This document shows positions 1 to 64,000 of a DNA stretch of 64,000 nt, piece by piece. Below the pieces are notes generated by a model. It did no database searches, was not told where the DNA came from, and saw only the letters and a list, made by a program, of their open reading frames with translations. Origin of the DNA: a virus; IMG/VR virus record IMGVR_UViG_3300025732_000023, positions 34,732-98,731 of that record; one strand, 5' to 3'. Both the position numbers and the translations under genes were made by a program. Position 1 is the first letter of the stretch; every line of letters begins with the position of its first letter.

Positions 1-409
1 TGCAGGTAAAGATGAAACGGCAATTACCAGCAAATTCCTCAATAAACGCCCGTAGGAGGAGTTGTACGTCGTTGCCTGTGTTGTCTGCCTCATCAATGAT
101 AACAACTTTGTGTTTAGCATCTGACGAAAGTGAGACGGTCGAAGCGAAGTTCTTCGCATTGTTTCGGACAGTATCGAGGAATCTACCCTCGTCGGATCCA
201 TTGATGACATAAACATCTACCCCCAATTCATTACAGAGTGCTTTTGCAACTGTGGTCTTACCAATTCCAGGAGGACCAGCAAGAAGCATATTTGGAATTT
301 CACCTTTATTTAGAAACTCCTGAAAAGTCTTCTTAGTACTTTCAGGAAGAATACAATCTTCAATTGTCTTGGGTCGGTACTTTTCGACCCAAATAAAATC
401 ACTGTTCAT
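1..409 (-). CDS. 44: Sliding-clamp loader large subunit gp44 (C-terminal part outside window)
   Basis: This is the AAA+ ATPase that, with gp62, loads the gp45 clamp at primer-template junctions. The 136 visible residues begin MNSDFIWVEKYRPKT, the usual clamp-loader N-terminus. The Walker A motif GPPGIGKTT is at residues 45-53 and the Walker B motif VVIIDEAD is near residue 107. The frame is open to the window edge, so the sensor and collar regions are not seen. The ATG follows the stop of the upstream 53-aa gene after two bases (TGA-TT-ATG), which suggests translational coupling. Grouping with gp45 matches the T4 replication cluster. Confidence 0.95.
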   Translation of the reverse strand, partial: MNSDFIWVEKYRPKTIEDCILPESTKKTFQEFLNKGEIPNMLLAGPPGIGKTTVAKALCNELGVDVYVINGSDEGRFLDTVRNNAKNFASTVSLSSDAKHKVVIIDEADNTGNDVQLLLRAFIEEFAGNCRFIFTC

Positions 410-411
410 AA

Positions 412-573
412 TCAATTTCCCTCATTTGGGTTGTTCAATCCAGAGTGTGCCCATTCATCATAATCATCCCACCAAGAATTTTCTTTATATTCTTTTATAA
501 TTTCTTGAGCCTCTTCAAGAGTAGATTTTTCCCAACGAGGATCATCAGTTGCTCTATCAATGTGGTTTTTCAT
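412..573 (-). CDS. Small acidic protein, 53 aa, unknown function
   Basis: An ATG-started frame encodes a 53-residue acidic protein (MKNHIDRATDDPRWEK...) with a Trp/Asp-rich middle (SWWDDYDEWAH). It fills the gap between the 170-aa gene and gp44 exactly, with the same TGATTATG junction on both sides. That spacing is the main reason to treat it as real. I recognise no domain. It would be co-expressed with the clamp and clamp loader. Confidence 0.7.
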   Translation of the reverse strand: MKNHIDRATDDPRWEKSTLEEAQEIIKEYKENSWWDDYDEWAHSGLNNPNEGN

Positions 574-575
574 AA

Positions 576-1088
576 TCAAATCCAATCAGGTTTACGTTGG
601 GGCATACGAAGGTAATTATCCTTCACCCAAGTTTTAGAAGCAATGTACCTTTTGTATGCAGTAAAGGTGTCAATGCTGTCATCAAATTTCCACTCTTCGG
701 GCATTGCCCTAGCAAACGGAGTCACATCAGTAATCTTCCCCTTTGGAAAAAGATAATAAGCATCTACAAGTGTTTTATAACACGAGTGAGTTTTATTATA
801 CCGCAGGCAGTATTCATCTGACAAGTTCAATCCCCACTTGATTAACCAGTAGGCATTATGGATACTTTCCAGTGCCCACTTGGTGCAGGGATGATTGCGG
901 AATGCTCCTTTCTCGGTCTTGTAGGGGGTTCCATCTGCCTTAGGGAGAGTGCCATAGTTATGACCCCACTTCTCAGATGCCACAATAGAAAGCATTTGAC
1001 AGCATTCCAGAGGCATCTTGACGATGTGTTTGTCAGGAAGACAAATAGCACTCTCAGCAGGCCAAGGAGAAGTTACGAAGATGTTCAT
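576..1088 (-). CDS. Conserved phage protein, possibly pyrimidine-dimer DNA glycosylase-like
   Basis: The 170-residue protein starts MNIFVTSPWPAESA and continues with DKHIVKMPLECCQML, RNHPCTKWALES and EEWKFDD. This layout (a short N-terminal strand, an invariant-looking DKHxVKMxLE helix, then HPCxxWA) matches phage and bacterial proteins often labelled pyrimidine dimer DNA glycosylase. Similarity to T4 DenV itself is weak, so the enzymatic role is an inference. Its ATG overlaps the gp45-side neighbour: the gp45 stop codon lies at its start (ATGA). A DNA-repair role would fit its place among replication genes. Alternatively it is an uncharacterised DNA-binding protein. Confidence 0.6.
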   Translation of the reverse strand: MNIFVTSPWPAESAICLPDKHIVKMPLECCQMLSIVASEKWGHNYGTLPKADGTPYKTEKGAFRNHPCTKWALESIHNAYWLIKWGLNLSDEYCLRYNKTHSCYKTLVDAYYLFPKGKITDVTPFARAMPEEWKFDDSIDTFTAYKRYIASKTWVKDNYLRMPQRKPDWI

Positions 1089-1771
1089 CCAAAGGTAGAA
1101 TCAGGTTCCAGAGCAATATAATACTTCAGATTGTACTTGGTGTTGGTGAACTGTGATAAAAGTTTAGAAGACACAACCACGTCATATGCACCAGGAATGA
1201 TCTTGATATTTTCTACCTTGAAGTTGAAGGTAAACTCATCATCAGTCTCACCAACTACAATCGCATACTCATTAGAGGTATCATTCTTCTTATCACGAAC
1301 CACCAGTTTGATCACACCATTCTCACCAACAGCAGACAAGTCAGGAAGTTGATAAACTGCTGCTGCCTTAACCAGTTTTTCAAGAGAAGTGCTGTCCAGT
1401 TGGAAACAAACATCTGCCGAAGGAAGTTGAATCTCCTTATCGGGAGGTGAAATAATCACATTAGGATCAGCATAAAAATACTTCACTCGACGCTTACCCT
1501 CTTTGATACTGAGATAAGACTGCTCAGTAAAATCAAGGTCAGGATCTTGGTGCAAACCAAGACCATTCAGAAACTGGTTCAGATCATAAATGGCGAAGTC
1601 ACGAGGAAACTCTTCCGTAATGTCTGCTTCTGCAAGAATATTCTTTGCAACAGAAATAGTGCGAAGTTTGTTACCCTCTTTCACAAGAATAGAATTATTG
1701 ATTCCCGCAAAGTTTTTGAGAATAACAAGGGTATTGTCAGAAAGTTTCATAGTTTTATCTTGGATTTTCAT
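1085..1771 (-). CDS. 45: Sliding clamp gp45
   Basis: This is the trimeric DNA polymerase processivity factor. In T4 it also activates late transcription with gp55 and gp33. Length is 228 residues, the same as T4 gp45. Recognisable segments are MKLSDNTLVILKNFAGIN, FAIYDLNQFLNGLG and the C-terminal ALEPDSTFG, which match T4 MKLSKDT, VAIYDLNGFLG and VALEADST. I chose the ATG at 1771, two bases after the preceding TGA. The ATG at 1750 would give exactly the T4-like start MKLSDN and cannot be excluded; neither has a strong Shine-Dalgarno site. A TTG just upstream is not needed. Confidence 0.95.
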   Translation of the reverse strand: MKIQDKTMKLSDNTLVILKNFAGINNSILVKEGNKLRTISVAKNILAEADITEEFPRDFAIYDLNQFLNGLGLHQDPDLDFTEQSYLSIKEGKRRVKYFYADPNVIISPPDKEIQLPSADVCFQLDSTSLEKLVKAAAVYQLPDLSAVGENGVIKLVVRDKKNDTSNEYAIVVGETDDEFTFNFKVENIKIIPGAYDVVVSSKLLSQFTNTKYNLKYYIALEPDSTFG

Positions 1772-1773
1772 AA

Positions 1774-2283
1774 TCAATAAGGATAGTTGTTAGAATTATT
1801 CTTGTGCAGACCAGCAAAGTGATAAAGAAGAACACAATAGTGGATTGCTTTCAGAATGTCCATCTTAGATTTACCATTCTTCTTACCAAAGCGCGAGAGA
1901 TATTTGATAGCATTTGAACGAGTAAATGCTTCTGCATCACCAATACTCTCAATCAAATCAAGAGTTTGAGTTTTAGATTGTTCAGAAGTGTAATGAGAAT
2001 GATAAGTACTTGAAAGGTATTCTTCTACTGCTTTCAGAGTTTTATCTTCTTCATATTTCCAGAAACCGTTTTTGTTCGTGTCTTCGGGCATTTTCAAATC
2101 AAAAGTAATAGTATCAGGTGAGTGATTTCCAAAATAAGAGAATGGAACAGACTGTGCTGCGTAAATAAAATCTTGGGCACCACTAAAAGAAATAGTATCA
2201 GATCCTTCACCACCATAGATTACAGTATCTTTCCAAGAATCTGGAAGTGAATTTTCGTAAGTGCTCTCAAAGTTTTCTGACAT
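1774..2283 (-). CDS. DUF3310-like protein (nucleotide kinase-like family name)
   Basis: The 169-residue protein has a C-terminal helical part (IESIGDAEAFTRSNAIKYL, then FGKKNGKSKMDILKAIHY) that matches the DUF3310 family of phages, in which the I..K(Y/I)..R...K....D..KA..Y pattern is typical. The N-terminal ~90 residues are acidic and unlike that domain. The family has no proven reaction, although it is often mislabelled nucleotide kinase. It lies directly upstream of gp45 and is separated from the cobS-like gene by a terminator, so it starts the clamp transcription unit. Confidence 0.65.
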   Translation of the reverse strand: MSENFESTYENSLPDSWKDTVIYGGEGSDTISFSGAQDFIYAAQSVPFSYFGNHSPDTITFDLKMPEDTNKNGFWKYEEDKTLKAVEEYLSSTYHSHYTSEQSKTQTLDLIESIGDAEAFTRSNAIKYLSRFGKKNGKSKMDILKAIHYCVLLYHFAGLHKNNSNNYPY

Positions 2284-2308
2284 TTTGTTTCATAGTAAAG
2301 GATAAAAA

Positions 2309-2326
2309 GGAGGCACATTGACCTCC
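2309..2326 (-). terminator. Intrinsic terminator after cobS-like gene
   Basis: On the minus strand GGAGG pairs with CCTCC around an 8-base loop, followed by TTTTT at 2304-2308. It lies 11 bases after the cobS-like stop codon. The loop contains GTG/GCACATT-like bases that resemble the element before two other terminators. A -10-like TACTAT on the minus strand (2292-2297) follows before the next gene. Confidence 0.75.
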
Positions 2327-2336
2327 ATATATTCTA

Positions 2337-3440
2337 TCAGTTTGCCTGCTGTTCGTCAACAGGAAGTTGGAAATCAACATCAACCTTGTCGTACAGTTCA
2401 AGAAATCCTTGCTTGCTTACATCATCAAAACGATTAATGCACACTTGAATTGCTTTTGCCTTGTCACCAAAGATGCTATAAGCACGAATGATGTGAACCA
2501 GGCGGCGAGTGCTGATGATTTCCTCAATACCACCATCGTAGAAGGTCTTGCGGATGATATCTGCCCAGTCCACCAGGCGCTTGCAGAAATCACGGTCTTC
2601 TACGCCAAGATCCAGAGCGATGCCTTCCAGGATCTTCTGCTCGGTCGCAGGGGCGGGATAGGACTGTTCAAAGGTCACAGGGAATCGTTCCAGGAATGCC
2701 TCATTGAGCACATTGGTGCCGATGAAGCGACCGTCATCAGAACCCTTACCTTTGGTGTTAGCGGTGGCAATCACATTGAAACCAGCAGCAGGTTTCACAA
2801 AGCGACCAATCTTTTTAAGGAACACACCCTTACCTTCCAGAATAGATTGAAGGCACAGGATCTTGTTGGAAGCAAGGTCAATCTCATCCAGCAGCAACAC
2901 GGCACCACGTTCAAGTGCTTCCACCACAGGACCATTGTGCCACACGGTTTCGCCATTCACCAGACGGAAACCACCGATCAGGTCATCTTCATCGGTTTCA
3001 ATGGTGATGTTTACACGAATAAGTTCGCGTTTGAGTTGAGCACACGCTTGCTCCACAGAGAACGTTTTACCGTTACCCGAAAGACCCGTAATGAACGCAG
3101 GATAAAAGATACGGGACTGAATAATTTTTTTAATATCGTTAAAGTTACCAAACTTGACGAAGGTATCATCTTTGTCAGGAATAAGATTTTGTTCAGTGGC
3201 AGGAAGAACGGCAGGTGCTTGGAAAGAACGCTCAATCTCATCAACACGTTGTTGAGTCACTTCCAAATTCCAACGACCACGTGAGGTTTTATAGTTTTCA
3301 AGGCGACGAGTTACAGTTTGATAGTTCAGAGAACGAGAAGCACAAAATCCTTTCAGATCTCCAGCAGTGATTTCAGATCCGTAAAGTTCTTTGATGCTTT
3401 CAATAAGTTGTTGATCGTTCACGGAAGACTTGCGAGGCAT
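2337..3440 (-). CDS. cobS: CobS-like AAA+ ATPase (MoxR-type)
   Basis: The 367-residue protein is the AAA+ ATPase known in cyanophages as CobS, after the ATPase subunit of aerobic cobaltochelatase. Visible motifs are Walker A GLSGNGKT (119-126), Walker B VLLLDEID (181-188), sensor-1 ATANT (225-229) and an ERFP arginine-finger region (251-254). Residues 1-75 form a helical extension resembling the CobS N-terminal domain. The next gene upstream encodes a VWA protein, the usual partner of CobS/MoxR ATPases. No CobN chelatase subunit is visible, so cobalt insertion by the phage alone is unproven. The gene is flanked by two terminators, so it is probably its own transcription unit. Its GC content looks higher than that of its neighbours. 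Confidence 0.85.
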   Translation of the reverse strand: MPRKSSVNDQQLIESIKELYGSEITAGDLKGFCASRSLNYQTVTRRLENYKTSRGRWNLEVTQQRVDEIERSFQAPAVLPATEQNLIPDKDDTFVKFGNFNDIKKIIQSRIFYPAFITGLSGNGKTFSVEQACAQLKRELIRVNITIETDEDDLIGGFRLVNGETVWHNGPVVEALERGAVLLLDEIDLASNKILCLQSILEGKGVFLKKIGRFVKPAAGFNVIATANTKGKGSDDGRFIGTNVLNEAFLERFPVTFEQSYPAPATEQKILEGIALDLGVEDRDFCKRLVDWADIIRKTFYDGGIEEIISTRRLVHIIRAYSIFGDKAKAIQVCINRFDDVSKQGFLELYDKVDVDFQLPVDEQQAN

Positions 3441-3472
3441 GATGTAGTTAGGTTGTTTGTTTCAACAAAGTA

Positions 3473-3478
3473 ATTATA
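3473..3478 (-). promoter_or_regulatory. Putative -10 element for cobS-like gene
   Basis: The minus strand reads TTGTATAATTAC just after the terminator T-run and 33 bases before the cobS-like ATG. TATAAT is a perfect -10, but no good -35 is seen at 16-18 bases. The same TTGTATAAT after a terminator occurs before the partner gene. Confidence 0.5.
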
Positions 3479-3487
3479 CAAGCAAAA

Positions 3488-3505
3488 GGGGGGTAAAAAC
3501 CCCCC
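3488..3505 (-). terminator. Intrinsic terminator after zincin-VWA gene
   Basis: On the minus strand GGGGGG-TTTTTA-CCCCCC is followed by TTTTGC. The six-G/six-C stem is perfect. It lies 23 bases after the stop codon of the VWA gene and just before the cobS-like promoter region. Confidence 0.85.
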
Positions 3506-3519
3506 AATGTGCCAGTTTG
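3506..3519 (-). repeat. Pre-terminator element, copy 1
   Basis: The minus-strand sequence CAAACTGGCACATT abuts the 5' side of the terminator hairpin. An identical 14-base copy abuts another terminator at 5729-5742. It lies in the 3' untranslated region of the VWA gene. Confidence 0.7.
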
Positions 3520-3528
3520 AAAATTGGA

Positions 3529-5673
3529 TCAGGCAACCAACTCCACAAATTCCCCAAGAATTTTTTTGTTCATCTTTTTGGACTTCAAACTCTTAACAAA
3601 AGCAGATTTGATTTGTGCTTTGGTTGCACATTCGTGTACATCAAATTCACTGTCCTGAGCAAGGGCGCTAGCAGAAAGACCGAAGTAAGAATGATACCCA
3701 GACTTCTTAATAGTGAATGCTTTCTCTTTTTTCCAAGAACTCATTGTCTTTTCATAATCAGGTCCAAAGAATCCACAGTAACGACGAATGAAAGAACCAG
3801 CATCACGTGATTCAAGAACACGAATACCAATGAAGTTAATATCAGCAAACCTATCCCGAAGATTGCGAAGCAGAATGTCAGTAAACTCGTGATAATCACA
3901 ATCACAAGAATAAGTCATACCAGTCTTACGATCACGAATGAATGCATTAGGACCGATATGTGACGTGCCCATAAAAGGTTCTTCCTCCCAGCGACGCTGA
4001 ACTTCACGGTGATATTTGAGCATAGATCCTTCACCATCACTCAATACAACACACTGAACTTTTTGAAGTTTGTTTTCACTCTGAAACTTTGGAAGAATCT
4101 GATGAAGAGAAATCATTGCCTCATTCAAAGGAGTGCCAGAAAGACTCATTCCAAGAGGAGCAGAATAACGTACATATGAATTATATCGGAAGGATGCTGC
4201 AAGGCGAAAGATATTTTTCATTTGAATATCCAACGTCTTACCATTCACTTTACTAGTAATCAGATTCATCATAGAGAACCATTCACCAACTTGAACAAGA
4301 CCATCACGCTTTTTGTAGGAGAGTTCACGAAGGTTTGCTTTGCCTTCTGCATCATAACTTACAAGAGGATAATCGGTAGTGAAAGCATAAACTTCAAAAG
4401 GAATAGAAACTTTTTTGCAGAACCAAACAAGATTGAAAAGTTGCTTAACAGTATCCACCATTACATTACCCATTGAACCAGACCAGTCCAGCACAAACAC
4501 CAGACCGTGATTCTTACCATCAGCAAGTGTAGTTACTTTGCTGAAGATATCTTCATTGTACTTATAAGTATGCAGTTTAGAGCAATCCAAAACACCAGTG
4601 CGAGAAGTTGAGGCACGTGCATAAGAATCTGCTGCCTTCCGACACTCAAACTCTTTCACTAGATAGTTGACTTCTTTTTGAGCAGAACGCTTGAACTCAG
4701 CAAACTTCTTATCAACCTCACCAAAAATATCATTTTCAGAGTATTCATTTTTTTCAAGGTAGTTGCCCCACTCCAAAAGACACTTTTGATGAATCTCCGA
4801 GTTAGGAACAATAATCTTATTCAGATCAACCTGAGGAAGTTCAAGATAAACATTCTCATAACCGTCATTATTGACTAGATCTTTAAGTGCCTCTTCAAGA
4901 TTATCCATCGTCTTAACTTCAGGTTCTTCATCTTTCTCAGAACCCTGAGAAGTAGATTGCTTCTCCTGCCCAGTTTCGCTAGACGTAGGAGATTCGGAAG
5001 TTTCATCCTGAGGTTGGTCATTCTCACCCTCTTGCTGATCTGAAAAATCAGAGGCAGGTTGTTGACTTGCACCAGAATCCTGCGATTCCAGATTGTCCAT
5101 CGGAGTCTTGGTTTCTTCCTCTTGCTTATGCTTACAATACTTATAAAGTGCTTCTGCAGCAATCAGAACATCGGCAAAGGTTTCGGTTTCTGCAATCAGG
5201 TTGATAATCTCAGTCTCTTCACCACGCTCAATAGGCACATCAACATAGTTACCAACCTTGAACCACAGGTTTGCACGGTCGGCAAGATTATAAGTATCCA
5301 GATTATCATCCTTGATTTGGAAGAAATCCTCATCAGCAAGTTCTTTGTATCCGTTATAGAAGGTCTTGGCAAGACCAGCATAACGACGTTTCATTAGTTT
5401 CTCAATGCGAGCATCCTCCACCACATTCACAAACTGTGGAGGAATCTTGTGTTCCTTCAACCAATCTTCATCAGGTGTATAAAGAGCGTGTCCGACTTCG
5501 TGACCCACCAGAAGATCATAAACAGTTCCACTTGCACGTTCCCATAGAGGAAGAGTCAGAACACGAGTATGAACATTGAAACAAGCAGTCTCCACCTTCT
5601 TATGCTCAACCACAAGATCTTCTGTGGCAAGAAGTTTAGCAAGTTGGGACTTGATTTCGTGGCGAACGGTCAT
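3529..5673 (-). CDS. CobT-like protein: zincin motif plus VWA domain
   Basis: The 714-residue protein has an N-terminal zincin-like signature, HEVGH at 58-62, followed by a glutamate helix (VVEDARIEKLM, about 84-96). A long acidic, Ser/Gln/Glu-rich linker covers roughly 195-265. A C-terminal VWA domain carries the MIDAS motif DWSGS near 396, SGTPL near 515 and LSDGEG near 543. This order resembles CobT-type and CoxE/NorD-like partners of MoxR ATPases, and the CobS-like ATPase is encoded next door. Whether HEVGH is proteolytic or structural cannot be told. The gene has its own -10 element and its own terminator. Cyanophage homologues are sometimes called peptidase. Confidence 0.8.
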   Translation of the reverse strand: MTVRHEIKSQLAKLLATEDLVVEHKKVETACFNVHTRVLTLPLWERASGTVYDLLVGHEVGHALYTPDEDWLKEHKIPPQFVNVVEDARIEKLMKRRYAGLAKTFYNGYKELADEDFFQIKDDNLDTYNLADRANLWFKVGNYVDVPIERGEETEIINLIAETETFADVLIAAEALYKYCKHKQEEETKTPMDNLESQDSGASQQPASDFSDQQEGENDQPQDETSESPTSSETGQEKQSTSQGSEKDEEPEVKTMDNLEEALKDLVNNDGYENVYLELPQVDLNKIIVPNSEIHQKCLLEWGNYLEKNEYSENDIFGEVDKKFAEFKRSAQKEVNYLVKEFECRKAADSYARASTSRTGVLDCSKLHTYKYNEDIFSKVTTLADGKNHGLVFVLDWSGSMGNVMVDTVKQLFNLVWFCKKVSIPFEVYAFTTDYPLVSYDAEGKANLRELSYKKRDGLVQVGEWFSMMNLITSKVNGKTLDIQMKNIFRLAASFRYNSYVRYSAPLGMSLSGTPLNEAMISLHQILPKFQSENKLQKVQCVVLSDGEGSMLKYHREVQRRWEEEPFMGTSHIGPNAFIRDRKTGMTYSCDCDYHEFTDILLRNLRDRFADINFIGIRVLESRDAGSFIRRYCGFFGPDYEKTMSSWKKEKAFTIKKSGYHSYFGLSASALAQDSEFDVHECATKAQIKSAFVKSLKSKKMNKKILGEFVELVA

Positions 5674-5695
5674 AGGTCTGATTCTTTACAGGACC

Positions 5696-5701
5696 ATTAT
5701 A
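5696..5701 (-). promoter_or_regulatory. Putative -10 element for zincin-VWA gene
   Basis: The minus strand reads TTGTATAATGG directly after the preceding terminator T-run, 23 bases before the ATG at 5673. The -10 is perfect and the -35 is poor. The arrangement is the same as before the cobS-like gene. Confidence 0.5.
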
Positions 5702-5708
5702 CAAAAAA

Positions 5709-5728
5709 AGGAGGTCAGAAGACCTCCT
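5709..5728 (-). terminator. Intrinsic terminator after 223-aa gene
   Basis: On the minus strand AGGAGGTC-TTCT-GACCTCCT is followed by seven T. The 8-bp stem and tetraloop are perfect. It lies 23 bases after the stop at 5752. Confidence 0.9.
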
Positions 5729-5742
5729 AATGTGCCAGTTTG
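5729..5742 (-). repeat. Pre-terminator element, copy 2
   Basis: This is an exact second copy of CAAACTGGCACATT, again touching the 5' base of a terminator hairpin, after an unrelated gene. Confidence 0.7.
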
Positions 5743-5751
5743 GGAAGTGGG

Positions 5752-6423
5752 TCAGACTCCCTTTAAACGAATTCCAGTGATCGGATCATAACCTGGTTTG
5801 TCACCTTTGTATGTGCCACCCGCATTTCCTGATCCTCCTTTATTCACAATCCCCTTTGCTCTCTGATAATCAGGAGATTCTAAATCTTTATCTTTTGGGA
5901 TTAATTGCTCAACAATACTTCCTTTCCACTCTTCACTCATATTTGCCATAATAGCAAGAGCTGCTTGATTGGTATCAGCGTAACCTTCGGCAACTAGGTA
6001 TTCTAGAATAACATCAAAAAGATCAGTTTCTACTTCTTCCTTTGCTTGTGCCTTGAACATCGCAGCAGCAGCAACTCTTTCACCTGCTTCCTTTGAACCA
6101 TACTGCTTTGCCGCTTTTTCTGCAACCTTTTCAAAACCTTTACCCGGTTTGCCGATATCTTTACCAGCACGTGCTTTCTTAGCAAGTGCAGAACGCTCCT
6201 CCGCAGAAGGCATTACTTTCTTACCAGTCCCGTGAGCAATTCTTTTTGCTTCGGTAACTTCTTCTTTCTTCTTTTCTTTCTTCTTACCATTCATTTCAGG
6301 AGTCTCTTTTTCAGTCTTCTCCTCATCCTCACACTCACAATCAGATTCAACAATGACTTCTTCTGGTTGAGCATAAACGGAAGCATACGCCTCCATCAGA
6401 TCTTTTACTAGTTTTGCTTCCAT
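5752..6423 (-). CDS. Lys/Glu-rich protein with EGY helical module, 223 aa
   Basis: Function is unknown. The N-terminus reads KDLMEAYASVY, a short motif also found at the start of the next upstream protein (SLQEAYNSIY). Residues 27-60 are highly acidic then basic (CECEDEE, KKKEKKKEE). Residues 60-130 are Lys/Ala-rich helix. Residues 133-173 form the helical module LVAEGYAD..A..IMANMSEEW that recurs in two other proteins of this window. The tail is Gly/Lys-rich. Charge and context near late-promoter-driven genes suggest a virion or prohead protein, which is an inference. A CTAAATA late-promoter-like site lies just upstream. Confidence 0.75.
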   Translation of the reverse strand: MEAKLVKDLMEAYASVYAQPEEVIVESDCECEDEEKTEKETPEMNGKKKEKKKEEVTEAKRIAHGTGKKVMPSAEERSALAKKARAGKDIGKPGKGFEKVAEKAAKQYGSKEAGERVAAAAMFKAQAKEEVETDLFDVILEYLVAEGYADTNQAALAIMANMSEEWKGSIVEQLIPKDKDLESPDYQRAKGIVNKGGSGNAGGTYKGDKPGYDPITGIRLKGV

Positions 6424-6443
6424 TTTACCAATAGTTTTTTAGT

Positions 6444-6450
6444 TATTTAG
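6444..6450 (-). promoter_or_regulatory. Candidate late promoter, CTAAATA type
   Basis: The minus-strand GCTAAATAAC lies 21-28 bases before the ATG at 6423, the usual distance for T4-like late promoters. It departs from NATAAATA at one base. Confidence 0.45.
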
Positions 6451-6453
6451 CAT

Positions 6454-8820
6454 TTAACCAATATCACCCTCTGTTGGGGCACCATATCTCCTCAACCAAA
6501 TCTTAGTACCAAGTTCTTTTGCTTTTGCAGGATCTGATACTCTCAATCTTTCATATTTTTGCAATTCTGGATCAATTGGTTTAGCAGCAGGTTTTACTGC
6601 TGGTTTGGCAGCGGCAGGTTTTACTGCTGGTTTGGCAGCGGCAGGTTTTACTGCTGGTTTGGCAGCGGCAGGTTTTGCCGCAGGTTTTGGAGAAACACCT
6701 GCTCTCCTCAGAATTTCGGGAGTAGGCATTGGATCATTTGGAACACCTTTATTAAGATCTCCACGAGCTCTGGCAGCAGTTAATGTGCCATCAGCAGTTG
6801 GTCTAGGTGCCATTACAGCAGCGGCAACTCCAAGTGGCGTAAGATTTCTAAGTGAAGCAAGTGTTCCAAGTCCTTGAAGAAGTTTAGATCCACCACCAGG
6901 CATTTGTGGTTTTACTGATGGTTTTGTGGAGGTTGATGGTTTTGGTGTCAACTTATCAACACCAGATGGTTTAGGAGCAGGTTTAGATGCTGGTTTTGTA
7001 CTTGGAAGTTCTCCCATTAAACCACCACCAGTCATTCTATTCAATCTCTGAACATCTTGGAACTGTTGAGATCTTACTGAAGTTGCAGGTTTTGCTGCCT
7101 GAGTTGCTGCTGTTGGTTTTGCAGCAGGAAGCAATCCACGAACATTGGTCTGTGACGGTCTTAATTGAGATTGTGGTTTAACTGCTTGTTGTACTCTACC
7201 CCACAAGTTTCTAGCACCAGAGACAGTATCAGAAACTTGCCTCCAAGGATCTGGAAGAATATTTCTAACACCTTGTGGCAATAAACCACGAGGATTCGAT
7301 CCAGATAATCTTGTTGAAGATGGCAATTCTCTAACAGTTACTGGTTGAATTCTTGTACTTACTGGTTTTCCAGTAAGTGGTTTAGCAGTAGGAGTTATAG
7401 CACCAGGTTTAGCAGTAGGAGTTATAGCACCACCAGGAGTAGCACGAGTTATAGCACCACCGCGAGCAGAACTAGACGAAGGTGGTAATGCTCCACGAAC
7501 ATTAGGACCAGAAGAACCAGTTAGTGCTCTTGTTGATGTGGTTGGTTTAGTGGATGATGGTTTAGTAATATCTTGAATTCTATTTCCTGTTGTTCCACCT
7601 CTCCAAGGATCTGGAGAAATGTTTGATCCCCTAGGAGAAGTTCTAATAGTTTGCGTAGATGTTCTAATAATTGGTGCTGGTGACTGTGCTCTTACATTTG
7701 GTGCCTTTACTGGTGCAGATGCAGATGGTGCAGACCCTGCTCCAATAGATGTTCCAAGAATATCAGATACTCCTGCTCTTAAAACATTTCTGGCAACTTG
7801 CCCAGCAGTAACTCCAGGTTTTCCAATTCCAGTTCTACTCTGAACTGCTCTAATAAAATCATTCCAAGCCGCTTCATTTACAAGTTCAACCATAATTTGG
7901 TTGCTCTGTTGCTCAGTATATCCCTCATCAAGAAGAATTTCTAGAACTTGATCATAGATATTAACTTCTTCTTTAACTGGTGATGATATTTTTGTCCAAT
8001 CAGTTTGTCGAATAGCATTACGATTTATAATTGGAATTGGAGGAGGAACAGGTCCACCTCTAAATGTAGGTCCAGGACCCATTGTTGTACCAAAGTCTCC
8101 TGGTTTAATTTCTGGTTTAGGTGTAGGAAGGGTAGTAGTAGAAGTTGGTGCAGTTGGTTTCACAACAGCAGTAGGTTCGGGAGTGCCACTCATCATTCTC
8201 TGAACTCTTTCCTGCCCTTCAATACCTGCTCTAAGTTTATCAGGGCCAAGAAGTCTCTTTGCTCTTGCACTCATTAATGCTTGTGCTTCTTTCGAAGGAC
8301 CTGCCATCGTTGCCTGAGCAGATGCCTTACGGAGATCATCAAGTTCTTGTTGAAATGACTTTTGAGGAGCGGCAGGAGGAGTAACAGTAGAAGAAGTGCT
8401 GCTAGGACTGGCAGTGGTTGTAGATGGTTGAGAAGTTACTGGCGTAACTGTTCTTTTACCAGATGCATCATATGATACATTTACAGGTTTTCCACCAAGA
8501 GTTGCTGGATATTGTTTACCAACTGTTACGGTTCCACCCTTACCACCAGCGGCAGCAACTGTTTGCGAACTAGTTGTAGTTGGTTTAGGTGATGTTTGAG
8601 TAGTAGTAGTAGCGGTAGTTGTTGTTTGTACTGGTTTTGGTTTAGGTGCTGTAGATGCCGCCTTCAATTCATCAGGAGTTGGTGTTGTTCTTCCATCGGT
8701 AGGATAAGTCAGTGTTCCATCAGGTTTTACCAAATACCGATTTCCACCAAATACGGTATATTGTTGCTCATAAATTGAATTATATGCTTCTTGTAAACTT
8801 TTATAATTTTTGTCGCTCAT
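6454..8820 (-). CDS. Low-complexity Pro/Thr/Lys/Ala-rich protein, 788 aa
   Basis: Function is unknown. The N-terminus SLQEAYNSIYE resembles the start of the 223-aa neighbour. Most of the chain is low complexity: Thr/Pro-rich early, Arg/Ser/Gly/Pro-rich in the middle, and an Ala-Lys-Pro-Val array near the C-terminus encoded by 27-bp tandem DNA repeats. One structured segment, about 286-327 (YDQVLEILLDEGY..Q..QIM), is a divergent copy of the EGY helical module. The C-terminus ends in a short charged segment (KAKELGTKIWLRRYG). A perfect GATAAATA late promoter 22 bases upstream predicts late expression, which suggests a virion-associated or assembly protein. Confidence 0.75.
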   Translation of the reverse strand: MSDKNYKSLQEAYNSIYEQQYTVFGGNRYLVKPDGTLTYPTDGRTTPTPDELKAASTAPKPKPVQTTTTATTTTQTSPKPTTTSSQTVAAAGGKGGTVTVGKQYPATLGGKPVNVSYDASGKRTVTPVTSQPSTTTASPSSTSSTVTPPAAPQKSFQQELDDLRKASAQATMAGPSKEAQALMSARAKRLLGPDKLRAGIEGQERVQRMMSGTPEPTAVVKPTAPTSTTTLPTPKPEIKPGDFGTTMGPGPTFRGGPVPPPIPIINRNAIRQTDWTKISSPVKEEVNIYDQVLEILLDEGYTEQQSNQIMVELVNEAAWNDFIRAVQSRTGIGKPGVTAGQVARNVLRAGVSDILGTSIGAGSAPSASAPVKAPNVRAQSPAPIIRTSTQTIRTSPRGSNISPDPWRGGTTGNRIQDITKPSSTKPTTSTRALTGSSGPNVRGALPPSSSSARGGAITRATPGGAITPTAKPGAITPTAKPLTGKPVSTRIQPVTVRELPSSTRLSGSNPRGLLPQGVRNILPDPWRQVSDTVSGARNLWGRVQQAVKPQSQLRPSQTNVRGLLPAAKPTAATQAAKPATSVRSQQFQDVQRLNRMTGGGLMGELPSTKPASKPAPKPSGVDKLTPKPSTSTKPSVKPQMPGGGSKLLQGLGTLASLRNLTPLGVAAAVMAPRPTADGTLTAARARGDLNKGVPNDPMPTPEILRRAGVSPKPAAKPAAAKPAVKPAAAKPAVKPAAAKPAVKPAAKPIDPELQKYERLRVSDPAKAKELGTKIWLRRYGAPTEGDIG
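6580..6687 (-). repeat. 27-bp tandem repeat array (about four copies)
   Basis: The unit encodes AAAKPAVKP. Copies starting at 6607 and 6634 are identical over 27 bases; those at 6580 and 6661 are diverged. The repeats keep the reading frame of the 788-aa gene. Confidence 0.9.
7379..7432 (-). repeat. 27-bp perfect tandem duplication
   Basis: Two identical 27-base copies encode PGAITPTAK-type units in the 788-aa gene, with a third degraded copy beyond 7432. The period is the same as in the 6580-6687 array but the sequence is different. Confidence 0.85.
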
Positions 8821-8836
8821 CTCTAAAAGACACTTT

Positions 8837-8983
8837 TTAGATATTTATCAAAAAAGAAGCGCCCCCATTTTGGAGACGCTTCTTGAGTGCTTGGCGACGT
8901 GCTTTTGCTTGTCGGAGTGCTTGCGGTTTTAGTTTTCGCTTTTGCTCCTTTTTTGAATGGTGGTAGCGATTTGGGACTTGCAT
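8837..8983 (-). CDS. Small very basic protein, 48 aa, coupled to gp46
   Basis: The frame starts MQVPNRYHHSKKEQKRKL and continues with Lys/Arg/Ala/Gln-rich helix (RQAKARRQALKKRL). Its ATG overlaps the gp46 stop by one base (TAATG), which suggests reinitiation after gp46. The last codons cover an intrinsic terminator and a late promoter, so the full-length reading frame may not be what is made. A nucleic-acid-binding role is only suggested by charge. Confidence 0.55.
   Translation of the reverse strand: MQVPNRYHHSKKEQKRKLKPQALRQAKARRQALKKRLQNGGASFLINI
8842..8849 (-). promoter_or_regulatory. Late promoter GATAAATA for the 788-aa gene
   Basis: The minus-strand GATAAATA matches the T4-like cyanophage late motif NATAAATA and lies 22-29 bases before the ATG at 8820. 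It follows directly on the terminator of the gp46 unit. Confidence 0.75.
8856..8882 (-). terminator. Intrinsic terminator of the gp47-gp46 unit
   Basis: On the minus strand GAAGCG...CGCTTC forms the outer stem with further C-G pairs inside, followed by TTTTTTGA. It lies inside the 3' end of the 48-aa frame. Confidence 0.85.
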
Positions 8984-10710
8984 TAGTCTTGTGCTTGTGG
9001 AGACATCATACGAGAAAAACCTTTGACTTTTTCAAACCTTATGACACTTTCAAATTTGTCATGCAGGTCTGACTTATGAGAGATCACAAAGATATTAGCA
9101 TCTTTAATCACATAACGGATAATCTTCAAGAACTCATCAGTGCCGAAACCATCAAGTGAAGAATCAAATACCTCATCCATAATCAGCAGATTGGTATTAA
9201 CGGAGTTTTTGACTCGGGCGACTTCTCTCCAAGTGAAGAGAAGGGCAAGGTCGATTCTCATTTTTTCACCCTCACTGAATGAACTATATGAAAAGTCTTC
9301 GTGAATGGGTGACTTTACCGTTTCGTTAAATTCTTCATCCAGATTGAAATTAATATAAAAATCCATCATCTGAAGGTAACGATTCACCTGCTGATTTATG
9401 AACGGAAGATACTTCTTAATTATCTTCGTTTTAACGCCATCGTCCTTGAGTAAGGAATAGGCAAAATCGTAATAAACGATTTCTTCTTTTTTCTTTGCTA
9501 ATTCTTCAAATGTTTTTTGGAGATTGGAGCGAAATTCTTCTAACTTCTCATGCTCAGTATTTCGGTTTGCAAGGTTTTGGGTAATTGTTTGAATTTCATT
9601 TTCAAGATCTCGGATTTGTCGCTGGTTAAGTGATATCCGAGTATTGTTTTGAGAAATCTCATGATTGAGTTTCGTAATCTCCTTGGAAAGTGCGTTGAAT
9701 TGACGCTCTCGTTCCTGTTCGAACTTTATTGTTTGTTCAAGTTCTTCATAACCATCTTTAAGTTCCTTTGCTTTATTTTGAGCGTCGGTAATTCTATTTA
9801 ACCGAAACTCTTCTTCGATAGTTTGGGTACATGTAGGGCATACCGTATTTTCAGTAAAAAACTTATGCTCTTTGGTAATTGCAGATACTTTCTGGGAGAT
9901 TTTACCTTTTAGATTGTTTAGTTTTACTAACTTATCACCAGCACCAATAACTTCTTCTTGTTCTTTTGTGAACTTAAAAATCTTTTCTTCTGTTTTAGAA
10001 TTTTCAGCAATATAAACACCAACCTCAGAATCTAATTTGGTAATCTTTTCCTTATTAGAATTAATATTGGCATTACCACGATTTTCCAGTTCTTCGATGA
10101 AGTCTTCCTGCATCTTCATCTTGTCCTTAATATTATCCTTCCTCAAATCAAGAGATTTGACCTGCTCCCTTTTTTCCCGAAGTTTATCCTTTACAAGGTT
10201 ATTCATTGCAGAGAATACACGAATATCCAAAAGATCTTCGATCACCTCACGACGATTCGATGTCGTAAGTTGCATAAATGGAACAAAAGTACTACTACCC
10301 AGAATTACAATCTGAGTAAAGGATTTGTAATTAAGTTTGAGAATACTTTCTTCAAGGATACGCTGCATCGCACGATCATCTGCTTCACGATGCATTGGAG
10401 TTCCATTTACAACTATATCAAATACTGATGGTTTGATACCACGTCGAATAAGATACTGACGAGTATTAATTGCAAACTCAACTTCAACAACACATTCTCT
10501 TTCATTAGTTGTGTTAACAAGTTGGGGTTTATTAATTTTCCTGAATGGTTTATTAAACAGAACAAAAGTCAAAGCATCCAGAATAGTGGACTTACCAGCT
10601 CCGTTTGTTCCAATAATAAGATTTGTGTGATTACTTTGGAAGTCAACTTCTGTAAAACTGTTTCCAGTTGAAAGAAAATTACGCCAACGGATCTTTTGAA
10701 AGGTTATCAT
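8983..10710 (-). CDS. 46: Recombination endonuclease subunit gp46 (Rad50/SbcC-like)
   Basis: This is the ATPase subunit of the gp46-gp47 exonuclease complex that resects DNA ends for recombination-dependent replication and host DNA breakdown. Visible parts are Walker A GTNGAGKST (34-42), long coiled coils around a zinc-hook CPTC (Cys291, Cys294), the ABC signature SFSEGEKMR near 483 and Walker B LLIMDEVFD near 513. The 575-residue length is close to T4 gp46 (560). Its start lies inside the 3' end of the DUF3110 gene, overlapping by 32 bases. Confidence 0.95.
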   Translation of the reverse strand: MITFQKIRWRNFLSTGNSFTEVDFQSNHTNLIIGTNGAGKSTILDALTFVLFNKPFRKINKPQLVNTTNERECVVEVEFAINTRQYLIRRGIKPSVFDIVVNGTPMHREADDRAMQRILEESILKLNYKSFTQIVILGSSTFVPFMQLTTSNRREVIEDLLDIRVFSAMNNLVKDKLREKREQVKSLDLRKDNIKDKMKMQEDFIEELENRGNANINSNKEKITKLDSEVGVYIAENSKTEEKIFKFTKEQEEVIGAGDKLVKLNNLKGKISQKVSAITKEHKFFTENTVCPTCTQTIEEEFRLNRITDAQNKAKELKDGYEELEQTIKFEQERERQFNALSKEITKLNHEISQNNTRISLNQRQIRDLENEIQTITQNLANRNTEHEKLEEFRSNLQKTFEELAKKKEEIVYYDFAYSLLKDDGVKTKIIKKYLPFINQQVNRYLQMMDFYINFNLDEEFNETVKSPIHEDFSYSSFSEGEKMRIDLALLFTWREVARVKNSVNTNLLIMDEVFDSSLDGFGTDEFLKIIRYVIKDANIFVISHKSDLHDKFESVIRFEKVKGFSRMMSPQAQD

Positions 10711-10966
10711 TCAGTTTAGGGGGAATAACAATATCGTTTGCTGTAACGACGGCATATTTGTAATTATACCTCTTACAGGTCATTATTGCAAGGGCATCAT
10801 CAACCTCTACAACATCCATTTCAGTATCTTCCTGATCTTCAAGCATCAAAGCATAACGAACGGCATCATCTTCTTCTTCAAAGAGGAAAAGAACCTTTTC
10901 CCCATATCTGTTTTGAACAGCGTATGCCCCGTCTTCTTTTTGATCTTTAAGAGTCAGAAGAAACAT
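10679..10966 (-). CDS. DUF3110 protein, 95 aa
   Basis: The sequence pattern VLFLFEEEDDAVRYALMLEDQ matches DUF3110, a small domain common in cyanobacteria and cyanophages. The fold appears alpha/beta and ferredoxin-like, and the function is unknown. It sits between gp47 and gp46, with its ATG overlapping the gp47 stop (TAATG) and its tail overlapping gp46. It is therefore translated as part of the nuclease operon and may have been taken from a host. Confidence 0.8.
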   Translation of the reverse strand: MFLLTLKDQKEDGAYAVQNRYGEKVLFLFEEEDDAVRYALMLEDQEDTEMDVVEVDDALAIMTCKRYNYKYAVVTANDIVIPPKLNDNLSKDPLA

Positions 10967-12006
10967 TACTCAACCTCGCAAGCTTGTGAGTATATCTTTT
11001 GTAAAATACCTTTGATGATTGATTTATCACAATCAATTTCAGATTCATCAATATATCTATTCAAAATAGAAATTGTATTTTCAGACTCTTCAACTTCAAA
11101 ATCTTCATCAATATGTATTTCAAAATTCTCTACGATTTTGAGTTCTTGAATTCCAGATGAATAAAGTTTATCAATGAATTTTTCAAACTTCTTAGGATCA
11201 GATTTCTTCTTTACAATGACCTTTACAATTTTTCCAACATACTCACGAGTATCAAATGTTTGATATGGAGTATCTTCATAGTAAACATTGTAGAAAAGTT
11301 TATATGGGTTATTGATCGGTTCAAATCCTAATGTTTCTGTGTCAAAGATATGAAATCCGCGAGTATCATTCACATCGTTCCAGAACATCTCATAGGGATT
11401 TCCTAGATAGTAGATTTTCCCGTTGTTCGATCGAGTGTGATAGTGTCCCGAGAAGACAAGTTCGAACTTCTCAAATAGTTCGCTTTCCATACCGTCTTCC
11501 ATGACGTGCCCGCGATGAGCTCTAAATCCGTTGAGTTCAAGGTGCCCCATCGCACACTTGCAAGATGTATTTTGAATAGATTTGAAAGTAGTCTCCTCAT
11601 TTTCTTGATTAATCCATGGAACAAAAAGTACTTTTAATTTATCTAACTTAACTTCTTCTACCTCAGAATAGATTTTGATATTATCATATTCTTTGAGAAG
11701 GAGACCTACTGAATTGACTGAGTTTGTATTCTTATAGTATGCTGTGTGGTTCCCAACAATCGTGTGAACAGTCACACCCAATTGTTGAAGGCGATCATAA
11801 TAGTTCTCTTTTGCCCATTCAAGTGCCCAAAGATCAATTGATCTACGGTTATCAAAAGTATCTCCCATATCGACAACAGTTTTGATATTGTTCTCTTCCA
11901 GATATGGAAAGAAAACGGTATCATAAAACTTTTTAAAATAGTCGTGGAGAAACTTGGACGATTTCCTAGCACCAAAATGCTGATCTGTAATGATCGCAAC
12001 CTTCAT
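10966..12006 (-). CDS. 47: Recombination endonuclease subunit gp47 (Mre11/SbcD-like)
   Basis: This is the metallophosphoesterase nuclease partner of gp46. Metal-binding motifs are in order: ITDQH (Asp8, His10), VDMGDTFDN (Asp49), IVGNHTAYY (Asn86, His87), then AMGHLE and FSGHYHT. The 346 residues compare with 339 in T4. The start overlaps the gp55 stop (ATGA), so gp55, gp47, DUF3110 and gp46 form one transcription unit. Confidence 0.95.
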   Translation of the reverse strand: MKVAIITDQHFGARKSSKFLHDYFKKFYDTVFFPYLEENNIKTVVDMGDTFDNRRSIDLWALEWAKENYYDRLQQLGVTVHTIVGNHTAYYKNTNSVNSVGLLLKEYDNIKIYSEVEEVKLDKLKVLFVPWINQENEETTFKSIQNTSCKCAMGHLELNGFRAHRGHVMEDGMESELFEKFELVFSGHYHTRSNNGKIYYLGNPYEMFWNDVNDTRGFHIFDTETLGFEPINNPYKLFYNVYYEDTPYQTFDTREYVGKIVKVIVKKKSDPKKFEKFIDKLYSSGIQELKIVENFEIHIDEDFEVEESENTISILNRYIDESEIDCDKSIIKGILQKIYSQACEVE

Positions 12007-12527
12007 CGATTCTTGTAAGCAATATTGTCCTTGATCGTATTATAGTCGGAACTGCTGCCAGAAAGCAAGCTATCGTCAACCATCATTACCTCATCAAAAC
12101 CAGTCCGTTCGATGATCTTGGTCTTGATTTCAAGTTGCTTCTTTTCTTTCTGAATACGACGGAGAAAAGCGTAGTGAATGATTTGAGTAAAGTATGCAAA
12201 TGGATTCTTTGACTTCTCTGGATCAAAGTTATGAATATACTGGACGCAGTTTTCAATACCATCAGAGATCATATCATCCCGAAACATATAGTTCACAAAG
12301 TTCGGTTTGTATGAGAGGTGTGTAGCGATTTTAAGAAAACATTCGCCAAGATAGTTTGAGATTGGTGGTTTACCTTCCCAGTGCTTTGCTCTTTCTTCTT
12401 TTGGTTGCTTTGTAAGATCTTTATCGTAAATCTTCAAGTATGACTTTTCAACTTTTGTTCTATAAACAATCAGTGCTTCAAGTAACTCCTTGTTATTTAC
12501 ATAATGTTCTGATTTCTTTTTGGACAT
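12003..12527 (-). CDS. 55: Late-promoter sigma factor gp55
   Basis: This is the small sigma-family protein that directs host RNA polymerase to T4-type late promoters. At 174 residues it is close to T4 (185). Recognisable parts are DDMISDGIENCVQYIHNFDP and PFAYFTQIIHYAFLRRIQKE, the sigma region-2-like core, and a short acidic C-terminus expected to bind the clamp. A strong sigma70-type promoter lies in the gap upstream, as expected for a gene needed before late transcription. Confidence 0.93.
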   Translation of the reverse strand: MSKKKSEHYVNNKELLEALIVYRTKVEKSYLKIYDKDLTKQPKEERAKHWEGKPPISNYLGECFLKIATHLSYKPNFVNYMFRDDMISDGIENCVQYIHNFDPEKSKNPFAYFTQIIHYAFLRRIQKEKKQLEIKTKIIERTGFDEVMMVDDSLLSGSSSDYNTIKDNIAYKNR

Positions 12528-12563
12528 AACATCGGTCTCAGTAGATAAATTTTTGTTATGTTC

Positions 12564-12591
12564 ATTATAGCATACTTTGGGGGCTTGACAA
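12564..12591 (-). promoter_or_regulatory. Sigma70-type promoter for gp55 unit
   Basis: On the minus strand TTGTCA (12586-12591) is followed after 16 bases by a perfect TATAAT (12564-12569), 37 bases before the gp55 ATG. It lies in a 113-base gap that holds no other gene. Confidence 0.8.
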
Positions 12592-12640
12592 CATTGGAAA
12601 TTATGAGTAGAATCTCTTTGTTCCCGTTGAAGATCAGATT

Positions 12641-13054
12641 CTAGCTTTCTTTATTATCTTTAAGGTCTTTACGGAAAATATTCTCCAAAGTCTTTCTAGC
12701 ATCTTCAACAGAAGAGATATATCCCATTTTATTAGATATCTGAACCTTACCATCTAGTTCAATATCAACATCTTCATCATTAATATATCTTTCGTAAAAG
12801 GTTATCATTTGACTTTCTTTTACTTCAGTCATAGTAACGATCTTATCGTACTTAATGATAAAGAAATCATCAGATGGTACTTCCATCCAAGGTTTTACTT
12901 TAACGTACTGTCCTATGTGATTAGTAACAACTTTCATTATGACAGGATTTTGAAGTATTACAATAGGATCCCCATCGTTATCATCAACGCATATTAAAGA
13001 AAATATTTCTTCACCTGTAACAAGTTTGATTGCTGCGTAAAACTCTTCTCCCAT
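12641..13054 (-). CDS. Conserved phage protein, 137 aa, Sm-like fold suspected
   Basis: The protein starts MGEEFYAAIKLVTGEEIFSL and is rich in short beta strands (IVILQNPVIMKVV, DDFFIIKYDKIVTMTEV), then has a C-terminal helix (VEDARKTLENIFRKDL). The strand pattern recalls small-barrel Sm-like domains, which is an inference from sequence feel only. The start overlaps the UvsW stop (TAATG), so it follows uvsW in the same operon. No catalytic residues are evident. Confidence 0.7.
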   Translation of the reverse strand: MGEEFYAAIKLVTGEEIFSLICVDDNDGDPIVILQNPVIMKVVTNHIGQYVKVKPWMEVPSDDFFIIKYDKIVTMTEVKESQMITFYERYINDEDVDIELDGKVQISNKMGYISSVEDARKTLENIFRKDLKDNKES

Positions 13055-14517
13055 TAGTTTTTTAGCGGTATGTTTACAATATCATAGTTAAAGTTTTCTT
13101 CGTTATAAACTTTGATTCGCTCGATTAAATGATTGAGTGTATAATTTTTTCTTGACTTATAACTGATATCATCGGCAATATCATATAAAGTCGCTTTTGT
13201 CTTGTTGTCTCCTTTTCTTAGAACTCTTCCAATTGATTGGAGATTTCTAATTCTTGATTTACTTGGAGAAGCAAAGATAACATTATGTAGGTTTTTAATA
13301 TTAATGCCTGTTGAAAAAGTTCCGTAAGAAGCAACAATGATTGCGTTATTTTCTTTTTCGGTAATTTCTCTAACTTTTTCTCTGTCTTCTGTGTCTACTC
13401 CACCGTGTACAAAAAACACGTGACGATTTTCATCGATATTCTTATTTATGAGTTCATATAAAGGTTGACCATGACCTTCAACTCTTGAAAAAAGAATTAA
13501 AGTATTACCTTTGAGATCAAGAGCAAGATTGCGAATAAACTTGTTACGTTTTTCATGATTGATGATATATTGAACTTCATCCTCAAAGGTCTCAAACTTA
13601 TTTGGTGGGTGTTTCAATAGCAGTATATTGATATCCAATTTGGCAACGTGACCCTTTTGCATTAGTTCTTCTGTTCTAATGATCTTGTATGAAGGGCCAA
13701 ATAAACCTTCTAGAACCCATTTGTGAGTTTGTGTTCCGTCTAGAGTTCCTGTAAAACCGTAACGAAATTTAGCATCAGAAAGTTTTGTCATTATAGATAC
13801 TAATGACTTTGATTTAAACTGGTGTGCTTCATCTCCAACGACCACATTGAATCTTGAAAAGTATTGACGCGGAAGTTTGTAGATGGACTGCCAGGTTGTA
13901 ATGATCACCTGAGAGTCAGTTTCCCTCTCCTTTCCTGCGTATATCTTGTGGCAGTATGAACCCACGTCCCACCCATAATCTGCAAAGTCTTTATACATCT
14001 GCTCTACAAGGGATGTCGTTGGAACGACTATCAGAGTATTTTGTCCTTTCTCAACGTAGTATCTCACAATCGAATATATCATCAATGACTTTCCAGAAGC
14101 AGTTGGAGATATCAACAACTTTCGATTGTGTCTTAAAGCGTCGTATACTCCCTCAACTTGGTACTCACGGGGAGCATACTTGCAAATAGAAGTCATATAG
14201 TCTTTGACTCCTTCCTTTGAGATATGTTCGTTTACTTCAAAAGGAAGTCCATAGAACTTATTATTTGTAAATTCATAACTATAATCATGAGTCTCACAAA
14301 ATCTTGTAATTTTATCTAACAAACCTACATAAATTTCACCAGTCTGCGTATTAAATAACCGAATTTTTCCATCCCAGTGCCTGTTACGGAACTGGGGCAT
14401 AAACTTGGCACCTGGTACGTCAAACGTGAACTGGTCTGCTAATTCATAATAGACGTGAGGTTCTGCTTTTACCTGGAGATAGACCTCATTCTTTTTAGAT
14501 ATAACCAAGTGTGACAT
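13054..14517 (-). CDS. uvsW: Recombination DNA-RNA helicase UvsW
   Basis: This is an SF2 helicase that unwinds R-loops and branched DNA and helps switch origin-dependent to recombination-dependent replication. Helicase motifs include SPTASGKS (motif I), VGDEAHQF (motif II), YGFTGTLDG (motif III), a later SYGTFSTGINI and SIGRVLRKG (motif VI). The N-terminal domain (RNRHWDGKIRLFN) matches T4 UvsW. A late-type promoter AATAAATA lies 22 bases upstream, in agreement with late expression of uvsW in T4. Confidence 0.93.
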   Translation of the reverse strand: MSHLVISKKNEVYLQVKAEPHVYYELADQFTFDVPGAKFMPQFRNRHWDGKIRLFNTQTGEIYVGLLDKITRFCETHDYSYEFTNNKFYGLPFEVNEHISKEGVKDYMTSICKYAPREYQVEGVYDALRHNRKLLISPTASGKSLMIYSIVRYYVEKGQNTLIVVPTTSLVEQMYKDFADYGWDVGSYCHKIYAGKERETDSQVIITTWQSIYKLPRQYFSRFNVVVGDEAHQFKSKSLVSIMTKLSDAKFRYGFTGTLDGTQTHKWVLEGLFGPSYKIIRTEELMQKGHVAKLDINILLLKHPPNKFETFEDEVQYIINHEKRNKFIRNLALDLKGNTLILFSRVEGHGQPLYELINKNIDENRHVFFVHGGVDTEDREKVREITEKENNAIIVASYGTFSTGINIKNLHNVIFASPSKSRIRNLQSIGRVLRKGDNKTKATLYDIADDISYKSRKNYTLNHLIERIKVYNEENFNYDIVNIPLKN

Positions 14518-14538
14518 AAGTTCATATCAATACAAAAA

Positions 14539-14546
14539 TATTTATT
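14539..14546 (-). promoter_or_regulatory. Late promoter AATAAATA for uvsW
   Basis: The minus-strand AATAAATA lies 22-29 bases before the uvsW ATG, immediately after the uvsY terminator. Confidence 0.7.
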
Positions 14547-14558
14547 GCCAATAAAAAA

Positions 14559-14574
14559 GAGGCATTTCTGCCTC
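14559..14574 (-). terminator. Intrinsic terminator at the end of uvsY
   Basis: On the minus strand GAGGCA-GAAA-TGCCTC, a perfect 6-bp stem with a GNRA-type tetraloop, is followed by TTTTTTA. The stop codon of uvsY (14573-14575) forms part of the stem. Confidence 0.85.
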
Positions 14575-15004
14575 AGTTAAATCCTGCTTGGAATCTATGC
14601 CATTCAATGGCATTTTTGATTTGATAAGTTCTATTTGAAATTGTTTTGATTACTTCTTCTAGAAACTTTAACATAATGTCATAGTATCTAATTTTGAGAT
14701 CTATCTTATTCAGTTTCTCATCGGCATCCATATGCCTCTGCAATGCCTCTTTATCTCTAACCTTGTACGGGAAAGGTTCTTCTTCGTAAACCTCAATAGA
14801 TGCCTTTCCTGTATAGTAATTATACCGTTCGAGTTTTACCTTATTGTGAGTCTCTCTTGCACGTTCACGCAACAAAGTAATCGTATTGTAAACTGTATAG
14901 TACTTTGCGTGCAATTGTGGAATTTTTAAAGACTCATCGTGTAAGTTATCAGGATCTATGACAGAATCTTTCTGCCACATCTCCTGAATTTGATCAAGAT
15001 CCAT
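14573..15004 (-). CDS. uvsY: Recombination mediator UvsY
   Basis: UvsY loads UvsX recombinase onto gp32-coated single-stranded DNA. The 143 residues compare with 137 in T4. Shared features are the start MDLDQIQEMWQKDSVID, the central LERYNYYTGKAS (T4 ALKARLDYYSGRG), a helical KIDLKIRYYDIMLKFLEEV and the end AIEWHRFQAGFN (T4 DMRAFEAGK). The start overlaps the stop of the upstream tail-tube-like gene (TAATG). Confidence 0.9.
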   Translation of the reverse strand: MDLDQIQEMWQKDSVIDPDNLHDESLKIPQLHAKYYTVYNTITLLRERARETHNKVKLERYNYYTGKASIEVYEEEPFPYKVRDKEALQRHMDADEKLNKIDLKIRYYDIMLKFLEEVIKTISNRTYQIKNAIEWHRFQAGFN

Positions 15005-15537
15005 TAAGTCGATGATTTCAGTTGATACACAGTATACTTGAAAGATGCCTCTGCTGTAAAGTATTGAACGTCAGATGCTGACGCATCAAAATCAAGAGAA
15101 CTCAATGAGACTGGAAATAGATCTAAAAATTTAACCTTTGCAACTTCCTTAAAGTTACTGTTCAAAACACGAAGAGTTCCATCACTAAATTGTGCCTTCA
15201 TATCTCTTTTGTTTTCAACAGTTGTCAGATCTTTAAATTGAGTTGTAATTTCTGGGAAACCTAATCCAACTAACCAATCATAAATTGTAATATAATTTTC
15301 CATATTTTCATCAACAATAAATTTTATAGTCAGATCTCCATAATTTAATTTTTCACCTGGAACATCAAGGTCCTTTAAATATGTTGATTGTCTAGCAACG
15401 TCCAAAGTAATTTGTGGTATTCTGGCACTATTGGAGAAAAAATCTACTTTTGGATATCTTGCCAAAGTAAATTTGAATCCAGTGACAGATAAAAAGTTTC
15501 TGTTACTAATTTGGTTTGCCCAATTACAATTTGTCAT
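15004..15537 (-). CDS. Tail-tube-like structural protein, 177 aa
   Basis: The beta-rich protein shares a pattern with tail tube proteins: an N-terminal FKFTLARYP strand, ARIPQITLDVARQ, a GDLTIKFIVDENMENY strand-helix and TIYDWLVGLGFPE, then a C-terminal LDFDASASDVQYFTAEASF strand. The same order (aaNLP, fgswTVtvindtdf, eKWmn) is visible in gp19 of this window, so I infer a tube/gp19-type fold. It could be a baseplate-tube or completion protein. Its position beside uvsY and the head genes gives no more help. Confidence 0.65.
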   Translation of the reverse strand: MTNCNWANQISNRNFLSVTGFKFTLARYPKVDFFSNSARIPQITLDVARQSTYLKDLDVPGEKLNYGDLTIKFIVDENMENYITIYDWLVGLGFPEITTQFKDLTTVENKRDMKAQFSDGTLRVLNSNFKEVAKVKFLDLFPVSLSSLDFDASASDVQYFTAEASFKYTVYQLKSST

Positions 15538-15608
15538 TATTTTTTCTTAGTTGGAACTATTTTTGGAATGCTCATATTTACCTTTATACCCAAATCAGGA
15601 ATTTTTGG

Positions 15609-16172
15609 TTATGGTTGTGATAAAGTTTTGACGTAAACTTTTTGTTTACCTGCTTCTATTGCAGTAATATTGGGATTTCCTGTAAAATCTCTAGTAGTTT
15701 GTAATGCTGCATCTAAATATACTGATTTATTATGATCTCCAGCTGATCCAAAGTTTCCAGTGTCACGAACAGTAGTTGACGCAATTGGGGCCTTTGTTCC
15801 TGGTGCTTTTGTTATTTGTAACTTTGTTCCAAATGGAATAGAAGGTTTAGAGCTTGTTCTAGATGCATATGGAACAGCAACTAGCCTTTGAGTGTCATCA
15901 AATTTATGACCACTTGCAGTTAATGATCCGGGAGTATCTGCCTTACTGTAAGTGCTTACAGTTACTGGTTTCCAACCATATCTCTGTTGTTCTACTTCGG
16001 TATGAGGACGTTGGGTGAATTTTCCAGTAGACTTATCTAAAACACCAGGTTTATAGTTCTTGTAAGCAAGAACTTTTGTGTTTGCTTTTGGTTTTACTTG
16101 TGGTTTAGATGCAAATGGATTCCAAAATTCTAAAATATCAGCATCACCACAAAATTCTTTAAAAGTTTTCAT
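15609..16172 (-). CDS. Putative packaged protein with capsid-targeting-like N-terminus and DPBB/3D-like domain
   Basis: The 187-residue protein starts MKTFKEFCGDADILE, closely resembling the capsid-targeting peptide of T4 internal proteins (MKTYQEFIAE). ILE at 14-16 would fit the gp21 protease rule I/L-x-E. The C-terminal half (FGTKLQIT, TVRDTGNFG, KSVYLDAALQTT) looks like a double-psi beta-barrel or 3D-type domain, as in RlpA- or MltA-related wall-active proteins. I chose the ATG at 16172, two bases after the preceding stop; a TTG two codons earlier is unlikely. The same frame stays open for 23 codons past its TAA. Confidence 0.7.
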   Translation of the reverse strand: MKTFKEFCGDADILEFWNPFASKPQVKPKANTKVLAYKNYKPGVLDKSTGKFTQRPHTEVEQQRYGWKPVTVSTYSKADTPGSLTASGHKFDDTQRLVAVPYASRTSSKPSIPFGTKLQITKAPGTKAPIASTTVRDTGNFGSAGDHNKSVYLDAALQTTRDFTGNPNITAIEAGKQKVYVKTLSQP

Positions 16173-16174
16173 TA

Positions 16175-16333
16175 TCAATCATTGATAATGAGATTAAACC
16201 AAGTTTCACTCATACCATTGATGATGCTATCTGCAGATTCCTTATCTTGGGCATAACCTTCACTGATAAGATGCTCAACAACCTTTTCGTAGTTCTTATG
16301 AATTTCTTGCGATTGCTTAGGAGTAGGCTTCAT
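16175..16333 (-). CDS. Small protein consisting of the EGY helical module, 52 aa
   Basis: The protein begins MKPTPKQSQEIHKNYEK and is almost entirely the module HLISEGYAQ..SAD.IINGMSETW. The same module is seen in the 223-aa protein (133-173) and the 788-aa protein (about 286-327). The ATG at 16333 follows a CTAAATA-type late promoter and the gp23 terminator. A start further upstream would run through that terminator. Function is unknown. Confidence 0.75.
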   Translation of the reverse strand: MKPTPKQSQEIHKNYEKVVEHLISEGYAQDKESADSIINGMSETWFNLIIND

Positions 16334-16353
16334 TTTTCTACTAGTTTTATTTT

Positions 16354-16360
16354 TATTTAG
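16354..16360 (-). promoter_or_regulatory. Candidate late promoter, CTAAATA type
   Basis: The minus strand reads TCTAAATAAAAATAAAA between the gp23 terminator and the ATG at 16333, 21 bases before the start. Confidence 0.5.
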
Positions 16361-16368
16361 ATAAAAAA

Positions 16369-16390
16369 AGACCCCCCTTTCGGGAGGTCT
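16369..16390 (-). terminator. Intrinsic terminator after gp23
   Basis: On the minus strand AGACCTCCC-GAAA-GGGGGGTCT (one T-G pair) is followed by seven T. It lies 20 bases after the gp23 stop. Confidence 0.93.
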
Positions 16391-16410
16391 GATAGATATG
16401 TGAATCGAGA

Positions 16411-17811
16411 TCACATAAGGTTGGTAACCTTGACTCTTCTGTAGTAACGGTTTGCGTTACGTACCAGACCGTCGCCAGTGATAGCGGTTGTACCCTGTGA
16501 GAATGGGTTAGCAACGATACCATAGCGGGTCTTGAAGCCAATCTTGGGCTGGAAGGTGTCCTCACCAACCGCACGTACCATCTGGAGAGGTACATATGGG
16601 CAATAGAACAGACCTGCATCATAAGGGGAAGAACCCTTATAACCAACAACGTAGTACTGGTTAGCAGAAACGTTTGCCGAATAAGGATCGATATAAACAC
16701 GATACTTACCTTGCAGAACACCAGCGAAGGTGTTGCCAGTGTCATCAACGTTCAGGTTAGCGTTGAGCGCAGGGGTGTAATCAAGTACACCAGCCATTGT
16801 CAGGGCGGAAGCAACGTCTGCGGAGCAGAGGATCATGTTGCCCTTTCCACGACGAGTTCTTTGTGCGATTGCGTTAGCGTCGCGCTCGATCTGGAAGATA
16901 AGACCCTTGAACTTCTCAACTGACCAACGACCGTTAGAGTCAACGTCGAGGTCGAAAGTACCAGCGGTAGCAACGTTTGCCTGAGCACCAGACTCAGCAA
17001 CGTTATAGATGGTACGGATAACTTCGCGGTTGATTTCTGCGAGGATCTCGGTGCTGAGGATGTTTGCAAGCTCAGCTTCTGCATTCAGACCGTGAATTGC
17101 CTTCAGGTCTTGTGCGAGTTCGAGTGAGTACTCAGCTTTCAGTGCTCTGGACTTCGCAGTAACGGTGACCTTCTCGATCGAGAATGCCATCTCATTGAAG
17201 TGACCCTCAGTGCCGTCGCCAAGATTCTCAGCAACATCGGTACGCATACCCTGACCTACGTTGTAGGTTTGAGCATCGCCAGTTGCAGGGTAGGTAGCAT
17301 CCAGAAGACCAGGATTGGTTCCTCTTTGTGCAGTAGTACCAAGACCAACGGTTCCGTTAGTCCAACCCTGAGTGTTGTTGAGGTTGGTTGACTGGCCAGA
17401 GAATGCAGTATCCGCTTCGTTGAACAGTGCTTCGGTGCCGCTCTGGGTGTTGTACTTCGAGCGCATTGCGAAGATGAGTCCAGTAGGACCGTTCATTGGT
17501 TGAACGCCAGCGAGGTCATAAGCGACCAGGTTAGGCATTGAACGTCTGATCAGGGAGATCAGAACTGGGTCGAAACCTGCAACAGGGGCGGAAGCACCAG
17601 CGGAGAAACCAGGATTACCGGTTCCAGAAAGGGTGCTAACAGTAGGACCTTCAGAGAGGAATGCTCTCTCCTCACGGAGTTCTCTCTCTTGGTTTTCTAG
17701 CAGGATAGCGGTTACCGCTCTACGATGCGAATCTTTGATTGAATCAAGACCCTCATAGTCGAGGATAGGTGCCCACTTCTCCTGCAATTGCTCAGCATTG
17801 AACATTTGCAT
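16411..17811 (-). CDS. 23: Major capsid protein gp23 precursor
   Basis: This is the hexameric HK97-fold capsid subunit. The N-terminus (EQLQEKWAPILDYEGLDSI, then AILLENQERE) matches the T4 gp23 propeptide. The sequence AFLSE-GPTV (cut after Glu54) fits the gp21 protease rule and the T4 site FLTE-AEIG. IRRSMPNLVAYDLAGVQPMN is the family signature. The 466 residues compare with 521 in T4, so some T4 insertions are absent. An AGAGG Shine-Dalgarno lies 9 bases before the ATG at 17811, supporting it over the ATG at 17805. A strong terminator follows. Confidence 0.97.
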   Translation of the reverse strand: MQMFNAEQLQEKWAPILDYEGLDSIKDSHRRAVTAILLENQERELREERAFLSEGPTVSTLSGTGNPGFSAGASAPVAGFDPVLISLIRRSMPNLVAYDLAGVQPMNGPTGLIFAMRSKYNTQSGTEALFNEADTAFSGQSTNLNNTQGWTNGTVGLGTTAQRGTNPGLLDATYPATGDAQTYNVGQGMRTDVAENLGDGTEGHFNEMAFSIEKVTVTAKSRALKAEYSLELAQDLKAIHGLNAEAELANILSTEILAEINREVIRTIYNVAESGAQANVATAGTFDLDVDSNGRWSVEKFKGLIFQIERDANAIAQRTRRGKGNMILCSADVASALTMAGVLDYTPALNANLNVDDTGNTFAGVLQGKYRVYIDPYSANVSANQYYVVGYKGSSPYDAGLFYCPYVPLQMVRAVGEDTFQPKIGFKTRYGIVANPFSQGTTAITGDGLVRNANRYYRRVKVTNLM

Positions 17812-17860
17812 TTGAATTTACCTCTTTTAAAAGTGTTGTTGTTTGATTATGATCTAAAAA

Positions 17861-18940
17861 TCACTTTTTAGAAGCTCTTGCAAGAGTCTCTAAATAAGCA
17901 GCCATTACTGGCGAAACAGATTCAGTGATCGTTTCATCAGATGAGACTTCTTCTGAGAGATTCTCAGTTGTGCTTCTTTGAGTACCAGTGTTTGCTGGGA
18001 AATATGATTCCCTCAGAGTTACTAGCTTCTCACGATAGTCTGCTTCACTGTCAAACTCAACATTTTCGGCAAGAGAAGCGAGTTTGTCCTTCTGAGATAG
18101 TGCAAGACCCTCAGCGACATCTGCAAAGATTACATCAGCAACCGACTCGGCTAATCTTCTATTAAGAGCAACATTTCTTTGAATTTGCTCGTTGAGTTTT
18201 TCTTCCATTTCATCAAGTTTATCTACCATGCTCTCGATTACATCATATCTATCTTCAGGGATTGTTACATAATGATCTTCAAAAAGACTCTTCATTCCAA
18301 CGAGGAATGATTCGGTCATTTCGGTCTTAAGACCGTGCTCAACTGCGAGTGCATTCTCTTGGAACCACTCATCAGCAACATACTCAAGATATGCATCGAC
18401 TCTTTCGGTGAGTTCCGACTTAATACCATTGAGTTCTTCTACAAGAGCAACTGCATATGACTCTTGGAGAGACTCCTTGATTTCGGCAACTTTCGACTTA
18501 ATCGCTGCTTCGAAGATGGTGCGTGCTTTCTCTTGGAATTCCTCAGAAAGCTCCTCACCTTCGAGAAGAGCGTTTACATCTTCATCGATGTTAAACTCTT
18601 CTTCTACTTCTTCTTCTTCGGCGGTATCTTCTTCTACTTCTTCACCACCTTCCTCACCTTCGAGGTCGGTCTCTTCCTCTTCGGTTTCTTCTTCAATGAC
18701 TTCATCTTCAATCTCAGTCTCTTCTGCTTTCATTGCTTTTGCATTAACAATGTCTCTTACCTGAGCAAGAGTAGCAGATGGATCTTTGAGCTTAGATGAA
18801 TCGTCATCTGGACGATAATTTTCGGGAGTAGGACCACCTAAATCTTCGTACTCGATGCCAGTTTGTGGCATTGGATCGGCAGGTGCAGCCCCTTTGGTTA
18901 CTACGTTTTCCATTTCTTGTAAATTTCTACCAACGGACAT
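17861..18940 (-). CDS. 22: Prohead scaffold core protein gp22
   Basis: This is the main assembly core of the prohead, degraded by gp21 during maturation. The 359-residue protein is longer than T4 gp22 (269). It has a strongly acidic Glu-rich stretch (about 75-120) and a long helical part (about 125-290). The C-terminal end is PVMAAYLETLARASKK. An exact TATAAATA late promoter lies 31 bases upstream. It lies between protease and capsid genes, as in T4. Confidence 0.92.
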   Translation of the reverse strand: MSVGRNLQEMENVVTKGAAPADPMPQTGIEYEDLGGPTPENYRPDDDSSKLKDPSATLAQVRDIVNAKAMKAEETEIEDEVIEEETEEEETDLEGEEGGEEVEEDTAEEEEVEEEFNIDEDVNALLEGEELSEEFQEKARTIFEAAIKSKVAEIKESLQESYAVALVEELNGIKSELTERVDAYLEYVADEWFQENALAVEHGLKTEMTESFLVGMKSLFEDHYVTIPEDRYDVIESMVDKLDEMEEKLNEQIQRNVALNRRLAESVADVIFADVAEGLALSQKDKLASLAENVEFDSEADYREKLVTLRESYFPANTGTQRSTTENLSEEVSSDETITESVSPVMAAYLETLARASKK

Positions 18941-18966
18941 TTTTGTTTAGATTCTTAGATAATCTA

Positions 18967-18978
18967 TATTTATTTATA
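18967..18978 (-). promoter_or_regulatory. Late promoter TATAAATA (with overlapping AATAAATA) for gp22-gp23
   Basis: The minus strand reads TATAAATAAATA: a perfect T4 consensus TATAAATA at 18971-18978, with a second in-register AATAAATA at 18967-18974. It precedes the gp22 ATG by about 30 bases. Confidence 0.85.
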
Positions 18979-18980
18979 AA

Positions 18981-19631
18981 TTAAAGATTTGAAAGAAATT
19001 CGTTGAATAGATTCAACTTATGCTCTTCAAGTCTTCTCTGATCTACAAGAGTGTTAATTCTCTTTTGAGTTTGTTCTGCAAGTCTTTCACGAAGAATTCC
19101 TCCTTCCCAAACCCACTCTTTACCTTCCATAATTCCCTGAACAAAAGCGTCAGGAGCAGAAGGATCGGCAACGATATCAGCAGCAGTTGCTAACATAAAA
19201 TCTTCGCCAACAATTTTATGACCTTCATTAGTCATTTTCAGTGATCCGACACCACGAGAAGAAACGCCTAAGCAAACTCCCTCACCAATAAGTGATTTTG
19301 CAATCTTACCCATTGGAGTTTCTAAAAGTTTTGCCTTACCAATGAAGTTATTACCATCTCTATAAAGTTCACAAATTTTATGTGATACTCTATCAAGATT
19401 TACAGTAGGTCCATCAGGGTGACCGAGTTCACCAAGAGCACGTCCCTTACATACAAAGTTTTCGTTGTAACGATTTACCTCTCTTTCCATGATAGAAAGA
19501 GGGTACATTCTTCCATTACGGTTGACTTGTTCTGCTTGCAGGAAAATACCTTTGATAAAGCACTGCTTATCAGAACCTTTACCTTCGGTAATAAATTCTA
19601 CTTTTTGAATTTCTTCTGTGATGAGTTTCAT
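18981..19631 (-). CDS. 21: Prohead core protease gp21
   Basis: This serine protease matures the prohead by cutting at I/L-x-E sites. Candidate catalytic residues are His71 in GELGHPDGP and a Ser in LGVSSRGVGS (124-125). Those motifs and the start FIKGIFLQAEQVNRNGRMYP are typical of the family. At 216 residues it is near T4 (212). The gene lies between the gp68-position protein and gp22. Confidence 0.95.
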   Translation of the reverse strand: MKLITEEIQKVEFITEGKGSDKQCFIKGIFLQAEQVNRNGRMYPLSIMEREVNRYNENFVCKGRALGELGHPDGPTVNLDRVSHKICELYRDGNNFIGKAKLLETPMGKIAKSLIGEGVCLGVSSRGVGSLKMTNEGHKIVGEDFMLATAADIVADPSAPDAFVQGIMEGKEWVWEGGILRERLAEQTQKRINTLVDQRRLEEHKLNLFNEFLSNL

Positions 19632-19635
19632 TGTT

Positions 19636-19911
19636 TTAGTTTGTGAATCCTACTTTTGCTCCCAAAACAGCAGCATTCGCCGCATATACACAATGTGATG
19701 GTAATTTTTCCAAAAGTTCAGTTTGTAGTCGAGGTAGAGTGAAAGAACCAACAACGGTTCCACCCTGAGTTTCAACTACCGTAACTAGATATTCTGCTGA
19801 TGCAGAAGTATTGACCAAACGAACAACTGTTGCTGAAGTAAAACTTGTTGCTGTTCCAGTTGTAGTTGGAAGTGCTGCTTCTGCCCCAAGAACTTTAATT
19901 CTATTGGCCAT
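19636..19911 (-). CDS. Conserved protein in the gp68 position, 91 aa
   Basis: The small beta-rich Ala/Thr/Val-rich protein (MANRIKVLGAEAALP...) ends in ANAAVLGAKVGFTN. T4 has prohead core protein gp68 at this place, between 67 and 21, but I see no clear similarity to it. The strand-rich composition suggests a small beta-barrel structural or decoration protein. Its ATG overlaps the stop of the gp67-like gene (TAATG). Confidence 0.7.
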   Translation of the reverse strand: MANRIKVLGAEAALPTTTGTATSFTSATVVRLVNTSASAEYLVTVVETQGGTVVGSFTLPRLQTELLEKLPSHCVYAANAAVLGAKVGFTN

Positions 19912-20084
19912 TATTCTTGATCCTCTGTTTCTTCTACTTCAGACTCACCAAACATAGATGATGCTACGTATGGTTTTGCGAGTTCAATTCTCTCTGCTGC
20001 TTTTGAATAAAGAATATCGTGAATTTTGTCACGAACATCCGATGCTGATGCATCAGTTGCAATCAAGTCGATAAGATCTTCCAT
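19911..20084 (-). CDS. 67: gp67-like prohead core protein, 57 aa
   Basis: This short frame reads MEDLIDLIATDASASDVRDK, has a helical middle and ends in an acidic tail (GESEVEETEDQE). T4 gp67 has the same plan: MEGLIEAI, a helix and a long acidic tail. It also has the same neighbours, portal 20 upstream and protease 21 downstream. A perfect TATAAATA late promoter lies 26 bases before the ATG. The symbol rests on position and pattern, not on strong identity. Confidence 0.7.
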   Translation of the reverse strand: MEDLIDLIATDASASDVRDKIHDILYSKAAERIELAKPYVASSMFGESEVEETEDQE

Positions 20085-20109
20085 AAAATTATTTTATTAA
20101 TTATAAATT

Positions 20110-20117
20110 TATTTATA
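20110..20117 (-). promoter_or_regulatory. Late promoter TATAAATA for gp67-21 unit
   Basis: A perfect minus-strand TATAAATA overlaps the last codons of gp20 and lies 26-33 bases before the gp67-like ATG. Confidence 0.85.
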
Positions 20118-21819
20118 TCTCAGCCTTTTTAGCGTCTTTCTGCATTTGGGCGTCTGTTACACTTGCTTGTGCATCTAGACCTGGCTCTGTTGGAATCTCG
20201 CCCATTCCCATTGCATCTTGACCCATTCCTGCCATACCATTTCCTTCACCAGGTTGGGGTAATGGAGCACCAGTAATTGGATCAATCATCGAAGGATCTG
20301 GAAGAATTCCTTTTTGAATTTCATCCTCAATCTGCTCATCGATTTCAATAATCTCTACATCAGTTTGACGAAGAATTTTCTTTCTTACATATTCAGTAGA
20401 GAAATATTTTCCAATATAAGGTTCAATCGTCGCAAGTGTACCTAAACGACCATTCAGAAGTTCAGATTCTTTAAGTTCTGCGAATTGATTGTCATATAGA
20501 AAATCATATTGAATATGATCTGACATTACATCCCAGTCTTCTGGACTGACAATATTTTTAAGAATCAATTGAGTCTTCAACATATCATTGAACATTTGAG
20601 CAAATCTTTTTCTCAAACGTCCTACGAACTTAGCAAATTTAAGTTCATCTCTCAGAATTTCTGATGATCTTCCAAGATTAAATCCATCACCACTTCCAGC
20701 AATTCTTGATTCTGGAACTCCAAGTGCTCTATACAGTTTTTTCTGGAAGTATTCAATATCGGCAAGTTCTCCAAGATTTTGCCCACCAGGAAGAGTGGTG
20801 ATTTCAGTTCCTCTACCACCTTCACGGCGAGGTAACCAGAAATCTTCCATCATAGACATAAACTTGCGATCATCACGAACTTCACCAGTTGAAGCATCAT
20901 AGACAAGTTTATTTCTATAACGAGACATAACCTCTTTAAGGTATTGTTCCGCTTTTACCTTTGGAAGATTGCCAACATCAATATAGAAAATTCTTCTTTC
21001 AGGTGCTCTTGACAATCTGTAAATAACAAGAGAGTCCTCAATCATTCTCAGTTGATTGAGTGCTTTGATTGCTTTATGGAGATAAGAGAGAACAGTATTT
21101 TTGTTTCTATCTACAAGACCAGAAGTGCAATATACAACCGAGTCTTTTGCAATCTTTACTGACTTACCAGCACCTGCACCAGAAATCATTCCTGTTGGAT
21201 AATTTGGTGTTGGTGTATATAAGAAATACTCTTCAAATTCTGGACTATGTGGTAGAGAATTTTCGTTATTTTTTAAGTTTACTCTGACGTAAGGATCTTT
21301 ATTATTTTTCTTTTCCTGACGAATATACTTCATTTTCATCGGATCAATGTATCTTAGATCCTGAATTCCTGCCTGAGGATTCTTAAGATCAATGACCTTC
21401 AAATAATAAATTCTTCCATCAATATACCAGTTTCTAAAAATCTCATGGCACTTTCTATCAAAGTCCATGATTTCTTTTAGATATCTAAATTCTTCTCTTA
21501 TTTTCTTTTTGAGTGATTCGCTGGCATTTAGATTGGAAAGTTCAATCTCTACCGGCGAATCATATAGATCACTAACCAATGCTTCATTAACAACATCTTC
21601 AATGGCACCATCACACTCTGGGTGAAGTGCCATTTCTCTATATCTTTTAATTAAATCATGCTCTGTTCGATAGACTCCTTCAATATCAATATATTGACCA
21701 TAAAATCCACTAGCAATATAATTATCAACCCCGTCCTCATTGGTTTGAGGAACGGGGGATACTACCGAAGGAGATTGGTTTTTGTTACTATCAATAGAAA
21801 AACCAAAAAGTTTTGCCAT
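20113..21819 (-). CDS. 20: Portal vertex protein gp20
   Basis: This is the dodecameric portal through which DNA enters the head and on which the prohead nucleates. Family signatures include DGAIEDVVNEA, IYYLKVIDLKNPQAGIQDLRYIDP and VYCTSGLVDRN. The central part has IYRLSRAPERRIFYIDVG, the conserved stretch used widely for cyanophage surveys. The 568-residue length compares with 524 in T4, and the C-terminal tail is Gly/Met/Pro-rich. An ACTAAATA-type late promoter lies just upstream. Confidence 0.97.
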   Translation of the reverse strand: MAKLFGFSIDSNKNQSPSVVSPVPQTNEDGVDNYIASGFYGQYIDIEGVYRTEHDLIKRYREMALHPECDGAIEDVVNEALVSDLYDSPVEIELSNLNASESLKKKIREEFRYLKEIMDFDRKCHEIFRNWYIDGRIYYLKVIDLKNPQAGIQDLRYIDPMKMKYIRQEKKNNKDPYVRVNLKNNENSLPHSPEFEEYFLYTPTPNYPTGMISGAGAGKSVKIAKDSVVYCTSGLVDRNKNTVLSYLHKAIKALNQLRMIEDSLVIYRLSRAPERRIFYIDVGNLPKVKAEQYLKEVMSRYRNKLVYDASTGEVRDDRKFMSMMEDFWLPRREGGRGTEITTLPGGQNLGELADIEYFQKKLYRALGVPESRIAGSGDGFNLGRSSEILRDELKFAKFVGRLRKRFAQMFNDMLKTQLILKNIVSPEDWDVMSDHIQYDFLYDNQFAELKESELLNGRLGTLATIEPYIGKYFSTEYVRKKILRQTDVEIIEIDEQIEDEIQKGILPDPSMIDPITGAPLPQPGEGNGMAGMGQDAMGMGEIPTEPGLDAQASVTDAQMQKDAKKAEI

Positions 21820-21847
21820 AGTATAATCTTTTGACTCTTTATTCTAT

Positions 21848-21855
21848 TATTTAGT
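21848..21855 (-). promoter_or_regulatory. Candidate late promoter CTAAATA for gp20
   Basis: The minus strand reads AACTAAATAATAG 29-36 bases before the gp20 ATG, overlapping the gp19 stop region. Confidence 0.5.
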
Positions 21856-22441
21856 TAATATCTTCACCACCAGCATTTGTGCCAGTTCCTTTAATTGCTT
21901 CCCACCAAAGAACTTGAAGTTCTACGGTAAACTCTTCGATACCCTGAGCATCATATGAAAGTTCAATAGGAGATACCTGAGTTGGGAACAAATCATACAT
22001 TCTATATGATCTGAGTACAGATCCGTCACGATCTAATTGATAAACATAAGCATCAGACTGATAATCTGCTGGGTTGGTTAAACCAGTGTTATCGGACAAT
22101 CTGTTAAATGTATTCATCCACTTTTCAAAAGCGGAACGAATAGAGAAATCAGTGTCGTTGATAACGGTAACAGTCCAAGAATCAAAGGTTCTGTCTCCTG
22201 CAACTTTTAGAATTCTACCTCTAAAAGGAACATCGATTGGGGCAACGTTTGATGCAGGTAAGTTAGCTGCCTTGATCAAGAATCTAGACTTTTCAACTGT
22301 TGTTGTATTTGGAGTAGCAGCATCTGGGAAAGTAAGGACAACCTCAAAGAGGTTAGGGCGAGCACCACCACCCGTTAACTTATTTTTAAAGTCGGTGATC
22401 TTCCTTAGTGGGGGTGGATTAATTTGATTTCTAGCTGGCAT
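21851..22441 (-). CDS. 19: Tail tube protein gp19
   Basis: This forms the inner tube of the contractile tail. Visible segments are PNLFEVVLTFPDA, FLIKAANLPASNVAPIDVPF, FDSWTVTVINDTDFSIR, FEKWMN and FPTQVSPIELSYDAQGIEE, all typical of T4-like tube proteins. The 196 residues compare with 163 in T4. It sits between sheath and portal genes, as in T4. Confidence 0.95.
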   Translation of the reverse strand: MPARNQINPPPLRKITDFKNKLTGGGARPNLFEVVLTFPDAATPNTTTVEKSRFLIKAANLPASNVAPIDVPFRGRILKVAGDRTFDSWTVTVINDTDFSIRSAFEKWMNTFNRLSDNTGLTNPADYQSDAYVYQLDRDGSVLRSYRMYDLFPTQVSPIELSYDAQGIEEFTVELQVLWWEAIKGTGTNAGGEDIN

Positions 22442-22462
22442 AGTTCTAAACCTCTAGTTTAA

Positions 22463-24631
22463 TTAAACGGAACCGATTACTTCTTCAAATGCAACACCAG
22501 TTCTGGTGGCAATGAAGGTTAGACCGATGAAGTTAATCGATCTTGCTGGTTTGATGTAAATGTCTGCGATGAATTCATTCGCATCAATGATTTCCCCAGT
22601 GTTGTTTGTCTCATCACAAATAACAACATAATCAAAGATACCTCTCTTGGACTGAACATCGCGTAGGAAAGGTTCAACAATATTTACAAAACTGGTTCTT
22701 GTAATTTCATCGTTGAATTCAAAGAGGAAGTCCTTAGCGGCAAAAGAAATTGCATCTTCCAGATAGATGAAGAGTCTGCGAACGTTGATTCTATCGAACG
22801 CCGATGACTTACCATATCCAGTCTTGTCACCGAAGAGAACAATTCCTGCACCTGGTGAGAAGATTACTGGGTTAATTCTGTTTGAATACAGAATGTCTCT
22901 TTGTCTTCTACCTGGATTATATGCAAGTTTAACTGCATTTAGAATTGCTCCTCTTGAAGTTCCTGCGGGAGAGAACCATGGGAACTGTTGAATATCAGTT
23001 CTTGCACAGCATCCAGCAACATCTCCATTCAGTGGAACATATCTAAACGTATCATTAAATCTGTCATACATGTACTTATAACCACTATCAAAAATTCCAT
23101 AAGTTGTTGAGGTTACTGGTGCATAGAAACTTACGACATTATCTGTAATAGTATCAATATTGTTTACAGTAACTGTTCCAACAGAGGAATCATTCAAGAA
23201 TGCTTGTCTATATGGTGAAATAAATGCAACAGCGTCTTTTCTATATTCTGCAATTGCAACGCAAGCATTTGCCAATGCCTGTGCTTCATCCTTTCTATAA
23301 TTTGCTGATCCCATTAGAATGAAATCAACTTCAATTTCCTCAGTGTTCTCAAACAGTTCAAGACCACTTATAATATCATCTAACCCAGAATATAATGCCC
23401 CTGTTGTTAGTAGATCAGTTTTTCCTTGATAATTTAAACCACCTGCAAGAGTATAGGTATTTGCTCCTGCCCCAGCAAAAATTACGTTTTGTGCAGGTTG
23501 ATCCCATCCAGTATCGTCATTTAGTTCGAACTGTGCGACACCATTTCCACTGAATCCAGTGGTAACAATTCCAACTGGTTCTGATCCACCAAAAACATAT
23601 CTTGAATTAGTTTCAAGATATTTTCTCCAATAAGAAGTACTTCCTACTGAATATTCTGCATCATTTGCTTTCGAAAGAGCAAGATGCTTTTCTAAGATTG
23701 TACCGGCATTACCAGTAATTGCTCCTTTGTCATCAATGACAACAACGTGGATTTCATCGAATCTTCCACCTCTTCCAGAAACAAACGCCGAAGTTCCAGG
23801 TTTATTTGCAATCGAATCCCAATCAATCTTACCTACACTTAGAGTGATTGATTGATTTTCAAACCAATCTTTTTCTCCAGTATACGATCTACTTGTAAAT
23901 GCAGTTCCTACACCATTTGTGTGGATTGCGACTGCTCCAGTTTGTGGAAGTGCGTATATTCCATTCTGTTGATAATCAACATTTACCATACCGCCAGTTG
24001 CGGTTACGACACCCACCAGTTTGGTTGAAATTTCACCAGCACCAACTTCGGTAATAATTCCTTTGAAGTAACCACCAATGAGTGATGTTATACCAATTCC
24101 AGGTAAAACTGTTCCATTAGGAATTGCAACGGTAAATCCATATCCAACTTGAACATTGGATGTAGAAATACCTGTCAGAATTTGATCTGCTTTTCCATCA
24201 ATGATTGCAACCTTAACACCATTCGCCCATGTTCCTGGGTTTTTGGCTACAAAAGTAAAGTTAGGAATAATGTTTAGATCATAACCTAATTGAACATAAT
24301 GCTCTTCACTCTTAATCTTGATGCTGCTACCTGCACCGACAAAAGCATTTTTTAACTGTTGATCATCTGCTCTTACAACTCTCATCAATCCGCCATAAGC
24401 GAGATATGATGACGCAACCATCCAGTGCTCGTAGTGCTTATCAACCGAATATGGTTGTCCAAAAGTTTGATACAGGTCGTTCTCGTTTTCTATTAGTTGA
24501 GGAACACCAACAGGTCCTTTCGCAAAAGGAGCTACAATACCAGCAATTGACCCAGAAACTGGATCAATTCTTCCAATAGTTAAATCAACCTCTCTTACTA
24601 GAATTCCAGGAGATGCTAAATTTAGAGGCAT
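22463..24631 (-). CDS. 18: Tail sheath protein gp18
   Basis: This is the contractile sheath subunit. The N-terminus (LASPGILVREVDLT) and the C-terminal domain (YNPGRRQRDILYSNRINPVIFSPGAGIVLFGDKT, split across the conserved core) are classic sheath signatures; the end reads FIATRTGVAFEEVIG. The 722 residues compare with 659 in T4. Extra length lies in the middle protruding domain, which holds a Gly-rich segment. A late promoter AATAAATA lies 32 bases upstream. Confidence 0.96.
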   Translation of the reverse strand: MPLNLASPGILVREVDLTIGRIDPVSGSIAGIVAPFAKGPVGVPQLIENENDLYQTFGQPYSVDKHYEHWMVASSYLAYGGLMRVVRADDQQLKNAFVGAGSSIKIKSEEHYVQLGYDLNIIPNFTFVAKNPGTWANGVKVAIIDGKADQILTGISTSNVQVGYGFTVAIPNGTVLPGIGITSLIGGYFKGIITEVGAGEISTKLVGVVTATGGMVNVDYQQNGIYALPQTGAVAIHTNGVGTAFTSRSYTGEKDWFENQSITLSVGKIDWDSIANKPGTSAFVSGRGGRFDEIHVVVIDDKGAITGNAGTILEKHLALSKANDAEYSVGSTSYWRKYLETNSRYVFGGSEPVGIVTTGFSGNGVAQFELNDDTGWDQPAQNVIFAGAGANTYTLAGGLNYQGKTDLLTTGALYSGLDDIISGLELFENTEEIEVDFILMGSANYRKDEAQALANACVAIAEYRKDAVAFISPYRQAFLNDSSVGTVTVNNIDTITDNVVSFYAPVTSTTYGIFDSGYKYMYDRFNDTFRYVPLNGDVAGCCARTDIQQFPWFSPAGTSRGAILNAVKLAYNPGRRQRDILYSNRINPVIFSPGAGIVLFGDKTGYGKSSAFDRINVRRLFIYLEDAISFAAKDFLFEFNDEITRTSFVNIVEPFLRDVQSKRGIFDYVVICDETNNTGEIIDANEFIADIYIKPARSINFIGLTFIATRTGVAFEEVIGSV

Positions 24632-24662
24632 CTTTATTCTCCATCCAGAATTAATCTAAAAA

Positions 24663-24670
24663 TATTTATT
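24663..24670 (-). promoter_or_regulatory. Late promoter AATAAATA for gp18-gp19
   Basis: The minus-strand AATAAATA lies 32-39 bases before the gp18 ATG in the gap after the 80-aa zinc-finger gene. Confidence 0.75.
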
Positions 24671-24711
24671 AAAAAGACTACTTTCATTGGGGAAACTGTG
24701 CATGAACACCT

Positions 24712-24954
24712 CTACCAATCAGGATATTCCCAATTTATGTGTTCAATCTTAGATTTTCTCTTTTTTATAATTCTCTTTTTAGTACACTCTTTGCATTCGT
24801 ATGAGTACGCTGATGGAAAAATACCTCTTCCTTTTCTAGTAAGATAAAAGTCATCTATCAGACTTTTAGTCTTTTTGCAGACCCTGCATTGGCGTTCTAA
24901 AAAAAGTAGGTGTTGAGTATTGAGTTGATCATCTATGTCTATATCGAAATCCAT
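24712..24954 (-). CDS. Small CxxC...CxxC zinc-finger protein, 80 aa
   Basis: After an acidic start (MDFDIDIDDQ) the protein has CRVCKKTKSLIDDFYLTRKG, then SYECKECTKKR, a four-cysteine zinc-binding pattern like that in phage HNH/endonuclease VII-type zinc ribbons. The nuclease half is missing. The end is basic, then EHINWEYPDW. Its ATG overlaps the gp17 stop (TAATG), so it is translated with terminase. DNA binding is an inference. It could be a terminase accessory or an HNH remnant. Confidence 0.7.
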   Translation of the reverse strand: MDFDIDIDDQLNTQHLLFLERQCRVCKKTKSLIDDFYLTRKGRGIFPSAYSYECKECTKKRIIKKRKSKIEHINWEYPDW

Positions 24955-26639
24955 TATCGATAGTCCCACATATAAGACCTATCACCATACTCATCCAAAT
25001 TCCAAACTTCTAAATTATTTCCATTTGATGCTGCACTCATCCATCTGTCACCTGTTTTTTCATCAACAAAAATATCTTCATCTAAACCGTCAAGGATAAA
25101 TCCAAATGGTGCCATATCTTGTTCGATTTGATTCTTCTGCTCTTCATAGATTCTCTTGCGGACATCATTATCCGTCATTTCTTTGAAGTAGTCCTGAGCA
25201 ACTAACCAAGAGAATATAACAAGACACATTGCCAAGTCATCATTACAACCTTCTTCTGCTTCGAATGAATTATGCCTCTGTGCAAATGTTGTAAGTTCTG
25301 ATATAATGTCATAATCAACAGTCAGTAACTTATCATCTTCTAATAAAGTTTTTAAGTTAGAGCATCCCAACTTTTTCACAGCGGAAGTCATTCTCACTCC
25401 CAATTGTGACTTCTTTCCACTAAATCCAGATCCCACAATTTGACCTGCACGTCCCCTCATAGCGCACATCAAAACATTATCATACTCAAGATCAAAGTGA
25501 AGGATACTTGCAACTTGATCACCAATATCATTGACCTCAATTAATAACCAAGCATCATTGTATGCTTTTGCAACTTCGTTAATAATGCTAGGAAATAGCA
25601 TTGGTTTAATTTCATTATTTCTGTATTTCGCAACAACTTTATATGGAAACTGGGTAATATCAAAAACAATAAATGCTGAGTAATCGTTACCCATTCCACG
25701 GGCAACGTCAACTGTGATCAGATAATTATTTTCTTCTATTGGATTTTGATAAATGTCTAATCCAGCATTTCTCTTTATTGGATCTTCATATACCAGGTTT
25801 CTTAATTTTGATGGATTGATAAGTGTATTAACAGATCCTAAGAATTCACATTCAAACTCAACTTTGAACTGCTGTTCAGAAGTGTTGGCAATAGTCTGCT
25901 CTTTCCACTTCTCGTCCCTACCAGGAACTTCTGACCAATGAACATCAGTTGGAACATATTCATTCTTATTACGTTCAGCATCGTGCCACATACGGTAGAA
26001 GTGATTCATACCACGTGGCGTTGAAACGATGATTACCTTCGTGCTTTGTCCAGAAGAAATAGTAGGATAAACAGAGGCAAAGAAGTCATCAGCAATGTGA
26101 TTCGGGATGAAAGCGAACTCGTCAAGAAAGATGACATTATAGGATCCGCCTCGGACAGCAGATGAAGAAGTAGAGTTAGATGAAATCTTGGAGCCATTTT
26201 CTAATTCTAAACTACCTTTGTTCCATGATATAATACCTTGTTGCATCCACTTGGGCAAGTTTTCATAAGCAAGTTGCAATCTTCCAAGCAGATCTCTTGC
26301 AGTAGATGCTTTGTTCGCTAGAATAGCTATATTAACATTATCGTTGAAAACGGCATAATGTAACAAATATGAAACACAAGTTGTTGACTTACCCGTCTGA
26401 CGGGGCATCTTACAAATATTGAATCTGTTCTTATGAAAATTTTCGATTAGTTTCTCTTGAAATGGATACATCTCAAAAGGAACTAGACCGTGATCAAGAG
26501 ATACGATTTTAATATAATTTCTTGCAAAATATACTGGATCTTCTTTACATTTTAAGAACTCAATAATTTGTTCTTCTGTAAATTCAATCTGAGTATTTGC
26601 TTTTTTTAAATTTGGATTGCCAAGATAAACTTCACTCAT
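24954..26639 (-). CDS. 17: Terminase large subunit gp17
   Basis: This is the packaging motor ATPase and headful nuclease. Walker A is MPRQTGKST (78-86) and Walker B is VIFLDEFAF (169-177). The nuclease domain shows VDVARGMGNDYSAF with its catalytic Asp, and the acidic NDDLAM later. The 561 residues compare with 610 in T4. The small subunit gp16 is not adjacent; three other genes lie between. Confidence 0.97.
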   Translation of the reverse strand: MSEVYLGNPNLKKANTQIEFTEEQIIEFLKCKEDPVYFARNYIKIVSLDHGLVPFEMYPFQEKLIENFHKNRFNICKMPRQTGKSTTCVSYLLHYAVFNDNVNIAILANKASTARDLLGRLQLAYENLPKWMQQGIISWNKGSLELENGSKISSNSTSSSAVRGGSYNVIFLDEFAFIPNHIADDFFASVYPTISSGQSTKVIIVSTPRGMNHFYRMWHDAERNKNEYVPTDVHWSEVPGRDEKWKEQTIANTSEQQFKVEFECEFLGSVNTLINPSKLRNLVYEDPIKRNAGLDIYQNPIEENNYLITVDVARGMGNDYSAFIVFDITQFPYKVVAKYRNNEIKPMLFPSIINEVAKAYNDAWLLIEVNDIGDQVASILHFDLEYDNVLMCAMRGRAGQIVGSGFSGKKSQLGVRMTSAVKKLGCSNLKTLLEDDKLLTVDYDIISELTTFAQRHNSFEAEEGCNDDLAMCLVIFSWLVAQDYFKEMTDNDVRKRIYEEQKNQIEQDMAPFGFILDGLDEDIFVDEKTGDRWMSAASNGNNLEVWNLDEYGDRSYMWDYR

Positions 26640-26652
26640 AATAAAACTCCTT

Positions 26653-28245
26653 TTAATCTTCTACCCAAATCAATGATGCAGAAGCAGCAGTCATATTACT
26701 TGTAGAAGAAACATAGATACTGATAAAATTATTAGGTGGAATATCAATACCCAAATCATTTAGACTTGCATCCAGAGTTGCTCCGTCTGAAATATGAAAT
26801 GCTGCTACTGGTTGATATGTTTGTGTTGCAGTCATTGCAAACAACCCAGCAGTGCTTTGTGTTGCATAAAGTGATGCATTAAATTCATTTGTTGGACTTA
26901 TCCATCTAAAAAAGTTTGTTGTATTTGGATTTACATAAACATATATGATTGCTGGGTCTCCATTAGTATTCACAGAAGCAGTAATTCTTTTTGGAATCAA
27001 GTCTCTGGTATTTACTTTATTCTGGAAAACCAATCTATTCTTAACTGATAGTATATGATACAAAGAACCAGGAGTGTTCATTGAATCAGTTCTTGAACCT
27101 GTTGCAGAGTAAGGCAATCTGGTTTGAACTACATTACCTTCAACTGCACCCATAAATGATGCACCTCTACAAGTTACAACTCCACTTGTAGGAGAACCAA
27201 GATTTGCTGCGACATATCCAAGTTTGAGTGATGGATTATCTAAGTGTGGAGTTGTGTATCTATTGGAATAGTGCTCGTGATGGAAGAAAATCATATCTCC
27301 ATTCAGAGGATTTTCTACCGCATACCTCATCTCACCAGCACCCAACCAACGGAAGTTGATTTGATAGATATTCAGTTTTGATGGGTCTAGTGTAACACCA
27401 GAGTATCCAGTTCCATCAAGTTTATCTAAATTAAAGTCTTCTTGGAATGTCCAATTCTCCGTTTGTGCTACACCTAGTTGTAAATGACTGGAAGTAAATG
27501 TAACTGTTGCGGTGCTGGTTACATTGTTGGTTCCGTTTTGGGCACCAAGAGATGTAGCAAGGAAAGTAATCTTTGTTTGGTCGTATTCTGCGAGATATAA
27601 AGCATTAAAGAGTGCTTGTGCTCTTAGTCCCTGAACGAGTTGTGCAATATTTCCAGCAATAGTTCCAGTACTTAAAGTTACCGCAGTAAATGCAGTCCCA
27701 TTTATAGTCACAGTTACATTACCATCATCAAGTGCAGTAAATGTAAATTGGTGAATGTGTGCCTTACCACCAGTCGCACGAAGAATACCAAACTGGCCAT
27801 TCGTATGAGCATAACCAATTTGAAGAGCATTTTCTTGATTGAAGAATCCTACTCTCTGAGTAAAACCTACTGGGTTATTTGAGAATGATGCGGTAAATCT
27901 ACCAACTACACCTTGTCCTGGACGATACCTAAGAAAGTTATTACTTCTTATAACACCATAAGAGTTTGCATCTGTTCCACAACCAACCTTAAAAGTGTTA
28001 TTTTCGTGAGTTGCAATTCCACTATTACTAAACTTAAAAGTCTCAAAGTTTCTTGGATCTAATCCATAAATCGCATCACCCTGAATTTTGGGTGTGAGGG
28101 GAATTGCTAGATTTTCTCCAAATGCAGACTTGGAACAAGCACTCTCATTTAGAATATTTCCATACTCATCAGCACGGAGATAAACCTCATGAAGTGTTCG
28201 TTCTTGATTTAAATAATCTTGTGTAGACTTATTCCACTGAGCCAT
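26653..28245 (-). CDS. Virion structural protein, probably fibre- or surface-related, 530 aa
   Basis: The beta-rich protein (MAQWNKSTQDYLNQERTLHEV...) has no recognisable catalytic motif. Sequences such as RYRPGQGVVGRFTASF, ENWTFQEDFNLDKLDGTGYSG and a Thr/Asn/Ala-rich C-terminus recall capsid- or fibre-associated beta-sandwich proteins. Cyanophages carry homologues at this place between terminase subunits, usually labelled structural. It is the first of three genes that separate gp17 from gp16. Confidence 0.65.
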   Translation of the reverse strand: MAQWNKSTQDYLNQERTLHEVYLRADEYGNILNESACSKSAFGENLAIPLTPKIQGDAIYGLDPRNFETFKFSNSGIATHENNTFKVGCGTDANSYGVIRSNNFLRYRPGQGVVGRFTASFSNNPVGFTQRVGFFNQENALQIGYAHTNGQFGILRATGGKAHIHQFTFTALDDGNVTVTINGTAFTAVTLSTGTIAGNIAQLVQGLRAQALFNALYLAEYDQTKITFLATSLGAQNGTNNVTSTATVTFTSSHLQLGVAQTENWTFQEDFNLDKLDGTGYSGVTLDPSKLNIYQINFRWLGAGEMRYAVENPLNGDMIFFHHEHYSNRYTTPHLDNPSLKLGYVAANLGSPTSGVVTCRGASFMGAVEGNVVQTRLPYSATGSRTDSMNTPGSLYHILSVKNRLVFQNKVNTRDLIPKRITASVNTNGDPAIIYVYVNPNTTNFFRWISPTNEFNASLYATQSTAGLFAMTATQTYQPVAAFHISDGATLDASLNDLGIDIPPNNFISIYVSSTSNMTAASASLIWVED

Positions 28246-28248
28246 GAA

Positions 28249-28560
28249 TCACTCACTCCACGATAATCTTTCTGGACGATACCTTTGTGAACTTTTAATA
28301 TTTAAAGAACCAGATGTTACTGGGTAAATATTGTGAACAATAGCACCTGGATATTCTCCTTGAAGTTGCTCTGCAAGTTCATTTTTGGAAGGCATAGAAC
28401 CTTCTATCTCCATTCTATATATTTTACCTTCCCAAACTACATCTGCGAAGTATGATTCTACGGCAGATTCTGGTTGGGAAGATCCTCCTACATTTAGAGT
28501 TCCGTTGAAATCACCATTAATAGTGATACTTTCTGATAAAAACTTTTTGAAAGATTTCAT
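28249..28560 (-). CDS. Small protein with capsid-targeting-like N-terminus, 103 aa
   Basis: The N-terminus MKSFKKFLSESITING resembles T4 internal-protein targeting peptides (MKTYQEFIAE). FLSE-S has the same residues as the gp23 cleavage site (FLSE-G) in this phage. The remainder has a small alpha/beta domain (VWEGKIYRMEIEGSMPSK, LAEQLQGEYPGAIVHNIYPV). I infer that it may be packaged and trimmed by gp21. Its biochemical role is unknown. Confidence 0.7.
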   Translation of the reverse strand: MKSFKKFLSESITINGDFNGTLNVGGSSQPESAVESYFADVVWEGKIYRMEIEGSMPSKNELAEQLQGEYPGAIVHNIYPVTSGSLNIKSSQRYRPERLSWSE

Positions 28561-28561
28561 T

Positions 28562-30817
28562 TTAGTTACAGTTCCAACGACGGAGTGCTTTGTTGATTCT
28601 TGAATCTGGATCTCTTGCGGTTTTTGCTGAAGTCAGTTTTGATTTCATTCCTTTCATACGCCGGCAAAAATTAGCACGACGCTTTGCTCTTTTTCCCTTT
28701 GGTTTCTTTTCAGTGACCGCAGTTTGAAGTTTTGAACCTGGATTCTCTTGGCGATAAGCATCAACTGCTGCTTGACTTAATCCATCAGTTTTATCTTTAC
28801 GGTTGACCTTTTGCCAATCCTCACTGAGTTCTTCTCTCCAATTTGAAAACTGGTATTTTTCTTTCACACTTCCTGCATAAGGCATAGTTATATTATATTC
28901 TTTTTTTGATCCGATCAATTCTGCCGGAAGTGAAAACATATCCCAGTATCTAGTTCCATATTTACATTCATTTCTTAGTTCTAGTTTTTCACATTTGGGG
29001 CAATATCTATCTGGTCTTTCTCTAATTGGTGTATCCCAATCATATCCAAGTGCATCAGTGCTTTCTGATTTAGTTCCCCAACTATCTGCTCCAACTTTGC
29101 GACACTTAACTAATGCACCAGATGCATATGCACTTGGCCAAACTTTATAACGTGACTTTACTTTATGATAGCAAGCATCTTTCTTTTCTGAGACTACTTC
29201 ACCTTCTGGTTCATAAGATTGTTTCAGCAAATCATTGATTCTACGATAATATTGTGGAGATCCATACTGTACTGTATCTTTATCCCCAGTCATATCTTGA
29301 TATGATTTAGTTCTTTCAGATGCTCCTTGTTGAACTCTTCTTAATTTATCTGCTAAAGTTTCTTTTTGTTGTGGTTGTGGTTGGATAGTTGGTCTTTGTT
29401 GTGTTTTTGGTGATGAAACGTATAATGGTAAATATCCAGGATCACTAATATTTCTTACATTATAAGGTCTATTTGGTTGCCTATTAAAACGTTGTAAATC
29501 AGTACCACCTGGTTTTTCTGATCTTTGGGTAAAAGGAACTGGAACTCCTAAAACTTTTTGTTGAGATGTAAAACTTTTGATATTTGGATTGAGTGAATTG
29601 CTACTATATGGTTGCAGAACTCTTCCGGTTCCTGGAAGAGAAAATTCATCAAGTTGCTCACCTTGTGGTTCAAAATGTGCTTTATCAACATTTGCCGATT
29701 TTTTAGGGGTTGATGGAATAATTTTTTCTCCTTTTGGTATTAATCTTTGGAGAAGTTTATCTGGACCTCCATACTTTGTAGCATCAACTTGCTCAGCAGT
29801 TACAAACTTTGCCTTACCTTTTCTACTTGGATTTGGATCTTCTTTACGTTTTTTTGCTGCTCTTCTATTTCTCTCCTCTTTACTCATCGATGCTCTATCA
29901 TCAGCATCGCGGCAGAATGGCTTTGTTTTTTGACCTGGTTGTTTGGCACAAGGTTTTCCATCATATTTACCACCTGCCTGAACCCATCCACCACCTTTAA
30001 ACCAATCTCTTAAAGAATATCCAGGATCCTTTGCAGATTTACCGTCTCTTTTACCTTCTAATATTTCAATTTCTTCCTTATTCATTTCACCACTATCAAC
30101 ATAATCTGCTGCCGAATCAATATAATCTGCTGCTTTAGTGATTTTTGATTGAACCCAAGCCTCAATTTCACCTTCACCTTTCTTCATTTTTTTCTGAAGT
30201 CTTTTTGCTCCGTTTACAATAGTGGAAAGTTCAGATCTTGCCATCGAATACTCGTGATCTCTTGCTTCGTTGGCTGGATGAACTTTTGCTACCGAATACT
30301 TATCCCACATTGTAGGTCCATAAGAACAATCCGTTCTTGCTTCTATTTTTCTACAAAGTTTGCAATATCTCATCTCAACACTTTCAAACGCTGAGCCTCT
30401 TTTTGTATGAAGCATCTCACCTTTTTGCTTTGCAATTAGTTTCAAAGATCTCTTCTGCGCTTCACCAGGAGCACTCATAACATTTTCATCAGGTGTTTTT
30501 CTACTTGCAGCATCATAGATATCAATATCGCCATCAGCATCACGATCTAGATATTGAACAGTTGCGTGATGAACTAATTGCTTCAAATCTACATTAGGAT
30601 CTAGTACATGCTGTCCACCTTTTAGATGGGAAGTTTTGTGTGTAAATTTGGAGAACTTAATCTTCTTTACACTTTGCACATCTTCGTTAAATGGTGACAT
30701 TGATTTTGTCTCTTCGCCTCTTTGTCTTTTCTTTCTGGCAGCACAATGTGCTTTTTGAGAAAAACCCTTTGGATCTTTACAGTCTATTGATTTTTTGTAA
30801 TCCTTAGACCAACTCAT
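28562..30817 (-). CDS. Multi-module Cys-rich basic protein, 751 aa
   Basis: This is a mosaic of short modules. Residues 10-37 are DCKDPKGFSQKAHCAARKK. An EF-hand-like loop DRDADGDIDIYD is at 91-102. A CxxC module (CKLCRK...CSYGPTMWDKYS) is at 152-175. GGWVQAGGKYDGKPCAKQPG and following basic residues are at 276-340. CYHKVKSRYKVWPSAYASGA is at 549-568. A second CxxC module (CPKCEK...CKYGTRYWDMFS) is at 606-629. ANFCRRMKGM...SRINKALRRW is at 715-748. Such modules recur singly in marine phage proteins of unknown role. Late timing and position suggest a virion or internal protein. Confidence 0.75.
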   Translation of the reverse strand: MSWSKDYKKSIDCKDPKGFSQKAHCAARKKRQRGEETKSMSPFNEDVQSVKKIKFSKFTHKTSHLKGGQHVLDPNVDLKQLVHHATVQYLDRDADGDIDIYDAASRKTPDENVMSAPGEAQKRSLKLIAKQKGEMLHTKRGSAFESVEMRYCKLCRKIEARTDCSYGPTMWDKYSVAKVHPANEARDHEYSMARSELSTIVNGAKRLQKKMKKGEGEIEAWVQSKITKAADYIDSAADYVDSGEMNKEEIEILEGKRDGKSAKDPGYSLRDWFKGGGWVQAGGKYDGKPCAKQPGQKTKPFCRDADDRASMSKEERNRRAAKKRKEDPNPSRKGKAKFVTAEQVDATKYGGPDKLLQRLIPKGEKIIPSTPKKSANVDKAHFEPQGEQLDEFSLPGTGRVLQPYSSNSLNPNIKSFTSQQKVLGVPVPFTQRSEKPGGTDLQRFNRQPNRPYNVRNISDPGYLPLYVSSPKTQQRPTIQPQPQQKETLADKLRRVQQGASERTKSYQDMTGDKDTVQYGSPQYYRRINDLLKQSYEPEGEVVSEKKDACYHKVKSRYKVWPSAYASGALVKCRKVGADSWGTKSESTDALGYDWDTPIRERPDRYCPKCEKLELRNECKYGTRYWDMFSLPAELIGSKKEYNITMPYAGSVKEKYQFSNWREELSEDWQKVNRKDKTDGLSQAAVDAYRQENPGSKLQTAVTEKKPKGKRAKRRANFCRRMKGMKSKLTSAKTARDPDSRINKALRRWNCN

Positions 30818-30830
30818 ACACCGAAAAAGT

Positions 30831-31253
30831 TTACTCTTTATTATTTAGAAAACCTTGTTTCAGGAGTTTAGACAGTTCTGATGTTGAACCGACAAACACC
30901 GCATTATTGGTAACATTGTTTGTTGTTTTTACAACATCCTCTTCAACATCTTTAAGTTTCTTCTGTAAATCAATTAATTTATCCGTTACATCACCAACAC
31001 TTTTAATCAATTGACCAGCAACTTCATATGCTCTTGGTTGATCACTTTCCGCTGCAAGTTCCATTATTCCATTTATTGCTTCTTGCCCCTTTTCTATAAG
31101 AGAATATAAGTTTGCTCTTGTATACTCATAATCTTTTCTGATATCACCATCAGTAGAAGATTCTACTTTAACGATAGGAGTTTCTTTCTCTACGTTAACA
31201 ATTTCACTTTTGATATTTAAAGCATTATCAATGCTTTCATAATTTTCTGACAT
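30831..31253 (-). CDS. 16: Terminase small subunit gp16
   Basis: The small subunit regulates gp17 and recognises DNA for packaging. The 140-residue protein has the expected central helical pair (YTRANLYSLIEKGQEAINGI, then ARAYEVAGQLIKSVGDVTDKL-type helices) and a C-terminal GSTSELSKLLKQGF. T4 gp16 is 164 residues. It precedes the 751-aa gene and follows gp15. Confidence 0.85.
   Translation of the reverse strand: MSENYESIDNALNIKSEIVNVEKETPIVKVESSTDGDIRKDYEYTRANLYSLIEKGQEAINGIMELAAESDQPRAYEVAGQLIKSVGDVTDKLIDLQKKLKDVEEDVVKTTNNVTNNAVFVGSTSELSKLLKQGFLNNKE
30842..30848 (-). promoter_or_regulatory. Candidate late promoter CTAAATA for 751-aa gene
   Basis: The minus-strand TCTAAATAATAAAG lies inside the 3' end of gp16, 25-31 bases before the ATG at 30817. 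It is off-consensus by one base. Confidence 0.4.
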
Positions 31254-31259
31254 AATCTA

Positions 31260-32060
31260 TCAAACATCTATTTTACGTGTTGGACTATACTCTCTCGAAT
31301 CATCCAAGAATTCCCAATTTTCATCAAATCCAAAGTTATCATCTGGATTTGCATCAGGTGGAATTGGGCGCAAGGTGTATCTAAGTTCTCTCTTAGCATT
31401 TTCAGTGTCTGTACTAGTGTACATATCAACCTGAATCTTGCGAATCAGACCATCAGTACTATCAGCAACTGGACCGAAGAGATATGTTTTTGCTGTGAAT
31501 GATAATGTATATATTAACGCTCTTCTTGTTGAAAAATCACCTTCATAATCATCCTGAAAATTTATACTTTCCAGAACCATTGGAACATCTTTTTTCTCCC
31601 CAATAGATTCAATCATATCAATTGTTACATTAAATCCTGGTTGGAAATATGGTAAAATTTGCTCAATAATTTGTAACGCATCATCATTTAATTTCGTTAA
31701 AATATTAAGTTCAAATCCAATATTATAAGGAACTGGCATAAAAACTTTTTTTACATTGCCATTAACATCACAAGTTTTGAAAGTTTGAACAACACTTGAC
31801 TTTCTACTTGGATCATATTGTATAGAAGTCATCTCAAATGACATTCGTGGCAATGAAATCTGAGTTGCTTTGTTTAATTCTGGTTGTTGTTGAATTCTTG
31901 CAAGAAATTTTTGTCTTGGTCCATAAGCGATAGGAACTCTCATATCACTTATGCTATTACCGTTTTGATCGGTGTGGCGAATATGGATTTGGTTAAATAA
32001 TGTTCCGAAAGCTATTATAGTCTTTCTTATAATTTCGTGATAATAGTACGTTCCTAACAT
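31260..32060 (-). CDS. 15: Proximal tail sheath stabilisation protein gp15
   Basis: This forms the hexameric tail terminator that joins tail to head. It starts MLGTYYYHEIIRKTIIAFGTLFN, matching the T4 family, and contains MRVPIAYGPRQKFLARI, another gp15 signature. At 266 residues it is near T4 (272). The start overlaps the gp14 stop (TAATG-type junction). Confidence 0.93.
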   Translation of the reverse strand: MLGTYYYHEIIRKTIIAFGTLFNQIHIRHTDQNGNSISDMRVPIAYGPRQKFLARIQQQPELNKATQISLPRMSFEMTSIQYDPSRKSSVVQTFKTCDVNGNVKKVFMPVPYNIGFELNILTKLNDDALQIIEQILPYFQPGFNVTIDMIESIGEKKDVPMVLESINFQDDYEGDFSTRRALIYTLSFTAKTYLFGPVADSTDGLIRKIQVDMYTSTDTENAKRELRYTLRPIPPDANPDDNFGFDENWEFLDDSREYSPTRKIDV

Positions 32061-33487
32061 TAATAAGTACCAAATGGATTTGATTCTGTAAAGTCTAAAA
32101 TGAGATCTGCTTCCTCTTCAATCTCATCATTTTGACTATATTTATCATATGTATCCATTTGATCAAAATATTGAACAGTAAATATCGCTCCGGACTCTGT
32201 TCCAATAATATTTTCTCCCGGTAAAAATAGTGGTTGTGTTGCCCCAATACCCAAATTGGCAACCTTGAGAATGTTGGTATCTTTATCCCACGATTTAACT
32301 CTTGCTCTAATTTGAGATCTAGATCCTCTAACAACTTCGTTGAATAGGAAAGTTCCAATACCAGTAAGTGTTTCTGGATTTGCAATAACCACAGTTGGAT
32401 TAGCAGTGTATCCTATTCCTGGATTTGCAACATATATTGAACGAACTACATTATTAGATCCAACTAATCCAATAGAAGCAATTCCAACGGCAGTCCGACC
32501 TACTCCACTTTGACCTGGTGCCGAAACTGTAACTACAGGGGTAGTTCCATATCCAACACCATTATCATTAACGATAAATCTAACTACACCATTATATGAG
32601 GTTTCAATAGAGCAAGTAGCAGCTGCACCTGCTCCACCACCACCAGTAATTCTTATAGTTGGTGGAGTGCTGTATCCAGCGCCTGCATTAGTCAAATAAA
32701 TCCTATCAACAGATCTAATACCATTTCTAACTGCCATTAAAGCAACCGCAGTTGCATTATCTCCTGGTTGTCCAGTAGGAGAACTACTTATAGCAACCAC
32801 AGGTGCAGAAGTATATCCATATCCATCATTATTGAGGAAAATTTCCCTTATATACCCACTACTGACAATGGCAGATGCTGTTGCAGTTCTACCAACGCCA
32901 ATCAGTTTTAACGTAGTAATATATCCTTCATTTTCAACTTGTGTATCTATTTCTTCAATCGAGGTATCAATAATTTCATCCTCATATTCAAATAGTTCAC
33001 ACTTCAGTTCATAAACATAATTTTTACCTAGTTGATAAAAAGGATTTTCGTGTTCAACAAACTTAACTTCAAAAATTCTTTCTCCAAGCGGAAAGTAAAT
33101 TAAATCTCCTTCTCTTGGACGAGTAGATAATATAATTTCACCTTCACCAGTTCCAGCGTCTAATGCTCCCATAAATGGGGCAATAAAATCTTCAAATCTT
33201 TCTTTTGATATTGTAATTAATAATTCATCTCTAAGACTCATTCCAAATTTAGTTAAAATATCTCCCGCACCAGAATACCCATCGTAAGTATTTACATATG
33301 CCTCAATTGCAAAATTATCATCAAATCTTGAAGATTGAACTTCTTCTATGATAGTTTTTCTATTTACAAATTTTCTTGGAATATAAACAACCTCAACACC
33401 ATACATCCTAAGATGTTCATTTATTAAGTCCTGAATCAATCTCTGTTCAGATGACGTTCCTTGTAGGAAAAATGGATTAAGTGCCAT
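32060..33487 (-). CDS. 14: Neck protein gp14 with inserted GxGY beta repeats
   Basis: This is a head-completion neck protein. The flanks (NPFFLQGTSSEQRLIQDLIN; VVYIPRKFVNRKTIIEEV; LILDFTESNPFGTY) match T4-like gp14. The protein has 475 residues instead of 256. The extra length, about 200-375, holds four repeats of a GxGYxxxPxVxI unit: DGYGYTSAPVVAI (221), GAGYSTPPTIRI (269), GVGYGTTPVVTV (310) and GIGYTANPTVVI (357), about 40-48 residues apart. Similar units occur in gp8 and the large baseplate proteins here. Confidence 0.9.
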   Translation of the reverse strand: MALNPFFLQGTSSEQRLIQDLINEHLRMYGVEVVYIPRKFVNRKTIIEEVQSSRFDDNFAIEAYVNTYDGYSGAGDILTKFGMSLRDELLITISKERFEDFIAPFMGALDAGTGEGEIILSTRPREGDLIYFPLGERIFEVKFVEHENPFYQLGKNYVYELKCELFEYEDEIIDTSIEEIDTQVENEGYITTLKLIGVGRTATASAIVSSGYIREIFLNNDGYGYTSAPVVAISSSPTGQPGDNATAVALMAVRNGIRSVDRIYLTNAGAGYSTPPTIRITGGGGAGAAATCSIETSYNGVVRFIVNDNGVGYGTTPVVTVSAPGQSGVGRTAVGIASIGLVGSNNVVRSIYVANPGIGYTANPTVVIANPETLTGIGTFLFNEVVRGSRSQIRARVKSWDKDTNILKVANLGIGATQPLFLPGENIIGTESGAIFTVQYFDQMDTYDKYSQNDEIEEEADLILDFTESNPFGTY

Positions 33488-34329
33488 TACCCAATAAAGT
33501 CGTATGGTGGAAGTTCGTAATCCATTGACATTCTCTTTGTTATTTCATCCAGTTCTCTTTCTGCGTCTTCATATATTTCTCTACCATTAAACTCAATACC
33601 ACCAGGAAGTTTAACTCCTCTGAATTTAATTAAGTTTTGACCCCACTGTCTCTTAATTAATGCTGTAAGATATCTTTTTAAAAAGCTATCGTTATAAACT
33701 TTGGTATGAGTGGTTGGATCTAAAATTCTATAACAATCTAGAACTAAAAAGTTACCAGCAGACTGTGCTCCCCAATCAAGATCTAGATATAATCTATTCT
33801 GTCTTTTATTAAATCTAACTTGCTTATCGGTTGTTAATAAGAAGTCAATATCTTCAAGATAACTTTTAACCATAGCATATTGTAAAAGTTCAACTGAGTT
33901 GAAATAATATAGATCATTTAAAAATAATTGATACTTAATACTAAACATTCCACCAGAAATGGAACTAGTATCAAACTTAAATATTTTTTCAATACCTATG
34001 ACTGAATCTGGAACTTGAATATAGTTTGAGGTCTCATAGAAATTAAATGATGTTGTACCATATCCAGTTACATTGGATGTTCCTGTTGTTGTAACAATTC
34101 CAACACCATTTTTTCCTTTCGCAGATCCTCTGTCAATATCTGCCTGACTTATTTGATACTTCAAATACATTCTCTCTACACCATCAAAGTGGCGCTCATT
34201 GAAGTATTGAAGGGCATCATCAACTAGATCATCTATTTGGTCATCATCAACGTTAATTTCCAGCACAGGCGCTCCTAGACGCCTTAGACAGTAATCAATC
34301 AGTTCTTGCCTACTTGCTGGTTTTGCCAT
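33487..34329 (-). CDS. 13: Neck protein gp13
   Basis: This is the head-completion protein that pairs with gp14. It starts MAKPASRQELIDYCLRRLG and has IDDLVDDALQYFNERHFDG and LTALIKRQWGQNLIKF, all family signatures. The 280 residues compare with 309 in T4. The start and stop abut gp14 in the usual neck order. Confidence 0.93.
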   Translation of the reverse strand: MAKPASRQELIDYCLRRLGAPVLEINVDDDQIDDLVDDALQYFNERHFDGVERMYLKYQISQADIDRGSAKGKNGVGIVTTTGTSNVTGYGTTSFNFYETSNYIQVPDSVIGIEKIFKFDTSSISGGMFSIKYQLFLNDLYYFNSVELLQYAMVKSYLEDIDFLLTTDKQVRFNKRQNRLYLDLDWGAQSAGNFLVLDCYRILDPTTHTKVYNDSFLKRYLTALIKRQWGQNLIKFRGVKLPGGIEFNGREIYEDAERELDEITKRMSMDYELPPYDFIG

Positions 34330-34334
34330 TTTTG

Positions 34335-34547
34335 TTACGCTTCAGGTTTTTTGGACTTTTTCAATTCATCATATTTGTTTTGTAAATCAAGGTTTACTGC
34401 TAGAATCTCATTTTTTTCTTTGGCAAAATCGTCTGATAATGTTTGCAACTTTGCTTCTAGCAATATATTTTGGTTTGTTAGTGCTGCTAATTTTTGATTA
34501 TATAAACGCACTAAGATATTGATATCGACTTCACTTTCATTTGACAT
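34335..34547 (-). CDS. Small coiled-coil protein, 70 aa
   Basis: After a short acidic start the protein is almost entirely heptad-like helix (LVRLYNQKLAALTNQNILLEA, then DFAKEKNEILAVNLDLQNKY) and ends KKSKKPEA. It lies 5 bases before gp13 and 3 bases after the fibre-like gene, so it is co-transcribed with both. Function is unknown. Length and coiled coil would suit a fibre or neck accessory. Confidence 0.65.
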   Translation of the reverse strand: MSNESEVDINILVRLYNQKLAALTNQNILLEAKLQTLSDDFAKEKNEILAVNLDLQNKYDELKKSKKPEA

Positions 34548-34550
34548 ATT

Positions 34551-36224
34551 TTAGAATGTTCCTCCGTCAAGGGTTGATGTCCAGTGTGGTTTATTAGTAT
34601 ATATTGTCGAAACTGAGGAAGGAATTACTGATAGATTTTGTATCGATCCATTATCACCTTCTTTTCTAATGTTGTAAGTATTAACAAATGTTCCCTCAAC
34701 ACCAATTAGACTTAATGTGGATAATGTACCACCAGTTTCAACAACACCATAAGCATTGCTTGTATCTTGTCTAATAATATCTCCTGCGGTTACAGTAACA
34801 GAAGAAGGTAATGCCAAAGTAACCTTTGTAATAGCAGTTAGAATCTGCTTTGAAGTAATAACCGGGGATGCTGGATTATTTGTCGAAGTTTGTAATCCAT
34901 CAGCATCAAAATATACAACACCGTGAGTATTAAAGTCACCAGTTTGATAGTAAATACCCTTAATATCAAGATATCCTCTGGTTCCAGTTACTACACTATT
35001 AGTGATAGTTGCATCTGGAATATAAGTCCAAGATCTTACAGTGGCAGCACTTCCAACATTATTTTGATCAGTGTATCCAAAGAATCCAATTTTATTATTT
35101 GCAGTTCCAGTGCTTGTATTATAATTAAATGCAATACCACGATCAGTATTAGTGTCGTATGCGTGGGTAATTGTTAATTGTGTAGTTGTAGAAATTCCAG
35201 GAGCAATAGTTGCGTCTGTTAAAGTTATAATCTTATTAACAGTATCATAAGCAGTTACTGTGTTTACTCCAGATACCGAAAGTGCAGCATTTCCGCTAAC
35301 TACGTCACCTGTATTGATTCCTGTAACAGAATCCAATCTAATTGTGCTTACACCAGCAACAACAGTAGTCATTACTGTTCTTGTGCTTGTTACATCACCG
35401 AGAACAATAATAGGATCATTTAGATCGACAGTTGTTGAATTTACAGATGTTGTGGTTCCATCTACCTGTAAATTTCCTTTTACAATAACTGTTCCTTCAT
35501 TACTTAATCCATCTGGATATGGATCTAAGTATAATTCGTTACCAGAAATAGATGATATTACATTATCCTTTATTTTTATCTGATCAATAGTGGCATGACC
35601 ACTTATACCTATCGTTCCACCTACATTCAGATTTTTTTCAATTCCTACTCCACCCTCAACGACAAGGGCACCACTATCTTTATCACCAGATTCTGTAACG
35701 TCGCCAATATTAATTGCTACGCCATTGGCAAATGCCCAATCAGCTCCCTCAATTTCAAATCTATTATCAGTTGCTTCATCATAACGCATTTTAACGTCTT
35801 TATCATTACCAAATGATAAGTACGTATCATCGACAATATTAATTTCACCAGTTCCATTTGGATCTAAAACAATATCACCATCAGTATTTGTTGATGATAA
35901 AGTGTTTAAATCAAGTCTTAAATTATCAACGTTCCACTGGTCTACTTTTCTGTTACTATCAAGAATAGCAACAATACCACCATCACTATTCCTTGTATTT
36001 GTTACGCCAGCAATTGATCCTGGCGTATGCTCCATCATAGAAGCATAATAATAACCACCAACTGGATTTACATTATTACCATCATCACCTACAAAAATTC
36101 TATCTTTGTACTGATTAACACCACCATAACTACCAATACCAGTTACGTATGCTAATTCACCCCAATTTAGACTAGAAGGTTTATTAGTACCTGAGGATCT
36201 TTTGATCCTGATAATACTTGCCAT
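34551..36224 (-). CDS. Tail-fibre-like structural protein, 557 aa
   Basis: The protein begins MASIIRIKRSSGTNKPSSLNWGELAYVTG, a start common in cyanophage fibre-like proteins. It has repetitive Gly/Asn/Thr beta segments (GGVGIEKNLNVGGTIGISGH; EGTVIVKGNLQVDGTT) expected of a trimeric beta-helix fibre. It ends in TSTLDGGTF, like the neighbouring 75-aa protein (LDINGGNF). No chaperone peptidase is seen at the C-terminus. It is a candidate receptor-binding or neck-whisker-like fibre. Confidence 0.75.
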   Translation of the reverse strand: MASIIRIKRSSGTNKPSSLNWGELAYVTGIGSYGGVNQYKDRIFVGDDGNNVNPVGGYYYASMMEHTPGSIAGVTNTRNSDGGIVAILDSNRKVDQWNVDNLRLDLNTLSSTNTDGDIVLDPNGTGEINIVDDTYLSFGNDKDVKMRYDEATDNRFEIEGADWAFANGVAINIGDVTESGDKDSGALVVEGGVGIEKNLNVGGTIGISGHATIDQIKIKDNVISSISGNELYLDPYPDGLSNEGTVIVKGNLQVDGTTTSVNSTTVDLNDPIIVLGDVTSTRTVMTTVVAGVSTIRLDSVTGINTGDVVSGNAALSVSGVNTVTAYDTVNKIITLTDATIAPGISTTTQLTITHAYDTNTDRGIAFNYNTSTGTANNKIGFFGYTDQNNVGSAATVRSWTYIPDATITNSVVTGTRGYLDIKGIYYQTGDFNTHGVVYFDADGLQTSTNNPASPVITSKQILTAITKVTLALPSSVTVTAGDIIRQDTSNAYGVVETGGTLSTLSLIGVEGTFVNTYNIRKEGDNGSIQNLSVIPSSVSTIYTNKPHWTSTLDGGTF

Positions 36225-36452
36225 TTAGAAATTTCCCCCGTTGATGTCTAAATTCTGTGTTGCCCCTGGTGTAAGGGTTAGTGTAGCGTCCCATTTTCTA
36301 GTGGCACCATTATAAACAAGAACCATACCATCAAGTAAATTTGTGGCATTAACATCACTAAGTTCAGACAAAGAAAGACCTTGAGCACCAGCAAGTGAAG
36401 ATATAACTTTTACTGCAGGTTGTTGTCCTACTCTGACCTTAATTTCTGCCAT
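36225..36452 (-). CDS. Small structural protein with fibre-like motif, 75 aa
   Basis: The sequence contains LSLSELSDVNATNLLDGMVL and YNGATRKWDATLTLTPGATQ, motifs seen in phage fibre and whisker proteins where an SDVN..L.DG.VL.YN..T.KW unit repeats. Here only one unit is present. It ends LDINGGNF and abuts the 557-aa gene with no gap. A perfect TATAAATA late promoter lies 27 bases upstream, so it leads that unit. Confidence 0.7.
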   Translation of the reverse strand: MAEIKVRVGQQPAVKVISSLAGAQGLSLSELSDVNATNLLDGMVLVYNGATRKWDATLTLTPGATQNLDINGGNF

Positions 36453-36478
36453 TTATAAACAGTTCAGGATCTAAAATA

Positions 36479-36486
36479 TATTTATA
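36479..36486 (-). promoter_or_regulatory. Late promoter TATAAATA for the 36452-to-neck unit
   Basis: A perfect minus-strand TATAAATA lies 27-34 bases before the ATG at 36452, overlapping the end of the 66-aa gene. Confidence 0.85.
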
Positions 36487-36682
36487 CTTCATTGAATCCA
36501 AAAGGTTCAATAGAAGACCCAAATGATGAAATAACCTCTTGCTGCTTAAAGTAAAGCTTTACATAAGATTTTGCAATGTTTCTGAGAGTATCAATACAAT
36601 CGATTGAATCAATTTCAGACGCTGCCTTGTAATACTCAAAACTTTTGCTCAAATTTTCTAAATTAATTTTGTCTGGGTCCAT
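36482..36682 (-). CDS. Small helical protein, 66 aa, unknown
   Basis: The protein (MDPDKINLENLSKSFEYYKA...) is predicted helical and ends GSSIEPFGFNEV. It overlaps the preceding 73-aa gene by 20 bases in another frame, a typical phage junction. No domain is recognised. Confidence 0.55.
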   Translation of the reverse strand: MDPDKINLENLSKSFEYYKAASEIDSIDCIDTLRNIAKSYVKLYFKQQEVISSFGSSIEPFGFNEV

Positions 36683-36884
36683 TAATAATTTCCTTTAGTA
36701 AAGATTTAATTTCATCAATATCTTTTTTAATCATATCTATTTCATTTTTTTCCTTTTCTTTGATCTCTTTCAAACGCATATAATTCATATATGCTGACTT
36801 ATCCTTATTAAGAATTGCGCCAGTGTTTCGATCTCTAAAAAGATTACTATGACCTTCAACTGGGATTAAATTTGAATTTTCCAT
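36663..36884 (-). CDS. Small protein with VEGH..LFRD motif and coiled coil, 73 aa
   Basis: The N-terminus has PVEGHSNLFRDRNTGAILN, a short motif conserved in small cyanophage proteins, then a charged coiled coil (KEIKEKEKNEIDMIKKDIDE) ending KEIINGPRQN. It starts 3 bases after the 2535-aa gene. The role is unknown. Position between baseplate and fibre genes hints at structural use. Confidence 0.65.
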   Translation of the reverse strand: MENSNLIPVEGHSNLFRDRNTGAILNKDKSAYMNYMRLKEIKEKEKNEIDMIKKDIDEIKSLLKEIINGPRQN

Positions 36885-36887
36885 AAT

Positions 36888-39800
36888 TTACGCCAATGCT
36901 ATACATCTGAAATCTTTAAGTTTTACCGGTGTTGATTCATTAGTTGAAGACATTACAATTTTAATTGAGAATCCATTAAATTGTTCAAGATTATTTGCAC
37001 TGAATTGATATTCAGAGAAAGATTCTGGACCGTCTGGATTTACAAATGCATCAGGTCTTCCACTATTTGCAGACAAATCAATCACTAAATCACCAAAACC
37101 ATCACCATCAGTATCAATTAAGTTATCATATCCTGGGAAAGGTGTATAAGTTTGAGGGACATCACTAGAATCAGCTTTAAATAGTCTGTAAAACGCTCTT
37201 ATATCAGATTCTGGTTGTCTATTTGCTGCAACCAACAGTCGTAAACTGGTAGCTGGTTGTGCCAATGAAATAACCCTAGTCACAAATACTGCACCATGTG
37301 GATCACCAGTAAGTTCATTTGATCTAGAATCAAGGACATAATCAGTAATTGGATTATTAGACCTGTTTCTACCTAGTATAAATGTAGAATTTTGTATGTC
37401 CATAACAGGAGATAGATTTTCATCTTCTGTTCTAAATTCAACTCTCATGGTTAGAGATTTATTTGATGGTAAGGTTGTTAATCTAGTGGTTTCATTAATT
37501 CTTGATGCAACCAGTCTTGGAGACGCAAAATAATTAACAGTATTTAATTGAATTGGATCATATCCAAGATCCAAGAAAGATACTTCGGATCCGCCAGCAC
37601 TAGTTCCAGAAATAGTTCTTATTTGCGAAGAAACTGCTGTGCCTTTACCTGGAGTAATAACATTGAAAATTGGTTGCAATGAACTAAATTGATGGTTTTG
37701 GGAGACCTTCACACTATCACCACCAAATGCTTTTTGTGAATCAAAATTCAACATTGTACTTCCACTAGATCTATTAGTTGGTGTTGTTCTATCAAATTCT
37801 AAGAAGAAATTATCAAGATTTGAATTTTCAGAATTATAATAGGTAGAAGGAATATTATGTGTTTTATTAATTCTCATTAGAGAAACACCATTAACCTCAT
37901 ATGGTTGTATAAAATCAGAAGTAGAATGCGATGTCTTGATAGTACCATTTAATGCACGTGATTCAATAATAAGTGTTCCAGCGTCACCAGAAGTTTGTGT
38001 TATTCCACTATATGATATAACCTCATTTTGAATTAATGCATAACCACGACTTGTTGTTATTCCCTCAAATCTTGCAAAAACATTTGTATTTGCAACAGAA
38101 ACGACAGTATCATTTAATCCAAAGTTATCAGTTAAAGCCACTTTTTCTCTATCTGGTAAAATATCTTTCACTTCAATTACATTATTGCCACCATGGTGTG
38201 CATGATTATATTGCTTAATTCTAAAGACATTTCCAGAGAAATTATCTGAAATGAGAGATGAAGTTCCATTAACTGTTACTCCACTACTAGTTCTGGAAGA
38301 TTCTACAAGTGGATTTGTATAATAAACAACCGAAGATGTATTTGTAAAGTTTTCACCTTGAACACCTGTCAAGTAAATTGTGTTAGCAGCACCACGAGAT
38401 GAAACAGAAACTCTTGCTCCTGAACCACTACCAATACTACTTGTAGTAATTCCAAGAATTTCTCCATTTACATAACCACTTCCAGTCGTTGCAGTTGGAG
38501 TAACTGAAATTACTTTACCATTACTTACAGTAATATTTGCCGTTGCACCAGTTCCTTTTCCACTAATAGAGTACAGTGGAACATTATTTGTAGTTCCAGA
38601 TGCTGGATAACCAGATCCACCACTAATAACAGTTACAACTCCAATAGGTCCACCAAGATTTTCAACAATTCCAGTTATACTTGGGCTAGATCCCTGACCA
38701 ATTTTAGTTCCAGGAACAACATCAGCATTTAGTGTTCCTGTAATAGGAACCATTAGTTTTCTTGGCAAACCTTCAATTGGATTATTTTGTAATTTGGAAA
38801 CATTTGTACCTCCAGGATTAATATCAGTATTATAGAATGTTAAAGTACCTGATGGGACAAACTTTGCTTTATAAAGTTTAAATGTCAAATCTTGATATTG
38901 ACTTGCTGTCCAAATAGTTCCATTTTGAGACTTGAATAGTGATCCTCCAATATATTGTTTGGTGACAACTACATTCTGAACATCGGGAAGATTTTTTGTT
39001 TTAACTGTTTTCTGTCCCATTGTTGCAGTCCACATTTCATAAGCATCTGATGCAGGAGAAAGAATAACTATCGCATACTCTTTTCCAGCTTCCAAATATA
39101 CGGGAGATGGGAAACGAATCCTTGTAGGTATTGGTTCAGGTATGCGTGATCCTACATATCTACCCCAATCAGGATCTTTCAGAATCTCTTGCATTTTTAC
39201 ACCAATTTTTCCAGTATAGACATTCTCTAAGAAATATCTAATGTCAGAATCGGTGAATCCTAATGATTTTGCATATGGATAGTCATTATCATATCCAAAT
39301 TGACCAGGTGTGAATCCACTGGCAGCATCATCAAATCCTGCCATGCTTCTAACATCAAATTCTTCTTCAGGAATGTTTATTTGATCTGGACTTAAAGCAA
39401 CTTGCGTATAATCTTGGACTAAAAGTTGAGTCGGTGTACCCAATTCAACAGTTCTAAGTTCAACAAAGATTTTTGCTGATGGATCTTTTGATGCAAAATA
39501 GAGGTCAAATGATGTTAGGAATGCACCTTTACCATCAACAGTAAATGACTGTGCAAGTGGATCTCTGTGTGGTGCTTTTACCTCAACCTTAACTTCAGTT
39601 GGTTGAGCTGCTGGTTTAGGTGGATTTCTTACAGAAACTCTACTAGTTTCTTGTGTTAAAATTGTTCCAGATCCACTGTAACTTCCGATCGCTTCACTAG
39701 CAAATACTGTAGATCCTGGAAGAGGAACAACACCAGGAGGAACTGCTGTAATTTTTACTGTTTTTGTTCCACTAGTAACTTTTACTGGTGGTGGTGGAGT

Positions 39801-42800
39801 TGTATTTGGGTCTCTGAAGAAGAAGTTTGCAATAATATCACCCCAGTTGTCGGAAACTAATTCCGCTCTTGTAATTGTTGCAACTGCGCCTGTTGTTTGC
39901 CCAACAACTGTTGCACCACGAGTTACATATCCATAATATTTTTCAGATTCATTAGCTAGTGCTCTAACACCAAAATTAATCAGTTTGGATGTTGGTGAGT
40001 ATGTAGTGCCAGGAGCAGGTCTAGTTCTATCATATGGGTCTACTGTATATTCTTCCACATAAACTGATGGTGATCCTAATCCAGATCCAATATCTGGTCT
40101 GGTTCTATCACCAAATTTATGATTTGGAGTTCTTATTCTAATAACTCCAATTTCTTTTCCACCATAATAAATTGTAGCATCCTCATAATCTATGAAGGTT
40201 CCAGATTGCATTTCAATTTCACAAAGTTTTGGAATAATATCAACTTGCTGACTATCTAAGTAAAGAAAATGCTTTGTGAAAGGTCTTAGTCCATTTGCTG
40301 CAAAAAATACGTTTCTAGAACGCATAAATGGATCAACATCACCACTAATTTTTACATCCTCAACATAGTTAAACTCTCTGTCTGGTCCAGTTAATTTTGG
40401 TTTATATTTTGTAGTTGTTGTAGTAGTGGTAGTTGTTAAAGTTCTTGTTCCCTTTTCATTTCTACCTCCACCCTTCTTATATGTTTCTTTTTCAGTTTTT
40501 TTGTCTACATCTACTTTTGTTCTTGCTTCCTGTACCCATTCAGCACCGGTAGATTCTGTTCTTTGATTATCAATATATATTGTTCTAACCCAATTATCTG
40601 ATGCTGGGTCAAGAGCAACACCACCAACAAAAACAATAACATTGAATGGATTAATATTTTCTACATTTGTAGCATGTGGTTGTTCAATCCAATCAACTTC
40701 CTCATATTTTAATGTCAGTAAATCACCAGTTTTTTGAATATTTGGATCTAGTAGTTTAAGATTTTGAGTAATATCAGTTTTTGTTCTATCAATAGCAGGA
40801 TCTAATGCTAGTTCTGCTTGAAGAGACCAAAAATCTACGGGCGCAATTGCAGTTGCAGTAGAAGCACTTATATCAACAGTGCTATACCTTGGATCTGCTA
40901 AAGAATTTTCTCTGAAACTACTGACAATAAATCCAGATTTAAATCTATTGAGTCCATTAGCATCAGTTACTTCCAGTGTCTGTGCTTTCAGTTCAAGCAT
41001 ACTTAAACTAGTAACTTCTTCTAGATTTTCAATTCTTTGCTCTAGTTTTGCAATATCCCTCATTGTAAATCTTCTATTATCTCTTAATAGAATTTGGGGA
41101 TCTTTCTGTGGATTATAAAGATACGCTGGATAACTAATTTGTGCCAATTCCATTGCATCATCTGAAAGAATTGGCGCACGTGGAGCATCACTAGATTCTC
41201 CTTTAACAATTTCAACTTCACCAAATCGATTGACAGTTACTAAATCTACTCTTGGTAAGTAATAAGTATATCCCAAGAATGAGGTTTCATCAGGAGATAT
41301 TACATATCTATATGTACTTTCGTATGATCTAGAACTAAATGCAAATGGTGATGCCGTTGCAGTCGATGGATCAAACTCAACTACTCTTGGTCTAAAGTCT
41401 ATAATGTCGGAAACCCTTGAACCATCAGGAACTGATGGAATATCTGTGGCATATCTATCTTCGGTGTACGAATTTACAGTAAATATGTCACCACTGTTTC
41501 CAGCAGAAATTTTGTAGTAATCATAAATTACTAGTAACTGACGTGCTGGTACTGCACTCCCTGCCCTTCTTCTTATTTTCGAATAGTCGCAGTATTGATC
41601 TTTATGTCCTTTATCTAAAATATAGTTGGAAGTTCTATCAATATAACTACCTTCGGTTATTGATTGGATTGTTAGTGTTAATGAAGATTCTTTGAACTTA
41701 ACAACTTCACCTACTTGGAAATTATTTTGATTTAGGTAAACAAATTCAACATTTGTTGATGATCTGTTTACAATTTGTCCAACAGCTCTGCTAGTTTGTC
41801 CTACGATTTGTTCACCTGTAATTGCAACATTTTCAAGTGCTAATCCAGTTGAAAATGTAATTTTATCTAAGACAGGTGCGGAAGTATTTGTGGACTCATA
41901 TACAGCTCTGACATTCACAACATCAGGAACATTTAAGCATATTTCTGCATCTTCAACTCTTAAACCATGATACTTGCTAGTAGATAATCCACTTGCTGTT
42001 GGTCCAGATTGTGTAGAAATACCACTTGTTCTTGTGATAGATACTTGTCTACTTCTTATGAAATCCTTTGTTTTATTGGAAACTTGTCTCTTTTTCAGAG
42101 TAACAATAACAGTTACATTTGATTGTAATGCCGTTAACTTGGTAAATGTGACGGTGGAACCATTAGCACCAAGTTGGAATTTTCCTGAGGTTAATTTATC
42201 AGTAGTTCCATTTTCATAGTGAACAGAATATCTTTCAGCATCAAAAGATTCAAAAAATACGCTTGTAATTCCAGCACTAACATCTATAGCATCTGATATT
42301 GATAAAGTTAATTGTCCGTTAGAATCAGTTGATTTTCCTGTAATTTGTTTAGTAATTGTCAGTTCAGATTCTGATAGATCAACAGATGCTATATTAGTTT
42401 TTGGAAGATTAGTATATAATCCAGAAGATACCAAATTAATGATCTTCGGCTCCATCAAGGAAAATACTGAATCTACATTATTTACGGTTGAAGTGCATAC
42501 TCCGGTAACTGCCGCACCAACCGCAGCAAGATTAATAGAAGTTCCGTTAGATGCTATTGAAGTTATTCTATTAAAGTTTGGATCTGCTTGCCCGCCAGTT
42601 TGATATTTAACTATTGCTTCTGTTTTAATTCCAGTTGTTCCTGAAAAGAATCTTCCTGGAACTGATCCTATACCACTACTTACTGTTAATTTGTCAGTAA
42701 TTGAAAAATTTGGAGGAGTTCTTTCATAAAGAACTGTATCTGCAAAAAAGTCAGTTCTTAATGAAGAATTTAGAGCAGTTGAATCCTGATATACGGATTT

Positions 42801-44495
42801 AATATCTTCAGTTGTATAAACATTTATTGCACTAATACCAACTTTTAATTCTGGATTTTCATTAATGATAACTTGCTCACCAACTAAAAATGTTCCAGAA
42901 GTTTGTGATAAACTAAAAGCCGATCCGTTTGGTTTTGCTGCAAGATAACCAGTAGCACCACTAGAAAGACCTCTAACGAAAGATGTTAAAGGAACTTCAG
43001 TTGTTGTATATTCTTTTCCAAGGTAAAGTGTTGTATAAGTTTGAACATCAAAAAGATACAGATCCCATTCTGTACTATCAGCACTGTAAGGAGCATCTGC
43101 AACACCATACCAATATACTCTTGCTTCACCAATTTTTAATCCACCACCACCTGCGGTTCCTGCTGCACCACCAGTGCTATCCCTCCTTCTATTATAAAGT
43201 TCAATGATATTGGACTGGGTTGTTTGTGCTCCACTAATTGATGCACCAATATTAATGTAAGGAACACCGTGTACGTTGTTTACTTTTAGTAAACTACCCA
43301 TTGCAAAAGGAACGAGAGCACCATCAACTCTTTTAATTGTTCTTGGTTTTTCTACATCAACTACTGTTGTTCCTACTAGATCAATATCAAATCCTTTAAC
43401 GTATGCAGTTCCTGCTGAAACCTTAACACACATTAAATTGTCATTTGGAATATTTCCCTGTTCCGTTCTTTGTCCTTCTGGGAAAAGACCACCATTTCCA
43501 GTTTCATTATTTAAAGAATTTGCAACAGATATTGTAAATGGTTTTATGGCATAATTACCTGACTCTTCAAATGTTCTTTTTGCAAAATAATCTTTAATTA
43601 TGCTATATTCTGATTTATTCTGTAATTTCTTAATCTTACCATTATCAACCTTAACAAGTTCGATAAAATTAACATCATCATAATCCAATAGTTGCTTTTT
43701 AGCAAGTTTAACACTAATTTTTAATCTATCTGCACCTGGTGCAGCATAGTTTGTAAATCCCCTAGCATTATCGTTTAGTTCAGGATCATCATTAGCGGTA
43801 ACAATTTCTTCTAGAACATCAAAACCAACTCTATATGATGGATTATTGTCGTAAGGATCTAATACAATTTGTGTATTAGGTACATCAACAAAAACTCCTC
43901 TAATAAAATATACACCCTTAGAAACTCCAACTGCATAACCAGTATAAGTAGCATCTGTTGATACTAATGTAATTACACTGTCACCGATGTTTAAAGTTGT
44001 ATTTCCGTATGTAATATTTTCTTCTAATATTAAAACTTCACCATTGGTAAACTGCACCGATTCACCATCAGTTCCACCGTCAATATATTTCACAAAAAGT
44101 GTTATTTCCTCTACACCTTCTTCTGGTGGTAATAAGTATCCTTTTAAAGTTCCAACAACACCTGATATTGAACCCTTTACTTTTGTACCTCTTCCATTAT
44201 TATAACTTGTTAATGCATCCAAATATACAGTAATATCAATCCCCAGATGATCTGGGTTTACTTTAATTGTAGTAAATGCATTATCACAGGTAACTCCTCC
44301 AGGAATTACCATAGAACCTTCTTTAAATATATGACTTCCAAAGGATTCTATTTGATTTTGTAAAATTGACTGGAGACCTGTTAATTCTCTTGCCTGAACT
44401 GGTCTGCCAGGTTTGAACAAAACTCTATAATAATTGTTGTCCTTATTAAAGTCATCATAATAAGGATTTACGTTTAGGCTAGTCTTTTGTGGCAT
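36888..44495 (-). CDS. Giant baseplate/tail protein with DUF4815 start, 2535 aa
   Basis: The N-terminal NPYYDDFNKDNNYYRVLFKP and GRPVQARELTGLQSILQNQI are the DUF4815 signature of cyanophage tail proteins in the place of T4 gp9/gp10. The chain is beta-rich. There is a Lys/Thr-rich stretch (KKTEKETYKKGGGRNEKG, then a run of Thr). Two GxGY units (GGSGYPASG, TGSGYVNGEI) lie near 1960-2030, and an EF-hand-like loop DTDGDGFGD near 2455. It follows gp8 by three bases. A role linking baseplate to fibres is an inference. Confidence 0.8.
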   Translation of the reverse strand: MPQKTSLNVNPYYDDFNKDNNYYRVLFKPGRPVQARELTGLQSILQNQIESFGSHIFKEGSMVIPGGVTCDNAFTTIKVNPDHLGIDITVYLDALTSYNNGRGTKVKGSISGVVGTLKGYLLPPEEGVEEITLFVKYIDGGTDGESVQFTNGEVLILEENITYGNTTLNIGDSVITLVSTDATYTGYAVGVSKGVYFIRGVFVDVPNTQIVLDPYDNNPSYRVGFDVLEEIVTANDDPELNDNARGFTNYAAPGADRLKISVKLAKKQLLDYDDVNFIELVKVDNGKIKKLQNKSEYSIIKDYFAKRTFEESGNYAIKPFTISVANSLNNETGNGGLFPEGQRTEQGNIPNDNLMCVKVSAGTAYVKGFDIDLVGTTVVDVEKPRTIKRVDGALVPFAMGSLLKVNNVHGVPYINIGASISGAQTTQSNIIELYNRRRDSTGGAAGTAGGGGLKIGEARVYWYGVADAPYSADSTEWDLYLFDVQTYTTLYLGKEYTTTEVPLTSFVRGLSSGATGYLAAKPNGSAFSLSQTSGTFLVGEQVIINENPELKVGISAINVYTTEDIKSVYQDSTALNSSLRTDFFADTVLYERTPPNFSITDKLTVSSGIGSVPGRFFSGTTGIKTEAIVKYQTGGQADPNFNRITSIASNGTSINLAAVGAAVTGVCTSTVNNVDSVFSLMEPKIINLVSSGLYTNLPKTNIASVDLSESELTITKQITGKSTDSNGQLTLSISDAIDVSAGITSVFFESFDAERYSVHYENGTTDKLTSGKFQLGANGSTVTFTKLTALQSNVTVIVTLKKRQVSNKTKDFIRSRQVSITRTSGISTQSGPTASGLSTSKYHGLRVEDAEICLNVPDVVNVRAVYESTNTSAPVLDKITFSTGLALENVAITGEQIVGQTSRAVGQIVNRSSTNVEFVYLNQNNFQVGEVVKFKESSLTLTIQSITEGSYIDRTSNYILDKGHKDQYCDYSKIRRRAGSAVPARQLLVIYDYYKISAGNSGDIFTVNSYTEDRYATDIPSVPDGSRVSDIIDFRPRVVEFDPSTATASPFAFSSRSYESTYRYVISPDETSFLGYTYYLPRVDLVTVNRFGEVEIVKGESSDAPRAPILSDDAMELAQISYPAYLYNPQKDPQILLRDNRRFTMRDIAKLEQRIENLEEVTSLSMLELKAQTLEVTDANGLNRFKSGFIVSSFRENSLADPRYSTVDISASTATAIAPVDFWSLQAELALDPAIDRTKTDITQNLKLLDPNIQKTGDLLTLKYEEVDWIEQPHATNVENINPFNVIVFVGGVALDPASDNWVRTIYIDNQRTESTGAEWVQEARTKVDVDKKTEKETYKKGGGRNEKGTRTLTTTTTTTTTKYKPKLTGPDREFNYVEDVKISGDVDPFMRSRNVFFAANGLRPFTKHFLYLDSQQVDIIPKLCEIEMQSGTFIDYEDATIYYGGKEIGVIRIRTPNHKFGDRTRPDIGSGLGSPSVYVEEYTVDPYDRTRPAPGTTYSPTSKLINFGVRALANESEKYYGYVTRGATVVGQTTGAVATITRAELVSDNWGDIIANFFFRDPNTTPPPPVKVTSGTKTVKITAVPPGVVPLPGSTVFASEAIGSYSGSGTILTQETSRVSVRNPPKPAAQPTEVKVEVKAPHRDPLAQSFTVDGKGAFLTSFDLYFASKDPSAKIFVELRTVELGTPTQLLVQDYTQVALSPDQINIPEEEFDVRSMAGFDDAASGFTPGQFGYDNDYPYAKSLGFTDSDIRYFLENVYTGKIGVKMQEILKDPDWGRYVGSRIPEPIPTRIRFPSPVYLEAGKEYAIVILSPASDAYEMWTATMGQKTVKTKNLPDVQNVVVTKQYIGGSLFKSQNGTIWTASQYQDLTFKLYKAKFVPSGTLTFYNTDINPGGTNVSKLQNNPIEGLPRKLMVPITGTLNADVVPGTKIGQGSSPSITGIVENLGGPIGVVTVISGGSGYPASGTTNNVPLYSISGKGTGATANITVSNGKVISVTPTATTGSGYVNGEILGITTSSIGSGSGARVSVSSRGAANTIYLTGVQGENFTNTSSVVYYTNPLVESSRTSSGVTVNGTSSLISDNFSGNVFRIKQYNHAHHGGNNVIEVKDILPDREKVALTDNFGLNDTVVSVANTNVFARFEGITTSRGYALIQNEVISYSGITQTSGDAGTLIIESRALNGTIKTSHSTSDFIQPYEVNGVSLMRINKTHNIPSTYYNSENSNLDNFFLEFDRTTPTNRSSGSTMLNFDSQKAFGGDSVKVSQNHQFSSLQPIFNVITPGKGTAVSSQIRTISGTSAGGSEVSFLDLGYDPIQLNTVNYFASPRLVASRINETTRLTTLPSNKSLTMRVEFRTEDENLSPVMDIQNSTFILGRNRSNNPITDYVLDSRSNELTGDPHGAVFVTRVISLAQPATSLRLLVAANRQPESDIRAFYRLFKADSSDVPQTYTPFPGYDNLIDTDGDGFGDLVIDLSANSGRPDAFVNPDGPESFSEYQFSANNLEQFNGFSIKIVMSSTNESTPVKLKDFRCIALA

Positions 44496-44498
44496 TGT

Positions 44499-46052
44499 TT
44501 AAAATTCCAGTACAATTTTAATGTCTTCTTTTTGACGCGAATTTCTGCTGATTATTGGGCGATTGTCAATATAAAGTACATCGCCTGATCCTTTATTTAT
44601 TTCAGGACTTGCTAAACCTTGTTGGAAGTAAACACCTAAATTAATTAATTTTGATCCACTTACGTTGGTTACTATTCCAACAAATCCAGTGTCAATAGAT
44701 GCTGTAAATCCGGAAGATTTCCCAACAACTTGATTCGCTGATGCTGTAAATGCAAAAGGTCTTCCGTTTGTAGAAATACCAACATAATCTTGTTGATCTA
44801 ATGTTGTTTGATTAAAGTAAAGTGATCTATCTTGGAAATATTTTAAAACCTTTGTTTCACTATCCCAAGAAGCAACATATCCATATGCTCTCCCACCAGT
44901 AACTACTTGCTCTATTTTTTCTCCAATTGTTGGAGTTCCGGATATCAATGAAAATTTTAAAGAGTGTAGTCCACTAAAAGTATTTTCAGTATATACTTGG
45001 GTAGATCCAATTGAAGTTGGATTTTTTACAATTGCAACTTGGGCAAAACTGGTATCAATTGGAAAATCTTTTGTTGAATCATCAAATCTGGCATAAACTA
45101 AAACGCGATCTGTTCCTAATTCATTGTAAATATCATACCCATGACCCCTTGAAGGTGGAATAATAGGAACTAACTTGGCACTATTTCCTATCGAATTTAT
45201 ATTAATAGATCCCAAATCAACCAAAGCATAACTATAATCTTTACCGCCTGATGTCACTACGGTATCTGTTATTTTACCATTTTCAACGTCAACTCTTACT
45301 CTACCACCTGTACCATCACCGATAAGTGTCAATTCTTGTCCTAGACCATTAGAATAATTTGATCCAGATTTATCGATATATACGGTCTTAATTTGATTAT
45401 TATTTAAATATGAATCTCCCGACTCCCTTACTGCTTGTATTTGAGAATTGGTAGAAGTCATCCAATTATTTGGGACTGTTATGTATTCGGTAGAATCAAA
45501 CTTTACAATATCACTTGGTGATATTGTGAATAAGTACTTCCAAAGATATCCGTCACCACTAGTTCCTGCCCTGGATGGTTCTAAATCTGTGAAAGTTGGT
45601 TCATCCTGAGAAACGTTTCCTTTTGGATTTGTTCCACTAGAACCATTTTCTATACATATGTAAACTCTATACTCAGAATTCATCACATAGTAGTTTGCAT
45701 CATATAATCTAGATGAATTTGTCAGGGGACTTGGATTGAGTATACTATAATCATCTCGATACATTTCATATCTACTTCCAGCAGTCCACTCAATTTTTCT
45801 GATTATTCTTCTAATATTTGCAGATGTTATTTTTTTACCGTACAAAATTGTATCCTTATAATGACTGGAATATGCCAAATTATCAATTGGTGCCATTGTA
45901 TTCGTATTCCAAGCAGTTGATCTACCAAAACCAACAATAGAGGGATTTGGTAAACCAACTGTAATGTAATAAGAGTTATCTGAAGACTCAACAGAATCTA
46001 CAAAATTACTAGCATTCAAAATTCTGAATTGATCAGTAACAATTGCTGACAT
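44499..46052 (-). CDS. 8: Baseplate wedge protein gp8
   Basis: The N-terminal half (YITVGLPNPSIVGFG, YSSHYKDTILYGKKIT, SANIRRIIRKIEWTAGSRYE, YVMNSEYRVYICIENG) is typical of the T4 gp8 family. The 517 residues exceed T4 (334). The extension includes SGSNYSNGLGQELTLIGDG and SGGKDYSYALVDLGS, resembling the GxGY repeats of gp14 and gp7. A perfect TATAAATA late promoter lies 18 bases upstream. Confidence 0.88.
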   Translation of the reverse strand: MSAIVTDQFRILNASNFVDSVESSDNSYYITVGLPNPSIVGFGRSTAWNTNTMAPIDNLAYSSHYKDTILYGKKITSANIRRIIRKIEWTAGSRYEMYRDDYSILNPSPLTNSSRLYDANYYVMNSEYRVYICIENGSSGTNPKGNVSQDEPTFTDLEPSRAGTSGDGYLWKYLFTISPSDIVKFDSTEYITVPNNWMTSTNSQIQAVRESGDSYLNNNQIKTVYIDKSGSNYSNGLGQELTLIGDGTGGRVRVDVENGKITDTVVTSGGKDYSYALVDLGSININSIGNSAKLVPIIPPSRGHGYDIYNELGTDRVLVYARFDDSTKDFPIDTSFAQVAIVKNPTSIGSTQVYTENTFSGLHSLKFSLISGTPTIGEKIEQVVTGGRAYGYVASWDSETKVLKYFQDRSLYFNQTTLDQQDYVGISTNGRPFAFTASANQVVGKSSGFTASIDTGFVGIVTNVSGSKLINLGVYFQQGLASPEINKGSGDVLYIDNRPIISRNSRQKEDIKIVLEF

Positions 46053-46069
46053 CTTTAAACTTTTTTATG

Positions 46070-46077
46070 TATTTATA
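46070..46077 (-). promoter_or_regulatory. Late promoter TATAAATA for gp8
   Basis: A perfect minus-strand TATAAATA lies 18-25 bases before the gp8 ATG, in the short gap after gp7. Confidence 0.85.
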
Positions 46078-46082
46078 TCCCA

Positions 46083-49000
46083 TTAAGGAAGATTAGAAAG
46101 TTTCCTAATCGCTCCACTATTTCGCAATCCAAATGTTCTTCTTTGAATTGTTGGGAAAGTAGAAAGGCCCGAATCGACAACTAGACCAGTAACTCCAATA
46201 GAAATTGGGTTTGTTCTTGTGGTAAAGTTATATAATCTACCCCAAGAGATGTTTCCACCCATTGTTGTTGCTATTCCAACAGTGTTGCTATTTGTATGGA
46301 TGTTACATATTATCTCAGCGTTTGGTCCAAAATTAATTTTGGAGTTAACGATATAAACATTATCTAAGAAACTTGTACCTATTCCTACAATAGAAGCATC
46401 ACCGCTGTTTACTGAAGTGACCCCAGTACCGATAGTTGTATTATAAACAAGTATTGGATAACCAACTTGGAGATCATTAGCATCGGATGCATTAGCACGG
46501 AAATTAATTTTTAATGCAAGTGGGTGTCCACCAGTTCCGGTAGTGGTACTGATACCAGTAATAATTCCAGAAAATCCCTGAACATTTGCAATACCTTTAA
46601 TGGTTTCTTTTCTTGCTTTTGGAATTTCTGCTATTACCTGTGGGGCAATTGTATATCCAAGTCCAGGATTGGTAATTGTAACCGAAACAATGCTTCCATT
46701 GGAAATAGAGGCTTCCGCTGTTGCAGTTGTTCCTACACCAACACCAATCAATGGTGGTGCAGAAAGTTTGACTGGAATTGAAGATGTAGAATATCCTAAA
46801 CCTGGATTAGTAATTGTAATATTAGAAATAGTTCCTGCTGCAGAAACAGTCGCAGTAAATGCTACAGAAACTGGATCATTTACGTCAACTACTAATCCAT
46901 CAAATGAACTTATAGTTATACCGTAATTATTTTCTTCAAAATTAAAGAATTGTGCATTATCAACAAAAATTTCAGTATTACCGTCATTAACATCTCCAAT
47001 AATCCTTGCAGTTGGGTAAATGAAAGGTTCAATAGAATCTCTTGACTTATAAACAACATCACCTTTAATGTACCTATCTACTTTTTGTTTTATCCACTCT
47101 ATTGGTCTATAATTGGATTCATTAATGCCAAATCCAACATAGTTATCAGTTTCGACAGTATCCGATCCAACTACATCTAAAATAATTCTGTCTCTATCCT
47201 GAGAAGGAATTGATGGATAATATGGATTTTTCAGTACAAAAACATCATCTCCAATCTTAATAGTCTCGTTAATATCAATAATTGTAATATCTACACCATT
47301 TTGTCCAAGGTAGAAGAAAATATCTACTTTATCTGAAGATTTTGGTGGCTCTGTAAATTCAAAAGAAGTTCCTCCTAAGAATCTATATGCATATCCTGGT
47401 TCTTGAATAACACCATTAACGAAGATTAAAAGAACTGCATCAAGATTAATCGCACTAGAAAGTGGATTATTTGGATCTACTTCAAAACTTAACAATTGAC
47501 CATTGTAAATTAGTGGGAATCTAGTTCTAGATCCGTTTTGCAGTGTTGCAGTGCTATCAATGTAGTTCATTTCACCAAATGACCAAGATGAGAAGTAATC
47601 TTGGAATGTCTCAACAACCTCCAACTTAAATTCCGAAATTGGTTCCGAAAGACCCTTTGCAGTTACAAGACCGACAGGTTTAAAGACATCTCCAACTCTG
47701 AAAGCATATCCAGGTCTTGCTATTTGGAAAGAATTGACTAGGAATAGTGTTGATCCAATACCAACATTAGATGGCGATGGTCCAATACTTACATTTAAAA
47801 GTAGGTTAGATCCTGTTTCCGTAGTTGATCCTATACCAGCTCTTGAAACACCAATCACTTCAAGATTTTCATAAATTGGTTCTGGTATTCTGATATATGG
47901 TTCAACATACCCAGATCCCCCACTATTAATAATGAATCCCAATGTTCCACCAGCACCAACAACGGCAGTAATACTCGCCTCTACGCCGCTGTGATTTGGA
48001 TCTGTCACGGCGATAGAAACTGGACCTCTGTATCCAGAACCCTCAGTTAAATCATACCAAGGGAATACAGTTCCAAATCCAATGTATGAGTGTGGTAGAG
48101 TGCTAGTACCAACATTTGCTGAGAAAGTTCTTGCAGATATAATCCCAGTAATATCGTAAGAATAATCCAATCCTGCTGATGGGAAGTAAGAAACTATTCC
48201 TGCTCCAGATGGACAAGTAAATCCTAAACCAACTAGTTTAATTCTATCCCCACCTACATAATTATGATCAGCAGTTGTAGTAATTTCAATAATACCAGTT
48301 TGATTGTTGTAAGATGCAGTACTAATTGATTGTCCAGGACCTGTATGAGAAATTCCAGTAATACTTACAATAGAACCAGAACCATCAAGATTCGCTCTTA
48401 CTTTTGCTCCTAAAAGTGGTGCATAACCAAGACCTGGTGTTGATCCGAGAGATACAATTAGACCACCTCTTGGTAGTTGATTTTGATTTATGTCAAAGTC
48501 TGACTTGATGTAAGTTCCATCAGTTGATGTAATACCAGTAAATACAACGCTAGAAATTCCAGCAATATTATCGTTCTCAAATTCATAATTATTTCCAGAA
48601 TTATTAATAGTTGTTGGCGTTTGGAAAACTCCATTAATAAACAATATACCGTTACCAATGCTAACACCTGTTGTGTTTATACCTTCAACTGTCATTGTAT
48701 AAGTTTTACCAATACCGGTAAATTGGTCAGAAATATCATCAAATAACATATTTGTATCATAATTAGATCTTAAGAAAGTTCTACCAGCATATTGAGCTCT
48801 AACATATGGTAAGTTACTTTCATCTCTTCTTGATCTAGTATTTCCTTTTGGTGGATCAGAGAACCAAATTTCAGATCCAACAATATTAAATGATCCTCTA
48901 TAAACCTGAACATTAGCACCATCACTATGAGTTGTTGCTGTACTACCAACAGAAGCTCTTATAACAGAAACAGTTGGTATAGTTGCAGCAGTTCCAGCTT

Positions 49001-52000
49001 GAATGATTCCATTTATAGGTCCAAGTAAAGCACCACCAACATTAGTACTGAATCCAACTTCAACAACTTTCATATATTCATTATCAATTTTTATCAAATC
49101 TCTTGGTTGAATTGACGATATGCCACTTAAGTTGAAAGTTGCAATGCCAACAGAGATTGATCCACTATTATATTGAAGTGTATGAGATATTGGGGTAAAT
49201 GTGATTGGTTGCTGTACAATTCCATCCAAAGAAACTACACTCTTTGTAAGTTTCTTTGTCATTTCAAGTTCATGGGCATTTCCAAGACCTGCACTTGTAA
49301 AGGTAACTGCAATTCCTAAATTAGCATAAGATCTTCTGGTTGATAATTTAAATGTGTTTGGTGTTAAAGAAATTGGATATACTACTGATGGTAGTCTATC
49401 AGTGACAACGCCAAGATAATTCGCAGTTGCTCCAATACCCATCGCACTTTGACCAACGCCAATGAATGATGATTTTGGAGTATAAATTAATTCCTCACCA
49501 GTATTGAACATATGGTCGGTGATTGTAAATATTCCAGTTTCAAAATCGACCATAGTAGTGTCGGAAGGATTAAAAACCTTTTTATAGATGGGTCTTCCTT
49601 GGTGAGTTAGATTGAAATTAACTTTGTTCGCTCTCGTTCCATTTATTCCATCATATGCAGATAAGAATACAGTCTGTGTGCTATTACCATATTTTAATGC
49701 TAGTGGAACATTTTCAAAATCACTGAATGTATAGAATACTTCATTAAATGCTTGAACGGTAGTATTAGTATTTGAACTATCTGGATAGAAATTCAAGTAG
49801 AATTCATTACCATTACTTTCACCACCAAAAGTACCAAGTCCAGATATATTATTAACAGAAGCAAATGATCCAGGAACTACAACTATGTCTTCACTACCTC
49901 TCAAAATAGCAACCTGATGAATTGCAGAACTGCTACCAGAAGAAACTCTAACAATGGATGATGAAGAGGAAATAAGATTAGAATCAAAAGTACCAACTCT
50001 AATCGCAGATGTTCCAAATCCAACTGTTGATTCAAGTCTTGCACTTCTTTCAGAACCGTTCGGTTGACCTGGAACTAAAAATCTATATGTTCCTATTCCT
50101 GAACTTGTTGCCGCAAAACCAACAATATTTGCTCTAATATCAACTGGATAAATTTCATCATTTCTAAATCTGAAAGAAACTATTCCAGCGGTAGAATCAT
50201 AAACAGCGGTTACTATACCTATTGCAGATGAACTGTATCCCTGAAGAGTAGTGTCAAAATAATATTCACTCAAATAAGTATTAGAACCATCAAAATCTAG
50301 AACTGCATCGATATAGTTTACTTCTCTTGTAAGCGAGTTTACGACTTCAATATTTGCAAACAATCCATTAAAGTTAGTATTTGTGAATTGTGCAATCGTT
50401 GTTATACTACTCGATGTACCGACACTTGAAATACCAAGTCTATTACTTCCAATTAAATTGATAGATCCAAAACTTTGAGTTCCAATTCCCGAAGATAAAA
50501 ATTCAAAAGTTTTCTTTAAAACTTTTATGTCATGGTCCCTTGTAAATCTATTAGTTGGTGTAAATATTAAAGTTTTTCTTCCAGAACTATCTACATTTGC
50601 ACTGAAATTTCCTAATAGTTCATCTGAATACGTAGTGTATTTTTCAAAAATAATAGAATCTAAGGTCGTTGTTTGTAATACAATCTCACTTAACTGAGAA
50701 TAGTTAGTATCAGGATCTAGAACTTGAATCAAGTATCTAACATGAGTATCTGCTATATCAATTTCATCAATTTCAACAAAAGGATCTTCAAATCCTCTAC
50801 TTGAAAATCTTGAACTAATGTCATCATGAATGATAACTCTATTAGTTCTACATTCCGTGTAGTCAGTTAATTTTCTATTTTGTATCTTCAGATATTTTGA
50901 TCTATCTGGATTTGTTCTGATATCATAATCGACAACATTATCAAAATTATTAATTGTATCAACTCTTTTTTCTTCAATAATATCAAGAACAACTAAACTG
51001 TTCGTTGTTCCAGAAAGACCAATTGCTCCTGTTGAAGATACAATACCAACATCAGCAAAATTTTTCAGACCAGCAGGGTGTATAATGCTATTAACTGGTC
51101 CAGATAATTTATCCCAAGTTATTGGACTCTTAATAGTATAAGATAGGTTTTGATAATAATCATTATCAGGAGTTACTTGATAATCCTCGCTGATTTTACC
51201 AATATCATCAGACCATCCAATATTTTGTTTTGTAGAATATCCAATTTTAAATCTCGAATTGTTACTACTTACCGACACTACATCAGCAATTACTCCACTT
51301 GATGTGCCTCTTATTGTATTCCCTGCCCTTAAATTATATGACCCTGTTACTTTTATAAATTCATCTCTTGATAATTTTACAAAAAGATCCTCTTCGATAA
51401 ATCCACTTCCAGTGTCAACATAAAGTTGTTCGTTCTCTAAAAACTTACCCCTCTTTTTAATAACATTGATGTCCGGATAATGATTCTTGTTTATAATAGT
51501 GGCATATCCAGACTGGAAAGTTTTAGCTATTCCTGGATTTGTCGATAAACCAACACCAAGATCATCTACAACTGCAAAGGACAATACCGCAGGATTGCTA
51601 TTTACATAGGATTTTACTTTGAAGAATCTGTAATCATAATTTTCTGAATTGTAACCAGTTCCATTTGATCCATTTATAAGTTCTATACCCTCTACAAAAA
51701 TTTCATCACCATTTTTAAACAGTGGAGAACTAAATCCAAGTATCGGAGTTGATATTGTGCAAGTTGCAATTCCAGAATTGTCCGTAATAATAGAACTTAT
51801 ACCAACACCATTTGAATTGTTAATTGCAATTATTTTATGTGGATCAGACTTTAATCCATATATGGGTGCAATTTGATTTACTTTTGCAATTGCACCACTA
51901 GGAGTATCCGCAAACAATAAAGATCTATCAACAACTGTTTTAGTCTTTTCATTGAATAGAAGTAAATTTGGAGCATTTACATACCTGGATCCACCAGAAA

Positions 52001-55000
52001 CAATGTCAATTTCCTCAATTGTATCAAAATTATCTAAAGTTACTAATGGAGAAATAAATGCCTGTGGATTTAAAGTATTATCTGATGGATATTCGTAACC
52101 TATTGTTTTAAATCTACTTTCTTTGATTTTTCCAATATTAGTTGATATTGCAACCAAATTAGCATCAGATCCATTTTCACTCGTTACATTAGAAAATTTA
52201 GGAAGTTTTTTAAATCCAAATCCTTCAGATAAAATCTTAACTTTGCCGATAGATCCATTAATTGCTGTTGATGATTTAGTTGAATATTCTAATTTTTCAA
52301 CTTGATCTGGGGCATACATGAGTACAGTTGGGACACTTTCAGGTGAAATTTTAAAACTGTTTGTTGAAATTCCAAATACTGTATATGATCCATTGTATTC
52401 ACTGTTTACATAATTAATTTCGGAATGGTTTGTGAAATAATTGTCAGCAGTGCTAATATACCCAGATTTTTCTAGTGCATAATAAAGTTTTGTAGGAACA
52501 TTTTTACTATATTTAATTGATAGTGATGCTGTTCCAAATCCAACCGTCCCAATTCCAATGACATTAAAATTATTATCATCTCCAGTAGATATAAATTCAT
52601 TCTTAAATTCTCTATCAAGATAGATTTTAAACTTATACCCTCTTAAAGATGGATCCGAAACATTAAATTGTAGTGTAGAATTTTTAACAACATTGATTTG
52701 TGGATTAATCAGACCAAAATTATGAACCGAAGATCCTGTTCCAACAATATTAACTATATTTTCTGTTTGAGTTTTAGTCTCATACAAAGTTTCAGATAAC
52801 TTAAAGGTATTTGTTCCCGTTTTAACAACATAATAAGATCCTGTGGTTAATCCTGATGCTACTTCTACGCTATCATAGAAGATTTTATCACCAGTTTTAT
52901 ATCCATGATTTGCAATAGTTATTGTATTATTGACAGGATTGATTTGTGAAGAGTTAATTCCAATTGAGTTAATGATTAATTTTTTACCAAACTCACTAAA
53001 TCTGACAGATAATGCCGCAGTTGTTCCAAAACCAACAACAGTATTGGGAACAATGTTTAACTTAATCACATCAGATTCGGATAATCCATGAGATTGTCCA
53101 ACACTTATAGTAGAAACCGCCCTATCAATTTGTGCTACAACTTGGTCTAAATTTGTTTCAAATGAATATTCTGAATTATTAGATCCATCACTGTAGAAGA
53201 ATAATCCTTCGCTGTTAGTTGTCAATCCAACTTGAGTTACTAATCCAACGTAATCTTTTCCTCTGTTAATTACGTAAACAGAAGAAGTAGCGTCTGGAAT
53301 TTGGAAAGTATTTAAATTGGACGCATTATCTGCAACAATAAGGGAATCAATACCTGGATAACTAGACTTTTCAAAAGTTAATCTTTGTCCCGTTTTGAAA
53401 GGATGATTTGGTATGTAAATGCTTCTATGTGGAATGGAAACAGTATTTGTTGTACCACCAATTGTGAATGTTTTTGTTACTGCTCCACCTGGAGTTGTTC
53501 CAATCCCAACAGAATCTTTTGCATTAAAGTAAACTAATTTGTTTCTTTCAGAATTAAACTTTTGAGTTTTTACTAAAATTTTAACTTTTTCATTCAGAAC
53601 ATTTAATTGACTTCCAAAAGAGTGTGCCACACCAGTAGTGCCAAATCTCTTCACTCTTATAACGCCATTACTATAATCATTAAGTACTTTTACAATCTCA
53701 TTACCCAAATTTGAATGAATTAAAATACTATTTCCAATAGAAACATTTGGTCTAGAAGTAACAAATATATCTTCAACTTTACCTTCTGGTGCAGAATAGC
53801 TAGTCATAGATCCCGCAAGACCTACTATTTCAGTGCTAAAACCTACTTTTTTAGATCCAAGAAGATTGCCGACCGTAGTTGAAATACTACCAACTAAAAC
53901 AGTATCATTATTTCTTAAATCAAATCCTGATCTGTAATATGCAGAAACAGAGGTTTCATCCTCCCAAACAAGAACACAAGGATAGTATGTTTCTAATTCA
54001 GTTTCTACCTTGGTAATATTTTTACCAATAATTTCAGAAACTTCTGCTCTTAGACCATAACCACCAGTATTTGATTCATCAAAATTAATTTTGTCTCCTA
54101 TCTTGTATCCAGAACCACCATCATCAACTTTAATATCATCTACTGAACCTTTATCAACTGATTCTACTACAGAAACTTGTGGGAACTTTTCATATGGTTC
54201 TACTAAGAAGTCATAACCAGCATACTTATCATTGATTTTGTATGGATAAGTGTTTCTAATAAGACTTGAATTATTAAAATCAAACGATTGATTGAGATAA
54301 GAATTCTCCTCTATGAATGGTGATTTAAATGTATTTCCTACAAAATATGGATAAACAGGCTCTAACTTATTTGATGAAGTACTAGTTGTTACCCCAGCAA
54401 AATATGCATATGTTCCTTTTGGAAACTCTGGTGTCTTACAAAATCTTCCATTACTATCATCCAAATCTCCAATATTTGAATATCTGTAATCTTCAATGAA
54501 AAATCCAACAGGGAAAGATGAAGGTCTATCAAAAATAGAAGATGTGTCTAGAACATATCCAGGATTTATAATTCTAACACCAGATTGAACATTATTAGGA
54601 TCAGAATATCCATATGGTCCATATACAGGATTTCCATCATATGCCCATCCAATAATTGGTGAGTGAGAAACTCCATCATCAGAGTACTTAGATGCTAAAT
54701 CTTCCGAATATCCATAAATTCCATATATTAACGAATCTTCCTCACTGTTCTTAACTAAACTTGAAAAGATTTTTGTATTCTTTGTTCTCGTATACGCCGC
54801 ATATCTCTCTGCATCATTAACTGTAAGATCCCTAACTCTAACATCAAAAATCGCACCAGATCCTCTTGGAACAACCTGGATAGATGTATTTGTTGAGTTA
54901 TATCCAATCCCAGAATTTAATACAACTGCATCTGTAATAGATCCATTTGAAATGACTGGTTTAATGATAGCGCCAGACCCATCACCCTGTACACGAATTT

Positions 55001-58000
55001 CTGGAATTGAATAATAATCATAACCACTACTCAATATTTGTACTTCTGCAATTCTACCATTAGATATAATTGGTTTTAATTCGGCATTTTTTCCATTCTT
55101 AATGGTAATAGTTGGTTTTTTATGTAGATTTAAGATATTTGATCCATATCCAGATCCCTTTTCATACAAGTATGCCCCATCAATATTACCAGTAACTATT
55201 GGAGTAAAATTGAAGCTTCCTGTAAAAGATGATCCATATGAAACATTTGCAGTAACTACAATAGGCGGATATTCAAAAATATGTTGTCCAGATCCAGTTG
55301 ATTGTAAAGTAACAGGTTTCTTTCTAACTAAATCGCCGGTAATTGTGGCACCAACTCCAACATCAATCAATCTAAAACTATTAGAATCAATTACATCAAC
55401 CGAATAGTTATTAAGAGTTGAAATACCTACTATTTCTGTTCCTGTTGTTGAGTACTGTACAATTTCTCCGGTAGAAAATCCATGATTTTCATATGAAATA
55501 TAGTTATATTCTGTTGATATCCCAGAAGAATTAACTCTTAACTTTCTGTGAGTATATCCTGAACCAGAATTTAAAACCTTAATTAATCTTAAAGTTCTTT
55601 TTGATAGAGTTCTAAACTTGTGAATTCCACCAAAAGTAGTTAATGTTGAGAATCCAACAGTATTAATTCCTGAATTATAATCATTTATTGTGTTGAAAAG
55701 TTTTACGGTTCTCGTATTGACAAATTTGGCAATGTATTGACTACCAGATACTAATTGCCCTGTTACAGTATTTGTAGAGTCTCCAAAAGATCCTGTCAGT
55801 ACTGGACTATTTCCATTTTGATTGTAGATAATTGGTTCACCATCATAAAAATTATGCGGTGTTAAAAAGGTAATAGTCTCATCAGTAAGATCTATTCCCC
55901 CACCAACATTGAGGGTTCTACTATCAAATTCAACTTCTCTAAATCTTTCACCCATAATAGGTTCAAGAACACAACCAGATCCATTTCCACCAGTTAATGT
56001 TAATGAAAGAACTTTACTGACATCAAAATCTTGGGGATCCACATAAACATCTTTAACACTACCTGTGATTATTGGTTCAACTAAAGCAGTAGTTCCAGCA
56101 CCGGTAGATATAATGATTTTTGGTGGATTAATAACATCATAATTATTTCCACCATTTAGAACATCAAATTCTTGCAATGGTCCATAATAAATTTTATCGG
56201 TAGACTCTGGATTAGTAATTTCTACACCATCAATTAATATTCCTATCCCGCCTGATATTGTATCTACGGATCTCTTTACCTTTTCGGTAGGATTAATTTC
56301 CACTACACTTAGTGGAAACTTTCTCAGTATTTTATTTGGAGATATATTTCTGTTTTCGTGTTTTACTAGTGTAAATCTATGAGATGAATTATTTGGAGAA
56401 TCTATGTTACCAAAAGCCAAGTAAGGCAGTATAGGATTTCCATCCCTATCAGTTAAGTTTGTTACGTTCAATAATGCTTTTGATTCATATAGTCTTATCT
56501 CATTACTAGCAATTAATTTTACATAATATTTTGATCCATTAGATAAACCTCTCAGTGGGTTAGACGAATTATATACTACAATATCACCATCAATAAATCT
56601 AACATCTGTTGGAAAACTTATGCTAGTATATGATTTAAGATTTTCATTTCTACCTCTAAGGTAACTTTCAGATCCATTTGGGATTAAAGATTCTACCAAT
56701 TCATCAATAATTTCATATGACGGTAGTGAGTTTGATGCAACATATCCATAGTCTTTATCTGTATATACATTTAATACATTAGAAATATAAGAATTATTCC
56801 CACCTACAATGTTTACATTTAAACTACTAGATTTTTTTATTTTTCTTCTTATATCATATTCCACTAGTGGATTTGGTGTAAATCCTGTTATTCCACTTAA
56901 AACAATTTGTCTGAGTTCACTATTAATATCGGTTACTGTGGCGTTCTGGAAAACAATCGTATTGCTATAAGAAACTAAAATATCAACAGTATCGCCAACT
57001 TTAAGGCTAGACTTATCAATTCTACTGTATAAAGTAAATGTTGATCCCGTTATTGATCTTACTTGATATCTAGTGCTTGTATTATAAATCCAAGTATTTG
57101 CAAATATCTCTTTATATGTTTTCTCACTGTTTGGAGGATTTTCGATTATTTCTCCAAGATTTTTTACTGTAATTTCTTCACCCTCTTCTATTAAGGCGCT
57201 GTTATCCAGCTCCATAAAATCAGAAATTACACCAGTAATTCTTAGATCAACTCTTTTACTTGTGTCTCCTTTTTCATAACCATAAATTGTTTCATCAGAT
57301 CTGATATCAGAACCAAGTGGAATTTCAAGGTTAACACCTGAACATCCAAAAAACTGATTGATTGATTTTGAAGTATATTTTATGGTGTTTCCACCAGATA
57401 TTAGATTTAAAATTCCAGACTCTGGAAACCCAATAGTTGAATCGACAGAAATTACAGAAGAATCAACAGGAACATCTTCAAGTACTCTTGTTTTTCCGGG
57501 AACAGTAAAAATTCCTTCAATTAAATCTCTTTCATCGTATCCAATAAAAAGTTCTAATTTATAGAAAGTTTTAGTATCTCTTGTAAAAATTTCAACATTT
57601 GAGACCGATGCGTTTGTATTTGGGTCAGTTGATTTAAATATAGTTTGCCCTTCCAGTTGTAATGGATCTCCAGATATATTTTCAGCAGTAACTACTTCTC
57701 TGCGAACATAGTTTGCAGACGATGGTTTAATTAATCTACTTTCTAAATCAATTACTTGAGCATCTACTCCGTATAAAACTTTGAAAAGAATTTTAACAGA
57801 TTCTTCTGTTCCTTTGGACTGATATAGATCCCTAGCGTGTTTAATGAAGTTTCCTACATCTAAGTCGGAAACAAAATCTGTATTTTCTAACCCAGGAGTA
57901 AATGTATATTTTAATTTCTTATAAAATTCTTGTAAGAAGAGAACACTTAAATTTTTAACAGTGGAACCAGATGTATGGATTGAAGAATCGGTATCTTCGA

Positions 58001-58442
58001 ACACCAAAGACTGCTTACTCGATTCCTCATCCAAATCAAATTTGGACAAGTAGTTATATCCAGTAACTCCACTAAAACCACGAATACAACCAGTAAATGT
58101 ATTTGTTGTTATTCCAGTATAAGTAATAATTTCATTATCAATTTTTAACAATCCATACTCTGATGGAAATCCTTTCGTTGATGTGACAGTAACAATTCCA
58201 GCAGATGCTGAAATATCAGATGTTAATCTTGTTTGTCCTACAATGACTTCTGGAACTAGATTATCAAGTTTTAAATACTGATCTAAATTATCAGCAATAT
58301 CTACATTACCACCCTGAAATTCCTCAGAAATATAGTATTGTTTTAGAAATTCTACTGCTTTTGGAAAATCAGAAACTAAAAATTCTGGAAGTTGACTCTC
58401 AATAATTTTATTGATTTGTACTCTCTTCTCAAAATTCGACAT
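46083..58442 (-). CDS. 7: Giant gp7-like baseplate wedge protein, 4119 aa
   Basis: The gene is by far the longest here and takes the T4 gene 7 place between gp6 and gp8. The N-terminal ~230 residues (INKIIESQLPEFLVSDFPKA; YYISEEFQGGNVDIADNLDQ) match the cyanophage gp7-like start. The rest is beta-rich with at least a dozen GxGY units (for example GGNNYDVINPPKIII near 762, SGYDYYSIPEIRV near 1135, GGSGYVEPYIRI near 3504, GLGYSTSSIPVKL near 3880). A YHYH domain (GWAYDGNPVYGPYGY) lies near 1260. T4 gp7 has 1032 residues. No frameshift is seen. Confidence 0.85.
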   Translation of the reverse strand: MSNFEKRVQINKIIESQLPEFLVSDFPKAVEFLKQYYISEEFQGGNVDIADNLDQYLKLDNLVPEVIVGQTRLTSDISASAGIVTVTSTKGFPSEYGLLKIDNEIITYTGITTNTFTGCIRGFSGVTGYNYLSKFDLDEESSKQSLVFEDTDSSIHTSGSTVKNLSVLFLQEFYKKLKYTFTPGLENTDFVSDLDVGNFIKHARDLYQSKGTEESVKILFKVLYGVDAQVIDLESRLIKPSSANYVRREVVTAENISGDPLQLEGQTIFKSTDPNTNASVSNVEIFTRDTKTFYKLELFIGYDERDLIEGIFTVPGKTRVLEDVPVDSSVISVDSTIGFPESGILNLISGGNTIKYTSKSINQFFGCSGVNLEIPLGSDIRSDETIYGYEKGDTSKRVDLRITGVISDFMELDNSALIEEGEEITVKNLGEIIENPPNSEKTYKEIFANTWIYNTSTRYQVRSITGSTFTLYSRIDKSSLKVGDTVDILVSYSNTIVFQNATVTDINSELRQIVLSGITGFTPNPLVEYDIRRKIKKSSSLNVNIVGGNNSYISNVLNVYTDKDYGYVASNSLPSYEIIDELVESLIPNGSESYLRGRNENLKSYTSISFPTDVRFIDGDIVVYNSSNPLRGLSNGSKYYVKLIASNEIRLYESKALLNVTNLTDRDGNPILPYLAFGNIDSPNNSSHRFTLVKHENRNISPNKILRKFPLSVVEINPTEKVKRSVDTISGGIGILIDGVEITNPESTDKIYYGPLQEFDVLNGGNNYDVINPPKIIISTGAGTTALVEPIITGSVKDVYVDPQDFDVSKVLSLTLTGGNGSGCVLEPIMGERFREVEFDSRTLNVGGGIDLTDETITFLTPHNFYDGEPIIYNQNGNSPVLTGSFGDSTNTVTGQLVSGSQYIAKFVNTRTVKLFNTINDYNSGINTVGFSTLTTFGGIHKFRTLSKRTLRLIKVLNSGSGYTHRKLRVNSSGISTEYNYISYENHGFSTGEIVQYSTTGTEIVGISTLNNYSVDVIDSNSFRLIDVGVGATITGDLVRKKPVTLQSTGSGQHIFEYPPIVVTANVSYGSSFTGSFNFTPIVTGNIDGAYLYEKGSGYGSNILNLHKKPTITIKNGKNAELKPIISNGRIAEVQILSSGYDYYSIPEIRVQGDGSGAIIKPVISNGSITDAVVLNSGIGYNSTNTSIQVVPRGSGAIFDVRVRDLTVNDAERYAAYTRTKNTKIFSSLVKNSEEDSLIYGIYGYSEDLASKYSDDGVSHSPIIGWAYDGNPVYGPYGYSDPNNVQSGVRIINPGYVLDTSSIFDRPSSFPVGFFIEDYRYSNIGDLDDSNGRFCKTPEFPKGTYAYFAGVTTSTSSNKLEPVYPYFVGNTFKSPFIEENSYLNQSFDFNNSSLIRNTYPYKINDKYAGYDFLVEPYEKFPQVSVVESVDKGSVDDIKVDDGGSGYKIGDKINFDESNTGGYGLRAEVSEIIGKNITKVETELETYYPCVLVWEDETSVSAYYRSGFDLRNNDTVLVGSISTTVGNLLGSKKVGFSTEIVGLAGSMTSYSAPEGKVEDIFVTSRPNVSIGNSILIHSNLGNEIVKVLNDYSNGVIRVKRFGTTGVAHSFGSQLNVLNEKVKILVKTQKFNSERNKLVYFNAKDSVGIGTTPGGAVTKTFTIGGTTNTVSIPHRSIYIPNHPFKTGQRLTFEKSSYPGIDSLIVADNASNLNTFQIPDATSSVYVINRGKDYVGLVTQVGLTTNSEGLFFYSDGSNNSEYSFETNLDQVVAQIDRAVSTISVGQSHGLSESDVIKLNIVPNTVVGFGTTAALSVRFSEFGKKLIINSIGINSSQINPVNNTITIANHGYKTGDKIFYDSVEVASGLTTGSYYVVKTGTNTFKLSETLYETKTQTENIVNIVGTGSSVHNFGLINPQINVVKNSTLQFNVSDPSLRGYKFKIYLDREFKNEFISTGDDNNFNVIGIGTVGFGTASLSIKYSKNVPTKLYYALEKSGYISTADNYFTNHSEINYVNSEYNGSYTVFGISTNSFKISPESVPTVLMYAPDQVEKLEYSTKSSTAINGSIGKVKILSEGFGFKKLPKFSNVTSENGSDANLVAISTNIGKIKESRFKTIGYEYPSDNTLNPQAFISPLVTLDNFDTIEEIDIVSGGSRYVNAPNLLLFNEKTKTVVDRSLLFADTPSGAIAKVNQIAPIYGLKSDPHKIIAINNSNGVGISSIITDNSGIATCTISTPILGFSSPLFKNGDEIFVEGIELINGSNGTGYNSENYDYRFFKVKSYVNSNPAVLSFAVVDDLGVGLSTNPGIAKTFQSGYATIINKNHYPDINVIKKRGKFLENEQLYVDTGSGFIEEDLFVKLSRDEFIKVTGSYNLRAGNTIRGTSSGVIADVVSVSSNNSRFKIGYSTKQNIGWSDDIGKISEDYQVTPDNDYYQNLSYTIKSPITWDKLSGPVNSIIHPAGLKNFADVGIVSSTGAIGLSGTTNSLVVLDIIEEKRVDTINNFDNVVDYDIRTNPDRSKYLKIQNRKLTDYTECRTNRVIIHDDISSRFSSRGFEDPFVEIDEIDIADTHVRYLIQVLDPDTNYSQLSEIVLQTTTLDSIIFEKYTTYSDELLGNFSANVDSSGRKTLIFTPTNRFTRDHDIKVLKKTFEFLSSGIGTQSFGSINLIGSNRLGISSVGTSSSITTIAQFTNTNFNGLFANIEVVNSLTREVNYIDAVLDFDGSNTYLSEYYFDTTLQGYSSSAIGIVTAVYDSTAGIVSFRFRNDEIYPVDIRANIVGFAATSSGIGTYRFLVPGQPNGSERSARLESTVGFGTSAIRVGTFDSNLISSSSSIVRVSSGSSSAIHQVAILRGSEDIVVVPGSFASVNNISGLGTFGGESNGNEFYLNFYPDSSNTNTTVQAFNEVFYTFSDFENVPLALKYGNSTQTVFLSAYDGINGTRANKVNFNLTHQGRPIYKKVFNPSDTTMVDFETGIFTITDHMFNTGEELIYTPKSSFIGVGQSAMGIGATANYLGVVTDRLPSVVYPISLTPNTFKLSTRRSYANLGIAVTFTSAGLGNAHELEMTKKLTKSVVSLDGIVQQPITFTPISHTLQYNSGSISVGIATFNLSGISSIQPRDLIKIDNEYMKVVEVGFSTNVGGALLGPINGIIQAGTAATIPTVSVIRASVGSTATTHSDGANVQVYRGSFNIVGSEIWFSDPPKGNTRSRRDESNLPYVRAQYAGRTFLRSNYDTNMLFDDISDQFTGIGKTYTMTVEGINTTGVSIGNGILFINGVFQTPTTINNSGNNYEFENDNIAGISSVVFTGITSTDGTYIKSDFDINQNQLPRGGLIVSLGSTPGLGYAPLLGAKVRANLDGSGSIVSITGISHTGPGQSISTASYNNQTGIIEITTTADHNYVGGDRIKLVGLGFTCPSGAGIVSYFPSAGLDYSYDITGIISARTFSANVGTSTLPHSYIGFGTVFPWYDLTEGSGYRGPVSIAVTDPNHSGVEASITAVVGAGGTLGFIINSGGSGYVEPYIRIPEPIYENLEVIGVSRAGIGSTTETGSNLLLNVSIGPSPSNVGIGSTLFLVNSFQIARPGYAFRVGDVFKPVGLVTAKGLSEPISEFKLEVVETFQDYFSSWSFGEMNYIDSTATLQNGSRTRFPLIYNGQLLSFEVDPNNPLSSAINLDAVLLIFVNGVIQEPGYAYRFLGGTSFEFTEPPKSSDKVDIFFYLGQNGVDITIIDINETIKIGDDVFVLKNPYYPSIPSQDRDRIILDVVGSDTVETDNYVGFGINESNYRPIEWIKQKVDRYIKGDVVYKSRDSIEPFIYPTARIIGDVNDGNTEIFVDNAQFFNFEENNYGITISSFDGLVVDVNDPVSVAFTATVSAAGTISNITITNPGLGYSTSSIPVKLSAPPLIGVGVGTTATAEASISNGSIVSVTITNPGLGYTIAPQVIAEIPKARKETIKGIANVQGFSGIITGISTTTGTGGHPLALKINFRANASDANDLQVGYPILVYNTTIGTGVTSVNSGDASIVGIGTSFLDNVYIVNSKINFGPNAEIICNIHTNSNTVGIATTMGGNISWGRLYNFTTRTNPISIGVTGLVVDSGLSTFPTIQRRTFGLRNSGAIRKLSNLP

Positions 58443-58445
58443 ATT

Positions 58446-60371
58446 TTATTTCCTCTCGATGTCTCCGTTGGAATAACTTGAAGTGTAATAATCTCTTGTA
58501 AAAGTAACCCCAGAGATATCTTCTCCGGAGGCAATAACATCCTTAAGCATATTTATCTTGCTACTAGAAACGCTAAAACTCAGATATAAATCTTTCAATC
58601 CAATTACATCATTTGAATCTGGGAAAGCCTGAACTTCAATAAGTTCATTTTCTGCAACTGTTGAAGTGATATTAATTGTGTTTACTAATATTTCACCATT
58701 AGTATAATCGACAGTTCCGATTGATTTTAAAACAACCTGATTTTGTCCTCTGTCGGTTTGACGAATTACTGCCAAAATACCTTTACCACTTCCATCCAAA
58801 TTGCCACTTGCATCTTTATTGGGAACATCTGTAAGATAAACAATATTATCAGATCCTTGTATAGTAAATCCTGTACTCTTTATATTATATCCCTGTGGAT
58901 TGATGCGGAAACGATTACCAAAGCACAACTCATATTGTGCAAATTGATTCACAAGAGCTTTCATATCTCTTCTAATTTTAACTTTTGTAATATTAGAAGT
59001 AATTGCAGAATCAACTCTATCAATTAATTGAAGTACTTTACTATACTTAAATCTTCCACCAAATCTATTGATATCAACATTCTTAGAGTAGTCTGATAGT
59101 GTGTTAATAACAAGAGTTTTTAGTTCATCAACATTCGATACCTGATTTGCATTGTAGTAAACTGAACTATCAATTTCAACATAGAGAATTTTAAGATCAA
59201 TTATTTTTTGATTAATTCCCGAAATCGAATATTGCTTTAATTTTGAAAGAATATTTTGTTTGTCAAAATCTGAAACATACGTACCATTTTTTGGTTTAAT
59301 ACTAATCTGAACTGTTCCAAATTCTGGAGGACTTAATTCTTCTCCACCAACAACTGCAACAGATTCTGTATTTGGATACACTGATTGAATAATTGCCTCA
59401 TAATCTCTTGCAGTAACAGCTCTGTACTGGGCAGAATATAATCTAGGTGCGAAATATTTTATAGATGAAACTGGTTCAACATCTCCACCATTTCTAGCTC
59501 TATCAATAGTATTAATAGTAATTCTTCTTGATGGAATTACTCTTAAATTAGATGCATCAACAAAACTACCTTGGAAAGCAAAGTTGGTTGGACCATTTCC
59601 TTCCGTACCTTCTGTTACAATATATCTTGCTGTGACTATTGCATTGTTTTCAAGTTTTTTGCCAAAATATCCATCGCCAAAAAGAAGTTCATATTTTTCA
59701 TCTTGAACTTCTTGAATCAAATAAATTTCTGAATTTTTATTAATGTTTAGAATATTATCTACTTTAAAATATTCTCTTCCAAGTCCACTATCATTAATAC
59801 CTTTTACATATACAACAATTTTAGAAGTATCAATTCCAGAATTTTCAAGAATAAATCTTTGATCTTGTGAATTGTTAACGATCCATTGTTTTGTAAGATA
59901 TGTTCCCTGATAGACTAAAATTGGTGAAGAGGATGATCCAAATCTTGCAACACCATCTTTAACAGTTGTTGTTATATCTTCCGAAATTGAGAACCTATAT
60001 GATGTGTCATTAAACGCTCCAACACACACCAGACCCGCTTGTAGAGTGAGAAAGGGACTTGTGGTATCTGTTTCCACATTGAAGGTAATCGCCGCCCTAG
60101 CGGCGCTTCTGGAACGAGGTACGTAACCAATATTTCTTGCTAAGGATACAACATTTTCTCTTAAAACTGCCGAATCCAAAAAGGATTCGTTCACAATCAT
60201 ATTAGAGTTGAACGCTGTAATGTAAGTGTTATATGCTAATGTATCAATCAGCACAGAAAAATTTGATCCCTCAAAATCAAAATCCGTGAAATTTGAATTT
60301 GCACGGAGATAATTCTTGATCTGAGATTTGATTTGATCGAAATCTAGGTTCGTAAACTGTGTAAAAGGCAT
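58446..60371 (-). CDS. 6: Baseplate wedge protein gp6
   Basis: This is the central wedge protein of the baseplate. It starts MPFTQFTNLDFDQIKSQIK and has VNESFLDSAVLRENVVSLAR with IGYVPRSRSAARA, the classic gp6 and Mu gp47-like signature, then LYSAQYRAVTARDYEAIIQ. At 641 residues it is close to T4 (660). It ends three bases before gp7 and starts one base after gp25. Confidence 0.95.
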   Translation of the reverse strand: MPFTQFTNLDFDQIKSQIKNYLRANSNFTDFDFEGSNFSVLIDTLAYNTYITAFNSNMIVNESFLDSAVLRENVVSLARNIGYVPRSRSAARAAITFNVETDTTSPFLTLQAGLVCVGAFNDTSYRFSISEDITTTVKDGVARFGSSSSPILVYQGTYLTKQWIVNNSQDQRFILENSGIDTSKIVVYVKGINDSGLGREYFKVDNILNINKNSEIYLIQEVQDEKYELLFGDGYFGKKLENNAIVTARYIVTEGTEGNGPTNFAFQGSFVDASNLRVIPSRRITINTIDRARNGGDVEPVSSIKYFAPRLYSAQYRAVTARDYEAIIQSVYPNTESVAVVGGEELSPPEFGTVQISIKPKNGTYVSDFDKQNILSKLKQYSISGINQKIIDLKILYVEIDSSVYYNANQVSNVDELKTLVINTLSDYSKNVDINRFGGRFKYSKVLQLIDRVDSAITSNITKVKIRRDMKALVNQFAQYELCFGNRFRINPQGYNIKSTGFTIQGSDNIVYLTDVPNKDASGNLDGSGKGILAVIRQTDRGQNQVVLKSIGTVDYTNGEILVNTINITSTVAENELIEVQAFPDSNDVIGLKDLYLSFSVSSSKINMLKDVIASGEDISGVTFTRDYYTSSYSNGDIERK

Positions 60372-60372
60372 T

Positions 60373-60771
60373 TTATCTTGTTGCCTCTAATAAGAATGAA
60401 AATTGTTGTCTTAAAGTTTCTCCAATAATATCAAAAAAGACTGCCACTTCAAATGAGTTGTCGTCAGGTCTTGGTTCTACCTCGACCTTGACATTAGTAA
60501 CTCTTGGTTCAAAGTTTTCAATGGAAGTTATAATTTGATCTTCAATTGCAGATGCTGTACCATAGTCAACGTACTCAAATAACAATCTGCGTACATTAGA
60601 TCCAATATATGGATTGTAAAATCTTTCCGTCAGATTAGTTTCCACTAAATTACGAACAGATCTTGTGATCGCTCGCTCATTTACCAGAATAGGTAAATCT
60701 TTTGTCACAGGATGTGGATCAAAAGATAAGCTAATATCTTTATATCCTCTTGATATTCGTGTGACTTCCAT
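60373..60771 (-). CDS. 25: Baseplate wedge protein gp25
   Basis: This is a lysozyme-fold-related baseplate protein (GPW/gp25 family) that nucleates the sheath. Its 132 residues equal T4. Signatures are DISLSFDPHPVTKDLPILVN, AITRSVRNLVETNLTERFYNP and GSNVRRLLFEYVD. A late promoter AATAAATA is 23 bases upstream, so gp25-gp6-gp7 may form one late unit. Confidence 0.95.
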   Translation of the reverse strand: MEVTRISRGYKDISLSFDPHPVTKDLPILVNERAITRSVRNLVETNLTERFYNPYIGSNVRRLLFEYVDYGTASAIEDQIITSIENFEPRVTNVKVEVEPRPDDNSFEVAVFFDIIGETLRQQFSFLLEATR

Positions 60772-60793
60772 TGATGTATAGATTTTCTCAGAT

Positions 60794-60801
60794 TATTTAT
60801 T
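60794..60801 (-). promoter_or_regulatory. Late promoter AATAAATA for gp25-gp6-gp7
   Basis: The minus-strand AATAAATA lies 23-30 bases before the gp25 ATG, overlapping the region just after the 80-aa gene. Confidence 0.75.
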
Positions 60802-60803
60802 CG

Positions 60804-61046
60804 TCATTTCCAAGGAATTCCATATGTTGGTTCTGTTCCATACTCCCAATCATCATAATCTTCGTCATTACGAATCTTTTCATGTAATTCTTCTTGTTTT
60901 TTTAAGTCATGTTTTGGTGCAAGATCATGCATCACCTCTTGAATGACTCTTTTTTGCTCAAAACCATCATAATCACTCACAAGTTTAGTGGTTCCCCACA
61001 TCTGATACATGTAGTTTGAGTCTCTATCGACTGGTAAATTAGACAT
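60804..61046 (-). CDS. Conserved small protein, 80 aa
   Basis: The sequence MSNLPVDRDSNYMYQMWGTT continues with a charged helix (LAPKHDLKKQEELHEKIR) and an acidic end (YDDWEYGTEPTYGIPWK). Such proteins recur in cyanophages near gp25, and the function is unknown. A Shine-Dalgarno AGGAG lies 7 bases upstream, next to the 3' arm of a perfect hairpin (61055-61075). Confidence 0.65.
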   Translation of the reverse strand: MSNLPVDRDSNYMYQMWGTTKLVSDYDGFEQKRVIQEVMHDLAPKHDLKKQEELHEKIRNDEDYDDWEYGTEPTYGIPWK

Positions 61047-61085
61047 TTTAGCTCCTGTTTTAATGAATAAAACAGAACTTTTATA

Positions 61086-61105
61086 AAGGAGGTTGCTATC
61101 TCCTT
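61086..61105 (-). terminator. Weak terminator-like hairpin after speD
   Basis: On the minus strand AAGGAG-8-base loop-CTCCTT is followed by TATAAAAG, not a clean T-run. It lies 8 bases after the speD stop. It could terminate weakly or stabilise the 3' end. Confidence 0.4.
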
Positions 61106-61113
61106 ATGTCTAT

Positions 61114-61440
61114 TTAACGATCGACTTCACGCAGAGAATATGAGTCAGAATTGAGGTATTTTAGAATTTCTAAGGCAATAAGACGTGGATTTCCCTCTCC
61201 ACAAGTGTATACATCTACTGCCAAACACCCATTTTCAGGCCAAGTATGGCAAGAAACGTGACTTTCTGCTAGTGCAATGACGACTGTACATCCTTGTGGC
61301 ACAAAACAGTGTGAAAATGTGTTCAAAATCGTCATTTTGGCACGATTAATGCCTCTAATCATTGCATTTTGAAGCGATTCTACATCATTAATCGCTTCAA
61401 AATCAACATCATACACCTCTAGGAGCAGGTGCTTGCCCAT
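61114..61440 (-). CDS. speD: S-adenosylmethionine decarboxylase SpeD
   Basis: SpeD makes decarboxylated AdoMet, the aminopropyl donor for spermidine synthesis. The 108-residue form starts MGKHLLLEVYDVDFEAIND. The self-cleavage site is Glu59-Ser60 in LAESHVSCHTWPENG, with Ser60 becoming the pyruvoyl group; His65 and Cys80 (DVYTCGEGN) fit the other active-site positions. I chose the ATG at 61440. A longer frame would need a TTG at 61491 lying upstream of the late promoter at 61476. It is a known type of cyanophage auxiliary metabolic gene. Confidence 0.92.
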   Translation of the reverse strand: MGKHLLLEVYDVDFEAINDVESLQNAMIRGINRAKMTILNTFSHCFVPQGCTVVIALAESHVSCHTWPENGCLAVDVYTCGEGNPRLIALEILKYLNSDSYSLREVDR

Positions 61441-61475
61441 CGAATATTGTTTCAACTCAGTTTGATTAAAAAATT

Positions 61476-61483
61476 TATTTATT
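61476..61483 (-). promoter_or_regulatory. Late promoter AATAAATA for speD
   Basis: The minus strand reads AATAAATAAATTT 36-43 bases before the SpeD ATG, within the last codons of the 200-aa gene. Confidence 0.65.
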
Positions 61484-62081
61484 TGACCCAAAAACCCTTT
61501 CTGTGATACGTATCATACTCTTTGTCTTCAATATAAGTCATGTTTTCAACTTTTTCATTATTCCAAACAGGTATTGCAACTGTGTTTCCGTACCGAAAAT
61601 CTGGATTTTGACGAAATTGTACTTCAATCACGTGATTTCCAATCATTTCGCAGTTAATCCATTCATAGTTACCAACCAAATCATTCAAAATTGATGGAAA
61701 TTCTACTTCAACATCAAGTTTTGTCCATTTTGCCCACTTGTACAGGGGATCATCGGCATTTTTTTCACCCAAAACAACCAGTTTTGACTTCTTCTCATAA
61801 AAATCAACACTTAAATGTGGTCCTTGAAAGATTTCACACCAAAACTCCGCAGGATGAAAGTGTTCTGTTTCCTTTTCAATCCATTCCTTACGAGCAAAAC
61901 GCCCCATACCAAGCAAATTGATACAGGGTCGAACAATATAAAAGTCGGTTTTGGGAACTGTGGTTCCAGTAGGACCACAAGTATAACCCAATAACCGACT
62001 TAATGACAGTTTATTATATGCCCAGATGTCTTTTGGATGTATTTGATTCCATTCATCGTTGACATCTAGGAAGTAACTCAT
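61479..62081 (-). CDS. Conserved cyanophage protein, 200 aa, unknown
   Basis: The protein (MSYFLDVNDEWNQIHPKDIWAYNKL...) contains GYTCGPTGTTVPKTDFYIVR, INLLGMGRFARKEW and PAEFWCEIFQGPHLSVDFY. The VPKTDFYIVRP / GM / FWCE pattern faintly recalls ATP-grasp enzymes, but no complete motif is seen and I assign no reaction. Its ATG overlaps the stop of the 51-aa gene (ATGA). Confidence 0.65.
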   Translation of the reverse strand: MSYFLDVNDEWNQIHPKDIWAYNKLSLSRLLGYTCGPTGTTVPKTDFYIVRPCINLLGMGRFARKEWIEKETEHFHPAEFWCEIFQGPHLSVDFYEKKSKLVVLGEKNADDPLYKWAKWTKLDVEVEFPSILNDLVGNYEWINCEMIGNHVIEVQFRQNPDFRYGNTVAIPVWNNEKVENMTYIEDKEYDTYHRKGFWVK

Positions 62082-62233
62082 CCTTTACCTTGTCCTCTAT
62101 ACTTTTTACGCGCTCCATTGCGAGAAGACGCGGCATATTTGGTTCCCATGCCATCGCCTTGGCGAGACTTTTTGGGAGGTCCAGGAATATAAGAAGTTCT
62201 TTTGTTCAGACCACCACTGGATTTTGCAGCCAT
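62078..62233 (-). CDS. Small basic protein, 51 aa
   Basis: The sequence MAAKSSGGLNKRTSYIPGPP is followed by KKSRQGDGMGTKYAASSRNG and a basic end. It is Gly/Ser/Lys/Arg-rich with little predicted structure. Cyanophages carry close relatives in small-gene clusters. A four-base ATGA overlap joins it to the next gene, and it starts 3 bases after the previous stop. Nucleic-acid binding is only a guess from charge. Confidence 0.65.
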   Translation of the reverse strand: MAAKSSGGLNKRTSYIPGPPKKSRQGDGMGTKYAASSRNGARKKYRGQGKG

Positions 62234-62236
62234 TGA

Positions 62237-62401
62237 TTAATTCTCCAAATAAATTTCAGTTTCAAGTTCGCTTGGGTTTGGAGAACCTGTCTCATAAAAC
62301 TGTTCAGACAGATCCTCCATAGTGTCGAAGTATTCTTCCTCTGTAAGGTTTTGATAAATTTTCCGACCGTTACATAGAATATTATACCGCTCTTGTGCCA
62401 T
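62237..62401 (-). CDS. Small protein MAQERYNIL family, 54 aa
   Basis: I chose the ATG at 62401, just after the glycosyltransferase stop, giving MAQERYNILCNGRKIYQNLT, then EEEYFDTMEDLSEQFYETGS. Starting further upstream would overlap the preceding gene by more than 130 bases. The protein is acidic and helical with no known domain, and similar small proteins recur in cyanophages. Confidence 0.7.
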   Translation of the reverse strand: MAQERYNILCNGRKIYQNLTEEEYFDTMEDLSEQFYETGSPNPSELETEIYLEN

Positions 62402-62402
62402 C

Positions 62403-63158
62403 TTAGATAATACGTGACTTCTCGTGACCGACGCGAATGCGAGGATCACACCAGATTTCAAATCCTGCTTCTTTTGCATCCAAACAGAAGGATACGTCCT
62501 CTCCACACATGTCCTGAACTTCACCAGATTCAAAGACCTGCATCTTCGGTGCGAACCAAGGATACTTCATTTCAGAATGTTCAAACACACCGTTCTTAAT
62601 CAAAACCCAACCAAATCCAGTGTAATCAACAGTAAATGGTTTCCGACGCTTCTGAATGCTTTCCAGAGTTTCGTGATTCATAACACCACCATTACCTCTG
62701 AAATCATCTTCGTCCAACCAGTGTGCAACTGAGGTGGTCATACCATCTTCGGTACAATACCAACCAGCAGCAATGTCTTGATCCATCAGAACCAGTTGCC
62801 AGAACTTTTCACTGTTAAAGACGATATCACTATCAATCCACAGTTGCCAATCATAATTCAGTTTTCCATCCCAAGGCTTTTGATCAGGACCACGTAGAAC
62901 ATTTGCACCTAGACACTTACAACGTGCAAAGTTCACCATTGAACTATAATCTTGTGAGATCTGAATACTTGCACCTGCTTGTACAAGATCAAAACAAAGT
63001 TGAACAAAGTTTTTCAGATATGTATAGGAAACACCACGTCCAGGAAGACAAAATACAATTGTCTTTCCACGTACCATTTCCCTTGCCTTGTCGTAGTCCC
63101 ATTCAGATTCTTTGGTGACTACTGGACTCTTTGCCTTTACAGTAAATCCTTTTGTCAT
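62403..63158 (-). CDS. GT-A-like glycosyltransferase, 251 aa
   Basis: The fold signature is TIVFCLPGRGVSYTYLKNFV, then a DxD motif in LWIDSDIVFN (Asp109, Asp111), a central YTGFGWVLIKNGVF and a late GEDVSFCLDAKEAGFEIWCD with VGHEK. This order matches family-2-like inverting glycosyltransferases. The acceptor is unknown; DNA, a virion protein or a host glycan are all possible. The ATG at 63158 is preferred over a TTG six codons earlier. A near-consensus sigma70 promoter lies just upstream, so early expression is likely. Confidence 0.8.
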   Translation of the reverse strand: MTKGFTVKAKSPVVTKESEWDYDKAREMVRGKTIVFCLPGRGVSYTYLKNFVQLCFDLVQAGASIQISQDYSSMVNFARCKCLGANVLRGPDQKPWDGKLNYDWQLWIDSDIVFNSEKFWQLVLMDQDIAAGWYCTEDGMTTSVAHWLDEDDFRGNGGVMNHETLESIQKRRKPFTVDYTGFGWVLIKNGVFEHSEMKYPWFAPKMQVFESGEVQDMCGEDVSFCLDAKEAGFEIWCDPRIRVGHEKSRII

Positions 63159-63180
63159 AACTTGATTAATTTTCAATCAT

Positions 63181-63209
63181 ATCATACAGTATTATGTAGT
63201 GGTTGTCAA
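63181..63209 (-). promoter_or_regulatory. Sigma70-type promoter for the glycosyltransferase unit
   Basis: On the minus strand TTGACA (63204-63209) is followed after 17 bases by TATGAT (63181-63186). The -35 covers the stop codon of the 52-aa gene. The start codon lies about 23 bases downstream. Confidence 0.8.
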
Positions 63210-63364
63210 TGATCCACTTCTTTGTAATGAAGGTCCTCTGAACAGTATTCAGTCTTCATAATTCCGACCATAATGTTCAAAGTACTCCAAGTCGTTTTGA
63301 ATTCACTTTCAGTTACTGAATGAAAGATACATCTATCTTTTACATAGATATCATATTTTTTCAT
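63206..63364 (-). CDS. Small protein, 52 aa, unknown
   Basis: The sequence MKKYDIYVKDRCIFHSVTES has two strands, then helix FKTTWSTLNIMVGIM and an acidic end. Cyanophages carry relatives of this pattern (a YxVKDxCIxHS strand pair). The ATG overlaps the AbrB-like stop (ATGA), so the two are probably co-translated. Function is unknown. Confidence 0.7.
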   Translation of the reverse strand: MKKYDIYVKDRCIFHSVTESEFKTTWSTLNIMVGIMKTEYCSEDLHYKEVDH

Positions 63365-63531
63365 TCTGTTTCTGAAAGTATGAGTTCACTACCCTCTAAG
63401 GTAAACGTAATCTCAGTATCCTCGTACCACGAAAGCTCATTGACCATCCACTCTGGCAGTTTAATCGAATACTCCCCACTGATCGGATCGACTTCTATGG
63501 GGCGTTTTTCTTCTCCGGATTTTTTTCTCAT
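63361..63531 (-). CDS. AbrB-like small DNA-binding protein, 56 aa
   Basis: After a charged start (MRKKSGEEKRPIEV) the core DPISGEYSIKLPEWMVNELS is followed by EDTEITFTLEGSELILSE. The pattern of an (I/V)xVDxxxGxxxIxLPxxxxxxLxW strand-turn-helix and a second hairpin is that of the AbrB/MazE swapped-hairpin fold. Such proteins bind DNA as dimers. A regulatory role in the early region is plausible but unproven. Confidence 0.65.
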   Translation of the reverse strand: MRKKSGEEKRPIEVDPISGEYSIKLPEWMVNELSWYEDTEITFTLEGSELILSETE

Positions 63532-63551
63532 TCGCACGAATATAATTTTAG

Positions 63552-63557
63552 ATTATA
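63552..63557 (-). promoter_or_regulatory. Possible -10 element for AbrB-like gene
   Basis: The minus strand reads GATATATAATCT 21 bases before the ATG at 63531. No convincing -35 is visible. Confidence 0.35.
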
Positions 63558-63649
63558 TATCAACCTTATGAGAACTTTTTATTGGGGAAAAATTTTTTGA
63601 TTTTCGATGTTTAATGAGTCTGATATTTCTCTCGCGTCCGTAACACTTT

Positions 63650-64000
63650 GTAGGTTAGGGTAGTTAGGGGTTTTTATAACAACCCCCCATCACGCGCCGC
63701 GACCGCACGGGGGCGGCGGCGGGGGCACTGCGCCCCACGAACCCAGTGCCCGTGTGCTAGGATGGGGGGTCACCCCTCCCACTGGGGTGCCACCACGTCC
63801 GAAGCGTAGCAGTCGGCATGGCACCCTGCCCACCACCACGCCTCTGCTGGCGTGATCACGCCAGCGTAGCGGTTCTGAGGACCGTCATCAGTCTTGCGCT
63901 TAACCCACATGGTCTGACGGGTTTCCAGGTCGGAGCACTGAGAGAAGATTGCCATGATCGGTTCGGGGTGTGAACTGCTGATAGTGTAGCACGAAACGGG
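63650..64000. other. GC-rich segment at the right end
   Basis: From about 63650 the sequence becomes strongly G+C-rich, with runs such as GGGGGCGGCGGCGGGGG, against the AT-rich background of the rest. Between 63532 and 63650 I see only AT-rich leader sequence. Within the GC-rich part the only credible frame is the 61-aa one at 63770-63955. The segment continues beyond the window. Confidence 0.8.
63770..63955 (-). CDS. Orphan GC-rich small protein, 61 aa
   Basis: The frame starts MAIFSQCSDLETRQTMWVKR and contains RYAGVITPAEAWWWAGCHAD, ending PQWEG. Codons end mostly in G or C, unlike all other genes here, so it may come from a higher-GC host or another phage. The sequence looks protein-like (well-mixed, Trp/Cys motif). 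A TGCTACACT extended -10-like site lies upstream near 63979-63989. I recognise no family. Confidence 0.5.
   Translation of the reverse strand: MAIFSQCSDLETRQTMWVKRKTDDGPQNRYAGVITPAEAWWWAGCHADCYASDVVAPQWEG

Follow-up and report, generated by a model that had tools for sequence, protein, structure and literature searches.

The window analysed here, a 64,000-nt stretch of viral DNA, carries two adjacent genes on the minus strand. The original prediction described an AAA+ protein with the Walker A motif GLSGNGKT beside a 714-aa protein, and both open reading frames are indeed present. The features of the locus, together with the neighbouring genes that supply its context, are as follows.

1085..1777, minus strand: gp45 sliding clamp gene, downstream context (PF09116, phrog_223)
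2337..3440, minus strand: CobS-like AAA_5 (MoxR/CbbQ-NorQ type) ATPase, 367 aa (Pfam, PHROGs)
3063..3086, minus strand: Walker A GLSGNGKT, residues 119-126 (G119, G122, G124, K125 and T126 invariant)
3198..3440, minus strand: residues 1-81 of the AAA protein, a variable N-terminal domain (no invariant column)
3473..3518, minus strand: control cassette preceding the AAA gene, matching that at 5696..5741 (same 37-nt spacing)
3529..5673, minus strand: CobT-like zincin-VWA protein, 714 aa (phrog_459 'peptidase', E 1.9e-266, PHROGs)
4474..4488, minus strand: VWA MIDAS motif DWSGS, residues 396-400 (T514 and D546 also belong to the MIDAS)
4909..5106, minus strand: disordered polar/acidic linker, residues 190-255 (composition, pLDDT)
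5107..5673, minus strand: N-terminal zincin-like domain, residues 1-189 (AlphaFold mean pLDDT 89.9)
5401..5427, minus strand: NVVEDARIE, residues 83-91, glutamate helix, E86 the predicted third ligand (invariant residues)
5488..5502, minus strand: HEVGH, residues 58-62, H58 and H62 predicted zinc ligands and E59 predicted catalytic (motif conservation)
5696..5741, minus strand: control cassette preceding the zincin-VWA gene (AAACTGGCACAT, terminator-like hairpin, TATAAT)
8983-10710, minus strand: gp46, recombination nuclease gene, upstream context
10966-12006, minus strand: gp47, recombination nuclease gene, upstream context (phrog_77 and phrog_100 for gp46 and gp47, PHROGs)

The ATPase and its VWA partner

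The AAA gene encodes an AAA_5/CbbQ-type ATPase with intact Walker motifs. The protein matches PF07728 (E 2.4e-18) and CbbQ_C, PF08406 (23.5 bits, above the cut-off of 20.6), in Pfam and phrog_249 (E 2.6e-136) in PHROGs; a Walker B-like VLLLDE and an STRR motif are also present, and the AAA core is strongly conserved across 25 diverse relatives. Residues 1-81 are another matter: not one column is invariant among 20 sequences, and searches of Pfam and the PDB gave no convincing match, nor any support for reading this domain as a helix-turn-helix. A special kinship to Midasin was likewise rejected, the high summed score being the product of repeated AAA domains, none above 39 bits, whereas the match to CobS gathers 83 bits within one stretch.

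The 714-aa partner has no Pfam match above cut-off (CobT, PF06213, reaches 11.6 bits against 26.1), and its family assignment therefore rests on PHROGs, profiles and structure. The AlphaFold model (mean pLDDT 79) has a low-confidence stretch, with pLDDT below 50, across residues 190-247. This falls within the long linker that had been described as acidic, a description that holds in so far as residues 190-255 contain 18 D/E versus 3 K/R, but the many S, T, Q and N make the segment also simply polar. The MIDAS is complete, with D396, S398, S400, T514 and D546 all invariant in a 40-sequence alignment. The HEVGH motif, the VVEDARIE helix and the MIDAS, all named in the original prediction, are present, and their key residues are invariant in 40 relatives. 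The alignment reaches down to 27% identity and keeps 38 of its 714 columns invariant, the key motif residues among them; the zincin and MIDAS motifs are therefore not chance occurrences.

A Foldseek search with the full-length model detects the VWA part only, and its best PDB fold match is the VWA domain of NorD in NorQD (E 1.6e-6). Taken with the CbbQ_C match and a near-exceptionless co-occurrence of the two genes, this bears out the description of the locus as a MoxR/NorQ-type AAA plus VWA pair. The CbbQ/NorQ-type ATPase and the NorD-like VWA fold would also suit a role in metalloprotein maturation, in which, like NorQD or CoxDE, the pair would load or strip metal or switch on a host metalloenzyme, and the head would deliver metal and not act as a protease. 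We regard this as improbable: the NorD of the control locus carries no HExxH, the predicted catalytic glutamate E59 is invariant yet needless for a simple metal-carrier, and no metalloenzyme gene recurs near the pair in 40 loci.

The N-terminal domain and the cobaltochelatase question

The N-terminal domain, modelled by AlphaFold with high confidence, is predicted to comprise strands at residues 21-25, 31-33 and 38-42, a helix (49-65) bearing the HExxH and a second helix (79-97) bearing the glutamate; an HExxH helix and then a Glu-bearing helix is the arrangement of a gluzincin. Residues H58, E59, H62, N83, E86, D87 and R89 are invariant across 40 diverse aligned relatives, and HExxH plus NxxED occur in every relative in which the N-terminus is present (131 scored automatically and one, L108, by eye). 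The top 12 PDB folds found by Foldseek are all drawn from the minigluzincins jannalysin, abylysin and selecase, together with ArdC and PprI/IrrE, though the matches are weak (best E 0.14); the best sequence match of the domain profile is projannalysin (E 0.05). By predicted fold and motif, the head of the partner is probably of zinc-protease type. The zincin motif singled out by the original prediction is therefore real and conserved, and the domain is predicted to be gluzincin-like; but Pseudomonas ZY21, Stenotrophomonas BUCTxx99 and an Acinetobacter plasmid, three lineages related to it, have lost the histidines, so the pair can exist without a zincin active site.

None of the 28 bona fide cellular CobT sequences aligned has the HExxH; in these, the glutamate of the downstream helix alone is kept and the HEVGH position reads A/S/Q-x-A/S-x-R/K, which is non-metal-binding. 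Direct profile comparison of the cyanophage domain with cellular CobT gave no link (probability 5%); the connection is seen only through SSU5-like or IncC-like sequences (profile steps of E 6.6e-10 and 4.3e-9). Alignment of HEVGH with non-metal-binding CobT residues, combined with failure of the pair to interact or co-occur, had been named beforehand as grounds for abandoning the original reading. The first is what we find, while the pair does co-occur; and the alignment leaves the reading standing, since all these residues survive in the phage branch and it is the cobaltochelatase branch that lost them.

The B12 explanation is made doubtful by this retention of a full zinc-protease-type site that is gone from the true B12 enzyme subunit. 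As put forward by Liu et al. 2021 (PMC8651126), phage CobST would hijack the CobN of the host, whose usual partners are ChlI/ChlD, and so raise cobalamin during infection, for instance for a B12-dependent ribonucleotide reductase. Distant homology to CobS and CobT speaks for the proposal, as does the distribution of the subunits in genomes of the cyanobacterial host order, of which 149 of 150 have CobN and none of the 150 has CobT; since these hosts own CobN, its help is conceivable for cyanophages. The sequence marks of a CobNST enzyme looked for here are missing from the phage pair, though. The AAA protein scores 71.2 of the 558.6 bits needed for the NCBIfam CobS model (TIGR01650), the partner does not match the CobT model (TIGR01651), the N-terminal domain is not HExxH-less, and no CobN accompanies the pair in five phage records carrying it, as the original prediction had noted for the DNA in view. 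Across phage records as a whole, CobN was found in 2 of 50,697. Related pairs, moreover, reside on E. coli IncC plasmids and SSU5-like phage-plasmids, although CobN was undetected in the E. coli control genome, and the window pair sits in a block of DNA genes. We consider the cobaltochelatase helper unlikely.

Pairing, gene neighbourhood and control elements

In the proposed survey of co-occurrence the genes are paired in 75 of 80 loci, the remaining five being cut by contig ends. In L133 the AAA gene lies elsewhere in the same record. The pair, a MoxR-type AAA gene linked to a VWA gene with a complete MIDAS, is thus near-universal within the family and does without phage CobN. A Staphylococcus phage with the AAA gene yielded no VWA, and the PcfJ-like gp55 near that gene was dismissed as a candidate for the CobT partner. 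Two viral scans returned no relatives, and PADLOC matched the window pair to no defence system.

Upstream of the pair lie gp46 (38 of 40 loci) and gp47 (36 of 40), and downstream lies gp45 (35 of 40), such that the block gp47-gp46-pair-gp45 is kept in most of the 40 loci. The gp46 and gp47 genes are context and stand outside the machine proposed below. Most related pairs also adjoin replication or recombination genes, their neighbours including DNA ligase, DNA polymerase, primase, helicase, ssb-bet-exo and YqaJ. The earlier suggestion of a host metalloprotein or chelatase as target finds no support here; the neighbourhood points to replication and recombination, albeit as weak evidence, because replication modules hold early and middle genes of any function.

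Each gene is preceded by a control cassette. Cassettes resembling the AAACTGGCACAT-hairpin-TATAAT arrangement of the zincin-VWA gene are present in many relatives, and 66 of 71 have a TATAAT ahead of the AAA gene. Upstream of neither gene is there a late promoter motif, these terminator/-10 cassettes occupying the position instead; our literature search found no expression timing for cobS or cobT. This bears on a further explanation, in which ring and protease head would act as a chaperone-protease that assembles and trims structural proteins of the virion (proposed by Iyer et al. 2021, PMC7824862, on the model of p618/p892 of Acidianus two-tailed virus). The metallopeptidase head joined to a MoxR-vWA architecture fits such a role, for which the published Acidianus virus precedent exists, there without a peptidase. 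Against it stand the missing late promoter motif, the gene order shared with replication and recombination genes, the presence of related pairs on conjugative IncC plasmids, which make no virions, and the absence of the pair from the S-CREM2 virion proteome, although a chaperone need not be packaged. Virion assembly, too, strikes us as rather unlikely.

A putative remodelling machine and its known relatives

The locus joins an ATPase and a VWA protein with invariant active-site and MIDAS residues, near-obligately paired and placed among replication and recombination genes. On balance we favour a single AAA+/VWA remodelling machine as the product of the two genes, bearing a minigluzincin-type, zinc-peptidase-like head; its ring formation, docking, zinc and proteolysis are what we infer. 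The CobS-like ATPase would form a ring on which the CobT-like partner docks through its VWA MIDAS site; the flexible linker would carry the N-terminal head, with H58, H62 and E86 as ligands and E59 in the role of catalytic base. Strain driven by ATP would then be exerted on a protein complex bound by the machine, exposing protein for the head to cut or clamp. As the likeliest class of target we tentatively suggest proteins sitting on the DNA of phage or host, or complexes of replication, recombination or late transcription, rather than cobalt insertion. More speculative, and in our estimation doubtful, is the fuller idea of an ATP-driven, MIDAS-docked metalloprotease of mobile elements that remodels and cuts DNA-bound proteins in replication or recombination, with CobT a derived relative whose protease site was lost. 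The elements named for this metalloprotease reading are T4-like cyanophages, phage-plasmids, IncC plasmids and haloarchaeal viruses.

The cobS gene belongs to the cyanomyovirus core, serves as a community marker and is commonly listed among B12 auxiliary metabolic genes. Should the pair be a protein-remodelling protease and not a cobaltochelatase, a metabolic claim that is widely repeated would be wrong, and the protease reading would extend to the relatives on IncC plasmids. One of the most widespread phage machines would then become testable through a single residue, E59, plus a MIDAS residue.

The architecture has been described before. In group 2.2 jumbo phages, Iyer et al. 2021 (PMC7824862) found a MoxR-vWA pair with an N-terminal metallopeptidase and read it as a virion-assembly system; by architecture the window pair is the same, a MoxR AAA+ gene beside a VWA gene fused to an N-terminal metallopeptidase, but it is tied to CobS/CobT annotations, plasmid relatives and a DNA-metabolism neighbourhood. 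Liu et al. 2021 (PMC8651126) placed the same genes, cobST, in the cyanophage core and already noted that cyanophage cobT is misannotated as a peptidase; the HExxH site, which phages keep intact and cellular CobT lacks, is not taken up in the part of that paper considered here. New here are the invariant zincin residues set against their loss in CobT, the predicted N-terminal fold, the pairing without phage CobN, and the locus context with its cassettes.

With the aerobic cobaltochelatase CobNST the pair shares an AAA_5 ATPase, a VWA partner and distant homology of the N-terminal domain, but it lacks a phage CobN, falls far under the CobS and CobT cut-offs and retains the zincin motif. NorQ-NorD, CbbQ-CbbO and RavA-ViaA, as MoxR-VWA systems, resemble it in ATPase type and VWA fold; they differ in that the NorD control has no zincin motif and in that their substrates are metalloenzymes. 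The minigluzincins, ArdC and PprI/IrrE resemble the head in predicted fold and in HExxH plus downstream glutamate, whereas they are unfused to VWA and the match is remote. Finally, the AAA-DUF3150-VWA cluster of IncC plasmids has a related AAA and a related zincin (HEAAH...NVLEDCRIE), and differs by its additional DUF3150 gene and its ssb-bet-exo flanks.

The zincin signature and its absence from cellular CobT

The source virus record spans 98.7 kb, of which the window is part. Two genes and two control cassettes are of interest:

3529-5673, minus: zincin-VWA protein, 714 aa, first of the two genes
2337-3440, minus: AAA+ protein, 367 aa, after the 714-aa gene
5696-5741, minus: cassette of AAACTGGCACAT, terminator-like hairpin and TATAAT, upstream of the zincin-VWA gene
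3473-3518, minus: cassette of AAACTGGCACAT, terminator-like hairpin and TATAAT, upstream of the AAA gene

Every residue named in the original prediction – that of a MoxR/VWA-type machine bearing an HEVGH zincin motif – was found in the window proteins. H58, E59, H62, N83, E86, D87 and R89 are invariant across 40 diverse relatives, as are the MIDAS residues D396, S398, S400, T514 and D546; moreover, HExxH and NxxED occur in all relatives with the N-terminus present (131 scored, plus one further sequence, L108, judged by eye).

A critical issue is whether HEVGH aligns with CobT residues that bind no metal. True CobT was sampled from Alphaproteobacteria with TIGR01651 (33 of 58 genomes above cut-off, 28 sequences aligned). 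HExxH is kept in none of the 28: the two His positions hold A/S/Q/G and K/R/Q/Y, another residue stands in place of the catalytic Glu, and only the Glu matching E86 is retained, in every one. The challenge to the motif thus holds for cellular CobT, where the histidines and catalytic Glu are absent, and fails for the phage relatives, which keep the motif in full. Homology between the cyanophage N-terminal domain and cellular CobT is supported by stepwise profile links, through SSU5-like phages (cyanophage to SSU5-like, E 6.6e-10; SSU5-like to CobT, E 4.3e-9) and through IncC-type proteins (E 9.6e-14 and 7.6e-9, respectively); the direct comparison is weak (probability 5%, spanning the Glu helix only). 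On the simplest reading of these sequences the zincin site would have been lost in the cobaltochelatase line, a direction of change that we infer. Three mobile-element lineages are without the histidines as well.

In the AlphaFold model of the 714-aa partner (mean pLDDT 79), a linker that is disordered from about 190 to 247 joins the N-terminal domain to a C-terminal VWA domain. The top solved match of the whole model is the NorQ-bound NorD VWA domain (E 1.6e-6). Modelled alone (pLDDT 89.9), the N-domain has three strands, a helix carrying HExxH (49-65) and a glutamate helix (79-97). Its closest solved folds – jannalysin, abylysin, selecase, ArdC and PprI, with weak E-values of at least 0.14 – are all metallopeptidase-type proteins, and projannalysin is also the top sequence match of its profile (E 0.05). 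Among predicted viral structures it matches many CobT- or VWFA-annotated proteins, including those of haloarchaeal viruses.

The AAA protein, a member of phrog_249, exceeds the cut-offs for both AAA_5 and CbbQ_C. The CobS model of cobaltochelatase gives it only 71 bits of a required 558. Among solved structures it matches CobS (E 2e-22) and NorQ (3e-14). Midasin was rejected as top kin: its larger total score is a sum over many repeats. The ATPase core is strongly conserved and the N-terminus variable. A published phylogeny assigns the MoxR of cyanophage S-CREM1 to the CGN subfamily (PMC9964418). In Staphylococcus phage 812 (Kayvirus), an AAA protein of the phrog_249 type has the Walker A variant GAGSGKN (L086:5941-6822); no VWA protein was found in that genome.

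Pairing, neighbourhood and expression

In GenBank phages, with matches spanning at least 80% of protein length and the two lists compared as totals, the VWA protein occurs in 458 records and the AAA protein in 460, with equal counts by name for Synechococcus (365), 'Cyanophage' (61) and Prochlorococcus (24). The AAA gene follows the VWA gene within 3.3 kb in 75 of 80 IMG/VR loci, and the remaining five stop within 700 nt; in one related locus (L133) it sits elsewhere in the same record. S-CREM2, said to be without cobS (PMC10665884), carries a clear orthologue annotated as a MoxR-like ATPase, adjoining a CobT-like 'ribosome assembly protein' (L082:4998-8252).

Among 40 loci with enough flank, gp46 (38) and gp47 (36) lie upstream of the pair and gp45 (35) downstream; the window block is alike, with uvsY, uvsW and gp55 in addition. 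Elsewhere the pair adjoins DNA ligase and DNA polymerase; helicase, primase and recombinase; DNA polymerase and primase/helicase; or ssb-bet-exo or a YqaJ recombinase. In one Gordonia lineage all neighbours are hypothetical. Variable genes occupy the intervals that separate gp46, the VWA gene and the AAA gene (window 5752-8820; a related locus, L065:4555-7659); their proteins begin with an L-x-E-A-Y-like motif, and the cargo varies among close relatives. A cluster of AAA, DUF3150 and zincin-VWA genes, of which DUF3150 may be a third component, recurs on IncC plasmids, a Rhodanobacter plasmid and two bacterial contigs:

L202:882-8875
L203:3241-7680
L166:5337-9521
L167:3326-7054

Both cassettes share an identical 37-nt spacing to TATAAT, and AAACTGGCACAT has no further exact match in the window. 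Many related phages carry similar cassettes; of 71 relatives, 66 have TATAAT ahead of the AAA gene. Neither gene has the T4-type late motif ATAAATA directly upstream, the closest upstream copy lying at 8842; all 14 copies in the window lie on the coding strand, and several of them precede a gene by a short distance. These signals point modestly to early or middle expression, and only modestly because the ATAAATA total is below, not above, chance. ORF55 and ORF56, the S-CREM2 pair, are missing from that phage's list of 52 virion proteins.

CobN and the cobalamin question

Two unrelated proteins bear the name CobS. Where cyanophage cobS is said to catalyse the last step towards cobalamin, or is called a cobalamin synthetase (PMC2984593, PMC9983427), the two seem to have been mixed up. 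Liu et al. (2021, PMC8651126) place the cobST of tailed viruses in the cyanophage core, call cobT misannotated as a peptidase and suggest hijacking of CobN. Such a helper role is possible for cyanophages, since genomes of the host order own CobN (above cut-off in 149 of 150; CobT in 0 of 150). None of five tested phage records carries CobN, and a search of 50,697 phage records gave it in just 2, neither of them from a cyanophage. The record of Pseudomonas phage Y13 (OQ572414.1, 16277-19999) includes a CobN-like gene of full length, which may be host DNA. Against the helper role, however, stand related pairs on SSU5-like phage-plasmids and many IncC plasmids, an E. coli control genome that gives no CobN match, and Marinobacterium sedimentorum, whose intact zincin-VWA/AAA pair comes with no CobN match. 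Plasmid records of every kind in which the VWA protein is matched over 80% of the query number 930.

A probable remodelling machine with an additional head

On balance, we regard the pair as more likely than not a remodelling machine of the AAA+/VWA type, whose head is probably a protease, and not mainly a cobaltochelatase. That it acts in DNA transactions is a tentative proposal, less certain than the machine itself. This kind of pair is already known, because PMC8651126, PMC7824862 and PMC7911831 describe such pairs: Iyer et al. (2021, PMC7824862) reported a MoxR-vWA pair in phages, with a metallopeptidase at the N-terminus of the VWA protein, proposing a part in virion assembly, and the related pair of halovirus Hardycor1 has been described as chaperone-like (PMC7911831). 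New here are the finding that zincin sites are intact in phages and degenerate in cellular CobT, the assignment of a fold, the relatives on IncC plasmids and chromosomes, the conserved surroundings of DNA-metabolism genes and the paired control cassettes.

NorQD, CobST and Midasin are established models for AAA/VWA action. By analogy with them, the VWA partner, docked through its MIDAS, would hold a substrate on which the AAA ring exerts strain. In the phage pair this partner carries an additional head with a complete zinc-peptidase signature.
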